A DNA stretch of 42,153 nucleotides, taken from IMG/VR virus record IMGVR_UViG_3300045996_001655, positions 1-42,153 of that record; one strand, written 5' to 3'. The stretch comes from a virus. How positions within the stretch are numbered: position 1 is the stretch's first letter; every line of letters starts with the position of its first letter. The position numbers were made by a program, and so were the translations under genes. This document shows positions 1 through 42,153 of this stretch, piece by piece. The notes under the pieces were generated by a model. The model ran no database searches. It saw nothing but the letters and a program-made list of their open reading frames with translations, and had not been told where the DNA came from.

Positions 1-127
1 GGTGGTGCCGAGCCAGTGACGCAGGCGGTGCAGCGCCACCCCCGGCATCCCCAGGTCGTACCGGAAGTGGTGCGCGGTCCGGATGCTCACGTCGAACGGC
101 GTCACCCGGCTGCCGTCGGCGTCGCGG
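1..127. repeat. Terminal direct repeat, left copy (circular overlap)
   Basis: Bases 1-127 are identical to 42027-42153. The overlap lies inside the integrase gene, and joining the ends restores an intact reading frame, so the sequence is a circular molecule of 42,026 bp opened at an arbitrary point. A length of exactly 127 is a common maximum assembler k-mer, so the repeat is more likely an assembly overlap than a physical terminal redundancy. Confidence 0.95.
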
Positions 128-684
128 GCGACCGGCCCGGGCGGCAGCTCCCGGACCACCCGCCACACGTCCGGGTGCGTGTCGTGCGCCCGCGGCCGGT
201 TGCCCTTGCCGCGGAGTACCAGCAGGTGCTGCTCGGTGACGTGCTCGCGGTCGAGTCGGCTGATCTCGATGCAGCGCAGCCCCTGGTAGGCGGCGATCAG
301 CGCCCAGGTCCGGAACGGCTCGGCGGCCTCGGTGAGGATGCGGCGCAGCTGCTCGTCGGTCACCGGCCGGGCCAGGCCGCGCACCCGGTGGCACGGCTCC
401 AGGTCCACGGTCGGGTCGCCGGTGATCCACGGGTCGCGCGGGTCGGACGCCCAGCCGTAGAACGACCGCAGCGCCGCGTAGTAGGTGGCCTTGGTGTTCG
501 CCGACCAGTCGTCGCGGTATAGCCAGGCCGACAGCTCGGCGTGGCTGGTCTGCCCGACGCCGTAGTCCAGGTCCCGGTTGAGCCGGTACAGCACCTCGCG
601 GCGGGCGCGGATCGTTGCCTCGGTCCGGCCGGCCCGGCGCAGGTGCTCCAGGAACGCCTCGATGAGCTCGCGGTCGGCGCTCAC
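1..684 (-). CDS. int: Tyrosine integrase, N-terminal 228 residues (gene continues across the circular junction)
   Basis: Site-specific tyrosine recombinase expected to integrate and excise the element between attP and attB. Read through the circle (684 down to 1, then 42026 down to 41883) it is a 275-residue protein. Residues 1-100 form the SAM-like core-binding domain, followed by the catalytic domain with R137 (in GLRCIEI), K160 (RGKGN), H219-x-x-R222 (HRLRH), GH at 244-245 and nucleophile Y254. All catalytic positions are present. The GTG start at 684 overlaps the stop of the upstream minus-strand gene by GTGA, implying translational coupling. At 275 residues it lacks the long N-terminal arm-binding domain of lambda Int, so it is probably a simple, arm-less or short-arm integrase. 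The attachment core was not identified. Confidence 0.93.
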   Translation of the reverse strand, partial: MSADRELIEAFLEHLRRAGRTEATIRARREVLYRLNRDLDYGVGQTSHAELSAWLYRDDWSANTKATYYAALRSFYGWASDPRDPWITGDPTVDLEPCHRVRGLARPVTDEQLRRILTEAAEPFRTWALIAAYQGLRCIEISRLDREHVTEQHLLVLRGKGNRPRAHDTHPDVWRVVRELPPGPVARDADGSRVTPFDVSIRTAHHFRYDLGMPGVALHRLRHWLGTT

Positions 685-896
685 CGTGCGGCGCCCTGCT
701 CGCCGCGCAGCAGCTGCGCGGCGGCGAGCAGGCTGCGGATGTGGGTGAGGCGGTCGCGGTCGCTGATCACCAGATCGTTGGCGACCTGGTCAATCAGCGT
801 CAGCACCATCGTCTCGCCCGGTGCGGTGGGGCCGAGCAGGTCGAGGTAGTAGGCGAGGCTGCCGAACGTGCGTCGCGCCGGGGCCACGGTGCTCAT
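681..896 (-). CDS. Small protein coupled to the integrase
   Basis: A 71-residue protein of unknown function, predicted largely helical. ATG at 896 was chosen because GAGGAG lies about 11 bases upstream on the minus strand; an in-frame start further upstream (1010) would add a low-complexity, codon-shadow-like extension. Its TGA overlaps the integrase GTG, so the two are co-translated. The position suggests an integration accessory or directionality factor, but no HTH is evident and this is inference only. Confidence 0.6.
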   Translation of the reverse strand: MSTVAPARRTFGSLAYYLDLLGPTAPGETMVLTLIDQVANDLVISDRDRLTHIRSLLAAAQLLRGEQGAAR

Positions 897-1016
897 GGGC
901 TGCAGGTCTCCTCTGCGGTCAAGGCTCTCGGTCGGCGTTCGCGCGCCGGCCGGGAGCCGCTTTCGTGTTTCCGGGGGTTGATCGTCGCCGTGCCGCGTCA
1001 GTGGCGGCATCGCGGA

Positions 1017-1439
1017 TCAGTACCGCCTTCCGCGGGGGCCACGAACGAGGTAGGCCGTTCGGGCCCCTCCAACGTTGCGGCCGGCGAGCGGGTAGCCGGG
1101 TGGCCGGTTGTCACGCGGGCGGGGGGTCTGGATGGCCACCTGGTCAGGCACCTGCGAATATCGCGGAATAGCTTCAGGAACCACCACTGCTCTCGCCGCC
1201 ACCTCTGGCGTCGGGAGCAGTTCTCGTACTCCGACCCCCAGCGCGTTGGCGATCAGGGCGAGGTCGTTGAGGTCGATGGGTTGGCGCCCCCGTAGGCGCA
1301 CGCTCAGCCACTGCTCCGTCTTACTGATCTCGCGAGCGAGCTGAGACTGTCGCACGTCTGCCCTGGCCATCTGGACTTTGATCTCGGTGGCCACGAGCTG
1401 CGTGAGGGTCTTCGCGGAAACCTCAGGCGTGATGCTCAT
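1017..1439 (-). CDS. XRE-family HTH repressor (CI-like candidate)
   Basis: A 140-residue DNA-binding protein. An XRE-type helix-turn-helix spans about residues 28-80 (QSQLAREISKTEQWLSVRL, then a DLALIANALGV helix). The C-terminal 60 residues are Pro/Arg/Gly-rich and not recognised; there is no LexA-type Ser-Lys peptidase. It is divergent from a second HTH gene (1539-1799) that is visibly paralogous: both open with a TLTQ/SLTQ-x-VA segment and end the HTH with a G-V-x-V-R/D-x-L/F-L-x-TP sequence. This CI/Cro-like arrangement around a shared operator makes it the likely lysogeny repressor. The ATG at 1439 has no Shine-Dalgarno, and a good -10 sits just upstream, so the mRNA is probably leaderless. 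Confidence 0.75.
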   Translation of the reverse strand: MSITPEVSAKTLTQLVATEIKVQMARADVRQSQLAREISKTEQWLSVRLRGRQPIDLNDLALIANALGVGVRELLPTPEVAARAVVVPEAIPRYSQVPDQVAIQTPRPRDNRPPGYPLAGRNVGGARTAYLVRGPRGRRY

Positions 1440-1475
1440 AGAGCAGAGTGTTATGCGCTAGGCGGATGAAGTCAA
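1440..1475 (-). promoter_or_regulatory. Leftward promoter of the repressor, probably giving a leaderless mRNA
   Basis: On the minus strand TTGACT (1475-1470) and TAACAC (1453-1448) are separated by 16 bp. The expected +1, about 7 bp downstream, falls at 1440-1441, next to the repressor ATG at 1439. Leaderless repressor transcripts are known from temperate phages such as lambda (PRM) and are common in actinobacteria. Confidence 0.5.
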
Positions 1476-1509
1476 CCTTTTGGTCAGCATCTCATATGCC
1501 ACCTTGCGC

Positions 1510-1528
1510 TCTCACGCTATGAGTGAGA
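1510..1528. promoter_or_regulatory. Operator: perfect 6-bp inverted repeat TCTCAC-N7-GTGAGA
   Basis: TCTCAC (1510-1515) and GTGAGA (1523-1528) are perfect reverse complements with a 7-base spacer. The site lies in the 99-bp region between the divergent HTH genes, 11 bases before the plus-strand gene. A related half-site TCTCAT lies at 1490-1495. The size and symmetry fit an XRE dimer operator controlling the rightward early promoter. Confidence 0.6.
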
Positions 1529-1538
1529 ACGTAACGGC

Positions 1539-1799
1539 ATGACAGAGACGCCCCCCGGGATGACTCAGTCTCTCACCCAGCGGGTTGCAGCTGAGGTCAG
1601 AGCTGAGGTTGCACGACAGAACGTGACGCAGGTCGAGCTGTCGCGAATCCTTGAGATCGCCCAGCCCAGCGTCAGCCGTCGCCTCAACGGCAAGTTCCCC
1701 TTCGACACCGATGAGCTGGACAAACTCGCGGCCGCCTTCGGCGTACCCGTGGACCGCTTCCTGTCTACGCCGTCCGCACTCACCGTCGGTGCGGCATGA
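1539..1799 (+). CDS. Small HTH regulator (Cro-like), first gene of the early operon
   Basis: An 86-residue XRE-type HTH protein (residues about 30-75, with TQVELSRILEIAQPSVSRRL as the recognition region). It is similar in sequence to the divergent repressor but lacks a C-terminal domain, as expected of a Cro-like antagonist. ATG at 1539 is used; an alternative ATG at 1560 would remove seven residues before the conserved SLTQRVA segment. Its stop overlaps the next start (ATGA), beginning a long chain of coupled genes. Confidence 0.75.
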   Translation: MTETPPGMTQSLTQRVAAEVRAEVARQNVTQVELSRILEIAQPSVSRRLNGKFPFDTDELDKLAAAFGVPVDRFLSTPSALTVGAA

Positions 1800-2107
1800 C
1801 GACGCACCCGCCCGGCGGCCCGTCCGGCCCGACCGGCCCCGGCCGCAGCCCCGACGAGCGCGAGCAGTGGCTCGACGCCAACGCCGACCGGCTGCCGACC
1901 CTGGCCGAGGTCCTCGCCGACGCCGACCGCCTGATCGCCCAGACCCTGGCCATGCTCGACCGGCAGATCGACCCGACGACGTACCCGACCGGCCACCGCG
2001 GCCACGTCGCCGACGCCGGGTTCGAGCTGGCCGGGTTCCACCTGGCGGCCACGCAAGCGGCGCTGGCGAGCGTTGCCGCCCAGTCCCGAGCGAAGGCCGC
2101 CGCGTGA
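1796..2107 (+). CDS. Hypothetical early protein
   Basis: A 103-residue protein with a Pro/Gly-rich N-terminus (1-20) followed by predicted helices and an Ala-rich C-terminus. No domain was recognised. It overlaps the genes on both sides by 4 bases and so belongs to the early operon between the Cro-like gene and a BldC-like HTH gene. Confidence 0.7.
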   Translation: MTTHPPGGPSGPTGPGRSPDEREQWLDANADRLPTLAEVLADADRLIAQTLAMLDRQIDPTTYPTGHRGHVADAGFELAGFHLAATQAALASVAAQSRAKAAA

Positions 2108-2292
2108 GCCGCGACCCGCTCAACCTGGGCCGGGTGCTCACCACCGCCGAGGTCGGCCGGATGTTCGGAGTAGATCCGAAGACGGTCACGCGCTGGGCGG
2201 TGGCCGGCCGCATCCCGTCGTTCCGGACGCCGGGCGGTCACCGCCGGTTCCGCGAGGACGACGTCCGCCCGTACCTGGAGCCGAGCACCTGA
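2104..2292 (+). CDS. BldC/MerR-like winged-HTH protein (excisionase-like)
   Basis: A 62-residue protein, essentially a single MerR/BldC-type HTH. LTTAEVGRMFGVDPKTVTRW is the helix-turn-helix, and the following GRIPSFRTPGGHRRFREDDV is the wing signature of this family. Proteins this size act as excisionases or as small developmental-type regulators. Its place near the start of the early operon, close to int, would suit a recombination directionality factor, though a second HTH candidate exists at 40106-40324. GTG at 2104 overlaps the previous stop. Confidence 0.8.
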   Translation: MSRDPLNLGRVLTTAEVGRMFGVDPKTVTRWAVAGRIPSFRTPGGHRRFREDDVRPYLEPST

Positions 2293-2369
2293 TGGCCGCC
2301 AAGGGCAAGCCGCCGCGCAAGCCGGTCAACACCCGGCCGATCGGCAAGCCGCCGACGACCGGCAAGTGA
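2292..2369 (+). CDS. Lys/Pro-rich 25-residue microprotein
   Basis: ATG at 2292 overlaps the preceding TGA by one base (TGATG). The 25-residue product is almost entirely K, P, G, R and T (for example KGKPPRKP), so it would be disordered and strongly basic. Function is unknown; it is supported by position and coupling rather than homology. Confidence 0.4.
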   Translation: MAAKGKPPRKPVNTRPIGKPPTTGK

Positions 2370-2446
2370 AACCGAGGCGGGCCGCCCGGCTGCTGACCCC
2401 GGACGACCCGCGCATCGACCAACCCCCTTCGACGAAAGGCCGATCG

Positions 2447-2791
2447 ATGACTCACCCGACGATATCCCGCCCGGCGGCCGAGCTGGTCCGCGGCGACCGC
2501 ATCGCCGCGGGCTTCCTGCCGCAGCGCCGGACCGGCGAGGTGCGCTTCGCCGAGACGTACGCCACCGACTGCGACTGGACGCTGGTCGTCTACCGCTACC
2601 CGGACGACGTGATCGAGGCCGACCACTTCCGGGCCGACGCCGACATCCCGCTGGACGCGGTCGCCGACACCGGGCACGGCTACTCCCGCGAGGCCGACGA
2701 CCCGACGCCCGTCTCCCCCGCCCGCGTCCCGCTGCACACCGGCGCGGTCGTCGACGGCGACGAGCTGATCGTGGACGGGCAGACCTCGTGA
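2447..2791 (+). CDS. Hypothetical early protein, acidic
   Basis: A 114-residue acidic protein of unknown function, predicted beta-rich with a run of aromatic and charged residues (CDWTLVVYRYPDDVIEADHF). ATG at 2447 is preferred because GAAAGG lies upstream at good spacing. An in-frame GTG at 2366, overlapping the preceding stop, would add 27 residues. The C-terminus ends in DGDELIVDGQTS and overlaps the next gene by GTGA. Confidence 0.7.
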   Translation: MTHPTISRPAAELVRGDRIAAGFLPQRRTGEVRFAETYATDCDWTLVVYRYPDDVIEADHFRADADIPLDAVADTGHGYSREADDPTPVSPARVPLHTGAVVDGDELIVDGQTS

Positions 2792-3597
2792 TCACCTACG
2801 ACCGCGTGCAGGTCACGCCCGCCCTTGCCAAGAAATGGCTCGGGATGAACGCCGAGAACAACCGACTCCCTAAGCACGCCAAGATCCCGTCCTATGCGCG
2901 CGACATGCTCACCGGGCGCTGGAATCCCAACACCGGCGAGACGATCAAGTTCGATGAGAACGGAGTTCTGGTCGACGGCCAGAACCGGCTGCATGCCGTG
3001 ATCGATGCCGGGATCGCGGTGGAGTTCGACGTTGCGCGCGGGCTGCCCTCCTCTGCCATGCAGGTGATCGATACCGGCGCCGCCCGCACCAACGCGGACG
3101 TCTTGAAGATCGCAGGGGCTGCCGAGCGAGGCAGGACGGCCAGCATCGTCCGCTGGGTGATCCTGTGGGACCTCAACGTCTTCACCGGTGCTGCGGGCAC
3201 CATTCGTCCCACGAACACCGAGATCCTGGACAGATATCGGCAGGAGTCGGGCGCCTTTGACGCGGCCACGCGACGCGCGACGGACTGTCAGAAGCGTGGG
3301 CTCGGGACGGGTACTCCGGCGGGCGTGGCCCACTTCCTGTTCTCTCGCGTGGACGTGGAATCGACGCACCAGTTCTTCGACCAGTACATCTCCGGCGCGA
3401 ACCTTCCGGAACGCAGCGCCGTGCTGGCGTTGCGCAACAAGATGGCGCGCATTCGGATCGACCGCCTCTCCCGTGCCGAACAGCTCGCTCTTTTCGTGCG
3501 TTCGTGGAACGCGTTCCGTGAACGCCGCACTGTGGATCGCTTGCAGCTCACCCGCAGCGGCGAGCTGGGCAACCTCAACTTCCCCATGCCGAAGTGA
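2788..3597 (+). CDS. ParB/Srx-like phage protein with a DGQNR motif
   Basis: A 269-residue protein. Residues about 50-85 contain NPNTGETIKFDENG followed by LVDGQNRLHAV, matching the DGQ(H/N)R motif of the ParB/sulfiredoxin fold found in ParB N-terminal domains and many phage nuclease-like proteins. The C-terminal half is helical with conserved-looking Arg/Trp positions and no clear ParB HTH. No ParA partner is present nearby, so a partition role is not supported; nuclease or regulatory roles are possible. Its codon usage looks slightly less GC-biased than its neighbours. The GTG start overlaps the previous stop. Confidence 0.65.
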   Translation: MITYDRVQVTPALAKKWLGMNAENNRLPKHAKIPSYARDMLTGRWNPNTGETIKFDENGVLVDGQNRLHAVIDAGIAVEFDVARGLPSSAMQVIDTGAARTNADVLKIAGAAERGRTASIVRWVILWDLNVFTGAAGTIRPTNTEILDRYRQESGAFDAATRRATDCQKRGLGTGTPAGVAHFLFSRVDVESTHQFFDQYISGANLPERSAVLALRNKMARIRIDRLSRAEQLALFVRSWNAFRERRTVDRLQLTRSGELGNLNFPMPK

Positions 3598-3610
3598 CGG
3601 AGCGCCCGAT

Positions 3611-3844
3611 ATGACGCACACCTACTCCTGCCGCTGGCCGTACCTCGCCGAGATCCTCGCCGCGTTCGAGGTCGCCGACCTGTCCGGACAGCCGTGCGAC
3701 CAGCCCGCCGTGTGGGCGACCAGCGTCAACCGGGAGCGCGACGGCCAGGACGTCGAGACCGTGACCCGCCTCTGCCGGCACCACGACGACCGCGCGCGGG
3801 AGCTGCCCGGCCACGTCGGCTCGACCAGCCTCATCCCCCTCTGA
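3611..3844 (+). CDS. Small Cys/His protein, putative zinc binder
   Basis: A 77-residue protein with cysteines at about residues 7, 29 and 55 and a CRHHDD segment, suggesting metal binding. Function unknown. ATG at 3611 follows the ParB-like gene by 13 bases. After it lie about 155 GC-rich non-coding bases (3845-3999) in which nothing further is evident. Confidence 0.6.
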   Translation: MTHTYSCRWPYLAEILAAFEVADLSGQPCDQPAVWATSVNRERDGQDVETVTRLCRHHDDRARELPGHVGSTSLIPL

Positions 3845-3999
3845 TCGCGGGGCTCGGCGACTGGCCTCCCCGGTCGTCGATCCCCGACCCGCCCGGCCGC
3901 GCCGCACACCCGGCCGGGCGACCGGCCCGGGGCCGTGCCCCCTCCGTCGCGGCCCCGGGCCACCCCATCCAGACGATTCCCTGAAAGGCACATAGCGAC

Positions 4000-4437
4000 A
4001 TGACCTCGAACCACAGCCGTAGCCGCTTCTACCGCGGTAAGCACCGCGCCTCCCGGCGCATGGTCATCGCCCTGGCCAGCATCGCCGCGCTGATCGGCCT
4101 GGGTTGCTCGGCCGCCCCGGACGACACCTCGCCGGTGCAGCCCAACCCGCCCGCCGCCACCAAGGCGGTCAAGGGACAGCCCGCCGTGCCCGCCGGGATC
4201 GGCGACGGCCAGCACGCGGTCGGCCCCGACATCAAGGCCGGCACGTACACCACGACCGTCCCCGACGACGCGATCGGCTGCTACTGGGCGCGGGTCAACG
4301 ACTTCGAGGGCGAGCTGCAGTCGATCAAGGCGAACGGCAACCTGGCGCCCGGCGCGAAGGGCCGCATCGTCGTGAAGTCGAGCGACGCCGGGGTCGAGTT
4401 CACCGGCGGCTGCCAGTGGAAGCGGGTCGGGAAGTGA
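4000..4437 (+). CDS. Putative secreted lipoprotein
   Basis: A 145-residue protein with a basic N-terminus (residues 1-20), a hydrophobic stretch (21-35) and a Cys at 36 in an LGC context resembling a lipobox, though position -3 is Gly rather than Leu. A Pro/Thr/Asp-rich linker follows, then a domain beginning GPDIKAGTYTTTVPDDAIGCYW, a sequence type common in actinobacterial surface lipoproteins. Two further Cys (about 95 and 138) could form a disulfide. GAAAGG upstream supports ATG 4000. Phage lipoproteins often block superinfection or alter the host surface; that role is inference. Confidence 0.7.
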   Translation: MTSNHSRSRFYRGKHRASRRMVIALASIAALIGLGCSAAPDDTSPVQPNPPAATKAVKGQPAVPAGIGDGQHAVGPDIKAGTYTTTVPDDAIGCYWARVNDFEGELQSIKANGNLAPGAKGRIVVKSSDAGVEFTGGCQWKRVGK

Positions 4438-4787
4438 CCGCCCCGAACGCCGAGCACACCTGCCTCGGCTCGACCACGGTCCAGGCTTGCGCAGGATGCA
4501 AGGAGACCTTCGACGCCAGCCCGGCGGGGATCGTCACTCAGGCGGTGGAGACCCTCGGAACCGAGTCGACCAGCGAGGCGCTGGCGAACCTGCTGCAGAT
4601 CCTCGCGGACGAGATGAGCGACGAGCATGCCGTCGAGAAGGAGTTCCCGACTCACATCCCGGCCGCCCGCTGGCAGGTCGTCGAGTGGTACGGAGACGGG
4701 CCTGACCGCGATCGCTGGACCGCCGCCCTCGCCGTTGCCCGCAGCATCCTCGGCCTGCCCGATCCGAACCAGGCGGTGACCGAGTGA
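4434..4787 (+). CDS. Hypothetical early protein with N-terminal Cys motif
   Basis: A 117-residue protein. The N-terminus has CLG-x8-CAGC (residues about 10-22), a possible zinc knuckle, followed by an acidic helical region. GTG at 4434 overlaps the lipoprotein stop (GTGA), so it is translated from the same message although unrelated in location. Function unknown. Confidence 0.65.
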   Translation: MTAPNAEHTCLGSTTVQACAGCKETFDASPAGIVTQAVETLGTESTSEALANLLQILADEMSDEHAVEKEFPTHIPAARWQVVEWYGDGPDRDRWTAALAVARSILGLPDPNQAVTE

Positions 4788-5047
4788 CCGCCGACCTGAC
4801 CGCCTCGGCCGAGCGGGCCCTGACCGCCGCCCGCCCGCGTGCCGACCTGCTTGCCGAGCTGGCCGCCGCCAAGCCGTTCCCCGGCCGGTACCGGGTCGTG
4901 CGGCAGTTCACCCACCTCAACACCGAGCTGGTCGTCTGCTCGCACCGATTCGACGTCGTCGCCGAGTGGTGCGCCTGGCGCTGGGCAAAGCGCCACGCCG
5001 GCGAGACCGGCGGCCACTACACCGCACGACGGAGGGCCGGATCGTGA
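4784..5047 (+). CDS. Hypothetical early protein
   Basis: An 87-residue protein: a helical N-terminal third, then FPGRYRVVRQF and a Trp-rich EWCAWRWAKRHAG segment. No family recognised. It overlaps the previous gene by 4 bases and the next by 1 base. Confidence 0.65.
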   Translation: MTADLTASAERALTAARPRADLLAELAAAKPFPGRYRVVRQFTHLNTELVVCSHRFDVVAEWCAWRWAKRHAGETGGHYTARRRAGS

Positions 5048-5367
5048 TGGCTTCCCTGCTGGCCGCGTTCGGCCTCATCGCCAACATGCTCTACCTCGCG
5101 TTCTTCGGCGCTGGGGTGTGGTGCGAGTACCGCATCAAGACGCTCGACGCCCTCCGTAAGGCCTGTCAGCACTACTGGACCGCGGCGGCACTGGCCGTCT
5201 TCGTGCTGGTCATCCACCTCGCCGCCGTGCCGTACGACGGCTGGGCGTCCCCGGTGGTCAACGCCTTCACCCTCGCCGCGTGCGTCACCTGCGCCATCCT
5301 GACGGACCGCAAGCGCGACCGCCGGGTCATCGAGGAGATGCAGCGGGACCTGGGGCGTGAGCTGTGA
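5047..5367 (+). CDS. Small membrane protein with about three transmembrane segments
   Basis: A 106-residue protein with hydrophobic segments at about residues 3-22, 42-58 and 66-82, and a charged, basic C-terminal tail (DRKRDRRVIEEMQRDLG). ATG 5047 overlaps the preceding TGA; a GTG at 5044 is equally possible. Function unknown. Membrane proteins in early operons can act in exclusion or membrane anchoring of replication. Confidence 0.65.
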   Translation: MASLLAAFGLIANMLYLAFFGAGVWCEYRIKTLDALRKACQHYWTAAALAVFVLVIHLAAVPYDGWASPVVNAFTLAACVTCAILTDRKRDRRVIEEMQRDLGREL

Positions 5368-5636
5368 GGACCGTCGTCTACCCACCGCCCGGCGTGCATG
5401 GCTTCGGCCGGTCCCGCACCGTCGGCGTCATCGCCCGGCCCATCGACGGCATCCAGGTCTTCCTGCTCACCATGGCGCTGGCCGACGAGGGAATCCGGGT
5501 CCGCGTCCACGCCGACCACCGCGTCGTCCACCTGCACGCGATCGCCCCGACGACCACCGAGCAGGAGGTCCGCGCGCTGCGGGCCTTCTCCGAGATCACC
5601 GACCAGCGAATCGCCTGGCACGGGGCGGTGGCGTGA
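5364..5636 (+). CDS. Hypothetical early protein
   Basis: A 90-residue protein with a likely alpha/beta fold (VGVIARPIDGIQVFLL, then RVRVHADHRVVHLHAI). No domain recognised. The GTG start overlaps the preceding stop by 4 bases, and its own stop overlaps the next ATG by 1 base. Confidence 0.65.
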   Translation: MRTVVYPPPGVHGFGRSRTVGVIARPIDGIQVFLLTMALADEGIRVRVHADHRVVHLHAIAPTTTEQEVRALRAFSEITDQRIAWHGAVA

Positions 5637-5932
5637 TGCGGGAGCAGCACAAGATCGTTCGGTGGGAGGTGCCGCCACCGGCCAAGAGCAGGGGCAGCTC
5701 AGAGCCGAGCAGCGGCTACGCCGGAATCGCCGCCGAGCTGCGCGCCAACCCTGGCCGCTGGGCGGTCGTGAAGGAGCAGGCGAGCCGGTACTCCGGGCTC
5801 GCCACGCACATCCGCATGGGACAGATGATCTGCTTCACGCCCTCCGGCGACTTCGAGGCCACCACGCGACGCCTCGGGGAGCGCACGGTCGTCTACGCCC
5901 GCTATGTCGGCGACAGTGAGGCGACGCCGTGA
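5636..5932 (+). CDS. Hypothetical early protein before the recombination genes
   Basis: A 98-residue protein. A Pro/Ser-rich N-terminus precedes a basic domain (GYAGIAAELRANPGRWAVVK, then FTPSGDFEATTRRLGERTVVYARYVG), a pattern seen in small phage proteins of unknown function. It overlaps the RecE-like gene by 4 bases. Confidence 0.65.
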   Translation: MREQHKIVRWEVPPPAKSRGSSEPSSGYAGIAAELRANPGRWAVVKEQASRYSGLATHIRMGQMICFTPSGDFEATTRRLGERTVVYARYVGDSEATP

Positions 5933-6777
5933 CCGCCGCGATCGCCATCCCCGGGCCCGGGGTGCACGACCTCACCGACGAGGAGTACTTCGGTCCGGCG
6001 CTGTCCAGCGCCACGCTGTCGTCGACCGGCGCGCGCGTCCTGCTCGCGCCGGGCGGCCCGGCCCGCTTCCGGCACCAGGCCGACACCGGCACCGTCGAGA
6101 CCAAGCGGCAGTTCGACCTCGGTCACGCCGTCCACACGTGGACGCTCGGCAACGGCCCGGACGTGGTCCTGTTCCCGGGCACCGGCGCGAACCCGGAGGC
6201 GTGGCAGAAGACCGCCGACAAGGAAGCGGTCGCCGCCCTGCGCGCCGCCGGCAAGGTGCCGCTGCGGCCGGCCGACTATGCCACCGCCAAGGCCATGGTC
6301 GCCGCGGTGAAGGCGCACCCGCTCGCGGCGAAGCTGCTCACCCGCGGCGAGCCGGAGAAGACGCTCATCTGGCGCGACGAGGCCACCGGCGTGCTGTGCC
6401 GGGCCAAGGCCGACTGGCTGCGGCCGGACGGGATCGTCGACGTCAAGACCGCCGCGGACGCCTCCGAGGACGGGCTGACGAAGGCCGGATACAACCACGG
6501 CCACCCGATCCAGGCGCCGTTCTACCTGCGCGGGTTCCGGGCGCTGCACCCCGTCGTGACGCCGTTCTTCTCGTTCGTCTGCGTCGAGAAGGAGCCGCCG
6601 TACCTGGTGCACGTCACGCAGCTCAAGGAGCGGGCCATCGCCTGGGGCGACCGGCAGGTGTCGCAGGCGCTGGAGATCTACAGGGACTGCCAGGCGTCCG
6701 GCGTCTGGCCCGGCTACCCCACCGACGAGATCACCGAAATCGACCTGCCCGCCTGGGTGCGGACGGAGGAGTGGTGA
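5929..6777 (+). CDS. RecE/exonuclease VIII-like PD-(D/E)XK exonuclease
   Basis: A 282-residue protein of the phage exonuclease VIII C-terminal/lambda-exo-like nuclease group. GHAVH (65-69), then CRAKADWLRPDGIVDVKTA with D162, D171 and K173, form the PD-(D/E)XK catalytic core; the following HGHPIQAPFY segment supplies the conserved Gln/Tyr motif. Expected to resect double-stranded DNA 5'->3' and leave a 3' single strand for the annealase encoded next. The GTG start overlaps the upstream stop, and the gene overlaps the RecT-like gene by 4 bases, giving a coupled exonuclease-annealase pair. Confidence 0.85.
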   Translation: MTAAIAIPGPGVHDLTDEEYFGPALSSATLSSTGARVLLAPGGPARFRHQADTGTVETKRQFDLGHAVHTWTLGNGPDVVLFPGTGANPEAWQKTADKEAVAALRAAGKVPLRPADYATAKAMVAAVKAHPLAAKLLTRGEPEKTLIWRDEATGVLCRAKADWLRPDGIVDVKTAADASEDGLTKAGYNHGHPIQAPFYLRGFRALHPVVTPFFSFVCVEKEPPYLVHVTQLKERAIAWGDRQVSQALEIYRDCQASGVWPGYPTDEITEIDLPAWVRTEEW

Positions 6778-7784
6778 AGGTCGCCCTCGCCGACGTTCTG
6801 GCGCACCCCTGCCCCACCTGCAAGATGCCCGCCCACGCCAAGTGCTGCGACGACGACGGCCACCGCGTCGACGGGGTGCACAACACCCGCATCCACCGCT
6901 ACCAGGTCGTCACCGAAGCCGTAGCCCACAACCGGGAGATCGAAGCCATGACCGACATCGCCATTCCCGACCAGCAGCCCGCCCCGGGCGTCGACCTCGA
7001 ACTGTGGGCGCGCAAGGCGCAGTCCGCCGCCGTCTACTCCGAGGCCGTCTGCTCCACCTCCATGGTCCCGGCCGCCTACCGCGGCAAGCCCGCCGAGGCG
7101 ACCGCGGCCATCCTGGCCGGCGCCGAGCTGGGCTTCTCCCCGATGGCCAGCCTGCGCGCCTTCGACAACATCCAGGGCGTCCCCGCGCCGAAGGCGATGA
7201 CGCTGCGCGCCGTCGTCCAGGCCGCCGGCCATCAGGTGGAGATCGTCGAGTCCACCGCCGAGCGAGCCGTGGTCCGCGGCCGCCGCGGCCTGATGAGCGG
7301 CTGGCAGACGTCCGTCTGGGACATCGCCCGGGCGCAGGCCATGCCGCAGTTCAAGTCCAATCCGAACTACAAGTCCAACCCGGCCGCGATGCTGGTCGCC
7401 CGGGCCACCGCCGAGGTCTGCCGCTGGATCGCCGCCGACGCCATCATGGGCATGCCGTACGCGGCCGAGGAGGTCGGCGACTTCGAGCCCGCTCCCGCCC
7501 CGCCGCCGGCGGTGCGCCGACTGTCGGTGGCGGACCTCGACGCGCCGGACGCGATCGAGGGTCCGATGGCCGCCGAGGAGAAGCAGCGGCGCCACATGTT
7601 CGCCCTGTGGAACGACCTCGGGTACGGCGGCGACGCCAACCGCGAGAAGCGGCTGCAGATAACCGCGAAGATCCTCGGCCTGCCGGAGCTGGAGTCCAGC
7701 TCGGACCTGACCAGCGCCGAGGCGGAAGCGGTCATCGACGCCCTGCGTGAGCGGCTGCGCCAGGCAGGCGGGCCGCAGCAGTGA
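6774..7784 (+). CDS. RecT-like single-strand annealing protein with N-terminal zinc finger
   Basis: A 336-residue protein. Residues 13-42 carry CPTC-x3-AHAKCC-x9-H-x2-RIH, a zinc-finger pattern common as a free module in actinophages. The RecT-like part begins near residue 59 (MTDIAIPDQQ) and includes an ILAGAELGFSPMASL motif and a SAPKA/VPAPKAM-type loop typical of phage RecT proteins. ATG at 6948, preceded by GGGAGA, could give a RecT-only product, so two isoforms are possible. It works with the upstream exonuclease in phage homologous recombination or repair. Confidence 0.8.
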   Translation: MKVALADVLAHPCPTCKMPAHAKCCDDDGHRVDGVHNTRIHRYQVVTEAVAHNREIEAMTDIAIPDQQPAPGVDLELWARKAQSAAVYSEAVCSTSMVPAAYRGKPAEATAAILAGAELGFSPMASLRAFDNIQGVPAPKAMTLRAVVQAAGHQVEIVESTAERAVVRGRRGLMSGWQTSVWDIARAQAMPQFKSNPNYKSNPAAMLVARATAEVCRWIAADAIMGMPYAAEEVGDFEPAPAPPPAVRRLSVADLDAPDAIEGPMAAEEKQRRHMFALWNDLGYGGDANREKRLQITAKILGLPELESSSDLTSAEAEAVIDALRERLRQAGGPQQ

Positions 7785-8131
7785 GCGCCAGCAAGGCCAA
7801 GGGCACGCGGTTCGAGTCGGCGATCTGCGAGTACCTCAACGCCGAGGGCTTCCCGGTGGAGCGACGCGCGCTGGCCGGCAGCTCCGACCGCGGGGACATC
7901 GCGGGCCTCCCGGTCGCGGTGGAGGCCAAGAACGTCAAGGCCACCGCGCTGGCCGCGTGGGTCGACGAGGCCGACGCAGAGGCCATCAACGCCCAGGCCC
8001 CGCTCGGCGGCGTCGTCTGGCACCACCGCCGCGGCCGGGCGCACCCGTCGCAGGGCTTCGTGACCATGTCCGGCGCCACCTTCGTCCGCCTGCTGCGGGC
8101 ACTCACCCAGAACGGAGGCACCCATGCCTGA
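7781..8131 (+). CDS. PD-(D/E)XK resolvase-like nuclease
   Basis: A 116-residue protein. GTRFESAI, then GSSDRGDIAGLPVAVEAKNV, places Asp and E-x-K residues as in Holliday-junction-resolvase/VRR-type PD-(D/E)XK nucleases (motif D-x10-ExK, residues about 38-50). It lies directly after RecE and RecT, so it probably processes recombination intermediates. The GTG start overlaps the RecT stop. An Hjc-like endonuclease is the best guess; activity is not proven by sequence. Confidence 0.7.
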   Translation: MSASKAKGTRFESAICEYLNAEGFPVERRALAGSSDRGDIAGLPVAVEAKNVKATALAAWVDEADAEAINAQAPLGGVVWHHRRGRAHPSQGFVTMSGATFVRLLRALTQNGGTHA

Positions 8132-8339
8132 CGATCCCCGCACGTGGGCTCTACCGGCCGAGCCCGACGACTGCACCGCCGTCCGCGACCGTCGCGGTCA
8201 GCTCTGGCTCGCCCCGGGCCGCCCCGGCAACAACCTGTGGTGGAGGGGGAGGCTCGGCAACGGAACCGGCTACGAGTGGCACGAGCTGCTGTTCGCCGCA
8301 GGTCCGCTGACTGCCGACACCTCGCAGGGGGAGTCGTGA
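8124..8339 (+). CDS. Hypothetical Trp-rich small protein
   Basis: A 71-residue protein with a likely small beta fold (GQLWLAPGRPGNNLWWRGRLG, GYEWHELLF). GGAGG upstream of ATG 8124 supports the start, which overlaps the nuclease gene by 8 bases. Function unknown. Confidence 0.6.
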   Translation: MPDDPRTWALPAEPDDCTAVRDRRGQLWLAPGRPGNNLWWRGRLGNGTGYEWHELLFAAGPLTADTSQGES

Positions 8340-8689
8340 GCTGGCGAACGATTCGCCGCGGCCTGTACGGCCCGGCCACCGTCGAGCACACCGTCCCGCC
8401 CGCCGACGTCGTCGCGCCGACGCTGGACGACACCGCCGAGTCGACCACCCTGGAGCGCGCCGCCCGCGTCGCCGAGGCCCTGCGCCTGGTCGAGGCCGCT
8501 CTGTACCGCGAGGCGAAGCGGGGCCGCGACACCGGCACCCGCAACCCGGACCTGGCGAACCTGTGCCTGGAGGTTCGGTCCGCGCTGCGGCCGTCACCGC
8601 CCGGCTCCGAGGTGCTGCACGAGGCGCCGCCCCGGTTCGCGACGGGCGGCCCGCTCCGGCCGTCCGACTACCGGTGGTACGGGTCATGA
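8336..8689 (+). CDS. Hypothetical early protein
   Basis: A 117-residue protein whose middle section (ERAARVAEALRLVEAALYREAKRGRDTG) is predicted helical; the C-terminus is Pro-rich and ends in DYRWYGS. No family recognised. The GTG start overlaps the preceding gene, and its stop overlaps the next ATG. Confidence 0.6.
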   Translation: MSWRTIRRGLYGPATVEHTVPPADVVAPTLDDTAESTTLERAARVAEALRLVEAALYREAKRGRDTGTRNPDLANLCLEVRSALRPSPPGSEVLHEAPPRFATGGPLRPSDYRWYGS

Positions 8690-8958
8690 CCGGCGTCAAG
8701 GATGCCCACACGCTGGCGCTCGACGGCTTCCGGGTCTTCGTGTGCAGCGCCGGAGCGAGCTGGGCACTGTCCTGCCTCGAAACCGACTGCAACGCGAGGG
8801 TCATCGGCTACCGAGGGCGCGACAACGCGGTCAAAGGCGGCGCCGGTCACCTCCTGTGGCATGCCCACGGCAAGCCGACCTGCCGGGACTGCGGGGCCTG
8901 GCTGCCTTACCGGACCGCCCGTCGCTGCCGCAAGGGCAGATGCGAGGCGACGTCATGA
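8686..8958 (+). CDS. Zinc-ribbon-like small protein
   Basis: A 90-residue protein with seven cysteines, including CLETDC in the middle and a C-terminal CRDCGAWL-x5-RRCRKGRC segment, with H-LLWHAHG between. The spacing suggests two zinc-binding clusters. It could bind nucleic acid; no specific family is assigned. Confidence 0.6.
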   Translation: MTGVKDAHTLALDGFRVFVCSAGASWALSCLETDCNARVIGYRGRDNAVKGGAGHLLWHAHGKPTCRDCGAWLPYRTARRCRKGRCEATS

Positions 8959-9482
8959 GCGACCCCTACGCGGGACAGTACGGCGACCCGCAGACCATCG
9001 CCTCGGCCGGTGAGTCCACCTCGGCGCTGCTGCGGCGCGCCTACGAGACCACCGACCAGCTGGCGGCCGAGATCTCCGAGCTGCGCCGGGAGCGCGACGC
9101 CCTGCGACACCAGCTCGCGGCCGTGCTCGAAGAGCGCGACGAGCTGAAGGCGGAGGTCGATCGGCTGGTCGATCTCGGCGGCAAGGCCATGGGTGAGCGG
9201 GATCAGGCCAACGAGCTGACCGACAAGATCGCGGCCGAGCTGCGCCTCGTCACCCGGGAACGCGACTCGCTGGCCCGCCGCTGCGCCGTGCGCTTCGAGG
9301 AGACGCAGGCGCTCAAGGCCGAACTGGAGCAGCTGCGCTACAGCGGCTGGCAGGTCGCCCGTGACGGCGGCCGCCAGTGCACCGCCTGCGCCCGGGAGAT
9401 CCGGCGCGGCGAGGCCTACAGCGTCAACACGACCGACGACACGCTCCGCCACGTCTTCTGCCCGGCGGGAGGCACGCCGTGA
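8955..9482 (+). CDS. Coiled-coil protein with C-terminal zinc motif
   Basis: A 175-residue protein. Residues about 30-130 form a long coiled coil rich in Glu, Arg and Leu (AAEISELRRERDALRHQLAA and following heptads). The C-terminus has CTACAREIRRGE and a second Cys near the end, a zinc-finger-like module. It probably oligomerises. Function unknown; its context is the early operon. Confidence 0.65.
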   Translation: MSDPYAGQYGDPQTIASAGESTSALLRRAYETTDQLAAEISELRRERDALRHQLAAVLEERDELKAEVDRLVDLGGKAMGERDQANELTDKIAAELRLVTRERDSLARRCAVRFEETQALKAELEQLRYSGWQVARDGGRQCTACAREIRRGEAYSVNTTDDTLRHVFCPAGGTP

Positions 9483-9727
9483 CGGCCGCCGTGCGGGCTG
9501 GCAGGCCCGACGCCGACCAGCTGTACCGCATCGCACGGCAGGTCCGCTACGACGACCGCCGCGCCGCCGTCCACCGCGTCACCGCCGCCACGTTTCGGCG
9601 CGGGTTCGGCCACGTCTACCTCGCGGCCTGCGGCGAACAGCTCACCGCGGCCGGTGGCGCCATCCTCACCACCCGCGACGTCAACTGCTCCGGCTGCGTG
9701 CCGGGCTGGAAGGGCGGCACCCCGTGA
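9479..9727 (+). CDS. Hypothetical early protein with C-terminal CxxC
   Basis: An 82-residue basic protein. The GFGHVYLAACGEQLTAAGGAILTTRDVNCSGC segment resembles small actinobacterial zinc-binding phage proteins. The GTG start overlaps the coiled-coil gene by 4 bases. Function unknown. Confidence 0.55.
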   Translation: MTAAVRAGRPDADQLYRIARQVRYDDRRAAVHRVTAATFRRGFGHVYLAACGEQLTAAGGAILTTRDVNCSGCVPGWKGGTP

Positions 9728-9969
9728 TCGAAGTGACCGACGAGATGGTGCAACTGGTCTACGAGCAGATCGACTTCGTCAACCACGGTGACGACGGCAT
9801 CCGCGAGGGCTTGGCCGCCGTGCTCGCCATCATCGAGCGGGACCACGCGCTGCTTCCGTACTGCAACGCCGAACTGATGCCGGGCGTCGTGTGCAAGCTC
9901 GACAAGAACCTCGGACACGCTGAACACAGGGCGAGGATGCCCGGCGGCAACCCGGTGAGCTGGTCGTGA
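9724..9969 (+). CDS. Hypothetical early protein
   Basis: An 81-residue acidic N-terminal helical protein (TDEMVQLVYEQIDFVNHGDDG, a pattern common in small actinophage proteins), with cysteines at about 48 and 57. No function assigned. It is coupled on both sides by short overlaps. Confidence 0.55.
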   Translation: MIEVTDEMVQLVYEQIDFVNHGDDGIREGLAAVLAIIERDHALLPYCNAELMPGVVCKLDKNLGHAEHRARMPGGNPVSWS

Positions 9970-10085
9970 TGGACCCGATCGACGTGCTGTGGGCGCTCTC
10001 CCAGCAGCCGACCTGGCTGGGCTACCTCCTGCTCGCCGGCGGCTTCTTCGCCCTCGGCCTGATCTGCGGGATCGGCCTGCGATGA
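9969..10085 (+). CDS. 38-residue single-pass membrane microprotein
   Basis: ATG 9969 overlaps the preceding TGA by one base. The product has a short polar N-terminus and one hydrophobic segment (WLGYLLLAGGFFALGLICGIG). Its stop overlaps the next ATG (ATGA). It is supported by tight coupling and a clear transmembrane segment; function unknown. Confidence 0.5.
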   Translation: MDPIDVLWALSQQPTWLGYLLLAGGFFALGLICGIGLR

Positions 10086-10345
10086 GGCCCCGCCACCAGC
10101 AGCGCAAGGCCGCACGGGAGCAGGCCAACGCCGCCCTGTGCGGCCTCCCGCTGACCGAATACCTGGCGCTGGACCGCCGGGAACGCAAGCGGCGGGTGAG
10201 TCGGGCTCTGGCCGCCGCGGAGATCCCTTTCAGAGTCGTGGGCATGGGGCTGTTTCCGCTCCCCGGCGAGCGCCGCCGGATGGCCCTTGCCTTGGCCGAA
10301 GCCCGCAGAGAGCTTTCACGCATCGAAGGAGGCGGCCGTGGATAG
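10082..10345 (+). CDS. Basic hypothetical protein
   Basis: An 87-residue protein rich in Arg and Ala with likely helices; RKRRVSRALAAAEIPF and ERRRMALALAEARRELSRIEG suggest a nucleic-acid-binding helical protein. No domain recognised. It overlaps the genes on both sides. Confidence 0.55.
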   Translation: MRPRHQQRKAAREQANAALCGLPLTEYLALDRRERKRRVSRALAAAEIPFRVVGMGLFPLPGERRRMALALAEARRELSRIEGGGRG

Positions 10346-10604
10346 CGCCACGCTCGCCGCGCTGCGGGGACGGCTCCAGGCCGCCCTGGTCGCCGTCGAC
10401 CAGCTCATAGCCGCCGACGGACGCCGCTGCGCCGACTGCAACCGCCGCTCCGACGACCTCACCCTGTGCGCCGACGAGCAGTGGCGCGGACCCAGCTGCC
10501 GCAAGCGGTGGGAACGGGGCGTCGGGATTCAGCTGCCGGTTGGCGACGGCCAGATCCGGCCGGTCCGGACCACGGTGGACTTCCAGAAGGCGGGGCTGCT
10601 GTGA
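10338..10604 (+). CDS. Small zinc-binding hypothetical protein
   Basis: An 88-residue protein: an N-terminal helix (TLAALRGRLQAALVAVDQLI), then CADC, later C and SCRKRWERG, giving a four-cysteine zinc-ribbon-like pattern. GTG 10338 is preceded by GGAGG. Function unknown. Confidence 0.55.
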   Translation: MDSATLAALRGRLQAALVAVDQLIAADGRRCADCNRRSDDLTLCADEQWRGPSCRKRWERGVGIQLPVGDGQIRPVRTTVDFQKAGLL

Positions 10605-10783
10605 CCGCCCGCCCCGCGCCGCACCCGTTCGTGGCCGACGAGGACCTGCCGCCGGACATGAACGGCCGGCGGGTGTGCCGCTGCGGCCTGGTCGGCCGCC
10701 CCGGCGACGCCCACCACGACATGCCGGACGTGCCGGAGCAGGCCGAGGCGCGGCGCTGGGCCGGAGAACGGGAGGACGAGTGA
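10601..10783 (+). CDS. Small hypothetical protein with CRC...H motif
   Basis: A 60-residue protein with RRVCRCGLVGRPGDAHH, a short Cys/His motif seen in actinophage early proteins of unknown function. The GTG start overlaps the preceding stop, and its own stop overlaps the methyltransferase GTG. Confidence 0.55.
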   Translation: MTARPAPHPFVADEDLPPDMNGRRVCRCGLVGRPGDAHHDMPDVPEQAEARRWAGEREDE

Positions 10784-11796
10784 GCGCCACCATCATCCGC
10801 GGCGACACCCGCCGGCTGCCGCTGGCCGACGCCAGCGTCGACCTGATCGTCACCTCCCCGCCCTACTGGGCCCTGCGGTCGTACACCGACGGCGGCCAGC
10901 ACTACGGCGGGCAGATCGGCGCCGAGCGGACACCGGCCGCGTACGTCGACAGCCTGATTGAGTGCACCCGCGAATGGATGCGCGTGCTCAAGCCGTCCGG
11001 GTCGATGTGGATCAACCTGGGTGACAAGTACAGCGGTGCCCAGGCGCAGAACTTCGGAGGACAGTCCCGTGCCGGTGCATCGTCCGAGACGTGGCGCTTG
11101 ACCAACCCTAAGAACACCGGCATTCCGGCCAAGTCGCTGATGGGACTGCCGTGGCGGTACGCGATCCGGTGCATCGACGACCTCGGACTGATCCTGCGCG
11201 CCGAGGTCATCTGGTCGAAGCCGAACGGGCTGCCCGAGTCCGTCACCGACCGGGTCCGGCGCTCGCACGAGACCTGGCTGCACTTCACGAAGGAGCCGAG
11301 GTACTTCTCTGCCGTGGACGCCATCCGCGAGCCAGCCAGCGATTTCGCGAGGCCTCGCAATGCCGTCCGGACCACGCCCCCGCCACCGGGCAACCGGCCG
11401 CGGGCGATGGCCGACACGGTCAACCCGCTTGGCAGGCTGCCAGGCAGCGTCTGGGAGATCGCCACGCAGCCGCTTAAGGCTCCCGCCGAGCTGGGCGTCG
11501 ACCACTTCGCCGCTTTCCCGATGGAGTGGCCACGCCGAATCGTGCAGGGCTGGTCGCCCACCGGCGGGACCGTCCTCGACCCGTTCGGTGGCACGGGCAC
11601 TACCGCCCTGGTCGCGTCGTCGCTCGGCCGGCACGGGATCAGCGTGGACATGTCCGCCGACTACTGCCGCCTCGCCGCCTGGCGAACTACCGACCTCGGC
11701 CAGCGCGCCTCGGCGATGCAGGTCGCGAGGCCTCCAGTGCAGCTGGCCGGTCAGCAGGACCTGTTCGCCATTGCCGCCGAGAAGGAGGGCGACTGA
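10780..11796 (+). CDS. Orphan DNA methyltransferase (N4-cytosine/N6-adenine type)
   Basis: A 338-residue SAM-dependent DNA methyltransferase. Catalytic motif IV TSPPYW (residues 25-30) precedes the SAM-binding motif DPFGGTGTT (267-275), the beta-group order; the region between (about 80-220) is the target-recognition region. SPPY favours N4-cytosine or N6-adenine modification. No restriction endonuclease gene is adjacent, so it probably protects phage DNA from host restriction or marks replication. The GTG start overlaps the upstream gene. A 303-bp region before the replication gene follows. Confidence 0.88.
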   Translation: MSATIIRGDTRRLPLADASVDLIVTSPPYWALRSYTDGGQHYGGQIGAERTPAAYVDSLIECTREWMRVLKPSGSMWINLGDKYSGAQAQNFGGQSRAGASSETWRLTNPKNTGIPAKSLMGLPWRYAIRCIDDLGLILRAEVIWSKPNGLPESVTDRVRRSHETWLHFTKEPRYFSAVDAIREPASDFARPRNAVRTTPPPPGNRPRAMADTVNPLGRLPGSVWEIATQPLKAPAELGVDHFAAFPMEWPRRIVQGWSPTGGTVLDPFGGTGTTALVASSLGRHGISVDMSADYCRLAAWRTTDLGQRASAMQVARPPVQLAGQQDLFAIAAEKEGD

Positions 11797-12022
11797 CACA
11801 GGCCGGAATGCGATGTGCGAAATAGCGGCCCGGCCGCCCGATATCGGCACGGAATAGCGCGAGGTAATTGTGATCAAGAATGCAGGGGAATCCGGCGCGG
11901 CGCGCATTGGTGTGCGCCGTGAGCTGGGAGAATGGGTCGGCCGGGAGGGTGCGCTAACACCCCACCCCGGCCTAAGGCACCACCCGTTCGCTAGTCCCGA
12001 ACCGGAAGGAGCCCTGGCTCAG

Positions 12023-12103
12023 ATGATGCCATGGCGCAGCCCTCTGTGGCGCACCCGCAACGCCGTGCAATCTGTCACCGCCCAATCGGGCGGCTCCTCA
12101 TGA
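12023..12103 (+). CDS. Possible 26-residue leader peptide coupled to the replication gene
   Basis: ATG 12023 (or 12026) is preceded at 12006-12011 by AAGGAG, the only good ribosome site in this region. The short frame encodes a Trp/Arg/Ser-rich peptide whose TGA overlaps the replication-gene ATG at 12100 (ATGA). The main gene has no Shine-Dalgarno of its own. The rest of 11797-12022 shows no convincing gene; an in-frame GTG at 11870 lacks a ribosome site. Confidence 0.4.
   Translation: MMPWRSPLWRTRNAVQSVTAQSGGSS
12078..12093 (+). promoter_or_regulatory. Translation-control hairpin before the replication gene
   Basis: CCGCCC (12078-12083) and GGGCGG (12088-12093) form a perfect 6-bp stem with an AATC loop, 6 bases upstream of the replication ATG. 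It lies within the leader peptide frame, so ribosomes finishing that frame would melt it and reinitiate at 12100. This mechanism is inference from geometry. Confidence 0.45.
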
Positions 12104-12798
12104 CGTGGTTCAAGATCGACGACTCGTTCTACGACCACCCCAAAGTGTTCGACGCCCCCGACTGCGCCTTGGCGCTGTGGTTGCGCGCCGGCACCTGGTC
12201 AGCACGAAACCTCACCGACGGTCTCGTGCCCCCCGGGATGCCCGCTCGCCTCTGCGACGACCCGGAACGAGCAGTCAAGGAGCTTCTTGACCGCGGGCTG
12301 TGGAAGCGAGCGAAGGGTGGATACCGGTTCCACGACTGGCAGGACTATCAACCGAACAAAGATCAGGTCGAGGCAGAGAGGAAAGCGGCGCGTGTTCGCA
12401 TGCAAAAACTACGCGAGCAACGTAAAGCCGCAGGTGGGACCGCAAACGGTTCGCCCGAACGTTCGCCGAACGAGGGGCGAACGTTCGGGCGAAGTTCGCA
12501 ACCCCCGACCCGACCCGACCTAAGTACTTCTAGGGGGCGCCCTAACAGCGCTACTCACGACCGCGCGCACGCAGCCTCAGAGCCCCCCTCCCCCCGATGC
12601 CCAGAACACGAAGACCAACCGACCGATGACCCCTGCGGTCGGTGCGCCGATGCCCGGCGCGCACGAACTCGCTGGGACGTAGCCGACGCGGAGCGTCGGC
12701 GCAACGCCCCGAAGTGCCGCAGCCACCGCGGCCAGCCCGCAGACAACTGCGCCCTCTGCCGATCCGAAGCCCTCGCCGCCGAGGAGGAATCACCATGA
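12100..12798 (+). CDS. Replication initiation protein (O-like) with HTH N-terminus
   Basis: A 232-residue protein opening MTWFKIDDSFYDHPKV, a hallmark of phage replication-initiation/HTH proteins in actinophages. The N-terminal 90 residues are a winged-helix-like region. The middle is basic and low complexity and is encoded by DNA holding an 18-bp inverted repeat (candidate origin). The C-terminus has two similar zinc modules (CPEHEDQPTDDPCGRC and CRSHRGQPADNCALC). Lambda O is the model: initiator plus origin in the same gene. No helicase gene was seen, so host DnaB would be needed. Confidence 0.7.
   Translation: MTWFKIDDSFYDHPKVFDAPDCALALWLRAGTWSARNLTDGLVPPGMPARLCDDPERAVKELLDRGLWKRAKGGYRFHDWQDYQPNKDQVEAERKAARVRMQKLREQRKAAGGTANGSPERSPNEGRTFGRSSQPPTRPDLSTSRGRPNSATHDRAHAASEPPSPRCPEHEDQPTDDPCGRCADARRARTRWDVADAERRRNAPKCRSHRGQPADNCALCRSEALAAEEESP
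12450..12493. repeat. Perfect 18-bp inverted repeat inside the replication gene (candidate origin)
   Basis: Arms at 12450-12467 and 12476-12493 are exact reverse complements separated by 8 bases. Each arm holds the 10-bp palindrome CGAACGTTCG. A short AT-rich stretch with the palindrome AAGTACTT follows at 12522-12529. An origin embedded in the initiator gene matches lambda-type organisation; alternatively this is an autoregulatory operator. Confidence 0.6.
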
Positions 12799-13169
12799 CC
12801 GACCTGCGTGACCAGCTGCCCGCCTTCGAGGACGCCGCCCGCCGGCTGCTGCACCGCCCCGCCCGCCGCCTCGTCCTCGTCAACGCCCGCCCCGCCAACT
12901 GCCACCCCGACCGGCCCGTCAACGCCCGCGGCCTCTGCCACTCCTGCTACCACCGCCACCGCCAGCAGGGCACCCTCGACCATTACCCCACCAAGCGCAC
13001 CCTGCGATTCCGCGTCGACTTCGTCGCCGACTACGTGCTGCTGCGCTCCGAGGGCTACACCCGGCGCCAGATCGCCGAACGCCTCGGCATGACCTACCCC
13101 GGCGTAACCAACGCCTACCTGCGCGCCGTCCGCGCCGGCGCCCTCACCCCCGACCGGAGGACCGCATGA
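12795..13169 (+). CDS. Zinc-finger plus HTH protein
   Basis: A 124-residue protein. Residues about 35-60 carry a C-x10-C-x2-C-x3-H-type cluster (CHPDRPVNARGLCHSCYHRH), and the C-terminal half an HTH (GYTRRQIAERLGMTYPGVTNAYLRA). It probably binds DNA. GGAGGA upstream supports ATG 12795, which overlaps the replication gene by 4 bases. It may be a replication accessory or regulator. Confidence 0.65.
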   Translation: MTDLRDQLPAFEDAARRLLHRPARRLVLVNARPANCHPDRPVNARGLCHSCYHRHRQQGTLDHYPTKRTLRFRVDFVADYVLLRSEGYTRRQIAERLGMTYPGVTNAYLRAVRAGALTPDRRTA

Positions 13170-13375
13170 CCACCCGCGCCCAGCTCTCCGAGACCGCCTG
13201 GCGGGCACGCAAAGCCGCCGGGCTCAGCCAGCTCCAGGTCGCCAACCTCGGTGAGCTCAACCAGTCGCAGGTGTGCGACTTCGAGAACGGCCGGACCCTG
13301 TCGCTGGACAAGGTGCTCCGCCTGTTCGCCGCCCTCAACCTCGACCTGGTCCCCACCGAACGGGAGGACGCATGA
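13166..13375 (+). CDS. Small XRE-type HTH protein
   Basis: A 69-residue protein that is almost entirely one helix-turn-helix: LSETAWRARKAAGLSQLQVANLGE, then LNQSQVCDFENGRTLSLDKVLRLFAAL, a classic Cro/CI-type arrangement. Late in the early operon, it is a plausible late-phase regulator or the antitoxin half of a pair, but no toxin is adjacent. It is coupled on both sides. Confidence 0.7.
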   Translation: MTTRAQLSETAWRARKAAGLSQLQVANLGELNQSQVCDFENGRTLSLDKVLRLFAALNLDLVPTEREDA

Positions 13376-13509
13376 ACGCGCTGCAGGTCCTCGGCCTCGC
13401 CGGGTGCGTCATCGCGGCCGCCGCGGTGTTCGCCTACCTCGCCGCCTGGGCGGCCATCGGCCACGAGCCGCTGCTCGCCCGCAACTGCACCTGCCGGGAG
13501 CGCCCGTGA
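13372..13509 (+). CDS. 45-residue single-pass membrane protein
   Basis: ATG 13372 overlaps the preceding stop (ATGA). One hydrophobic segment (residues about 5-30) is followed by a short tail with CTCRERP. Function unknown; supported by coupling and a clear membrane segment. Confidence 0.5.
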   Translation: MNALQVLGLAGCVIAAAAVFAYLAAWAAIGHEPLLARNCTCRERP

Positions 13510-14414
13510 CCACCGAGAACCGCTGCGTGCTCTGCGGGCGCCCGATGCCCGACGCGGCGTACGCGTGCCACTCCGACGCCCTCAGCCTGTCTCAGACGCT
13601 CCAGACCGCCTCGGGGCATGCGGAGGACGCCGAGGCGGTGATCGCCCGTCAGGCGCGCTATGGGGGCGGTGGAAGCGGTGGTTCTGGCGAACCCCTGCCC
13701 GTCGACCTGACCGCATCGGCCCGATACGCCGCGATCGGTGGCGCCATCACCACCTGGACCCGGCACGTGCTCGACGGGCGCGGGGTCACCCTGCCCGCCT
13801 GGCGTCCGGTCGCGGGACCCCCGTGTCGGCCACGCAGCCCCGAGCACCATGTGTACTGGCAGATGCACCGATGCCCGCATCAGAGCTGCGAGGCCATCCG
13901 CAGCCAGTCCACACCGGGACCGATCGCACAGGCCGCCGCCTGGCTCGCCACCCAGGTCGACTGGCTCCGCCGACAGCCCGAAGCCGACGAGGCGTTCCGC
14001 GAGCTCACCGCAGCCTGCGAAGACCTGGCCCGCCTCGTCGACCGACCGGCCGACAAGGACCTCGTCGGCATGTGCGACTGCGGCAAGGTTCTCTACGCAC
14101 CCCGCGGCAAGACCGTCGTCGCCTGCCCCGTGCCGACGTGCCGGCTTACCTGGAACGTCGAGAAGTCCCGGGAGATCCTGCGCAAGGCGCTCGACGGCAA
14201 GCTCGTCACCGCGGCCGAGGCCGCACGGCTCGGCGCCTACCTCGACACCGACCGCAACCAGCAGCAGATCCGCAAGCTGATCAACGCCTGGTCGGTGCGG
14301 ACGATGGTTGCCGCTCACGGCGAGATCGACGGCGAACCAACGTTCCGGTTCGGCGACATCGCTGATCGGTTGGCCCGAACGCCGAGACGTACGCCACGCG
14401 CTGACGCTGCTTGA
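13506..14414 (+). CDS. Zinc-binding, HTH-containing hypothetical protein
   Basis: A 302-residue protein. Cys clusters occur at CVLCGRPMPDAAYAC (N-terminus), HRCPHQSC (about 125-132) and CDCGKVLYAPRGKTVVACPVPTC (about 195-217), giving a zinc-ribbon-like character; residues 230-290 look like an HTH/MerR-like region (LVTAAEAARLG). It is the last gene of the early operon. A role in the switch to late expression is possible but unproven. It is followed at once by a strong hairpin. Confidence 0.6.
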   Translation: MTTENRCVLCGRPMPDAAYACHSDALSLSQTLQTASGHAEDAEAVIARQARYGGGGSGGSGEPLPVDLTASARYAAIGGAITTWTRHVLDGRGVTLPAWRPVAGPPCRPRSPEHHVYWQMHRCPHQSCEAIRSQSTPGPIAQAAAWLATQVDWLRRQPEADEAFRELTAACEDLARLVDRPADKDLVGMCDCGKVLYAPRGKTVVACPVPTCRLTWNVEKSREILRKALDGKLVTAAEAARLGAYLDTDRNQQQIRKLINAWSVRTMVAAHGEIDGEPTFRFGDIADRLARTPRRTPRADAA

Positions 14415-14480
14415 CCGAGTTGATCACGCGCAGTACTGTCACCGGCATCTGGCAGGCGAAGTCTGCCCAGAGCCAAGACC

Positions 14481-14516
14481 ACGACAGCCCAGGCCCCCAC
14501 GCCTGGGCTTCGTCGT
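14481..14516. terminator. Hairpin terminator closing the early operon
   Basis: AGCCCAGGC (14486-14494) and GCCTGGGCT (14501-14509) form a 9-bp stem around a CCCCAC loop; ACGAC (14481-14485) and GTCGT (14512-14516) extend it after a two-base bulge. The T-run is weak, typical of GC-rich actinobacterial terminators. It lies 67 bases after the last early gene. Confidence 0.6.
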
Positions 14517-14545
14517 ATCCAGGCCAGGGGAATCTGGGGGGAAGC

Positions 14546-14580
14546 GGCAGGGCGGAACGGTGGGCGCCGCCCGCCCTGCC
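14546..14580. repeat. 10-bp perfect inverted repeat upstream of the HNH/terminase block
   Basis: GGCAGGGCGG (14546-14555) and CCGCCCTGCC (14571-14580) are perfect reverse complements with a 15-base loop, in the non-coding stretch 14415-14638. It could be a second transcription stop or part of the packaging (cos/pac) region, which in cos phages lies close to HNH and terminase genes. Undecided. Confidence 0.4.
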
Positions 14581-14638
14581 GGCCCCGGGCAAAAGGCGGT
14601 GACCATCCGGTGGGGTCATGCACTGACGGGGGTGCGCT

Positions 14639-14965
14639 GTGACACGTCACGGCACCACTGTCCGCGATCGACACCGTGCCCTCATCGCACGAGGCCGGCC
14701 TCCCTGCGGCATCTGTGGTCACGACATCGACTACACCTTGACCGTGACCGAGGGTGAGCACGGCCGACGCTGCCCTGGTCTTGGATGCGCGGGCTGTGTC
14801 CCGCACCCGATGCGATACGAAGTTGACCACGTCATCCCGCGTAACCGTGGTGGCAGTGATGAGCTGGCCAACAAGCAGGCCAGCCACCGCCGATGCAACC
14901 GCGCCAAGAGCGACCGGCTCGACGGCGGTCCCGTGATGCGGCGATCGAGCAGCCTGATCCGCTGA
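14639..14965 (+). CDS. HNH endonuclease next to terminase
   Basis: A 108-residue HNH nuclease: CGIC zinc pair, then YEVDHVIPRNRGGSDELANK with the H-N residues, and SHRRCNRAKSDR carrying the final H plus Cys. In HK97-like cos phages an HNH protein next to terminase is needed for cos cleavage and head packaging, and this one sits 98 bases before the small terminase gene. The GTG start at 14639 is supported by the conserved N-terminus; no strong ribosome site is visible. Confidence 0.85.
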   Translation: MTRHGTTVRDRHRALIARGRPPCGICGHDIDYTLTVTEGEHGRRCPGLGCAGCVPHPMRYEVDHVIPRNRGGSDELANKQASHRRCNRAKSDRLDGGPVMRRSSSLIR

Positions 14966-14969
14966 TGAA

Positions 14970-14994
14970 GGGTGGGGGAGGTCCCCCTACCCCC
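14970..14994. repeat. G-run/C-run imperfect hairpin between HNH and small terminase
   Basis: GGGTGGGGG pairs with CCCCC-T-ACCC around AGGT, giving a strand-asymmetric G/C-rich stem in the 98-bp gap before the small terminase. It could be a terminator for the HNH gene or part of a cos site. Confidence 0.35.
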
Positions 14995-15063
14995 GGTAGC
15001 TCAAGGGTGTCCCGGTGTAGGCGGAATCTCTCCCTGGCAGTTTCCCAATTACAGGAGGTGACC

Positions 15064-15372
15064 ATGCCGCCCCGTTCCCGTGCCCCCCTGCGCGCGGTCA
15101 CCCCCGATGAGGCCGCACCGCCGCAGGCTGGGCCGAAGACGGTCACCGAGGCTGCGGCCTCCGGTACCACCCGAGAGTTGCTGGTCGCGATGCGGTCGCG
15201 GATCGCGAAGGCGGTCGAGAACGAGGACACCCCGGCCCGGGACCTGGCCGCGTTGACGAAGCGTCTGTTCGAGGTGGTTCGCGACATCGAGATGATCGAC
15301 GCCCGCGACGAGCAGGAGGCCGAGCGTGGCGGCCCTGTCCCCGACGAAGCGTTCGTCGCCGAAGCTATCTGA
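15064..15372 (+). CDS. Terminase small subunit (candidate)
   Basis: A 102-residue protein immediately upstream of, and overlapping by 47 bases, the large terminase. Its C-terminal helical region (AMRSRIAKAVENEDTPARDLAALTKRLFEVVRDIE) resembles the oligomerisation helices of actinophage small terminases. ATG 15064 has a perfect AGGAGGTG site. Expected to recognise the phage packaging site and load the large subunit. Confidence 0.75.
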   Translation: MPPRSRAPLRAVTPDEAAPPQAGPKTVTEAAASGTTRELLVAMRSRIAKAVENEDTPARDLAALTKRLFEVVRDIEMIDARDEQEAERGGPVPDEAFVAEAI

Positions 15373-16846
15373 GGCGGCCCGTCACGTGGTGGTCCCGTCG
15401 GGGATCGTCACGACGGGCTTCTCGGCGGTCCGGGCGAAGGGCGCCGAGCTGGGGTTGCTGTTCGACCCGTGGCAGGACGGCACCGGCCAGCTGGCCCTGG
15501 GTAAGCGCGCGGACGGGACGTACGCGGCGACGGTCGGCGGCGTGGTGCTGTCGATCCCGCGGCAGGTCGGCAAGACGTACTTCGTCGGCGCCATGATCGT
15601 CATCCTGTGCCTGCTGTTCCCCGGCTTGAAGGTCGTGTGGACGGCGCATCGGACCCGTACGGCGACGAACACGTTCCGGTCGATGCAGGTCATGGCCCGG
15701 CGGCAGAAGATCGCCCCGCACGTCGACCACATCCGGACCGCGAACGGCGAGCAGGAGATCGGCTTCCGGAACGGGTCGCTGATCATGTTCGGCGCCCGGG
15801 AACAGGGATTCGGGCGTGGCTTCGACGAGGTCGACGTCGAGGTGTTTGACGAGGCGCAGATCCTGACGGAGAAGGCTCTCGAGGACATGATCGCCGCGAC
15901 GAACCAGTCGCGGCACCCGCACGGCGCGCTGCTGTTCTACATGGGCACGCCACCGCGGCCGGTCGACCCGGGCGAGGTGTTCTCGAACAAGCGGGCTCAG
16001 GCCCTGTCGGGCGACTCCGACGACATGGTGTACGTCGAGTGCTCGGCCGACCAGGACGCCGACCCCGACGACCAGGAGCAGTGGGAGCGGGCGAACCCGT
16101 CGTACCCGCATCGCACGCCGCGGGAGGCGATGCTGCGGATGCGGGCGAACCTGCCGGCGGACGAGTCGTTCCTGCGCGAGGGCCTGGGCATCTGGGACGC
16201 CGCGAAGGGCTCAGGGGTGATCCCGGCACCGTCGTGGCGGGACCAGGCCGACGAGCTGTCGGTCGCGGTCGACCGGTTCGCCCTGGGGGTGGAGTGCGGC
16301 CCTGATCTGGCGTGGGCATCGGTCGCGTTGGCCGGTCAGCGGGACGACGGCGACTGGCATCTGGAGCTGGACGACGATCAGCACACCCGGGGGCGCGGGG
16401 TGGCGTGGCTGGTGCCGCACATCGCGGCGACGGTGGCGGCGAATCCGCAGATCCGTGCGGTGGTGGTGGACGTGGCCGGTCCGGTCGCGGCCCTGCTGGA
16501 GCAGCGCAACGGCTTCTGGTTCTTCAAGGGCACGAAGATCGAGGTGACTCCGGTGAAGGTGGCCGAGCTGGGTGCCGGCTGCTCACGGGTCCTCGACGGC
16601 ATCGTGACGGGCTGGTTGTGGCACATCGGGCAGCCTCAGTTCACCTCCGGCGCCCTGCCGGCCGGCAAGAGACCGCTCGGCGACACGGGCATGTGGGTGT
16701 GGTCTCGCAAGACCGCGGAGTCGGATATCACGCCGATCCAGGCGGGCACGTTGGCGCTGATCGGCGCCCAGCAGACACGGGTACGTAAGCCCGGCCGGTC
16801 AGGCGCGGGTCGTAGCGGCAGCGGACGGAAGGCGGTGGTGCTCTGA
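15326..16846 (+). CDS. Terminase large subunit
   Basis: A 506-residue packaging motor. Walker A-like SIPRQVGKT (76-84), Walker B VEVFDEAQ (171-178, the adjacent Glu-Ala pair typical of terminases), and a C-terminal nuclease domain with acidic residues around 315-410 (for example VVVDVAGPV). Length is normal for the family. The GTG start lies inside the small terminase gene. It translocates DNA into the prohead and cuts it; the HNH neighbour suggests a cos-type strategy. Confidence 0.92.
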   Translation: MAALSPTKRSSPKLSEAARHVVVPSGIVTTGFSAVRAKGAELGLLFDPWQDGTGQLALGKRADGTYAATVGGVVLSIPRQVGKTYFVGAMIVILCLLFPGLKVVWTAHRTRTATNTFRSMQVMARRQKIAPHVDHIRTANGEQEIGFRNGSLIMFGAREQGFGRGFDEVDVEVFDEAQILTEKALEDMIAATNQSRHPHGALLFYMGTPPRPVDPGEVFSNKRAQALSGDSDDMVYVECSADQDADPDDQEQWERANPSYPHRTPREAMLRMRANLPADESFLREGLGIWDAAKGSGVIPAPSWRDQADELSVAVDRFALGVECGPDLAWASVALAGQRDDGDWHLELDDDQHTRGRGVAWLVPHIAATVAANPQIRAVVVDVAGPVAALLEQRNGFWFFKGTKIEVTPVKVAELGAGCSRVLDGIVTGWLWHIGQPQFTSGALPAGKRPLGDTGMWVWSRKTAESDITPIQAGTLALIGAQQTRVRKPGRSGAGRSGSGRKAVVL

Positions 16847-18264
16847 TGGTCCACATCACCCTGCCCGGCGTCGCTGACGACGACAACCGCACGCTGAACA
16901 TGCTGCTGGAACGGCTCGATAAGAAGTCGCAGCGAAACCGGACCCGGTCGGCCTACTACGACATGAAGCGGGCGACCAGGCTGGTTGGCTCGGTGATCCC
17001 GCCGCAGTACTGGGGGCTGGGCATCGTGCTGGGCTGGTCGGGCAAGGCCGTCGACATCCTGGCTCGGCGCTGCAACCTGGACCGGTTCGTGTGGCCGGAC
17101 GGCGACCTCGACGACCTGGGCTTTCGTGAGATCTGGGAGGGCAACAACCTCAGCTCGGAAGTGTCGCAGGGCGCCATCTCGTCTCTGATCCACTCGACGT
17201 CGTTCGTGGTCAACACGGTTGGCGGGGATGGGGAGCCGCCGGCGCTGCTGCACTTCCGCGACGCTCTGAGCGCGACGGGCGAGTGGAACGGCCGCACCCG
17301 CCGGCTGGACAACCTGCTGTCGGTCACCGACCGCGGGGACGACGACAGCGTGACGGCCCTGGCCCTGTACCTCGACGGCCGGACGATCGTGGCCGAGAAG
17401 GACTCCTCGGGCTGGTCGGTGGACGTGCAGGAGCACCCCTGGGGCGTCCCGGCGGAGCCGCTGCCGTACCGGCCGCGGCTGGACCGGCCGTTCGGGTCTT
17501 CGCGGATCTCCCGCGAGGTGATGAACCTGCAGGACCAGGCGACACGGGCGCTGATCCGCCTCGAGGCGCACTCCGACATCTACGCGATCCCCGACCTGTG
17601 GCTGCTGGGCGCCGATGAGTCCATCTTCAAGAACGCCGACGGGTCGATGAAGGCTGCATGGCAGGTCGTGATGGGCCGAATCAAGGGCGTCCCGGACGAT
17701 GAGGACGCCGAGCAGCCGCGGGCCGACGTGAAGCAGTTCCCGGCCAGCTCGCCGGAGCCGCACCTCGCGGCGCTGAACGCGTTCGCGAAGATGTTCGCCC
17801 GGGCGACGTCGCTGCCGGACACGGCGGTGGCGATCACCGACATGGCGAACCCGACCAGCGCGGAGGCCTACGACGCGTCGCAGCAGCACCTGATCGCCGA
17901 AGCGGAGGGTTGCACCGCCGACTGGGCGCCGTACCTACGCCGCGCGGCGGTGCGGGCCCTGGCGATGGCCAACGACGTCAAGGGCGCCGACATCCCAGCG
18001 CAGTGGGCGACGATCCAGCCGAAGTGGCGTGACCCGCGGTACCTGAGCAGGGCAGCGCAGGCCGACGCCGGCATGAAGCAGCTGACGGCGATTCCGTGGC
18101 TGGCGGAGACCGAGGTCGGCCTCGAGCTGCTCGGCCTGGACCCGCAGCAGATCTCCCGGGCGCTCGCCGACCGGCAGCGGGCGCAGGCGCAGCAGCGGCT
18201 GACGGCCCTGGCGGCGGCGGCGCAGGCCGCCCGCCGGGTGGTGGCCGGTGGCGACGCCGGCTGA
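16846..18264 (+). CDS. Portal protein (SPP1 gp6-like)
   Basis: A 472-residue protein following the large terminase with a 1-base overlap. Size, helical C-terminus (ISRALADRQRAQAQQRL) and an internal segment FPASSPEPHLAALNAFAKMFARATSLPDTAVA fit the SPP1 gp6-like portal family. It forms the dodecameric DNA channel at one capsid vertex and docks terminase, then connectors. Confidence 0.88.
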   Translation: MVHITLPGVADDDNRTLNMLLERLDKKSQRNRTRSAYYDMKRATRLVGSVIPPQYWGLGIVLGWSGKAVDILARRCNLDRFVWPDGDLDDLGFREIWEGNNLSSEVSQGAISSLIHSTSFVVNTVGGDGEPPALLHFRDALSATGEWNGRTRRLDNLLSVTDRGDDDSVTALALYLDGRTIVAEKDSSGWSVDVQEHPWGVPAEPLPYRPRLDRPFGSSRISREVMNLQDQATRALIRLEAHSDIYAIPDLWLLGADESIFKNADGSMKAAWQVVMGRIKGVPDDEDAEQPRADVKQFPASSPEPHLAALNAFAKMFARATSLPDTAVAITDMANPTSAEAYDASQQHLIAEAEGCTADWAPYLRRAAVRALAMANDVKGADIPAQWATIQPKWRDPRYLSRAAQADAGMKQLTAIPWLAETEVGLELLGLDPQQISRALADRQRAQAQQRLTALAAAAQAARRVVAGGDAG

Positions 18265-18955
18265 GGTAGCCGCCTACCGGCGTTCGCAGCAGGACGTGGT
18301 GGCCCTGGCCCGGCGGGAGCTGTCCGACTGGTGGGCGGGCCTGGACGTGTCGGATGCGCGGGCTGTGGCGGCCGCCTTGGAGGCGTTCCTGCTGCAGCTG
18401 GTCGGCGCGTACGGCGACGTCGCGATGACCGTCGCTGCGGACTTCTACGACCAGCAGCGCGAGCAGGCCCCGGCCCGCGGCTCGTACCGGGCGGCCTTGG
18501 CCGCGCCTCTGCCGGATGAGCAGGTACGGGCGACGGCACGGTGGGCGGTCGGGCCACTGTTCGGCAACACCGACAGTGCGAAGGCGCTGAGCTTGGCGTC
18601 CGGCGCGGTGCAGCGGCTGGTGCAGCAAGGCGGCCGGGACACGCTCTACCGCAACGTTCGGCAGGACCCGTCGGAGCCGCGGTGGGCCCGGGCACCGCAG
18701 GGCGGTGACACGTGCGCGTGGTGCCGGATGCTGGCCTCCCGCGGTGCGGTCTACCTGAGCCGGGACTCGGCCGGCGGCGACTTCAACAGCTGGCACGACG
18801 ACGACGACTGCCAGCCGGTGCCGGTGTGGCGCGGCCAGGAACTGCCGTACGACGCGGACAGCTACCTGCAGGAGTACGTGAACGCCCGGGAGCAGGCCGG
18901 GGCCAGCCCGAAGGCGATCGCGGCGCAGATACGCGCGGACCTGGGCGTCAACTGA
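18248..18955 (+). CDS. MuF-like capsid/head morphogenesis protein
   Basis: A 235-residue protein overlapping the portal by 17 bases. It carries a C-terminal metal-binding-like region (TCAWCRMLASRGAVYLSRDS, then WHDDDDCQPVP) typical of MuF-like phage minor head proteins found after the portal. It is probably incorporated into the head through the portal. No toxin or ADP-ribosyltransferase domain is visible. GTG start. Confidence 0.75.
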   Translation: MATPAEVAAYRRSQQDVVALARRELSDWWAGLDVSDARAVAAALEAFLLQLVGAYGDVAMTVAADFYDQQREQAPARGSYRAALAAPLPDEQVRATARWAVGPLFGNTDSAKALSLASGAVQRLVQQGGRDTLYRNVRQDPSEPRWARAPQGGDTCAWCRMLASRGAVYLSRDSAGGDFNSWHDDDDCQPVPVWRGQELPYDADSYLQEYVNAREQAGASPKAIAAQIRADLGVN

Positions 18956-19013
18956 GCTTCCCGTCCTGGTGGCGGGTTGGTGACACCACGTACGACGCCC
19001 CAGGAGGGCAGCC

Positions 19014-19487
19014 ATGCCGGAAGGCACCAAGACGGCACCGCAGGTCACTGAGCAGACGCCCCCGGAGGGCGAGCCGAAGACCTTCGACGCCGACTACGTC
19101 GACAAACTCCGCAAGGAGAGCGCGAAGTACCGCACCGAGGCTAAGGCCAACGCCGACGCTGCGAAGCGCCTCGCCGAGATCGAAGAGGCCAGCAAGTCCG
19201 AGGCGGAGAAGGCCTCGGAGCGGCTGGCCAAGGCCGAGCAGACAGCCCGGGACGCTGAAGCGCGCGCGGTGCGCCGCGAGGTCGCCCTGGAACACAAGCT
19301 GTCCACCGACGATGCCGCGCTGCTCGACGCGATCGTCGACGAGGACGCCATGCGCCGCCTCGCCGCGCGGCTCTCCACCGGCGCGGGGGGCCGCAAGAGC
19401 AACCACGTGCCCCGCGAGGGCACATCCTCCACCTCCGGCGCCAGCGACGAGCGGGAACTCGCCCGCAGCCTGTTCGCCGGAGACTGA
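19014..19487 (+). CDS. Capsid scaffolding protein
   Basis: A 157-residue, highly charged helical protein (Lys/Glu/Ala heptads from residue 25 to 95), located directly before the major capsid gene with a good AGGAGG site. Size and composition match scaffolding proteins of HK97-fold siphophages that lack a fused delta domain. It would direct prohead assembly and then leave or be cleaved; no protease gene was found in the head block. Confidence 0.8.
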   Translation: MPEGTKTAPQVTEQTPPEGEPKTFDADYVDKLRKESAKYRTEAKANADAAKRLAEIEEASKSEAEKASERLAKAEQTARDAEARAVRREVALEHKLSTDDAALLDAIVDEDAMRRLAARLSTGAGGRKSNHVPREGTSSTSGASDERELARSLFAGD

Positions 19488-19505
19488 CCCGGAAGGAGCG
19501 CGGCT

Positions 19506-20423
19506 GTGGCCGTTCTCGCTACCAGCAACATCACCCTGCCGAAGAACATCGCAGCCGGCCTCTTCAGCAAGGCCACCACCGGCTCGGCCGTGGCCCAGCT
19601 CTCCGGGGCTGAGCCGCAGCAGTTCGGCGAGGTCACCCACATGACCCTGACCGGCCGGCCGCGCGCCGAGTACGTCGGTGAGGGCGCGGACAAGTCCTCG
19701 ACGACCGCGACCTTCGGCACGAAGGTCGTGACCCCACACAAGGTGCAGGTCACGATGCGGTTCAACGAGGAAGTCATGTGGGCCGACGAGGACTACCAGC
19801 TGGGGATCCTGTCGACCCTGTCGAGCGAGGGCGGCCTGGCGCTCGCGCGCGCGCTGGACCTGGGCGTCATGCATGGCATCAACCCGCTCAGCGGCGCGGT
19901 GATCGCGGGCATCGTCGCCGGCGACCGGATCGCGTCGACCACGAACGCCGTGGAGATCACGACCGCGACGCTCACCACCCCGGACATGGTGCTGGAGCAG
20001 GCGGCGGGCCTGGTCATCGCCGACGGGTACGTGCCGACCGGTGTGGCCTTCGACCCGACCTACGCGTGGACGATCGCGACCGCCCGGTACTCCGACGGCC
20101 GCAAGAAGTACCCGGAGTTCGGCTTCGGCTCCAACATCACCGCGTTCGAGGGCCTGACCGCCGCGTCCTCGAGCACGGTGTCGGGCACGCCGGAGGCGTC
20201 GGCGAACACCAACATCAAGGCCATCGTCGGCCAGTGGGACCTGCTGCGCTGGGGCGTGCAGCGCCGGGTTCCGGTTGAGCTGATCCGCTACGGCGACCCG
20301 GACGGCCAGGGCGACCTGAAGCGCAAGAACCAGATCGCGCTGCGCCTGGAGGTCGTCTACGGCTGGGGAATCATGGACCTCGACGGCTTCGCCAAGGTTA
20401 CCGACGCGGTGGCGAACGTCTGA
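19506..20423 (+). CDS. Major capsid protein (HK97 fold)
   Basis: A 305-residue protein. Hallmarks are GEVTHMTLTGRPRAEYVGEGADKS near the N-terminus (a sequence type widespread in actinophage capsids), a HKVQVTMRFNEEVMWADEDY segment, and a C-terminal beta strand RLEVVYGWGIMDLDGFAKVT. GTG start with AAGGAG upstream. It forms the icosahedral shell. Confidence 0.92.
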   Translation: MAVLATSNITLPKNIAAGLFSKATTGSAVAQLSGAEPQQFGEVTHMTLTGRPRAEYVGEGADKSSTTATFGTKVVTPHKVQVTMRFNEEVMWADEDYQLGILSTLSSEGGLALARALDLGVMHGINPLSGAVIAGIVAGDRIASTTNAVEITTATLTTPDMVLEQAAGLVIADGYVPTGVAFDPTYAWTIATARYSDGRKKYPEFGFGSNITAFEGLTAASSSTVSGTPEASANTNIKAIVGQWDLLRWGVQRRVPVELIRYGDPDGQGDLKRKNQIALRLEVVYGWGIMDLDGFAKVTDAVANV

Positions 20424-20755
20424 TGGGCCGCTTCGTGAATTCCCAGACCGGTGTCGTCGTGAGCGTGGCCGACGACAAGGACGAGCGCTTCTCGTCGGAG
20501 CTGTGGTCGGCGCACGGCAGCACCGACGCTGCCGACACGGGCAGCAATGACACGGGCAGCACCGAGAACGCCGACGAGGCCGGGGACGCCGACGGCGGCG
20601 AGGGCTACGACGGTATGAAGGTCGCGGACCTGCGCGCGGAGATCGAGCGCCGCAACGAGGGCCGCGGCGAGGCCGACCTGCTGTCCCCTGAGGGCCGGAA
20701 GGCGGATCTGATTGCGATCCTCCAGGCCGACGACTCGGCTCGCGCCGAGCAGTGA
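20423..20755 (+). CDS. Head protein with SAP-like/Rho-N-like motif
   Basis: A 110-residue protein: an N-terminal beta-like region, an acidic low-complexity linker (AADTGSNDTGSTENADEAGD), then a SAP-like motif (MKVADLRAEIERRN, then GRKADLIAIL). Such small proteins often sit after the actinophage capsid gene and may be decoration or connector components. It overlaps the capsid stop by 1 base. Confidence 0.65.
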   Translation: MGRFVNSQTGVVVSVADDKDERFSSELWSAHGSTDAADTGSNDTGSTENADEAGDADGGEGYDGMKVADLRAEIERRNEGRGEADLLSPEGRKADLIAILQADDSARAEQ

Positions 20756-20773
20756 CCGGAAGGGGGCGACCCG

Positions 20774-21244
20774 GTGGCTGACATCATCGAAGTGTCGGAC
20801 CTGCCCGCAGGCGTGCAGTCTGCGGAGCTGGTCGCAGCGATGGTGGCCGGCGCGAACGCGAAAGCAAGCCGGGTCGCTCCCTGCCTGGCATCCGTCGATC
20901 CGGTGCCGACGGCGGATCAGCTCGCGGAGGCGAAGCTGATCCTGCTGGGGGCGGTGAAGCGGTGGGCGGAAGCCGGGTCAGGGGCGTTTCAGCAGCAGAC
21001 GGCCGGCCCGTTCTCGGTGTCGACGGACACCCGGCAGCGGTCGGGGTTCAACCTGTGGCCCAGCGAGATCGAGGGCTTGCAGGAGCTGTGCCGCACGGGC
21101 ACGTCGTCGGCGTTCACGCTGGACACGGCCCCTTCCGGCGGCAGTGTGCACTCGCTGGTGTGCGCCCTGAACTTCGGCGCGCTGTATTGCTCGTGCGGGG
21201 CGGATCTGACTCTCGCGGGCCCGCTGTACGAGGTGACGGAGTGA
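20774..21244 (+). CDS. Head-tail adaptor (connector, gp6-like)
   Basis: A 156-residue protein with helical N-terminus (LVAAMVAGANAKASRVAPCL, then AEAKLILLGAVKRWAEAGSG) and a GAFQQQTAGPFSVSTDTRQRSGFNLWPSEIEGLQEL segment common to the actinophage head-tail adaptor family. It lies in the usual place after the capsid genes. The N-terminal GTG is preceded by GAAGGG. Confidence 0.72.
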   Translation: MADIIEVSDLPAGVQSAELVAAMVAGANAKASRVAPCLASVDPVPTADQLAEAKLILLGAVKRWAEAGSGAFQQQTAGPFSVSTDTRQRSGFNLWPSEIEGLQELCRTGTSSAFTLDTAPSGGSVHSLVCALNFGALYCSCGADLTLAGPLYEVTE

Positions 21245-21591
21245 TCTTCGCCTACGGCGAGACCGCGGTGATCGTGCGGGCTGCGCTCGTCGACGCCTCG
21301 TACGGCAACCAGTCCCGCGACTGGGACTCGGCAACCCATATCAGCTCTCCCGGGTGGGGGTTCGCGCCGCGCCCCGGTGACGAACGGTCGGCTGATGACG
21401 CTCCCGTAGTGATCGTCGGCCTTACCGGTTACGGCCCGCCCGACGCTGATGTGCTGCCCACGGACCGCATGGAGGTCCGCGGCGAGATGTACGACGTGGT
21501 CGGCGACGTCGGCGTGTGGCGGTCGCCGTTCACCGGCTGGGAGCCGGGCGTCGAGGTGGCGTTGCGCCGCGTCTACATCACGGAGGGGTGA
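21241..21591 (+). CDS. Head-tail stopper/connector
   Basis: A 116-residue, beta-rich protein (VVIVGLTGYGPPDADVL, MEVRGEMYDVVGDVGVWRSPFTGWEPGVEVAL) with the pattern of small SH3-like head-tail stoppers. The GTG start overlaps the adaptor stop by 4 bases. Confidence 0.7.
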   Translation: MIFAYGETAVIVRAALVDASYGNQSRDWDSATHISSPGWGFAPRPGDERSADDAPVVIVGLTGYGPPDADVLPTDRMEVRGEMYDVVGDVGVWRSPFTGWEPGVEVALRRVYITEG

Positions 21592-21595
21592 CCCC

Positions 21596-22510
21596 ATGCT
21601 GCCGACGTTGATCACGATCAGCGGGACGTACCTGAAGCCGGACGGCACCGCCGACGCCGGGGTCATCTCGTTCCATGTGCCGGGTTTCGTGAGGCACAAC
21701 GCCTCCGATGACGTGCTGGCTCCGGGCCTGCTGACGGCCCTGCTGGACACGTCCGGCAACGTCACGCTGGTGGTGCCTGCCACGAACGATCCGGCGTGGA
21801 CGCCGGTGGGTTGGACGTACCGGGTGAGGGTGCAACTGTCGGGTTCCCGGGCCGAATTCAACGCGGCGATCCCGTACGACAGTCCCGGCGGCGCCTTGGA
21901 CCTGTCGGATCTCCTGCCTGCGCAGGCCGCCGACGGTGAGCTGTACGCGGCGTACGCGCACACCCACGCTGACCTGTCCACCGACGTAGAACTGGCTGCG
22001 GCGATCTCGACCGCCCTGGCGCCGTACGCCACCGACGCCGAAGTCGCAGCCGGCTACCTACCGCTGACCGGCGGCACCGTGACGGGCAACGTCACCGTGC
22101 AGGGTGCTGGCGGGACGAAGAGCTACGGGTTGCGGACCAACGGCAGCAACCTCGACCTCGAGGGTTCCGGCGCGGACCTGTTCCTGTCTGTGTGGTCCGG
22201 CGCTGGCGCGACCGGCACCCAGCGCAACTACGCCCGGCTTGAGGCCGGCGCTCAGCTGTTCCACGCGCTCGGCCGCTGGGTATTCGCTGCGGGTGCGTTC
22301 GATGGCTCGTACCTGCTGGATATCGACCCGTCGGCAGGCGTGGTCATCGCGGGCGGCAAGAACGGCCTCGCCGGCATCCGCCTTGCCGGCATGAAGGCCA
22401 CTGCGGGTGCGCCGACGACCGGCACGTGGGCGGCCGGTGATTTGGTCGTTGATTCGGCCGGCGTGTGGCATCTGTGCACTACCGGCGGCACCCCGGGGAC
22501 GTGGTCCTGA
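21596..22510 (+). CDS. Fibre-like structural protein inserted among connector genes
   Basis: A 304-residue protein. The N-terminus (ITISGTYLKPDGTADAGVISFHVPG) resembles actinophage minor tail/fibre proteins. A central helical hinge (YAHTHADLSTDVELAAAIST) precedes the recurring fibre motif YLPLTGGTVTGNVTVQG, then a Gly/Ala-rich beta region, ending in WAAGDLVVDSAGVWHLCTTGGTPGTW, like C-termini of phage tail fibres. Its place between stopper and tail terminator is unusual; it may be a capsid or neck fibre. ATG 21596 is 4 bases after the stopper stop. Confidence 0.65.
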   Translation: MLPTLITISGTYLKPDGTADAGVISFHVPGFVRHNASDDVLAPGLLTALLDTSGNVTLVVPATNDPAWTPVGWTYRVRVQLSGSRAEFNAAIPYDSPGGALDLSDLLPAQAADGELYAAYAHTHADLSTDVELAAAISTALAPYATDAEVAAGYLPLTGGTVTGNVTVQGAGGTKSYGLRTNGSNLDLEGSGADLFLSVWSGAGATGTQRNYARLEAGAQLFHALGRWVFAAGAFDGSYLLDIDPSAGVVIAGGKNGLAGIRLAGMKATAGAPTTGTWAAGDLVVDSAGVWHLCTTGGTPGTWS

Positions 22511-22803
22511 TGGGGTTGCACGGCACGATCACGCGCTAGCTGCACCACGTCCGCGCCATGCTCCGGAAGATCACCACCGGTTCGTGAGCAGCGGGCCCCT
22601 GCCGCCGCCGCGCACTGCCGACGGCAGGTTTGCACTACCACCCGCCGCGCGACGCGCTACCGGCCGGTCTAGATCCGGCCGTCGTCGCCGATGCGACCCG
22701 GGATGGTCCGGGCTCGAACCGGAATTACTCAAGATCTTATGAGCGTGCTTAGCCCGGCCCGCTGCTCGCCCGCCAGCGTAACCCCGAAGCGGGAGGCCGT
22801 GAC
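22511..22803. other. 293-bp structured non-coding region
   Basis: No convincing gene. It contains several inverted repeats: CTGCC-GAC-GGCAG near 22616, GGCCGG-TCTAGAT-CCGGCC near 22660-22678, and CTCA-AGATCTTA-TGAG at about 22728-22743. On the minus strand a perfect 5-bp stem with 7-base loop, TCCGG-TTCGAGC-CCGGA, matches a tRNA T-arm and is followed by seven bases CCATCCC as in an acceptor arm, but no matching 5' acceptor (GGGATGG), D-arm or correct anticodon loop was found. It could be a tRNA remnant, an RNA element or a relic of insertion. Confidence 0.45.
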
Positions 22804-23196
22804 ATGCCCTACGCCGTGCTTCCAGACATGGAGCAAGAACTCGTCACCTTCCTGGCCGCCCACGCCAGCCTGACCCCGCTGCACGGCGGCCGGGTCAGCA
22901 CCGAGCTCGAATCTGACCTCGCGTGCCTGCAGGTGACCGCGCTCGGCGGGACGCAGCCGTGGCCGTGGGAGGCCGTCGTCGAGTTCTCCCTCTCGGCTTG
23001 GGGCGGCGACAAGGGCGAGGCGAACCTGCTGGCCCGGACCGCCGCGTCGGCCGCCTACGACCTCGTCGGCCAGGCCGTCACCGGCGGCCGCGTCACCGGC
23101 GCCGCCGTACGGCTGGCGCCGCTGTGGTCGCCCGACGAGGACACCAACCGTCCGCGGTATCGCACCGATGTCGCGTTCACCGTCATGCCCGCTTAG
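22804..23196 (+). CDS. Tail terminator protein
   Basis: A 130-residue protein of the small tail-terminator type. The segment LACLQVTALGGTQPWPWEAVVEFSLSAWG and a later RYRTDVAFTVMP beta strand match the usual size and fold. It caps the tail tube and joins it to the head. The last 14 bases overlap the stop of the convergent minus-strand nuclease. GGGAGG upstream supports ATG 22804. Confidence 0.7.
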   Translation: MPYAVLPDMEQELVTFLAAHASLTPLHGGRVSTELESDLACLQVTALGGTQPWPWEAVVEFSLSAWGGDKGEANLLARTAASAAYDLVGQAVTGGRVTGAAVRLAPLWSPDEDTNRPRYRTDVAFTVMPA

Positions 23197-23830
23197 CCGG
23201 TGCCCTGCGCTTGCGTACAGGCGTCGTGAGCGCACGCTCAACGGTCCAACCGAGCTTGTTAATCCGCTGATAGATGGCGGTCGCCTGGAGCCCTGTTCGC
23301 CGCGACCACTCGGGGACCGTCAGTGACTCGCCGCGCCACTCGATGCGCACGTTGTCGCGACGGTTGTTGGAGTTCACGATCCGGGTCGTCCAGTGGCAAT
23401 TGCCGGGCGCGTAGTCGCCGCTGTTGTCGATGCGGTCGATCTCATGCGCTGGTGTCGGTCGCGGCCCCATGTCGGCATAGAACGCCTCGAACGACTGCCA
23501 CCTCCGGCAAACGCGGATGCCCCTGCCGCCGTAGTAGCCGTAGTCGATGCCCTCGGGGTTCTCGCACCGCTGGCGCATCTTGCTCCAGACGTTGTACTCG
23601 GGCGGCTTCCCGAGCCCGTGGGTGGTCTGAATCTCGGCGCTGCGCTCGCGGCGGTAGCAGCCGCAGCTTCGCTGCGCCCCACTGACCAGGTCGCCGGACC
23701 GGACATCGACCTCGACGCCGCAGTCGCAGCGACAAGGCCAGAGGGTCTTTCCCCCTTTGGCTACGCGGTGGGGGCCACCGACGGTCAGCCGGCCGAACCT
23801 TTGTCCATTGAGGTCCCTGAGTGCGGTCAC
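23183..23830 (-). CDS. Antisense HNH/AP2-type homing endonuclease-like protein
   Basis: A 215-residue protein. N-terminal zinc module (FGRLTV, then CRCDCG and SCGC), then the classic YNVWSKMRQRCENP...YYGGRGIRVCRRW...FYADMG...EIDRIDNSGDYAPGNCHWTT segment of phage HNH/AP2-type nucleases, and a C-terminal NUMOD-like HTH (SLTVPEWSRRTGLQATAIYQRI). It is encoded opposite to all surrounding tail genes and overlaps the tail-terminator stop. The GTG start at 23830 is preceded on its strand by TATATT at -10 distance, so it may be leaderless. Free-standing homing endonucleases behave as mobile genes, which fits this placement. Confidence 0.82.
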   Translation of the reverse strand: MTALRDLNGQRFGRLTVGGPHRVAKGGKTLWPCRCDCGVEVDVRSGDLVSGAQRSCGCYRRERSAEIQTTHGLGKPPEYNVWSKMRQRCENPEGIDYGYYGGRGIRVCRRWQSFEAFYADMGPRPTPAHEIDRIDNSGDYAPGNCHWTTRIVNSNNRRDNVRIEWRGESLTVPEWSRRTGLQATAIYQRINKLGWTVERALTTPVRKRRAPAKRA

Positions 23831-23878
23831 GCCTCAAATATACAACATCCGAGACTGTCTGACATCGAAGGAGAAACC

Positions 23879-24133
23879 GTGGGCGCATTCATCGCCAAGG
23901 ACGACATCCCCTCGGGCACCGTGCTCGCCTACACCCGAGGCCAGGCCGTCCCCGCCGACGTCGTCAAGGAGCACGGCTTGGAGGACTACGTCGTCGGCGA
24001 GAACACCAAGGAAGCCCGCGAGATCAAGGCCGAGGTAACCGGCCGGCCGGCTTCCGACTTCGAGACCAGCAGCAGTACCGCCACTGCGACCGGCCGCGGC
24101 GCGGCGAAGTCCAGCACGAACCAGGAGGGCTAA
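23879..24133 (+). CDS. Small structural protein before the major tail gene
   Basis: An 84-residue protein: SGTVLAYTRGQAVPADVVKEHGLEDYVVGENTK, then a Ser/Thr-rich C-terminal tail. Similar short proteins flank the actinophage major tail gene; function unknown. GTG 23879 has GAAGGAG upstream. It is separated from the tail terminator by the antisense nuclease, which lies between former neighbours. Confidence 0.6.
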   Translation: MGAFIAKDDIPSGTVLAYTRGQAVPADVVKEHGLEDYVVGENTKEAREIKAEVTGRPASDFETSSSTATATGRGAAKSSTNQEG

Positions 24134-24136
24134 CCC

Positions 24137-24730
24137 GTGGCCATCGCGCCCATTACTCCCGCGCTCATCCAGACCGGTCCCGGACGGATCCGGTACGCAG
24201 ACCTGCTTACGGCCATCCCGACGATCACGCCGACAGCTTCCAGCTACTCCGCAATCACGTGGACGAGCTGGAAGGACCTCGGGTCGACCGATTCGGGCCT
24301 GACGTACACGGAGGCGACCGAAACGAGTGACATCAGGGTCGCAGAGAGTAAATACCCGGTCCGGACCGTTACGACCAGCAAGTCCAGCCGAATCGCGTTC
24401 ACCGCGAACGAGGTCTCGGACCTGATCTGGAAGCTGGCGATGAACGGCGGCACCCTGACCGCGTCCGGCACGGCCGGAACGAAGCAGACGGAGTACTCGC
24501 CGCCGCTGGCCGACGCCGAGGTCCGGGTCATGTTGTCGTTCCAGAGCAACGACAACCTGGAGATCATCGTCTGGCCGCAGGTGTTCCAGGTCGGCGCGGT
24601 GGAGTTCGTCCGCGGCGACTTCGAGACCAAGGCCGGTCTGCCGATGGAGTTCAACGCCGAGATCCCGTCGACCGGCTACGTGACCCCGTACAAGCGCTTC
24701 ACCACCGGCGCGCTGTCGCTGGGCGTCTAG
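24137..24730 (+). CDS. Major tail tube protein
   Basis: A 197-residue, beta-rich protein. GSTDSGLTYTEATETSDIRVAESKYPVRT is typical of actinophage major tail proteins, with a central NEVSDLIWKLAMNGGT and a C-terminal RGDFETKAGLPMEFNAEIPS. Its position directly before the frameshifted chaperone pair confirms the call. GTG start with AGGAGG upstream. It forms the tail tube. Confidence 0.85.
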   Translation: MAIAPITPALIQTGPGRIRYADLLTAIPTITPTASSYSAITWTSWKDLGSTDSGLTYTEATETSDIRVAESKYPVRTVTTSKSSRIAFTANEVSDLIWKLAMNGGTLTASGTAGTKQTEYSPPLADAEVRVMLSFQSNDNLEIIVWPQVFQVGAVEFVRGDFETKAGLPMEFNAEIPSTGYVTPYKRFTTGALSLGV

Positions 24731-24744
24731 TCCGTTCCCTGAGC

Positions 24745-24783
24745 GTGCGGGCCCAGCTTCCTGGCGGGCGGCCGGGCCCGCAC
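24745..24783 (+). terminator. Hairpin after the major tail gene
   Basis: GTGCGGGCCC (24745-24754) and GGGCCCGCAC (24774-24783) are perfect complements with a 19-base loop, within the 86-bp gap before the chaperone gene. No T-run follows, so it is better seen as an attenuator or RNA-stability element that keeps tube-protein mRNA above downstream levels. Confidence 0.45.
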
Positions 24784-24816
24784 TTCAGCCGCCAGAAGCC
24801 GCCGGAGGAGAACCGC

Positions 24817-25308
24817 ATGGCCAAGATCGGAAGCTTCAGCGCCGCGGTCCGGGAGTTCGACCCGGACGCCGAGCGCGACACGTTCGACCTGTTCGACCAG
24901 GAGTTCACCGTCGAGGGCATCGTCCCGCCGATGCTGATGCTGCACCTGGGTGCGGCGATGGCCGGCAAGGCCGGGCAGATGGAGGGCAACGCTGCGATCT
25001 GGCAGGCCCTGCGCTGCGCCCTGACCAAGCCCGGGCGGACGGGCCCGGACGGCAAGAAGATCCCCGAGGACGACTCGCAGTGGCGGCGGTTCTACCAGCT
25101 GACCGTGGCCAAGGGCTCCGACGCCGACGACCTTATCGACATCGTGTTCGCCATCGTCGGTGCGCAGGCGGGAAAAGCCGGAGAGCGGCAGTCCACCTCG
25201 CCGCCTGGGCCGCCGCAAACTTCGACGAACTCGAACTCGTCTGCCTCGGATACCCCGGACTCGCCTGGGCTGAGGTCGGTCGAGGACCGCATCGCTGGCT
25301 TGGCCTGA
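24817..25308 (+). CDS. Tail assembly chaperone (G-like)
   Basis: A 163-residue protein in the lambda G position. FSAAVREFDPDAERDTFDLFDQEFTVEG and a helical middle are typical of the family, followed by a Ser/Pro-rich tail after the slippery site. ATG 24817 has GGAGGAG upstream. It acts with the frameshift product to load and chaperone the tape measure protein. Confidence 0.85.
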   Translation: MAKIGSFSAAVREFDPDAERDTFDLFDQEFTVEGIVPPMLMLHLGAAMAGKAGQMEGNAAIWQALRCALTKPGRTGPDGKKIPEDDSQWRRFYQLTVAKGSDADDLIDIVFAIVGAQAGKAGERQSTSPPGPPQTSTNSNSSASDTPDSPGLRSVEDRIAGLA

Positions 25309-25460
25309 TCTCCACCCGGCTGCTGCTCAACATCGCCCACGGTCACCTCCGTGGCCAGGTCGAGAACCTGGCGGAGTGGCTCGAAGGGCCGATCAACGCG
25401 ACCGAGCGGCGACGCGAGGAAGCCATCAACCGGGTGTTCGCCGGCCGTATCCGATCTTGA
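24817..25460 (+). CDS. Tail assembly chaperone fusion (GT-like) made by -1 frameshift
   Basis: Reading 24817-25176, slipping back one base at GGGAAAA (25170-25176), then 25176-25460 gives a 214-residue fusion. The downstream frame continues with HLAAWAAANFDELELVCLGY and RLLLNIAHGHLRGQVENLAEWL, real coding sequence lacking its own start. This arrangement is conserved across long-tailed phages; the ratio of short to fused protein controls tail assembly. Confidence 0.85.
25170..25176 (+). promoter_or_regulatory. Programmed -1 ribosomal frameshift site GGGAAAA
   Basis: The heptamer is in the exact X XXY YYZ phase relative to the 24817 frame (G GGA AAA), and the -1 frame is open from here to 25460. 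GGGAAAA is the commonest slippery site for actinophage tail chaperones. Confidence 0.88.
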
Positions 25461-25473
25461 CGAGGAGGCCGCC

Positions 25474-25806
25474 GTGCGCCTGGACAACCGTCGCAGCGAT
25501 CCGCGGGCACTGCGGGAGATCGCGAACAGCCCGGAGATCCAGGCGGTCGCCCGGCAGCTGGCCGAGGACATCCGGCGCGACGCGCGGCGGCTCGCGCCGA
25601 AGCGGTCCGGCAACCTGCGTCGGCACATCGTCGTCGAGGAGATCACCGACCTCGACACCGGCATCGAGGGCTTCGCCGTCGGCTGGGACGACAAGGGGTG
25701 GTACGGCTGGATTGTTGAGAACGGCTCCGAGCACGCCGAGGCTCGGCCGCATCTGGTGCCGGCGGCTTTGAAGAACGGCGTGACCGGCCGCGGTGGTGAC
25801 CGGTGA
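25474..25806 (+). CDS. HK97 gp10-like protein
   Basis: A 110-residue protein: EIQAVARQLAEDIRRDARRLAPKRSGNLRRHI, then FAVGWDDKGWYGWIVENGSEHAEARPHLVPAAL, the usual HK97 gp10 signature (minor tail/neck protein). Normally this gene is between the head-tail stopper and tail terminator; here it follows the chaperones. GTG start with GAGGAGG. Its stop overlaps the tape measure start. Confidence 0.75.
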   Translation: MRLDNRRSDPRALREIANSPEIQAVARQLAEDIRRDARRLAPKRSGNLRRHIVVEEITDLDTGIEGFAVGWDDKGWYGWIVENGSEHAEARPHLVPAALKNGVTGRGGDR

Positions 25807-28394
25807 GCGTCCTTCGTCGCGCGTACGTCGACGTCGAGCCGGACGTCTCCGGCTTCGACGCCAAGCTGCGGGAGAAGTTCTCCAAGGCAGACCCGGGCGG
25901 TAAGGCCGGTAAGCAGCTCGGCGGTCAGCTCAACCGTGCCCTGAAGCGTCTCGACCTCGAAGCGGTCGACGTCCGCGCCGACCCGAAGAAAGCCCTCGCC
26001 GCGATCGGCGCGACCGAGGCGAAGCTGCTCGCGCTGTCCCGCAACGCGTCGACCGTCGAGATCAAGGTCCGCGCCGAGCAGGGCCTGCGCGAGATCAGCC
26101 GCTTCCGCAAGTCCCTGGGCGACGTCGGCGAGGAGGCGGCCCCGGAGTTCGCGCTCAGCTTCTCGCAGCGGCTCGGCCCGCTGCTGGCGAAGCTGCCGAT
26201 CTCCGGGCCGATGGGCATCGGTCTGGCCGCCGCTGCAGCTGCAGCCGCCCCGATGGTCGGTGCGGCGGTCGCCGGCGGCATCATCGGCGGGGTCGGCATC
26301 GGCGGTGTCATCGGCGGGCTGAGCCTGGCCGCGAAGGACACCCGGGTCAAGGCCGCTGCGGATACGGTCGGCGACCGGCTGGAGAACCGGCTGTACCGGG
26401 CCGGCGGCGCGTTCGTCGACCCGGCCATCGAGGGCCTGCATGAGGTGCAGCGCACGATCGACGCGATCGATCTTGAGGGGATCTTCGCGGACTCGGCGAA
26501 GCTGGTCCGGCCGCTCAGCGTGGGCCTGTCGTCGGCGATCACCGACATGGGCGGCGCGCTGCGTGAGCTGATCGGCGTCGCGGGCGGCCCGGTCGGGGAG
26601 ATCGCCGACGGCATCGCCTTGATCGGACGCGAGGCCAGCATCGGCCTGCGGAGCCTGAGTGACAACGCCGAGGGCAGCGCCGACGCCCTGCGCACCCTGT
26701 TCGCGATCATCGGCTTGGGCGTGCGGAGCACGTTGATGCTGGTCAACGGCCTCACGGAGCTGTACGAGCTGAACAAGAAGATCGGCGGCGACGCCGGCCT
26801 GCAGCTGCTGCTGAAGCTGACCGGCGCCGAGATGGACAAGACCGGGTTCAGCGCGCGGCGCACCGCCGGCGGCACGTTCGACATGGGTCAGAAGATGATC
26901 CAGGCGGCGGAGAGCGCCGAGGTTCTGAAGGAGAAGCAGAAGGCGCTCAAGGCCGTGCAGGACACGGTGTCGACCGCCCAGACCCGGCTGGCGACGACGC
27001 TGGACGGGATCAGCGGCCGGTCGACGGTGGCGACCCGGACCGCCGACGCCCTGCGCACCGCCATGGACAACCTGTACGGGGCTACCCGCCGGCAGGCCGA
27101 CGCGAACGTCGCCTACGAGGAGTCGTGGGACGGGCTGTCGGACGCGGTCAAGAACAACAAGCGCAGCCTCGACATCCACACCACCGCGGGCCGGACCAAC
27201 CGGCAGGCCCTGGTGTCGCTGATCGACTCGACCAACGACGCGTACCTGGCTGACATCAACGCCGGCGTTGCGATCGACGAGGCCCGCACGAAGCACAACA
27301 ACCGCATCAAGTCGATCGAGAAGGAATCGGTCAAGCTCGGTCTGAACCGGGAGAAGACCCGAGAGCTGATCGGCACGTACGGCAAGATTCCGCCGCGCAA
27401 GGAAACCGACCTGATCCTGGACGGTGTCCGCGAGGTCGTGCGGGCGCTGACCAACCTGTACATCTACCAGCGGGCCCTGGCCGAGGGCCGGTCGACCGCC
27501 TCCATCGAGCAGCAGATGCGCACCGGCTCGGACTCCGGCCCGGCCAAGCGCGGCGGCGGTTTCCATGAGGGCGGTTGGACCGGGCCCGGCGCGAAGATGC
27601 AGCCGGCCGGTGTCGTGCACGCCGACGAGTTCGTCATCCGGAAAGAGTCGCGGCGTCGCCTTGAGCGGCAGGCGCCTGGCCTGCTGGCCGAGATGAACGC
27701 GACCGGTCAGCTGCCGGGCCACGCCCGCGGCGGCCTAGTCGCCCCGGTCGACAGCTCCCGCCGGTGGCCGTTCCGCGCCGACATGTCCGACACCTACATC
27801 ATGTCCCGGGCGCTGGCCGCGTCGAAGGTCGCGCCGGCGTTCGGCAACTGGCCGTCGAGCCCGGCGGCGCAGCGCGGCGACTCCGGCGTGTGGCGCAAGG
27901 TGCTGCAGCTGATCAAGTCCGGTCCGAAGATGGGCTCGTTCGGCAACGCCTACCGTCCCGGCGATCCGAAGTGGCACGGCAGCGGCCGGGCGGTCGACTG
28001 GATGGGCTTCAACATGGACGGCCTCGCGTCGTACCTTGCCGCGAAGCGCCCGCTCGAGCTGATCCACCGCACCCGGACCCGCGACTACGCCTACACCCGG
28101 GGCCGGAACAAGGGCAGCTTCAGCGAGGGCCTGATGAACGCCCACCGCAACCACATCCACATCGCCATGGACGACGGCGGTTTCCGGATGCTGCAGCCCG
28201 GGATGAACCTCATCCCGAACGGCACCGGCAAGCCTGAGCTGATCGGCGGTCCGACGGCGATGTCCCAGGTGGCGGGCGGTACGACGATCATCGTGAACAT
28301 CCCGGCCGGCGCGGTTATCGCGTCGAAGCAGGCCGCCGAGGACCTGCTCGTCACCGCGTACCGGTCCGCCAAGCGCGGGGGCCGGATCTCGTGA
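25803..28394 (+). CDS. Tape measure protein with peptidase-like C-terminal domain
   Basis: An 863-residue protein. Ala/Gly-rich membrane-like stretch at about 137-180, long helical regions, then near the C-terminus W-H-G-S-G-R-A-V-D (H725, D732) and N-H-I-H (H784, H786), the arrangement of M15/ARB_07466-like peptidoglycan peptidases. It determines tail length and probably helps DNA pass the cell wall. By the usual 1.5 angstrom per residue, the tail would be about 130 nm. GTG start overlaps the gp10-like stop. Confidence 0.88.
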   Translation: MSVLRRAYVDVEPDVSGFDAKLREKFSKADPGGKAGKQLGGQLNRALKRLDLEAVDVRADPKKALAAIGATEAKLLALSRNASTVEIKVRAEQGLREISRFRKSLGDVGEEAAPEFALSFSQRLGPLLAKLPISGPMGIGLAAAAAAAAPMVGAAVAGGIIGGVGIGGVIGGLSLAAKDTRVKAAADTVGDRLENRLYRAGGAFVDPAIEGLHEVQRTIDAIDLEGIFADSAKLVRPLSVGLSSAITDMGGALRELIGVAGGPVGEIADGIALIGREASIGLRSLSDNAEGSADALRTLFAIIGLGVRSTLMLVNGLTELYELNKKIGGDAGLQLLLKLTGAEMDKTGFSARRTAGGTFDMGQKMIQAAESAEVLKEKQKALKAVQDTVSTAQTRLATTLDGISGRSTVATRTADALRTAMDNLYGATRRQADANVAYEESWDGLSDAVKNNKRSLDIHTTAGRTNRQALVSLIDSTNDAYLADINAGVAIDEARTKHNNRIKSIEKESVKLGLNREKTRELIGTYGKIPPRKETDLILDGVREVVRALTNLYIYQRALAEGRSTASIEQQMRTGSDSGPAKRGGGFHEGGWTGPGAKMQPAGVVHADEFVIRKESRRRLERQAPGLLAEMNATGQLPGHARGGLVAPVDSSRRWPFRADMSDTYIMSRALAASKVAPAFGNWPSSPAAQRGDSGVWRKVLQLIKSGPKMGSFGNAYRPGDPKWHGSGRAVDWMGFNMDGLASYLAAKRPLELIHRTRTRDYAYTRGRNKGSFSEGLMNAHRNHIHIAMDDGGFRMLQPGMNLIPNGTGKPELIGGPTAMSQVAGGTTIIVNIPAGAVIASKQAAEDLLVTAYRSAKRGGRIS

Positions 28395-29986
28395 GCGTCC
28401 GCGGCTACCGGCTGGCGATCGACTGGTCGCGGCACGGCACCTACGCCAACGCGCTGGAGGACGTCAGCGGCTACGTCCTGGATGAGCCCGACGTGACGGT
28501 CTCCTACGGCCGCACCGAGGGTCGGGCTGACGCCGAGTCGGTCGTCGGGAAGATGACGTTCGCGCTGCGCAACGACGGCCGGCAGTTCTCCCCGGAGAAC
28601 ACCGGCTCGCCGATCGCCGGCAACGTCCTGCCCGGCGCGACCGCCGAGCTGTCCTACACGCACCCGAGCACCGGCACCATCACGACGCTGTTCTCCGGGC
28701 CGCTGGACAGCTTCCAGGTCGACCCGTCCGCCCCGGCCCGGGACTTCACCGCCGAAGCCCTCGACGCCTGGGGCACGCCCGGCACGGAGAAGCTGTCGAC
28801 GGCGGTGTACTCCGGGCTGCGCACCGGTGACCTGGTCGGGATCGTCCTGGACGAGATCGGCTGGACCGGGCCGCGCGACATCGACCCGGGCGCCACCGTC
28901 GTGGACTACTGGTGGGAGGACGGCGCCAGCGCCGCCGAGGCGGTGCAGAAGCTGGTCCAGTCCGAGGGCCCGCCGGCGATCGCCTACGTGCAGGGCGGCA
29001 CGTTCGTCTTCCGCGACCGCCACCACCGGCTGACCCGTACCGCGTCGCAGACGTCGCAGGGCACCTACACCCACGTCATCCCTGAGGCGTCCGGCCCGGC
29101 CGGGCAGCTGAAGATCCTGACCAACTCGTTCCTCTACGACCACGGCCTGGAGAACATCGCCAACAACGTGACGTTCGAGGTCGGGCAGCGCCTGCCGACC
29201 GACAGCGCCGAGGTGTGGTCGACGCCCACCCCGATCGTGCTCGCTGCGAACGAGACCCAGACGATCATCGCCCAGGCCGACGACCCGTTCGTCAACGCGC
29301 AGATCCCGCGGCCCTACACCTACAACTCCGACGGCTCGATCGGCTCCGGCGAGTACAGCCTGCAGTACGGCTCGGTGACGTTCTCGCTGGCCCGCACCAG
29401 CGGCCAGGCCGTGGCGATCACGCTGGTCGCCGGCGGCACCGGCGCGTACCTCGAAGACGGGCTGAAGCTGCATGCGACGCCGTTGAAGGTGAGCCGCACG
29501 ATCAAGGTCGTCGAGGAGGACGCCTCGTCGATCGGCCGGTACCGGCGGCGGACGTGGCCGCATCCGGCGCCGTGGGTGAACGTCTACGACGCCCGGGCGA
29601 TCGCCCAGCGGATCATCGCGATCTACGCCACGCCCCGGCCGTCGGTGACCCTGTCGATCGTCGACCTCGACGACACCTACGTGCAGCAGATCATGGGCCG
29701 GGTCATCTCCGACCGGGTCACGATCCGCAACGACGAGATCGGCCTGAACACCGACTTCCTCGTCGAGGGCATCACTCACACGATCCGGCAGTTCGACGTG
29801 CACACCCTGACGCTGCACTGCGAGATCGCCGAGCCCGCCCAGCCCGCGAACATCCTGACCTTCGACGTGGCCGGCAAGGGCTTCAACGACGGGGCGTTCG
29901 GCATCACCGGCATCGACGCGCCCGCCACGATGTTCCGCTTCGACGTCGCCGGCCAGGGCTTCAACCAGGGGGTATTCACCACGTGA
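28391..29986 (+). CDS. Minor tail protein (distal tail/baseplate type)
   Basis: A 531-residue protein in the position of the actinophage distal tail protein. DVTVSYGRTEGRADAESVVGKMTFAL is a common N-terminal sequence of the group. Its C-terminus holds a near-tandem repeat: FDVAGKGFNDGAFG and FDVAGQGFNQGVF, 28 residues apart. It forms part of the tail tip. Coupled to tape measure by GTGA. Confidence 0.75.
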   Translation: MSVRGYRLAIDWSRHGTYANALEDVSGYVLDEPDVTVSYGRTEGRADAESVVGKMTFALRNDGRQFSPENTGSPIAGNVLPGATAELSYTHPSTGTITTLFSGPLDSFQVDPSAPARDFTAEALDAWGTPGTEKLSTAVYSGLRTGDLVGIVLDEIGWTGPRDIDPGATVVDYWWEDGASAAEAVQKLVQSEGPPAIAYVQGGTFVFRDRHHRLTRTASQTSQGTYTHVIPEASGPAGQLKILTNSFLYDHGLENIANNVTFEVGQRLPTDSAEVWSTPTPIVLAANETQTIIAQADDPFVNAQIPRPYTYNSDGSIGSGEYSLQYGSVTFSLARTSGQAVAITLVAGGTGAYLEDGLKLHATPLKVSRTIKVVEEDASSIGRYRRRTWPHPAPWVNVYDARAIAQRIIAIYATPRPSVTLSIVDLDDTYVQQIMGRVISDRVTIRNDEIGLNTDFLVEGITHTIRQFDVHTLTLHCEIAEPAQPANILTFDVAGKGFNDGAFGITGIDAPATMFRFDVAGQGFNQGVFTT

Positions 29987-30405
29987 AGTCGATGGCGTAC
30001 CTGAACTACGGCCGGTGGGTCGCCGACTGTCCGGTCGACGGATGCGGCGACGCCCGCGCGGTCTACCACCCGCAGACCGGCGCCCGGCAGACCGAGGACG
30101 TCTGCGCCAAGGGTCATGCCTTCCAGATCGAGATGCCGCCCGAGCAGGTCGAGGCCCGGATCGTCGCGGCTGTCGCCGACCGGCAGGAGGACGGCGACAA
30201 GGCGTGGTTCCCCAAGGGACACGGCTGGGCCGAGGCGGCAGGCTTCCCGACCGGGCAGACCCCGGCCGAGCTCGTCGAGGAGGGCAAGCACGTGGCCACG
30301 CGTCGGGCCGAGCAGGCTGCCGCCAAGCGCGATCGGACCCGCGAAATCCTGGCCGACCTCGGCATCGAGGTTCGCCCCGACGGCACGTTCTCAGGGAGCC
30401 TGTGA
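29983..30405 (+). CDS. Minor tail-region protein with zinc-ribbon-like N-terminus
   Basis: A 140-residue protein with CPVDGC-x20-C (residues about 16-41) and a helical, charged C-terminus (KHVATRRAEQAAAKRDRTREI). It overlaps the distal tail gene by GTGA. Function unknown; similar proteins occur in actinophage tail modules. Confidence 0.6.
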   Translation: MKSMAYLNYGRWVADCPVDGCGDARAVYHPQTGARQTEDVCAKGHAFQIEMPPEQVEARIVAAVADRQEDGDKAWFPKGHGWAEAAGFPTGQTPAELVEEGKHVATRRAEQAAAKRDRTREILADLGIEVRPDGTFSGSL

Positions 30406-30950
30406 TGGCCTGGTCCACGCCCATGACGGCGATCTCCAACGCGACGTTCACCGCTGCGCAGTTCAACGCCAGCGTGCGCGACAACCTGCTGGAGACCGCC
30501 CCGGCGAAGGCCACCGCGGCCGGGCAGATGTTCGTCTCCACCGCGGCGAACACGATCGCGGCCCGCACTCCCGGCCGCTTCACCAACGGCACGGCCCAGA
30601 GCACGGCCAGTCTCACGTACACCGACCTGGCCACGGTCGGCCCGGCATACTCCGTGACCACCGGCACCAGTGCACTGGTGATCGTGTCCGCTGCCATCGG
30701 CAACTCTGTGGCGGGCGGTGGTGGCCTGATGAGCTTCGCGGTGTCCGGCGCCACCCCCACCATCGCGGCGTCAGACGATCGCGCGCTACGCAACATCTCC
30801 AGTACGGCCAGCGCCACTAGCACTCTGTCGAAGGTGCATCTTCAGATCGGCTTGACGCCAGGCAGCAACACGTTCACCGCGAAGTACGCAGCGGCTATCG
30901 GGGGCACCGCCAGCTTCCAATTTCGTGAGCTGTGCGTCATCCCGTTCTAG
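30405..30950 (+). CDS. Minor tail/fibre protein
   Basis: A 181-residue protein opening MAWSTPMTAISNATFTAAQFNASVRDNLLETAPAKAT, a recurrent start of actinophage fibre proteins. The remainder is beta-rich, Ser/Thr/Ala-rich, ending QFRELCVIPF. It is probably the receptor-binding or tip fibre. ATG 30405 overlaps the previous TGA by one base. Confidence 0.7.
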   Translation: MAWSTPMTAISNATFTAAQFNASVRDNLLETAPAKATAAGQMFVSTAANTIAARTPGRFTNGTAQSTASLTYTDLATVGPAYSVTTGTSALVIVSAAIGNSVAGGGGLMSFAVSGATPTIAASDDRALRNISSTASATSTLSKVHLQIGLTPGSNTFTAKYAAAIGGTASFQFRELCVIPF

Positions 30951-30964
30951 GAAGGCAGTAGCGC

Positions 30965-31174
30965 ATGGCGAGCAAGGACGGCAAGGATCTCGAAGCGGGC
31001 AACCGCATCGTCTACGACTACGGCCAGGGCTCGAAGCAGTTCACGCTGCTGGAGGTGACGGTCAGGCCGGAAGGCAGCATGGACGAGGTGTGCCTGCACA
31101 TGACCAGCGAAGAGGTGGGCGAGCGGCTGGCCGCCGTGGGCTATACGCAGCAGTTCGAGGTCCCCGGATGGTGA
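30965..31174 (+). CDS. Small protein after the tail fibre
   Basis: A 69-residue protein (NRIVYDYGQGSKQFTLLEV) of unknown function, GAAGG upstream. Its final codons overlap the start of the secreted protein gene by 7 bases, so translation of the next gene is coupled to this one. Confidence 0.6.
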   Translation: MASKDGKDLEAGNRIVYDYGQGSKQFTLLEVTVRPEGSMDEVCLHMTSEEVGERLAAVGYTQQFEVPGW

Positions 31175-32316
31175 TACGCCGCGCCGCCCTCCTCGCCGCC
31201 GTTCTCACGGCGGCTTTTTTGTGCCCGCCGCCGGCCACCGCCGCGGACCGCGGAGACGAGTGGCGCGCCCTGGCCACCCGGGCGCTGGCCACCTTCGAGC
31301 GGACGGACAACGTCGGCGACGGCGGCACGGGCGGCCAGAAGGTGATGTCGTACGGCCTGGCGTACGAAGCGAGCGGCCGGCTGCGGGGCTTCGACGACGT
31401 CCGGACCCGCCGCTACCTGGTGAAGATCCTCAGCATGAAGAACCCGGACGGCGGGTACGGCCTGCCGTTCGCCTACGACGTCCTCGGAGACGGAACGGTC
31501 AACCCGGCGACCACCACCTACACGGTGACGCTGGCGGACCACGTCGGCTCGCCGCTGCTGGCCGGCTACCTGGCAGGCGCGGTGCCGCGGGCCGAGGTGC
31601 AGAACATCGTCAATCTGATCATGTCGACGCCGCGGATCGACACCGACCGCGGCCAGTGCATCGCCTACTCCCGCCACCCGAATGACTCGGTTCCGTACGC
31701 GTGCGTGCACAACGTCTCGGCCGGCGCCGCAAGGTTCCTGCTCGAGGCGCAGTCCGCGGGCATCGGACGGTCCGGCCTGGCCGCGCTGGTCGAAGGCGTC
31801 ACCCGCCGCGAGACCTACGCTTATCTGCCGGCCAGCAAGAACTGGCGCTACGCCGACACGCAGGTCATGTCGGACCCGGACCACCAGTCCTACGAAGCAT
31901 GGTCGATGTACTTCCTGGCCCCGCCGGTCGCCAACAACGTCGTCTATTACCTGATGAACACCAGCTTTGCCGCCGAGTGGGGCGCTCAGCAGTCATCGGT
32001 GATCCACGCCCGGCTGACCGCCCTGCCGCCGGCGCTCGGCGGGATCGCCGCCCCGGCCGCGTCCGCCGACCGGTGGTGCGTGCTCGGCGACCGGTGGCTG
32101 CCGGAAGTCGAGGCGTACGTGGGCGCGCTGCCGAACATCGACGCGGCCGCGCAGATCGCCCAGCTGACCGCGAAGGCCGCCGACGCGTGCGGCCCGGCCC
32201 CGAGCCTGCCGACCACTCCGCCGGTGACCACCGCCCCGCCCACGACGGTGCCGACGACGACGTCCCCGCCGCCGGTGGACCCGACCACCGAGCCCCCGTC
32301 CACCCAGGGAGCATGA
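31168..32316 (+). CDS. Secreted protein with Pro/Thr-rich tail (possible alpha/alpha toroid)
   Basis: A 382-residue protein with a clear signal peptide (RR at 4-5, hydrophobic 6-19, likely cleavage after ATA near residue 25). The mature part includes MKNPDGGYGLPFA, like the Q-x-x-D-G-G-F-G motif of squalene-cyclase/prenyltransferase-type alpha/alpha toroids, and further aromatic, Gly and His residues. The last 40 residues are a Pro/Thr linker. A perfect terminator lies within its signal-peptide codons. It may be surface-modifying cargo or a wall-active enzyme; function unknown. Confidence 0.6.
   Translation: MVIRRAALLAAVLTAAFLCPPPATAADRGDEWRALATRALATFERTDNVGDGGTGGQKVMSYGLAYEASGRLRGFDDVRTRRYLVKILSMKNPDGGYGLPFAYDVLGDGTVNPATTTYTVTLADHVGSPLLAGYLAGAVPRAEVQNIVNLIMSTPRIDTDRGQCIAYSRHPNDSVPYACVHNVSAGAARFLLEAQSAGIGRSGLAALVEGVTRRETYAYLPASKNWRYADTQVMSDPDHQSYEAWSMYFLAPPVANNVVYYLMNTSFAAEWGAQQSSVIHARLTALPPALGGIAAPAASADRWCVLGDRWLPEVEAYVGALPNIDAAAQIAQLTAKAADACGPAPSLPTTPPVTTAPPTTVPTTTSPPPVDPTTEPPSTQGA
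31195..31220 (+). terminator. Intrinsic terminator inside signal-peptide codons
   Basis: GCCGCCGT (31195-31202) and ACGGCGGC (31207-31214) form an 8-bp perfect stem with a 4-base loop, followed by TTTTTT (31215-31220). It occupies codons 10-18 of the secreted protein. It is the best-formed terminator in the genome and probably ends the tail operon unless ribosomes prevent hairpin formation. Confidence 0.75.
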
Positions 32317-32852
32317 TGCGCGTCTTCTACGACTGCGAATTCCTCGAGGACGGCAAGACGATCGAGCTGATCTCGATCGGCATGGTCGCCGAGGACGGCC
32401 GCGAGCTGTACCTGGTCAACCGCGACGCCCCGTGGAAGCGGATCAAGAAGAACGAGTGGCTGATGGCCAACGTCGTACCCAAGCTGCCGCGCGGGCATGG
32501 CGACTGGCGCAACCACATGCCGAAGAAGTGGCTGATCGACTTCAACGACCCGTATGTGCGAGGCCGCGACCAGATCGCCGAGGCGGTGCAGCACTTCCTG
32601 CAGGCCACGCCGGACCTTGAGCTGTGGGCGGACTACGGCGCGTATGACCACGTCGTGCTGTGCCAGCTCTTCGGCCGAATGATCGACCTGCCGTCCGGCG
32701 TGCCGATGTTCACGCACGACCTGCAGCAGGAACTGCGCCGACTCGGTAACCCCGCCCTTCCCGAGCAGGCCGCCGGGGCGCACAACGCTCTTGACGATGC
32801 CCGCCATCTCAAGGCCTGCTTCGAATCGATCACTCGACAGGGGGCCCCGTGA
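32313..32852 (+). CDS. Rv2179c-like DEDDh 3'-5' exoribonuclease
   Basis: A 179-residue protein beginning MMRVFYDCEFLEDGKTIELISIGMVAEDGRELY, closely following the Rv2179c family start. D7-x-E9 (exo I), D112 (GAYDHVV, exo II), and H157 with D161/162 (AHNALDDARH, exo III) give the DEDDh set. The host family degrades RNA 3'->5'. In a phage it could turn over host or phage mRNA. ATG 32313 overlaps the secreted-protein stop (ATGA). Confidence 0.82.
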   Translation: MMRVFYDCEFLEDGKTIELISIGMVAEDGRELYLVNRDAPWKRIKKNEWLMANVVPKLPRGHGDWRNHMPKKWLIDFNDPYVRGRDQIAEAVQHFLQATPDLELWADYGAYDHVVLCQLFGRMIDLPSGVPMFTHDLQQELRRLGNPALPEQAAGAHNALDDARHLKACFESITRQGAP

Positions 32853-33634
32853 CCGCAGCCAAGCCCAACCACCGGGCCGCCCGCACGCTGCTGCTGCAGC
32901 ACCTCGACATGCACCCCGGCCGCACCGTCGAGTCCGACCTTGACCCGGCCGAGGTCGGCATCGTCGGCGACACCGCCCACGCCGACGGCGGCGACAGCTA
33001 CCACCTCGGCGCCGACCAGATCCGCGCGCGCAACGGCCGCGACCGGTACTCCGTCGACGAGTCCACCCGCGACAAGCGGGGTCTCGACAACTACGCCAGC
33101 GCGATGGATATCGGCTGGTTCCGGGTCACCACCCAGCGCGGCACGTTCGACCTGCGCGACTTCAGCAGCTGGCTGGTCGACCTGTGCCGGGCCGGCGACC
33201 CGGACACCCGCGACCTGCGCGAGGTCATCTACTCCCCCGACGGCCAGGTCGTGCGCCGCTGGGACCGCCTGGGCCGCCGCGTCTCCGGTGACAGCTCGCA
33301 CCTGTCCCACACGCACCTGTCCGAGCACCGCGACGCCGACGGCCACCGCATGTTGCGGCTGGCGACCCGCTGGCTGCAGCACATCGGCATGATCCCTGAG
33401 GAGGACACCATGACCCCCGACCAGCTGCTCGACGCCCTGGAAACCCCGCGAGGGCAGGCCTTGCTGGCCAAGGCTGCCGGCCGCGGCGTCCACAACCAGG
33501 TCCTCGGCAAGGGCCCGGAGACGATCGGCCAGGACCTGCAGGGCGACGACGCCGTGCTCGCCGCCCGGTTCGACAAGCTGGAGGCCGCCGTCGCCGAGGT
33601 CAAGGCGCTGGTCGCCGGCGAGCCGCAGGGCTGA
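32849..33634 (+). CDS. Endolysin (M15-like peptidase)
   Basis: A 261-residue protein. SYHLG (H52), SAMDIG (D87) and SHTHLS (H154-x-H156) are zinc ligands of an M15/D-Ala-D-Ala carboxypeptidase-like domain found in actinophage endolysins. The C-terminal 70 residues are helical and may be a binding or oligomerisation tail. It cleaves the peptide part of peptidoglycan at lysis. GTG start overlaps the RNase stop; membrane proteins follow. Confidence 0.82.
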   Translation: MTAAKPNHRAARTLLLQHLDMHPGRTVESDLDPAEVGIVGDTAHADGGDSYHLGADQIRARNGRDRYSVDESTRDKRGLDNYASAMDIGWFRVTTQRGTFDLRDFSSWLVDLCRAGDPDTRDLREVIYSPDGQVVRRWDRLGRRVSGDSSHLSHTHLSEHRDADGHRMLRLATRWLQHIGMIPEEDTMTPDQLLDALETPRGQALLAKAAGRGVHNQVLGKGPETIGQDLQGDDAVLAARFDKLEAAVAEVKALVAGEPQG

Positions 33635-33636
33635 CC

Positions 33637-34053
33637 GTGCGGCGTCTCCTCGACCGCGTCGGCCGGCGGGGCGCCGCGCTGCTGTTCTTCGCCGGGATTG
33701 ACGCAATGTGGGCTTTCGCCCTGCTCAATCCACCGAGTCCGATGACGCCCGCCTACGCCTGGCCGGCGACGGTTGCCCCGCTGTGGGCGTGGGCTCTCGC
33801 GTGGGCGGGGGTGGGCCTGGTCTGCGTGGTCTTCGCGTTCCGGCGCCATGACACCCCGGCATTCACCGCCGCCGTGACGATCAAGGTCCTATGGGGCGGC
33901 ATCGTCGTCCTCGGCTGGATCACCGGTCAGGCTGAGCGGGGCTACGTCCTCGCGACGTTCTTCCTGGCGTTCGCCGCGTTCGTGTTCCTGATCGCGGGCG
34001 GCATCCCGGCCCCGCCGCCACGGCCCGTGAAGGCCCGGCGATGGAAGCGCTGA
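33637..34053 (+). CDS. Four-helix membrane protein, holin candidate
   Basis: A 138-residue protein with four predicted membrane segments (about 14-30, 45-66, 78-95 and 104-125) and charged ends (RRLLDRVGRR; KARRWKR). It lies directly after the endolysin. It may be a holin, or a membrane protein assisting lysis. GTG start. Confidence 0.65.
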   Translation: MRRLLDRVGRRGAALLFFAGIDAMWAFALLNPPSPMTPAYAWPATVAPLWAWALAWAGVGLVCVVFAFRRHDTPAFTAAVTIKVLWGGIVVLGWITGQAERGYVLATFFLAFAAFVFLIAGGIPAPPPRPVKARRWKR

Positions 34054-34334
34054 TCGCCGCCGGCGTCGCCGCGGTCGCCGCGGTCATCGCCGCGCTGTTC
34101 ACGTACCGGGCGTCGACCCGCAAGCAGAAGTCCGACAGCAGTCAGCAGCTCCTGGATCAACATCAGGAAGACATTAAAGAACTGCGTAGCGAACGCAAGG
34201 CCGACAGTCAGCGGATTGATAGACTAGAACGCATTGCTCGAATTCAGGGCGACTACATCGGCGAATTGCGCAGGCACATTGCCGAGCGAAAAGATCCGCC
34301 GCCTCCGCCCTATCCGACAGGCCTTATAACCTAG
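34041..34334 (+). CDS. Membrane-anchored coiled-coil protein in lysis cassette
   Basis: A 97-residue protein: an N-terminal membrane helix (residues about 3-22) followed by a charged coiled coil (QQLLDQHQEDIKELRSERKA to about residue 80) and a Pro-rich C-terminus. Such proteins after endolysin genes act in lysis as spanin-like or holin-regulating factors. It overlaps the preceding gene by 13 bases. Its second half is noticeably more AT-rich than its surroundings. Confidence 0.65.
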   Translation: MEALIAAGVAAVAAVIAALFTYRASTRKQKSDSSQQLLDQHQEDIKELRSERKADSQRIDRLERIARIQGDYIGELRRHIAERKDPPPPPYPTGLIT

Positions 34335-34341
34335 GCTGGGC

Positions 34342-34350
34342 TGGTAAAAT
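34342..34350 (+). promoter_or_regulatory. Extended -10 promoter candidate
   Basis: TGGTAAAAT provides a TGn extended -10 plus TAAAAT in an AT-rich gap after the lysis genes; the -35 (CTTATA area) is weak. Downstream, a hairpin with GGCCCGG/CCGGGCC arms (34365-34371 and 34387-34393) lies in the untranslated leader of the HNH gene. Confidence 0.4.
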
Positions 34351-34420
34351 AATGCAGTAAGGGTGGCCCGGCGGTGTCTCACCACCCCGGGCCCGGCCGA
34401 CACTTTCGAGGAGTGCCGAC

Positions 34421-34921
34421 ATGGCTAACCGTACCTGTTCCGAGCCTGACTGCGACCGCAACCTGTATTGCCGCGGCCTGTGCAACCCGCACTATCAGAG
34501 TCGCCGCCGGTCGGGAGCACTGGGCAAGTCCTACGCCTCAGGCGAGAACCACCCGCAGTGGACTGGCGGATCGGCTACTTACGCCGCCGTGCACCAGCGT
34601 CTCCGGAGTGTGCGCGGACCCGCCAAGACCAAGAAGTGCGGCCAGTGCGGCGCGCCGGCCCGGGAGTGGTCGTACGACCACAGCGATCCCGACCAGCTGG
34701 TCGACGATTCATGCGGGCCGTACAGCCTGGACCTCGCCCGCTACCGCCCACTGTGCGCGCGATGCCATCGCAACCTCGACGTGCCTCCGCGCGTCGCGTC
34801 CCGCACCACCTGTCGCCGCGGGATACACCCGTTTCCCGAGAGCCGCACCTATTCCGGCGCGGCCCGTCAAGCACGATGCGGCCCGTGCGCCAAGGAAAAG
34901 GCAGCGCGTTCAACCAGATGA
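34421..34921 (+). CDS. Free-standing HNH-type nuclease
   Basis: A 166-residue zinc protein. An N-terminal CSEPDCDRNLYCRGLCNPHYQSRRRSG is a known phage zinc finger; then CGQCGAPAREWSYDHSDPD, and YRPLCARCHRNLD completes an HNH-like core. FCRRGIHPF-type Cys pairs lie at the end. Inserted among lysis genes, it is likely a mobile homing-type nuclease. ATG with CGAGGAG upstream. Confidence 0.78.
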   Translation: MANRTCSEPDCDRNLYCRGLCNPHYQSRRRSGALGKSYASGENHPQWTGGSATYAAVHQRLRSVRGPAKTKKCGQCGAPAREWSYDHSDPDQLVDDSCGPYSLDLARYRPLCARCHRNLDVPPRVASRTTCRRGIHPFPESRTYSGAARQARCGPCAKEKAARSTR

Positions 34922-35022
34922 GGGGGCCGATGCGCGCCTGGATCGTCGTCGCCGGGGCGTTCGCGTTCTTCGGCACCTGCACGCTGATCGCGCTGGCGAT
35001 CGACTGGAAGTACCTCACCTGA
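34918..35022 (+). CDS. 34-residue single-pass membrane peptide
   Basis: ATG 34918 overlaps the HNH stop (ATGA). The product has a short basic N-terminus and one membrane helix (WIVVAGAFAFFGTCTLIALAI), ending DWKYLT. Similar microproteins accompany holins. An internal ATG at 34933 is an alternative start. Confidence 0.5.
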   Translation: MRGPMRAWIVVAGAFAFFGTCTLIALAIDWKYLT

Positions 35023-35079
35023 CCTGCGCCAACGGCGCGGGACTTCCCGTTCCCCCACCTCATTCGAGGAGTACGACCC

Positions 35080-35427
35080 ATGAAGCTTTCCCGAGACCCG
35101 GCGTTCTACGTCATGCTCGCCGCCACCGTGATCCGCTTGCTCGCCGCGTTCGTCGTCGAGATCTCCGCCGCCCAGCAGACCTGGCTGAACGCCGCGGTCG
35201 CCGCTGGCGGCGGTGTCGTCATCGCCGTCTGGGTCAAGCGCGACGGGCAGATCGCCGCCCTGACCGGGCTCGCCTCGGCGCTGCTCGCCGTCGCGGTCGG
35301 CTTCGGCGCGAACATCGACGCCGAGGGCCAGGCCGCCATCATGTCGTTCGTCGGCGTCGCCGCGGCGGCGTTCATCCGCACGCAGGTGACGGCACCGGTC
35401 AACGCCGTCGGCAACGCGCAGGTCTGA
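35080..35427 (+). CDS. Holin candidate
   Basis: A 115-residue protein with three to four membrane helices (about 9-28, 35-52, 58-76, 84-100), a short basic N-terminus (MKLSRDP) and a polar C-terminus. GAGGAG lies upstream of ATG 35080. Size and topology match actinophage holins, making it a stronger holin candidate than 33637-34053. Confidence 0.7.
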   Translation: MKLSRDPAFYVMLAATVIRLLAAFVVEISAAQQTWLNAAVAAGGGVVIAVWVKRDGQIAALTGLASALLAVAVGFGANIDAEGQAAIMSFVGVAAAAFIRTQVTAPVNAVGNAQV

Positions 35428-35431
35428 CCCC

Positions 35432-35731
35432 GTGACCCCCGAGCCGCCGATCACCGTCTACATCGCCATCGGCAACGACACCAGCCTTTCGCCGGTGCAG
35501 TGGGCGAAGTACGCCAGCATGGCCATCGAGGAGATGGTCCGCGCCGGCGGCCGCGTCCTGGCCGACTGGTACTCGCTGCCGAACGCCCACTGGCAGGGCC
35601 AGTGCTTCTGCGTGGAGATCCAGCCCGGCATCGTGGACCGGCTGCAGGAGACGCTGACCGACGTGGCCCGCGGCTTCGGCCAGCCCCGGATCACCTGGGC
35701 CGTGGCGCCGGAGACGGTCTACCTGGGCTGA
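35432..35731 (+). CDS. Small hypothetical protein at the end of the late operon
   Basis: A 99-residue protein (TVYIAIGNDTSLSPVQWAKYASMAIEEMVRAGG, then ARGFGQPRITWAVAP) of unknown function. Its alpha/beta pattern resembles small actinophage proteins found near lysis genes. It starts with GTG and is followed by a strong bidirectional terminator. Confidence 0.6.
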   Translation: MTPEPPITVYIAIGNDTSLSPVQWAKYASMAIEEMVRAGGRVLADWYSLPNAHWQGQCFCVEIQPGIVDRLQETLTDVARGFGQPRITWAVAPETVYLG

Positions 35732-35757
35732 GTCCCCCGCTTCGCACCCGCAACGAC

Positions 35758-35793
35758 AACCGCCCCCAGCCAGACGGCTGGGGGCGGTTCTTG
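35758..35793. terminator. Bidirectional terminator between convergent operons
   Basis: AACCGCCCCCAGCC (35758-35771) and GGCTGGGGGCGGTT (35776-35789) form a perfect 14-bp stem with an AGAC loop. It separates the late plus-strand operon from the minus-strand transfer-like operon and can serve both. Confidence 0.85.
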
Positions 35794-35802
35794 CTGCCCT
35801 GC

Positions 35803-36048
35803 TCAGCCGACCGCCTTGTCCTTCGCGCTGCGCAGCCACGTCCACAGCCGGCGCCCGATCCGGACCCGCTCGCCCGAGCCCTTGCACCGGCGGCACCGGC
35901 GCCACGCCCGGCCCGACGGCGACCGGAACTTTCCGACGCCCTCGCATTTGCGGCACGCGGCGAACGGCCACCACCAACACTGGACGGCGTACACCGGGCA
36001 GATGACGGCCGCTGCCAGCACCAGCCAGCCGACCATCTCCGCGCTCAT
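35803..36048 (-). CDS. Membrane protein with DnaJ-type zinc motifs
   Basis: An 81-residue protein: a membrane helix (about 6-23), then CRKCEGVGK (C32, C35) and CRRCKGSGE (C52, C55), the CxxCxGxG repeats of DnaJ zinc fingers, and a basic tail. Start ATG 36048 is preceded by GGAGGTG and overlaps the translocase stop (ATGA). Small proteins like this are found beside FtsK-type proteins in actinobacterial mobile elements; function unknown. Confidence 0.65.
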   Translation of the reverse strand: MSAEMVGWLVLAAAVICPVYAVQCWWWPFAACRKCEGVGKFRSPSGRAWRRCRRCKGSGERVRIGRRLWTWLRSAKDKAVG

Positions 36049-37778
36049 GACACCTCCTGCCGGGAGCGTCGCACCCACGCCGCGAGGTCCCCGCGCGCGT
36101 AAAGGTCCGCGTTCCCCCGCTTCCCTCGCGGTGACGGAGGGTCACCGACCTTGCGTTGCAAGCGCTTCTTCGCCGCCTCGTACTTCCATGGCAGAACTCC
36201 GGCGTCGATGGCGTCCTGCAAGGTCAGGATGTCCCCGTCCCCGGGGACATTGCTGGCCAAGCCGCTATCAGGGTCTTTCGCCGCGACCGCAAGGGCACGA
36301 GCCTGAGCATTGGTCAGGTAGGCCACCTGAACCTCAGTGGCCTGACCGCCGATTACTACCTGCCACCGACCCATGGTTCGCGACGCCCTAGGCATGGCAG
36401 CCTCAGGCACGAGCATCTTCCAGTTGTTCGACGTGTACCGGGCCAGGCACCGCACCCCGAAGTTCTCCCTCGCTTCCGGACCGCCGATCGCTCGCGCGGT
36501 CAGCATCTGCGCGATCGCCAGCACGTTGTACTTCGCAGACCGGCCCATGAATAGCAGGTCCGCGAGCGCTGACACGGCGGGCGACTTCTTCGGGTCGGAC
36601 TTCTCCCGCGTGTCGGCCCAGAAGTTCGCGAGCTGCCCGATGGTGGCGTTCAACTCCTCGCAGATCACCAGCGTTCGCGGACCCGGGTCCCAGTCCTCGG
36701 CCTCGTGCAGCGCGTCGTCGTTGCGTTGGTCCGCCTCCGCCGCTGCCTTGATCAGGGCGCTGTGCATCTGCTGCGGCTTGGTGCAGTAGTCCACGCCCGG
36801 CATCCCCAGCGCCCACCGGTGCGACCCCTTGCGGTCCAGGATCACCACCCGTCCACCCCGGGCCAGCACCTGCACCGCAATCAGCAGCGCGAGAACGCTC
36901 TTGCCGGCGCCGGTGCCGGCACTGATGGCGATGTGTGGTGAGTCGTCACGCAGCGAGATCACCACCGGCCGGTTGCCGGCGCCCTGTCCGACGTAGAACT
37001 CCCACTCCTTCAGCTGTCCCATGTGCGCCAGCACGTCGTCGTAGCCCACTGTCGATGGCGGCCGCTTCCGCACCGTCCAGCGGGCGGTGACCTTTGGTCC
37101 TACCTGGTGCCACGACTCCACCAGGTCAGCGACCGGGATCTTGCTGTTGACGATCGCTGAAACCAGCAGCCGCTGCTCGGAGGTCAGATACGGAGTCTTG
37201 GCGACGACCTCGATCCGCGGACCCAGCTTTTCGCCGGGACGGCGGAACACCTCCGCGCGTGACGTCACCGGCCGCGCCGCACGCTGCACTGCCCACATGC
37301 CCAGCTGAACCCGCTCAGGCAGCCACCGCAGGACCGGCTCGACCCGCTCGCCGTAGAACACTCTCGCTCGCTCCTCGGCCGGCGACAGCGGCTTGGCCAG
37401 GCGAGGCGTCAGATTTCCCAGTGACGGGTCGACGTGCAGGGTTACGCCACCGGTCATTCCCAGCGGCGGCTCTATCGCGGCGAGTGTCGGCGCGATGTAC
37501 TCCCGATGGAACCGCCGTCGCACCAGCTGCTGCCGGGCCTTGACCACAGCCAGCGTGGTCAGCGCGGTCATGCCGGTGATGTGCTGCGCATCCGGGTCGA
37601 CGTACGTAGTGATCCCGGTGACGGGCATGGCGAGCCGCCACAGCTGCCGCTGCCAGCCCGCCACCAGTCCGGCGCCGGCCCGAAGGTACGGGTATCCGTC
37701 GCGCCCGTCGAGGGGGCGGCCCAGGACGTAGCGCCATAGCACGGTCCGTAGAGAGTGTTCGGCGTCCTGCTCTGCCAT
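36045..37778 (-). CDS. FtsK/TraB-type DNA translocase
   Basis: A 577-residue ATPase. Walker A AGTGAGKS (287-294), then RVVILDRKGSHRW, and a Walker-B-like TLVICEE (369-375) with downstream MGRSAKYNVLAIAQ, the FtsK/SpoIIIE core. The N-terminal 280 residues are distinct and lack obvious membrane helices; a C-terminal HTH-like/gamma-like region (TLQDAIDAGVLPWKYEAAKKRLQR) may bind DNA. Such proteins mediate double-stranded DNA transfer in actinobacterial conjugation (TraB/TraSA). In phage it may instead assist segregation or another process. ATG with AAGGAGCAG upstream. Confidence 0.82.
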   Translation of the reverse strand: MAEQDAEHSLRTVLWRYVLGRPLDGRDGYPYLRAGAGLVAGWQRQLWRLAMPVTGITTYVDPDAQHITGMTALTTLAVVKARQQLVRRRFHREYIAPTLAAIEPPLGMTGGVTLHVDPSLGNLTPRLAKPLSPAEERARVFYGERVEPVLRWLPERVQLGMWAVQRAARPVTSRAEVFRRPGEKLGPRIEVVAKTPYLTSEQRLLVSAIVNSKIPVADLVESWHQVGPKVTARWTVRKRPPSTVGYDDVLAHMGQLKEWEFYVGQGAGNRPVVISLRDDSPHIAISAGTGAGKSVLALLIAVQVLARGGRVVILDRKGSHRWALGMPGVDYCTKPQQMHSALIKAAAEADQRNDDALHEAEDWDPGPRTLVICEELNATIGQLANFWADTREKSDPKKSPAVSALADLLFMGRSAKYNVLAIAQMLTARAIGGPEARENFGVRCLARYTSNNWKMLVPEAAMPRASRTMGRWQVVIGGQATEVQVAYLTNAQARALAVAAKDPDSGLASNVPGDGDILTLQDAIDAGVLPWKYEAAKKRLQRKVGDPPSPRGKRGNADLYARGDLAAWVRRSRQEVS

Positions 37779-37805
37779 GCTGGTGCTGCTCCTTGCAGGG
37801 GAAAG

Positions 37806-37837
37806 GGGCGCGGCCGGGTCGTCTCCCGGCCGCGCCC
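37806..37837 (-). terminator. 13-bp stem hairpin ahead of the translocase gene
   Basis: GGGCGCGGCCGGG and CCCGGCCGCGCCC are perfect complements with a 6-base loop, in the 68-bp gap between the microprotein gene and the translocase (both minus strand). A short CTTTCCCC follows in the direction of transcription. Likely an attenuator limiting translocase expression. Confidence 0.5.
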
Positions 37838-37846
37838 ACCTGAGTG

Positions 37847-37975
37847 CTACTTCGTCTTCTTGTCGCGGCCGGTCCCGGCCCGGGTCGTGCTGTCCCGCGG
37901 CGGGATGGTCAGGTCTCGGTCGCGCATGATCCGGTCGTACTGGCGGTAGATGTCGTCCATGTCCTTGCGGCTCAT
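37847..37975 (-). CDS. 42-residue charged microprotein
   Basis: Starts MSRKDMDDIYRQYDRIMRD, then basic and polar residues to KKTK. ATG 37975 overlaps the preceding TGA by one base. Charged and probably partly helical; function unknown. It is the last gene before the hairpin. Confidence 0.5.
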   Translation of the reverse strand: MSRKDMDDIYRQYDRIMRDRDLTIPPRDSTTRAGTGRDKKTK

Positions 37976-38169
37976 CAGCGTCCCCACTTCTTCTCGGCCA
38001 GCCGCAGTGCTTCGTCCCCGGCTTCCTTGGCCTGCCACCCGTTCATGCCGACTTCCGCGGCGCGCTCTTCGACCGCCCGGACGAACGCCCACTTGCGGGT
38101 CTCGCGCCGGTCGCCGCCGGGCGCGGGCCGCGACTCCCGGTCGGCCATCTCCTTCGTCCACTTCGGCAT
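37975..38169 (-). CDS. 64-residue basic microprotein
   Basis: Starts MPKWTKEMADRE and continues helical and charged (TRKWAFVRAVEERAAEVGMNGW). ATG 38169 overlaps the preceding stop by one base; an upstream in-frame ATG (38202) would overlap the neighbouring gene more. Unknown function. Confidence 0.5.
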   Translation of the reverse strand: MPKWTKEMADRESRPAPGGDRRETRKWAFVRAVEERAAEVGMNGWQAKEAGDEALRLAEKKWGR

Positions 38170-38324
38170 CAGCCGACCGCCGCCCTCTTGAACCGCTTCC
38201 ACCGGGTGTCGACGATCGTCACCGGGAAGTCGACCTCCTTGGCCTTGCGGACCTTGCCGGCGACCGGCTTGCCGACGACGTTGCCCTCCGAGTCGGTCGG
38301 GATCCCGCCCACGGTCTTCGCCAT
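38169..38324 (-). CDS. 51-residue basic microprotein
   Basis: Begins MAKTVGGIPTDSEGNVVGKP and ends TRWKRFKRAAVG; lysine-rich and probably beta then basic. Both ends overlap the neighbouring genes by one base, giving strong positional support. Unknown function. Confidence 0.5.
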   Translation of the reverse strand: MAKTVGGIPTDSEGNVVGKPVAGKVRKAKEVDFPVTIVDTRWKRFKRAAVG

Positions 38325-38476
38325 CAGCCGTTACCGCCCTTGCCCTGCTCGTTCGCCAGCTGCCGGAACGCCTGGGTCGCCGCGGCGGACCGCGACAGGC
38401 CCTGCTTCTGCAGCTCCTTGGTCCGCTGCTCGTGCTTCGGGGAAACGCCCCGCTGCACCTCGGGCTTCTTCGCCAT
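38324..38476 (-). CDS. 50-residue basic microprotein
   Basis: Starts MAKKPEVQRGVSPKHEQRTKEL and continues polar, Gln/Arg/Lys-rich, ending GGNG. AAGGAGA precedes the ATG, within the end of the membrane-protein gene. Its pattern suggests a disordered DNA-binding or structural helper. Unknown function. Confidence 0.5.
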   Translation of the reverse strand: MAKKPEVQRGVSPKHEQRTKELQKQGLSRSAAATQAFRQLANEQGKGGNG

Positions 38477-39291
38477 CAGATCTCCTTCTCATCGGTGTGG
38501 ACCAGGTGGTACAGCGCCGCTCCCATGCCGAGCACGGCAACCGGGAGGCAGGCGACGACGGTGGTGATCTGCCACGGCGCGACCGTGTAGCCCGCCGCGG
38601 CCATCAGGTGGTAGGCGACCTGCCCGGCCGCGCCCAGCGTCAGTGAGCCGATCGCCGACCACATCGCGAACCGGCGCGCCCGAGCCGGGACGGCACCCGA
38701 CAGCCACACGTACAGGGCGTACGTGCCGTACGTCTCCAGGCCGATCGGCAGGGTGATCGCGGTGTTCAGCGACCAGCTGTCGCGGATGCCCGGAAGGGGG
38801 TGCACGACCCCGAACCCGGTCAGCCCGCCGAGGCCGACCCAGCCCGACCAGATCGCCACGAACGCCGGCAACGCCAGCAGCAGCAGCGGCCACCGGGGGA
38901 CCCGCCCGGCCTGCGCCGGAACGGGCTCGGCGGCGGCGTCCGGGAGAGGTACCACCGGCGATGCCGGCACCTCTTCCGCGGCCCGGGCCGGAACCGCGTA
39001 CTGCCACGGATCCACCGGGCCCATGCCCGGCGACAGCGGAGCGGCGGGAAGAACCCCGCGCCGGGCCGGGAGGGTTCTTCCCGGCCTCTTCCGCCCCCGC
39101 AGCTGCGTCAGGGCCGCCCGGCGCTCCCGGTGCTTACGCGCCCGCTCCTGCTGTTCCTCGGCGGATAGGCGGGAGAAGACCTCGTCGGCTCGATCCCATG
39201 CCACCCGCAGGTTCTTCCGGAGGGCGTTCTTCGACCGGGCGCCGTCGGCCCACGCCTGCCGCGCCCGGGGCATCAACTCGTCGACACTCAT
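38476..39291 (-). CDS. Membrane protein of the transfer-like operon
   Basis: A 271-residue protein. The first 130 residues are soluble, Arg/Ala/Pro-rich (SADELMPRARQAW-like helical start), and the rest has four membrane helices (about 134-155, 177-198, 210-230, 240-262), including WSGWVGLGGLTGFG. This resembles membrane proteins (Spd/DUF2637-like) paired with Tra proteins on actinobacterial integrative elements. Assignment is by topology and context, not by a confirmed match. Confidence 0.6.
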   Translation of the reverse strand: MSVDELMPRARQAWADGARSKNALRKNLRVAWDRADEVFSRLSAEEQQERARKHRERRAALTQLRGRKRPGRTLPARRGVLPAAPLSPGMGPVDPWQYAVPARAAEEVPASPVVPLPDAAAEPVPAQAGRVPRWPLLLLALPAFVAIWSGWVGLGGLTGFGVVHPLPGIRDSWSLNTAITLPIGLETYGTYALYVWLSGAVPARARRFAMWSAIGSLTLGAAGQVAYHLMAAAGYTVAPWQITTVVACLPVAVLGMGAALYHLVHTDEKEI

Positions 39292-39491
39292 CGGTCGTCA
39301 GCCCCGTACCGCTCCCGGGCCGGGTAGCCGTGCTGGGCAGGCACGTGCGACTGCGCTGCAGCCAGGGCAAGGGTGGCGTGCACCTGAGCCCGGGCGGTGA
39401 CGGCGATCTGGTCGGGCTCATCGTCGAGGATGTTGTTCTCTGCGATGTCGAGCAGCCGCTCGGCCTCGCGGTAGTGCTCTTCGCCGGTCAT
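39288..39491 (-). CDS. Small helical protein
   Basis: A 67-residue protein, MTGEEHYREAERLLDIAENNI and RAQVHATLALAAAQSHV, the pattern of a short alpha-helical hairpin (tetratricopeptide-like single repeat). ATG 39491 overlaps the upstream stop (ATGA). Unknown function; common in actinobacterial mobile elements. Confidence 0.6.
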   Translation of the reverse strand: MTGEEHYREAERLLDIAENNILDDEPDQIAVTARAQVHATLALAAAQSHVPAQHGYPARERYGADDR

Positions 39492-39748
39492 CGGGTCAGC
39501 TCCTTCATCGTGTGGTTGCCGGACTCGATTGCTGCGGCCTCCTGGCGCGAGTGCTTGACGACCTGCGAGCCGGTCATCCAGCCCACCGAGCCGACCACCA
39601 GCAGGCAGCCGACGGAGGCAGCCGAGACGATCAGGAAGGGCTTGAGTCCGTCCTGCACCCACACGTTCAGGGCGAGGCCGGTGAAGATCACGGCGACCGC
39701 GAGCGCAACGCCCGGCGCCAGTTCGATCTGCTTGGTAGCGCGTGTCAT
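39488..39748 (-). CDS. Two-helix membrane protein, first gene of the transfer-like operon
   Basis: An 86-residue protein with two membrane helices (about 12-30 and 39-58) and a polar C-terminus. Its ATG at 39748 lies in the left copy of the GTGTCATGAC AC palindrome, with no Shine-Dalgarno, and TAGCTT on its strand is placed at -10 distance, so its mRNA is probably leaderless and repressed by binding to the palindrome. Confidence 0.65.
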   Translation of the reverse strand: MTRATKQIELAPGVALAVAVIFTGLALNVWVQDGLKPFLIVSAASVGCLLVVGSVGWMTGSQVVKHSRQEAAAIESGNHTMKELTR

Positions 39749-39778
39749 GACACCTAAGCTAGCATGGTGTCATGACAC
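39742..39778. promoter_or_regulatory. Divergent leaderless promoters with twin palindromic operators
   Basis: GTGTCATGACAC, a perfect 12-bp palindrome, occurs twice, at 39742-39753 and 39767-39778, with an extra matching base pair making 13-bp arms. Each overlaps the ATG of one of the divergent genes. The 11-base spacer TAAGCTAGCAT contains both -10 elements (TAGCAT on plus, TAGCTT on minus). The adjacent ribbon-helix-helix protein is the obvious repressor. Confidence 0.8.
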
Positions 39779-40029
39779 ATTCAACAGACCTACCCGGAGT
39801 TCGTCATGACACCCTGGCGAGCGTGACGGGGCGAAGCGGACGCGGTACAGCGCGGCAGACGATTCGCATCGACGAGGAGAGCTGGGAAGACTTCGGCGAG
39901 AAGGCGGCCGCAATCGGCATGGACCGCTCGTCTGTTGCGCGCGGTCTGGTCGACTGGTTCCGCGGGCTCCCCGGTGCCGAACTGCCGGCCCGCCCGTGGG
40001 TGGACGGCGACGAGACGGCACAGAGCTAG
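39772..40029 (+). CDS. Ribbon-helix-helix transcriptional regulator
   Basis: An 85-residue protein. The C-terminal half, RQTIRIDEESWEDFGEKAAAIGMDRSSVARGLVDWFRG, is an Arc/CopG-type RHH domain. ATG 39772 lies within the right-hand palindromic operator, so the gene should be autoregulated and leaderless. It most likely represses the divergent transfer-like operon, like Kor regulators of conjugative elements. Confidence 0.75.
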   Translation: MTHSTDLPGVRHDTLASVTGRSGRGTARQTIRIDEESWEDFGEKAAAIGMDRSSVARGLVDWFRGLPGAELPARPWVDGDETAQS

Positions 40030-40045
40030 AGCGCAGGTACGAAGA

Positions 40046-40077
40046 AGCCCCCGCCCATCTCGGGCGGGGGCTCTTTT
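40046..40077. terminator. Intrinsic terminator after the RHH gene
   Basis: AGCCCCCGCCC (40046-40056) and GGGCGGGGGCT (40062-40072) pair perfectly over 11 bp with an ATCTC loop and are followed by CTTTT. It separates the RHH gene from the convergent HTH gene and could serve both strands. Confidence 0.82.
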
Positions 40078-40105
40078 GCTGCATTGGTCCTGCTCAGCCA
40101 CCGGG

Positions 40106-40324
40106 TCACTCCCCTTCCGGGCCCTCGGCGATCTCGGGCCGGTGCTCGCGGACCCACGCCTCGACGTCCTCGGCGAGCCAGACGTTGCCCATCTCCAGCT
40201 GCGCGATCGGCTCGGGGAAGTTGCGCCGCTGGGTGATCTGGTAGACCCGCGCGCGTCCGATGCCGCCCAGGCGCCGGCCGATCTCGGCTGGGCCCATGAG
40301 CCGGATGTCCCTACGCGGTGGCAT
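40106..40324 (-). CDS. AlpA/excisionase-like HTH protein
   Basis: A 72-residue protein: RRDIRLMGPAEIGRRLGGIG, then RARVYQITQRRNFPEP, WLAEDVEAWVREHRPE, the HTH_17/AlpA-type winged helix found in excisionases and element-encoded activators. ATG 40324 is chosen because extended N-terminal sequence lies in the regulatory region. It may be the recombination directionality factor, or an activator of the divergent genes. Overlapping palindromes precede it. Confidence 0.72.
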   Translation of the reverse strand: MPPRRDIRLMGPAEIGRRLGGIGRARVYQITQRRNFPEPIAQLEMGNVWLAEDVEAWVREHRPEIAEGPEGE

Positions 40325-40485
40325 AGCACGCACGCTAGAGATGATCACGCTATGCGTGCGTGTATACACGGATAGTCTATACGCGCGCGGTATCCGTGCG
40401 TATAGTCCGAGGCCGGAGGCGGCGGCTAGGGCCGCGAATGACTGTGGCCGTCGCCTCCCTTCCATCGCGGCGGAGGAGACGCCCC
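40325..40485. promoter_or_regulatory. Palindrome-dense divergent regulatory region
   Basis: A 161-bp gene-free stretch. It includes CGTGTATACACG (40359-40370), a perfect 12-bp palindrome; CACGGATA (40367-40374) with TATCCGTG (40391-40398); and nested CTATACGC (40377-40384) with GCGTATAG (40398-40405). TATGC/GCATA-like -10 sequences occur within. The density is typical of a multi-site operator controlling the two divergent genes. No RNA gene is seen. Confidence 0.65.
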
Positions 40486-40647
40486 ATGGCACCTACGGAT
40501 CAGCTGATCACCAAGCGGATCACCATGCCCTGCGACATCGAGTCGCGGCGGCCGCCCGGACGTAAGGCGGCGTGGCACCGCGACTGCCCCTGGCGGCAGA
40601 CCTGCACGTGCCCGGCGCACGAGCACGACGGCGAGGACCAGCAGTGA
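40486..40647 (+). CDS. Small Cys-rich protein
   Basis: A 53-residue protein: TKRITMPCDIES, then DCPWRQTCTCPAHEHDGED, suggesting zinc binding. GGAGGAG upstream fits ATG 40486. It overlaps the next gene by 4 bases. Unknown function. Confidence 0.55.
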   Translation: MAPTDQLITKRITMPCDIESRRPPGRKAAWHRDCPWRQTCTCPAHEHDGEDQQ

Positions 40648-40922
40648 GCGCGCTCCCCCCGGCCGACCCGAAGCTCAACCGCCAGCTGATCGCCGAGCGA
40701 CTCGGCTGGCCGGAGGGCGCGCTCGCCGAGTGCGACGCCCTCGAAGAGGCCTTCCCCCGCTGGTCGGTGTTCTGGACCCGGGGCGGCCTGCCGTGGACGC
40801 CGAACCCGGGCTACCGGGGCAGCCTGCGGATGCACAACAACCGCTGGGAGCTGTTCGCGGCGACCGCGGACGAGCTGCGCGCCAAGCTGGTCGAGGCCGA
40901 CGCGCAGCTGCCCCGCGCTTAG
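40644..40922 (+). CDS. Hypothetical protein
   Basis: A 92-residue protein. LNRQLIAERLGWPEGALAECDALEEAFPRW resembles an HTH-like start, and WSVFWTRGGLPWTPNPGYRGSLRM is a Trp/Gly-rich core. The GTG start overlaps the preceding stop; its TAG overlaps the stop of the convergent membrane protein gene. Function unknown. Confidence 0.6.
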   Translation: MSALPPADPKLNRQLIAERLGWPEGALAECDALEEAFPRWSVFWTRGGLPWTPNPGYRGSLRMHNNRWELFAATADELRAKLVEADAQLPRA

Positions 40923-41392
40923 CGGATACCGGCGACGTTGCACGTGCCGCCGGACACGGCGGCGTCCAGCAGCGTCGTCTCGTCGACGCGCACGGTGTCG
41001 CCCGGCGCGACGTCGCGGGCGTAAGCGGTGTCGGTGTCGACGCGGCTGCCGCCGCCGTCGCGGTACTCGACACGCACGGCGAACGTGTGCGTCGTCTTGC
41101 CGGTGTTGCGGACCTGGAGTCCGACGGTCGCCGACGGCAGGGAGCTGGACCCGCCGAGCTCGCAGCTGACCACGGTGACGTCGGCGCTGGGCTTGGGCTT
41201 GACGGCGGAGAACACCTGCGTGATGCCGAACAGGACCAGGCCGACGGCCACGACCACGACGATGACGCCGGGGCCCTTGAGCCAGAACTCCCGGCGCGGG
41301 TTCGCCGGCGGCGGGGCGGGCTGCGGCTGGCCGGCGTACGGCGGGGGTTGCGGCGGCCAGGGGCCGGCGGGCTGCTGCGGGGGGTACGTCAT
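40919..41392 (-). CDS. Membrane-anchored surface protein with extracellular Ig-like domain
   Basis: A 157-residue protein: a Pro/Gln-rich cytoplasmic N-terminus (1-32), one membrane helix (about 40-62) and an extracellular beta domain (VGLQVRNTGKTTHTFAVRVEYRDGGG) resembling FxLYD/Ig-like modules of actinobacterial lipoproteins and exclusion proteins. Two Cys (about 77, 152) could pair. AGAAGGACGAG upstream supports the start. Likely lysogenic cargo; an exclusion role is inference. Confidence 0.7.
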   Translation of the reverse strand: MTYPPQQPAGPWPPQPPPYAGQPQPAPPPANPRREFWLKGPGVIVVVVAVGLVLFGITQVFSAVKPKPSADVTVVSCELGGSSSLPSATVGLQVRNTGKTTHTFAVRVEYRDGGGSRVDTDTAYARDVAPGDTVRVDETTLLDAAVSGGTCNVAGIR

Positions 41393-41626
41393 GGTCTCGT
41401 CCTTCTGATCTCGGGGGCGCCCGAAGTGTGGGCGACGAACGGTGATCTAGCAACGCTGCGTCATTGATCTGTCCGTTTGGGTAATTACCGGTGGACGGAA
41501 GAGTGGACTTCTCGCACACAGAGTCCGGTTTGGATCACGTCACGGAGGATGCATCCTGTAGTTACGGACGGGTTAACTCAGGGCTCTCGCGGCCCCCACC
41601 AGCCCCGACAGCCGAGGAGCGCACCC
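41393..41626. other. 234-bp non-coding region upstream of the resolvase-like gene
   Basis: Contains two palindromes: GGTAATTACC (41480-41489) and AGGATGCATCCT (41546-41557), and an imperfect GGACT/AGTCC repeat near 41501-41523. It divides the divergent genes 40919-41392 and 41627-41911 and lies close to the integrase 3' end, so promoters and possibly attP lie here. No attachment core could be proved. Confidence 0.45.
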
Positions 41627-41911
41627 TTGACCAGAGCCATCATCTTCATCTCCGGCCAGCTCGACCCGAGCGCCGCCGACCGCTGCATGGACCACGTCAA
41701 GGAGAGAGGATGGGAGTTCGGAGGCCTCGAACGCGACTGGGACGAGGCGGTCCGGCTGGCCAAGGCCGGCGAAGTAGACGTCATCCTCGTCGACACCGAA
41801 GCCGGCCTCGACCCCAACCGCAAGCCCCGCGTCGAAGTCGTCGCCAACCAGCCCGCCACCCGGTACGAGACCCGCACCCGGCTCATCCGGCGGCGAGGCG
41901 GGGCAAGGTAG
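41627..41911 (+). CDS. Resolvase-N-like small protein lacking a catalytic serine
   Basis: A 94-residue protein from TTG 41627, preceded by GAGGAGCG. AIIFISGQLDPSAADRCMDHVKERGWEFGG, then AVRLAKAGEVDVILVDTEAGL, matches the beta-alpha pattern of the serine-resolvase N-terminal domain, but there is no Y/F-x-R-x-S catalytic motif and no DNA-binding domain. It may be a regulator, an inhibitor or a decayed recombinase. Its 3' end overlaps the convergent integrase by 29 bases. Confidence 0.6.
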   Translation: MTRAIIFISGQLDPSAADRCMDHVKERGWEFGGLERDWDEAVRLAKAGEVDVILVDTEAGLDPNRKPRVEVVANQPATRYETRTRLIRRRGGAR

Positions 41912-42153
41912 CCCGCGCCGCCCGCTGCTGCTCGTCGGTCGCCGCGGTGTAGATCTCCGTCGAGCTCAGCGACGCATGGCCCAGTACCGCCTGCGTCACC
42001 CTCATGTCCCGGTACTCGCGCTGCACGGTGGTGCCGAGCCAGTGACGCAGGCGGTGCAGCGCCACCCCCGGCATCCCCAGGTCGTACCGGAAGTGGTGCG
42101 CGGTCCGGATGCTCACGTCGAACGGCGTCACCCGGCTGCCGTCGGCGTCGCGG
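41883..42153 (-). CDS. int: Tyrosine integrase, C-terminal part
   Basis: Encodes the end of the integrase that starts at 684: HRLRH, the box II His-x-x-Arg, GH at 244-245, and nucleophile Y254 in STEIYTAA. The stop at 41883-41885 overlaps the resolvase-like gene. Bases 42027-42153 duplicate 1-127. Confidence 0.92.
   Translation of the reverse strand, partial: RDADGSRVTPFDVSIRTAHHFRYDLGMPGVALHRLRHWLGTTVQREYRDMRVTQAVLGHASLSSTEIYTAATDEQQRAARATLPRLAAG
42027..42153. repeat. Terminal direct repeat, right copy (circular overlap)
   Basis: An exact copy of 1-127, inside the integrase gene. It shows that the molecule closes into a circle. Confidence 0.95.

Follow-up and report, generated by a model that had tools for sequence, protein, structure and literature searches.

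Terminators within coding sequences are commonly written off as noise. In the E. coli pyrBI attenuator, a terminator hairpin sits in a translated frame, where a nearby ribosome can suppress it; that frame belongs to a separate leader peptide, and transcription pause sites accompany it. In pil1 of S. gallolyticus, an upstream ORF is translated close to a terminator and the spacing of its stop decides readthrough: where the leader stop lies at least 28 nt away the terminator stays active, and nearer stops open it (PMC3894217). In E. coli, ribosomes at an upstream stop repress lambda tR2 only within ~27 nt, and two constructs whose spacers measured 17-18 nt terminated with efficiencies of 0.12 and 0.8, depending on sequence (PMC4824070). 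A terminator placed 30 bp inside an ORF loses only ~10% of its efficiency to its own translation and keeps ~90%, the reason given being that the new ribosome has yet to catch the polymerase (PMC4824070, Li et al. 2015). Mycobacterial RNA polymerase, for its part, reportedly requires a U-tract at intrinsic terminators, as Czyz 2014 is cited in PMC10990936.

We consider here a hairpin and T-run at the border of the tail and lysis genes in the window, by which we mean the whole stretch of viral DNA analysed (42,153 nucleotides). Like the terminators of phage late operons, such as those of L004 and L005, it combines a GC-rich stem, a short loop and a U-tract between late-gene modules; theirs are intergenic, however, whereas that of the window lies within the coding sequence of the next gene. 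Construct W48, in which lambda tR2 has the NinA start 30 bp upstream (PMC4824070), matches it in lying ~30 nt past a start codon, and is efficient though translated, but W48 is engineered, was measured in E. coli and has no signal peptide. The resemblance to pyrBI is that the hairpin falls within a frame predicted to be translated, since this frame is conserved as a protein in five relatives; the frame is nevertheless that of a structural gene, and no separate leader peptide with a U-rich pause segment was seen, positions 31168-31194 being GC-rich with no U-run. With pil1 it shares an upstream ORF ending near the terminator, but pil1 varies by GCAGA repeats, which the window lacks, and the upstream ORF of the window is not conserved. 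The kind of element is already known; what is new is its placement in a coding sequence and its conservation. Our preferred reading, to which we give a probability of roughly 0.6, is that 31195-31220 would act as a leaky intrinsic (Rho-independent) terminator, lowering transcription between the tail and lysis genes.

A hairpin and T-run in signal-peptide codons

The element reads GCCGCCGT-TCTC-ACGGCGGC-TTTTTT on the plus strand, within codons 10-18 (GCC GCC GTT CTC ACG GCG GCT TTT TTG) of the gene for a predicted secreted protein (Table 1). The perfect 8-bp stem, 4-nt loop and six Ts are exactly as the initial annotation had described them, as is the overlap with the preceding gene, the secreted-protein ATG sharing ATGGTGA with the stop of a 69-aa ORF. 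The RNA of a 38-nt segment folds at -16.3 kcal/mol (z = -4.4). A search of Rfam returned no family match.

Table 1. Positions of the element, its host gene and the neighbouring late genes in the window
Feature	Position	Strand	Remarks
Last tail gene, minor tail protein	30390-30950	+	phrog_7565
69-aa ORF	30965-31174	+	stop (31172-31174) overlaps secreted-protein ATG
GAGG, plausible ribosome-binding site for ATG 31168	31157-31160	+	seven bases upstream; by eye
Predicted secreted protein, 382 aa	31168-32316	+	function unassigned; unnamed phage family
Signal-peptide codons MVIRRAALLAAVLTAAFLCPPPATA holding the hairpin	31168-31242	+	cleavage site by eye; N-terminal pattern in all homologues
Candidate terminator hairpin, 5' arm GCCGCCGT	31195-31202	+	codons 10-12
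Hairpin loop TCTC, 4 nt	31203-31206	+	
Candidate terminator hairpin, 3' arm ACGGCGGC	31207-31214	+	codons 14-16
T6 / U-tract	31215-31220	+	rare codons GCT-TTT-TTG (each 4-5% of synonyms)
DnaQ/RNase H-like exonuclease gene	32313-32852	+	3' of the candidate terminator; PF16473, phrog_2259
Putative endolysin	32849-33634	+	annotated by position; homologue in Micromonospora phage pMLP1 (44% identity)
Holin	35080-35427	+	phrog_9752
Bidirectional terminator-like hairpin, 12 bp	35760-35787	.	3' of last late gene
Bidirectional terminator-like hairpin, 10-11 bp	40046-40072		

Within a window of 70% GC, the six Ts form the sole run of T or A of at least 6 in 42 kb, and just 0.064% of positions mark the end of a perfect Watson-Crick stem of 8 bp or more. 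Scored by a d'Aubenton-type d, the GC-rich hairpin followed by its U-tract is the top intrinsic-terminator match of the window (d=36.9), a value reached in 0 of 60 Markov resamples, in which sites with d of at least 20 averaged 0.017 per window. Only two other sites have d of at least 15 (~35760 and 40047), both bidirectional. The stem alone is unremarkable: with G-U pairs allowed, 57% of synonymous draws for the window produce a stem of 7 or more pairs, because the codons of Ala-Ala...Ala-Ala are self-complementary. It is rather the U-tract, written in rare codons at the foot of the stem, that is surprising.

The host protein itself drew no match from Pfam, PHROGs, NCBIfam or PDB sequences. 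The best structural matches, to complement, LanC-like proteins and alpha/alpha-barrel hydrolases, were discarded, all having E > 0.1 and the AlphaFold model being poor (mean pLDDT 51). The family carries two conserved motifs, PDGGYGLxxAYDxxxDGT and C(V/I)HNxxAGAAxF.

Conservation and codon choice among relatives

We compared the secreted protein with its homologues in L002 (=L008/L025), L009 (=L024), L026 (=L028), L027 (=L030) and L029. The comparison is limited to viral metagenome contigs, since annotated phages, plasmids and GTDB genome contigs yielded no relative of the protein. These five non-redundant relatives make up three lineages, with the window as a fourth: L002, L009, and the trio of L026, L027 and L029, which we count as one because L027 almost duplicates L026, and because L029 and L026 share 84% identity across the gene.

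A hairpin with a U-tract recurs at the homologous codons in four of the five relatives, and by sequence comparison it is conserved in three of the four lineages. In L009, whose protein is 42% identical to that of the window, it reads AACCGCCG-CCATCA-CGGCGGTT-TTTTT; in L026 and L027, with proteins 49-52% identical, GCCGCGGT-CCTC-ACCGCGGC-TTTTCT; and in L029, GCCGCGGT-TCTC-ACCGCGGC-TTTTCT, the U-tract of L026 and L029 being imperfect. The element thus stays at the same signal-peptide codons, at the tail/lysis border, though the phage proteins are just 40-50% identical. Between L026 and L029, an unalignable stretch of DNA gives way to renewed similarity precisely where the stem begins, at its first base. 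L002 is the exception: its homologous codons hold no hairpin with a T-run, although the L002 and L009 proteins share 68% identity, so the element is either dispensable or was recently lost there.

Could the hairpin simply follow from the protein that it encodes? A self-complementary Ala-rich core, joined to rare codons favoured early in signal peptides, could yield such a structure with no function of its own. The conserved peptide AAVLTAA does account for part of the stem, the longer AAVLTAAFLC being kept in the window, L026 and L029, and under an earlier, looser null, stems of at least 7 pairs appeared in 42-77% of synonymous draws. That null failed to discriminate and was superseded by a scored one, in which the protein was held fixed, codons were drawn by the phage's own usage and each sequence was resampled 100,000 times; the relatives were looked at after the hypothesis had been set. 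The observed joint score of stem and U-tract was reached in 5 of 100,000 draws for the window (P = 5e-5), 3 for L009 (P = 3e-5), 173 for L026 (P = 1.7e-3) and 283 for L029 (P = 2.8e-3), and is rare in each lineage that carries the element. Most of this signal comes from the rare GCT/GTT-TTT-TTG codons, and in every positive sequence the T-rich rare codons directly abut the stem on its 3' side. L026 has several further rare codons near its gene start, so rarity is not confined to the U-tract, which favours a protein-level origin; L002, on the other hand, encodes the signal peptide without the element. On balance, we consider an origin from protein and codon constraints to be quite improbable.

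Two pairs of the stem differ on both sides among relatives. The pair 31195-31214 is G-C in the window and A-U in L009, and the pair 31200-31209 is C-G in the window and L009 and G-C in L026, L027 and L029, the latter swap being purely synonymous (Ala GCC to GCG with Thr ACG to ACC). Covariation counts showed no excess over shuffles (59/500), as expected with five sequences. By itself, then, covariation in the stem falls short of significance, and it is the codon test that carries the argument.

The same sequences bear on programmed transcriptional slippage, by which a polymerase slipping at the stem-loop and U-run would produce mixed frames of the secreted protein. Penno et al. 2015, as listed in PMC5009743, name just such an arrangement, with a hairpin lying 5' of a U-run, and U UUU UUG could also serve as a slippery heptamer. 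However, L026 and L029 have merely TTTTCT, and across the window and its relatives the alternative frames stop at unrelated points (one at 156, 292, 84 and 92 codons, the other at 42, 68, 52 and 30). With a conserved shifted-frame product absent, we rejected slippage, which we hold to be very improbable.

Distance from upstream ribosomes

In the window and its relatives, the stem starts 26-33 nt past the proposed start codons. The spacer between the preceding stop and the stem is more variable: 20 nt in the window, 36 in L009, 33 in L026 and 66 in L029. The initial annotation had supposed that ribosomes arriving from the overlapping gene would cover the hairpin and allow readthrough. The terminator-like element itself, at the tail/lysis border inside signal-peptide codons, stands up in three of four lineages; its covering from upstream is not supported as proposed, as the 69-aa gene is found in no relative and spacers there (33-66 nt) exceed ~27 nt. 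Any upstream coupling would at best be peculiar to the window phage, since no 69-aa gene was found in the hairpin-bearing relatives and their tail-gene stops lie 33, 36 or 66 nt upstream. If E. coli distances can be carried over to actinobacteria, as we infer, then by these and the pil1 distances the element of the relatives should terminate well, whilst the 20 nt of the window is intermediate, and ribosomes from the 69-aa ORF might partly suppress its terminator.

Cast as a mechanism, the model of the initial annotation would be a translation-gated attenuator in the manner of pyrBI or pil1, in which translation of the 69-aa ORF and re-initiation at ATGGTGA opens the hairpin and turns the lysis genes on, and lagging translation halts transcription. 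The hairpin does lie within a frame predicted to be translated, the 69-aa stop is 20 nt from the stem and so inside the ~27-nt repression zone of E. coli (PMC4824070), and pil1 offers a precedent in which a stop spacing of 28 nt decides the state of the terminator (PMC3894217). Yet a near and conserved upstream stop is not what the relatives have; in comparable geometry an ORF's own translation shifted efficiency by ~10% only (PMC4824070); and there is no evident signal to sense. We regard this attenuator as unlikely.

The window holds a repeat of the 5' arm, GCCGCCGTGGG at 31130-31140, close to where the 69-aa ORF finishes. This repeat is able to base-pair with the candidate terminator's 3' arm, the alternative fold reaching -39 kcal/mol over 96 nt, and its 8-mer is GC-rich; a trp-type antiterminator pairing of this sort has no counterpart in L009.

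The late operon around the element

In all relatives, the secreted gene lies just 3' of a tail gene, and in L002 and L009 the endolysin gene downstream is homologous to that of the window. The hairpin at 35760-35787 is likely the end of the late operon, and the element at 31195-31220 would be internal to it, since the next strong terminator downstream comes directly after the last late gene. A scan for sigma-70-like promoters downstream of the hairpin, a weak one for such organisms, found none; with no visible promoter of their own, the exonuclease, endolysin and holin genes probably rely on readthrough.

Returning to the leaky terminator that we favour, RNA polymerase leaving the tail genes would transcribe the hairpin and U-tract, and a fraction would terminate there; those reading through would go on to transcribe the secreted-protein, exonuclease, endolysin and holin genes, until the terminator at ~35760. 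A ribosome that follows the polymerase closely and is already at work on the first codons would suppress termination only in part. The outcome would be a fixed, probably leaky step-down from abundant tail proteins to less abundant lysis proteins. We infer termination in the host, its leakiness and the dependence of the lysis genes on readthrough alike. If functional, the element would show how a compact phage genome embeds an expression step in a coding sequence, and would offer a clean case for gauging the effect of a gene's own translation on a terminator in actinobacteria. Perhaps the signal-peptide codons even act as a translation-responsive gate to lysis, readthrough depending on the speed with which ribosomes get through the first codons (or with which these are engaged for export); the lysis module would then sense the state of host translation, although we think this a long shot.

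Internal terminators may not be peculiar to this phage. In the related phages L004 (4248-4264) and L005 (4224-4241), terminator-like T5 hairpins lie in intergenic DNA directly 3' of a gene resembling that of the major tail protein, where the window has none. These sites fit the idea that late operons of this group hold internal terminators, that of the window happening to lie in a gene.

Gene content around the element also varies. The 69-aa ORF has no relative that we found, and neither it nor the DnaQ-like exonuclease gene, the two neighbours of the secreted gene in the window, occupies the equivalent position in L002 or L009; the two look like inserted cargo. The stretch read of Micromonospora phage pMLP1 has no secreted gene and holds the relative of the endolysin. 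Several tandem copies of the last tail gene (phrog_7565-like) are present in the related contigs L010, L011, L012 and L014.
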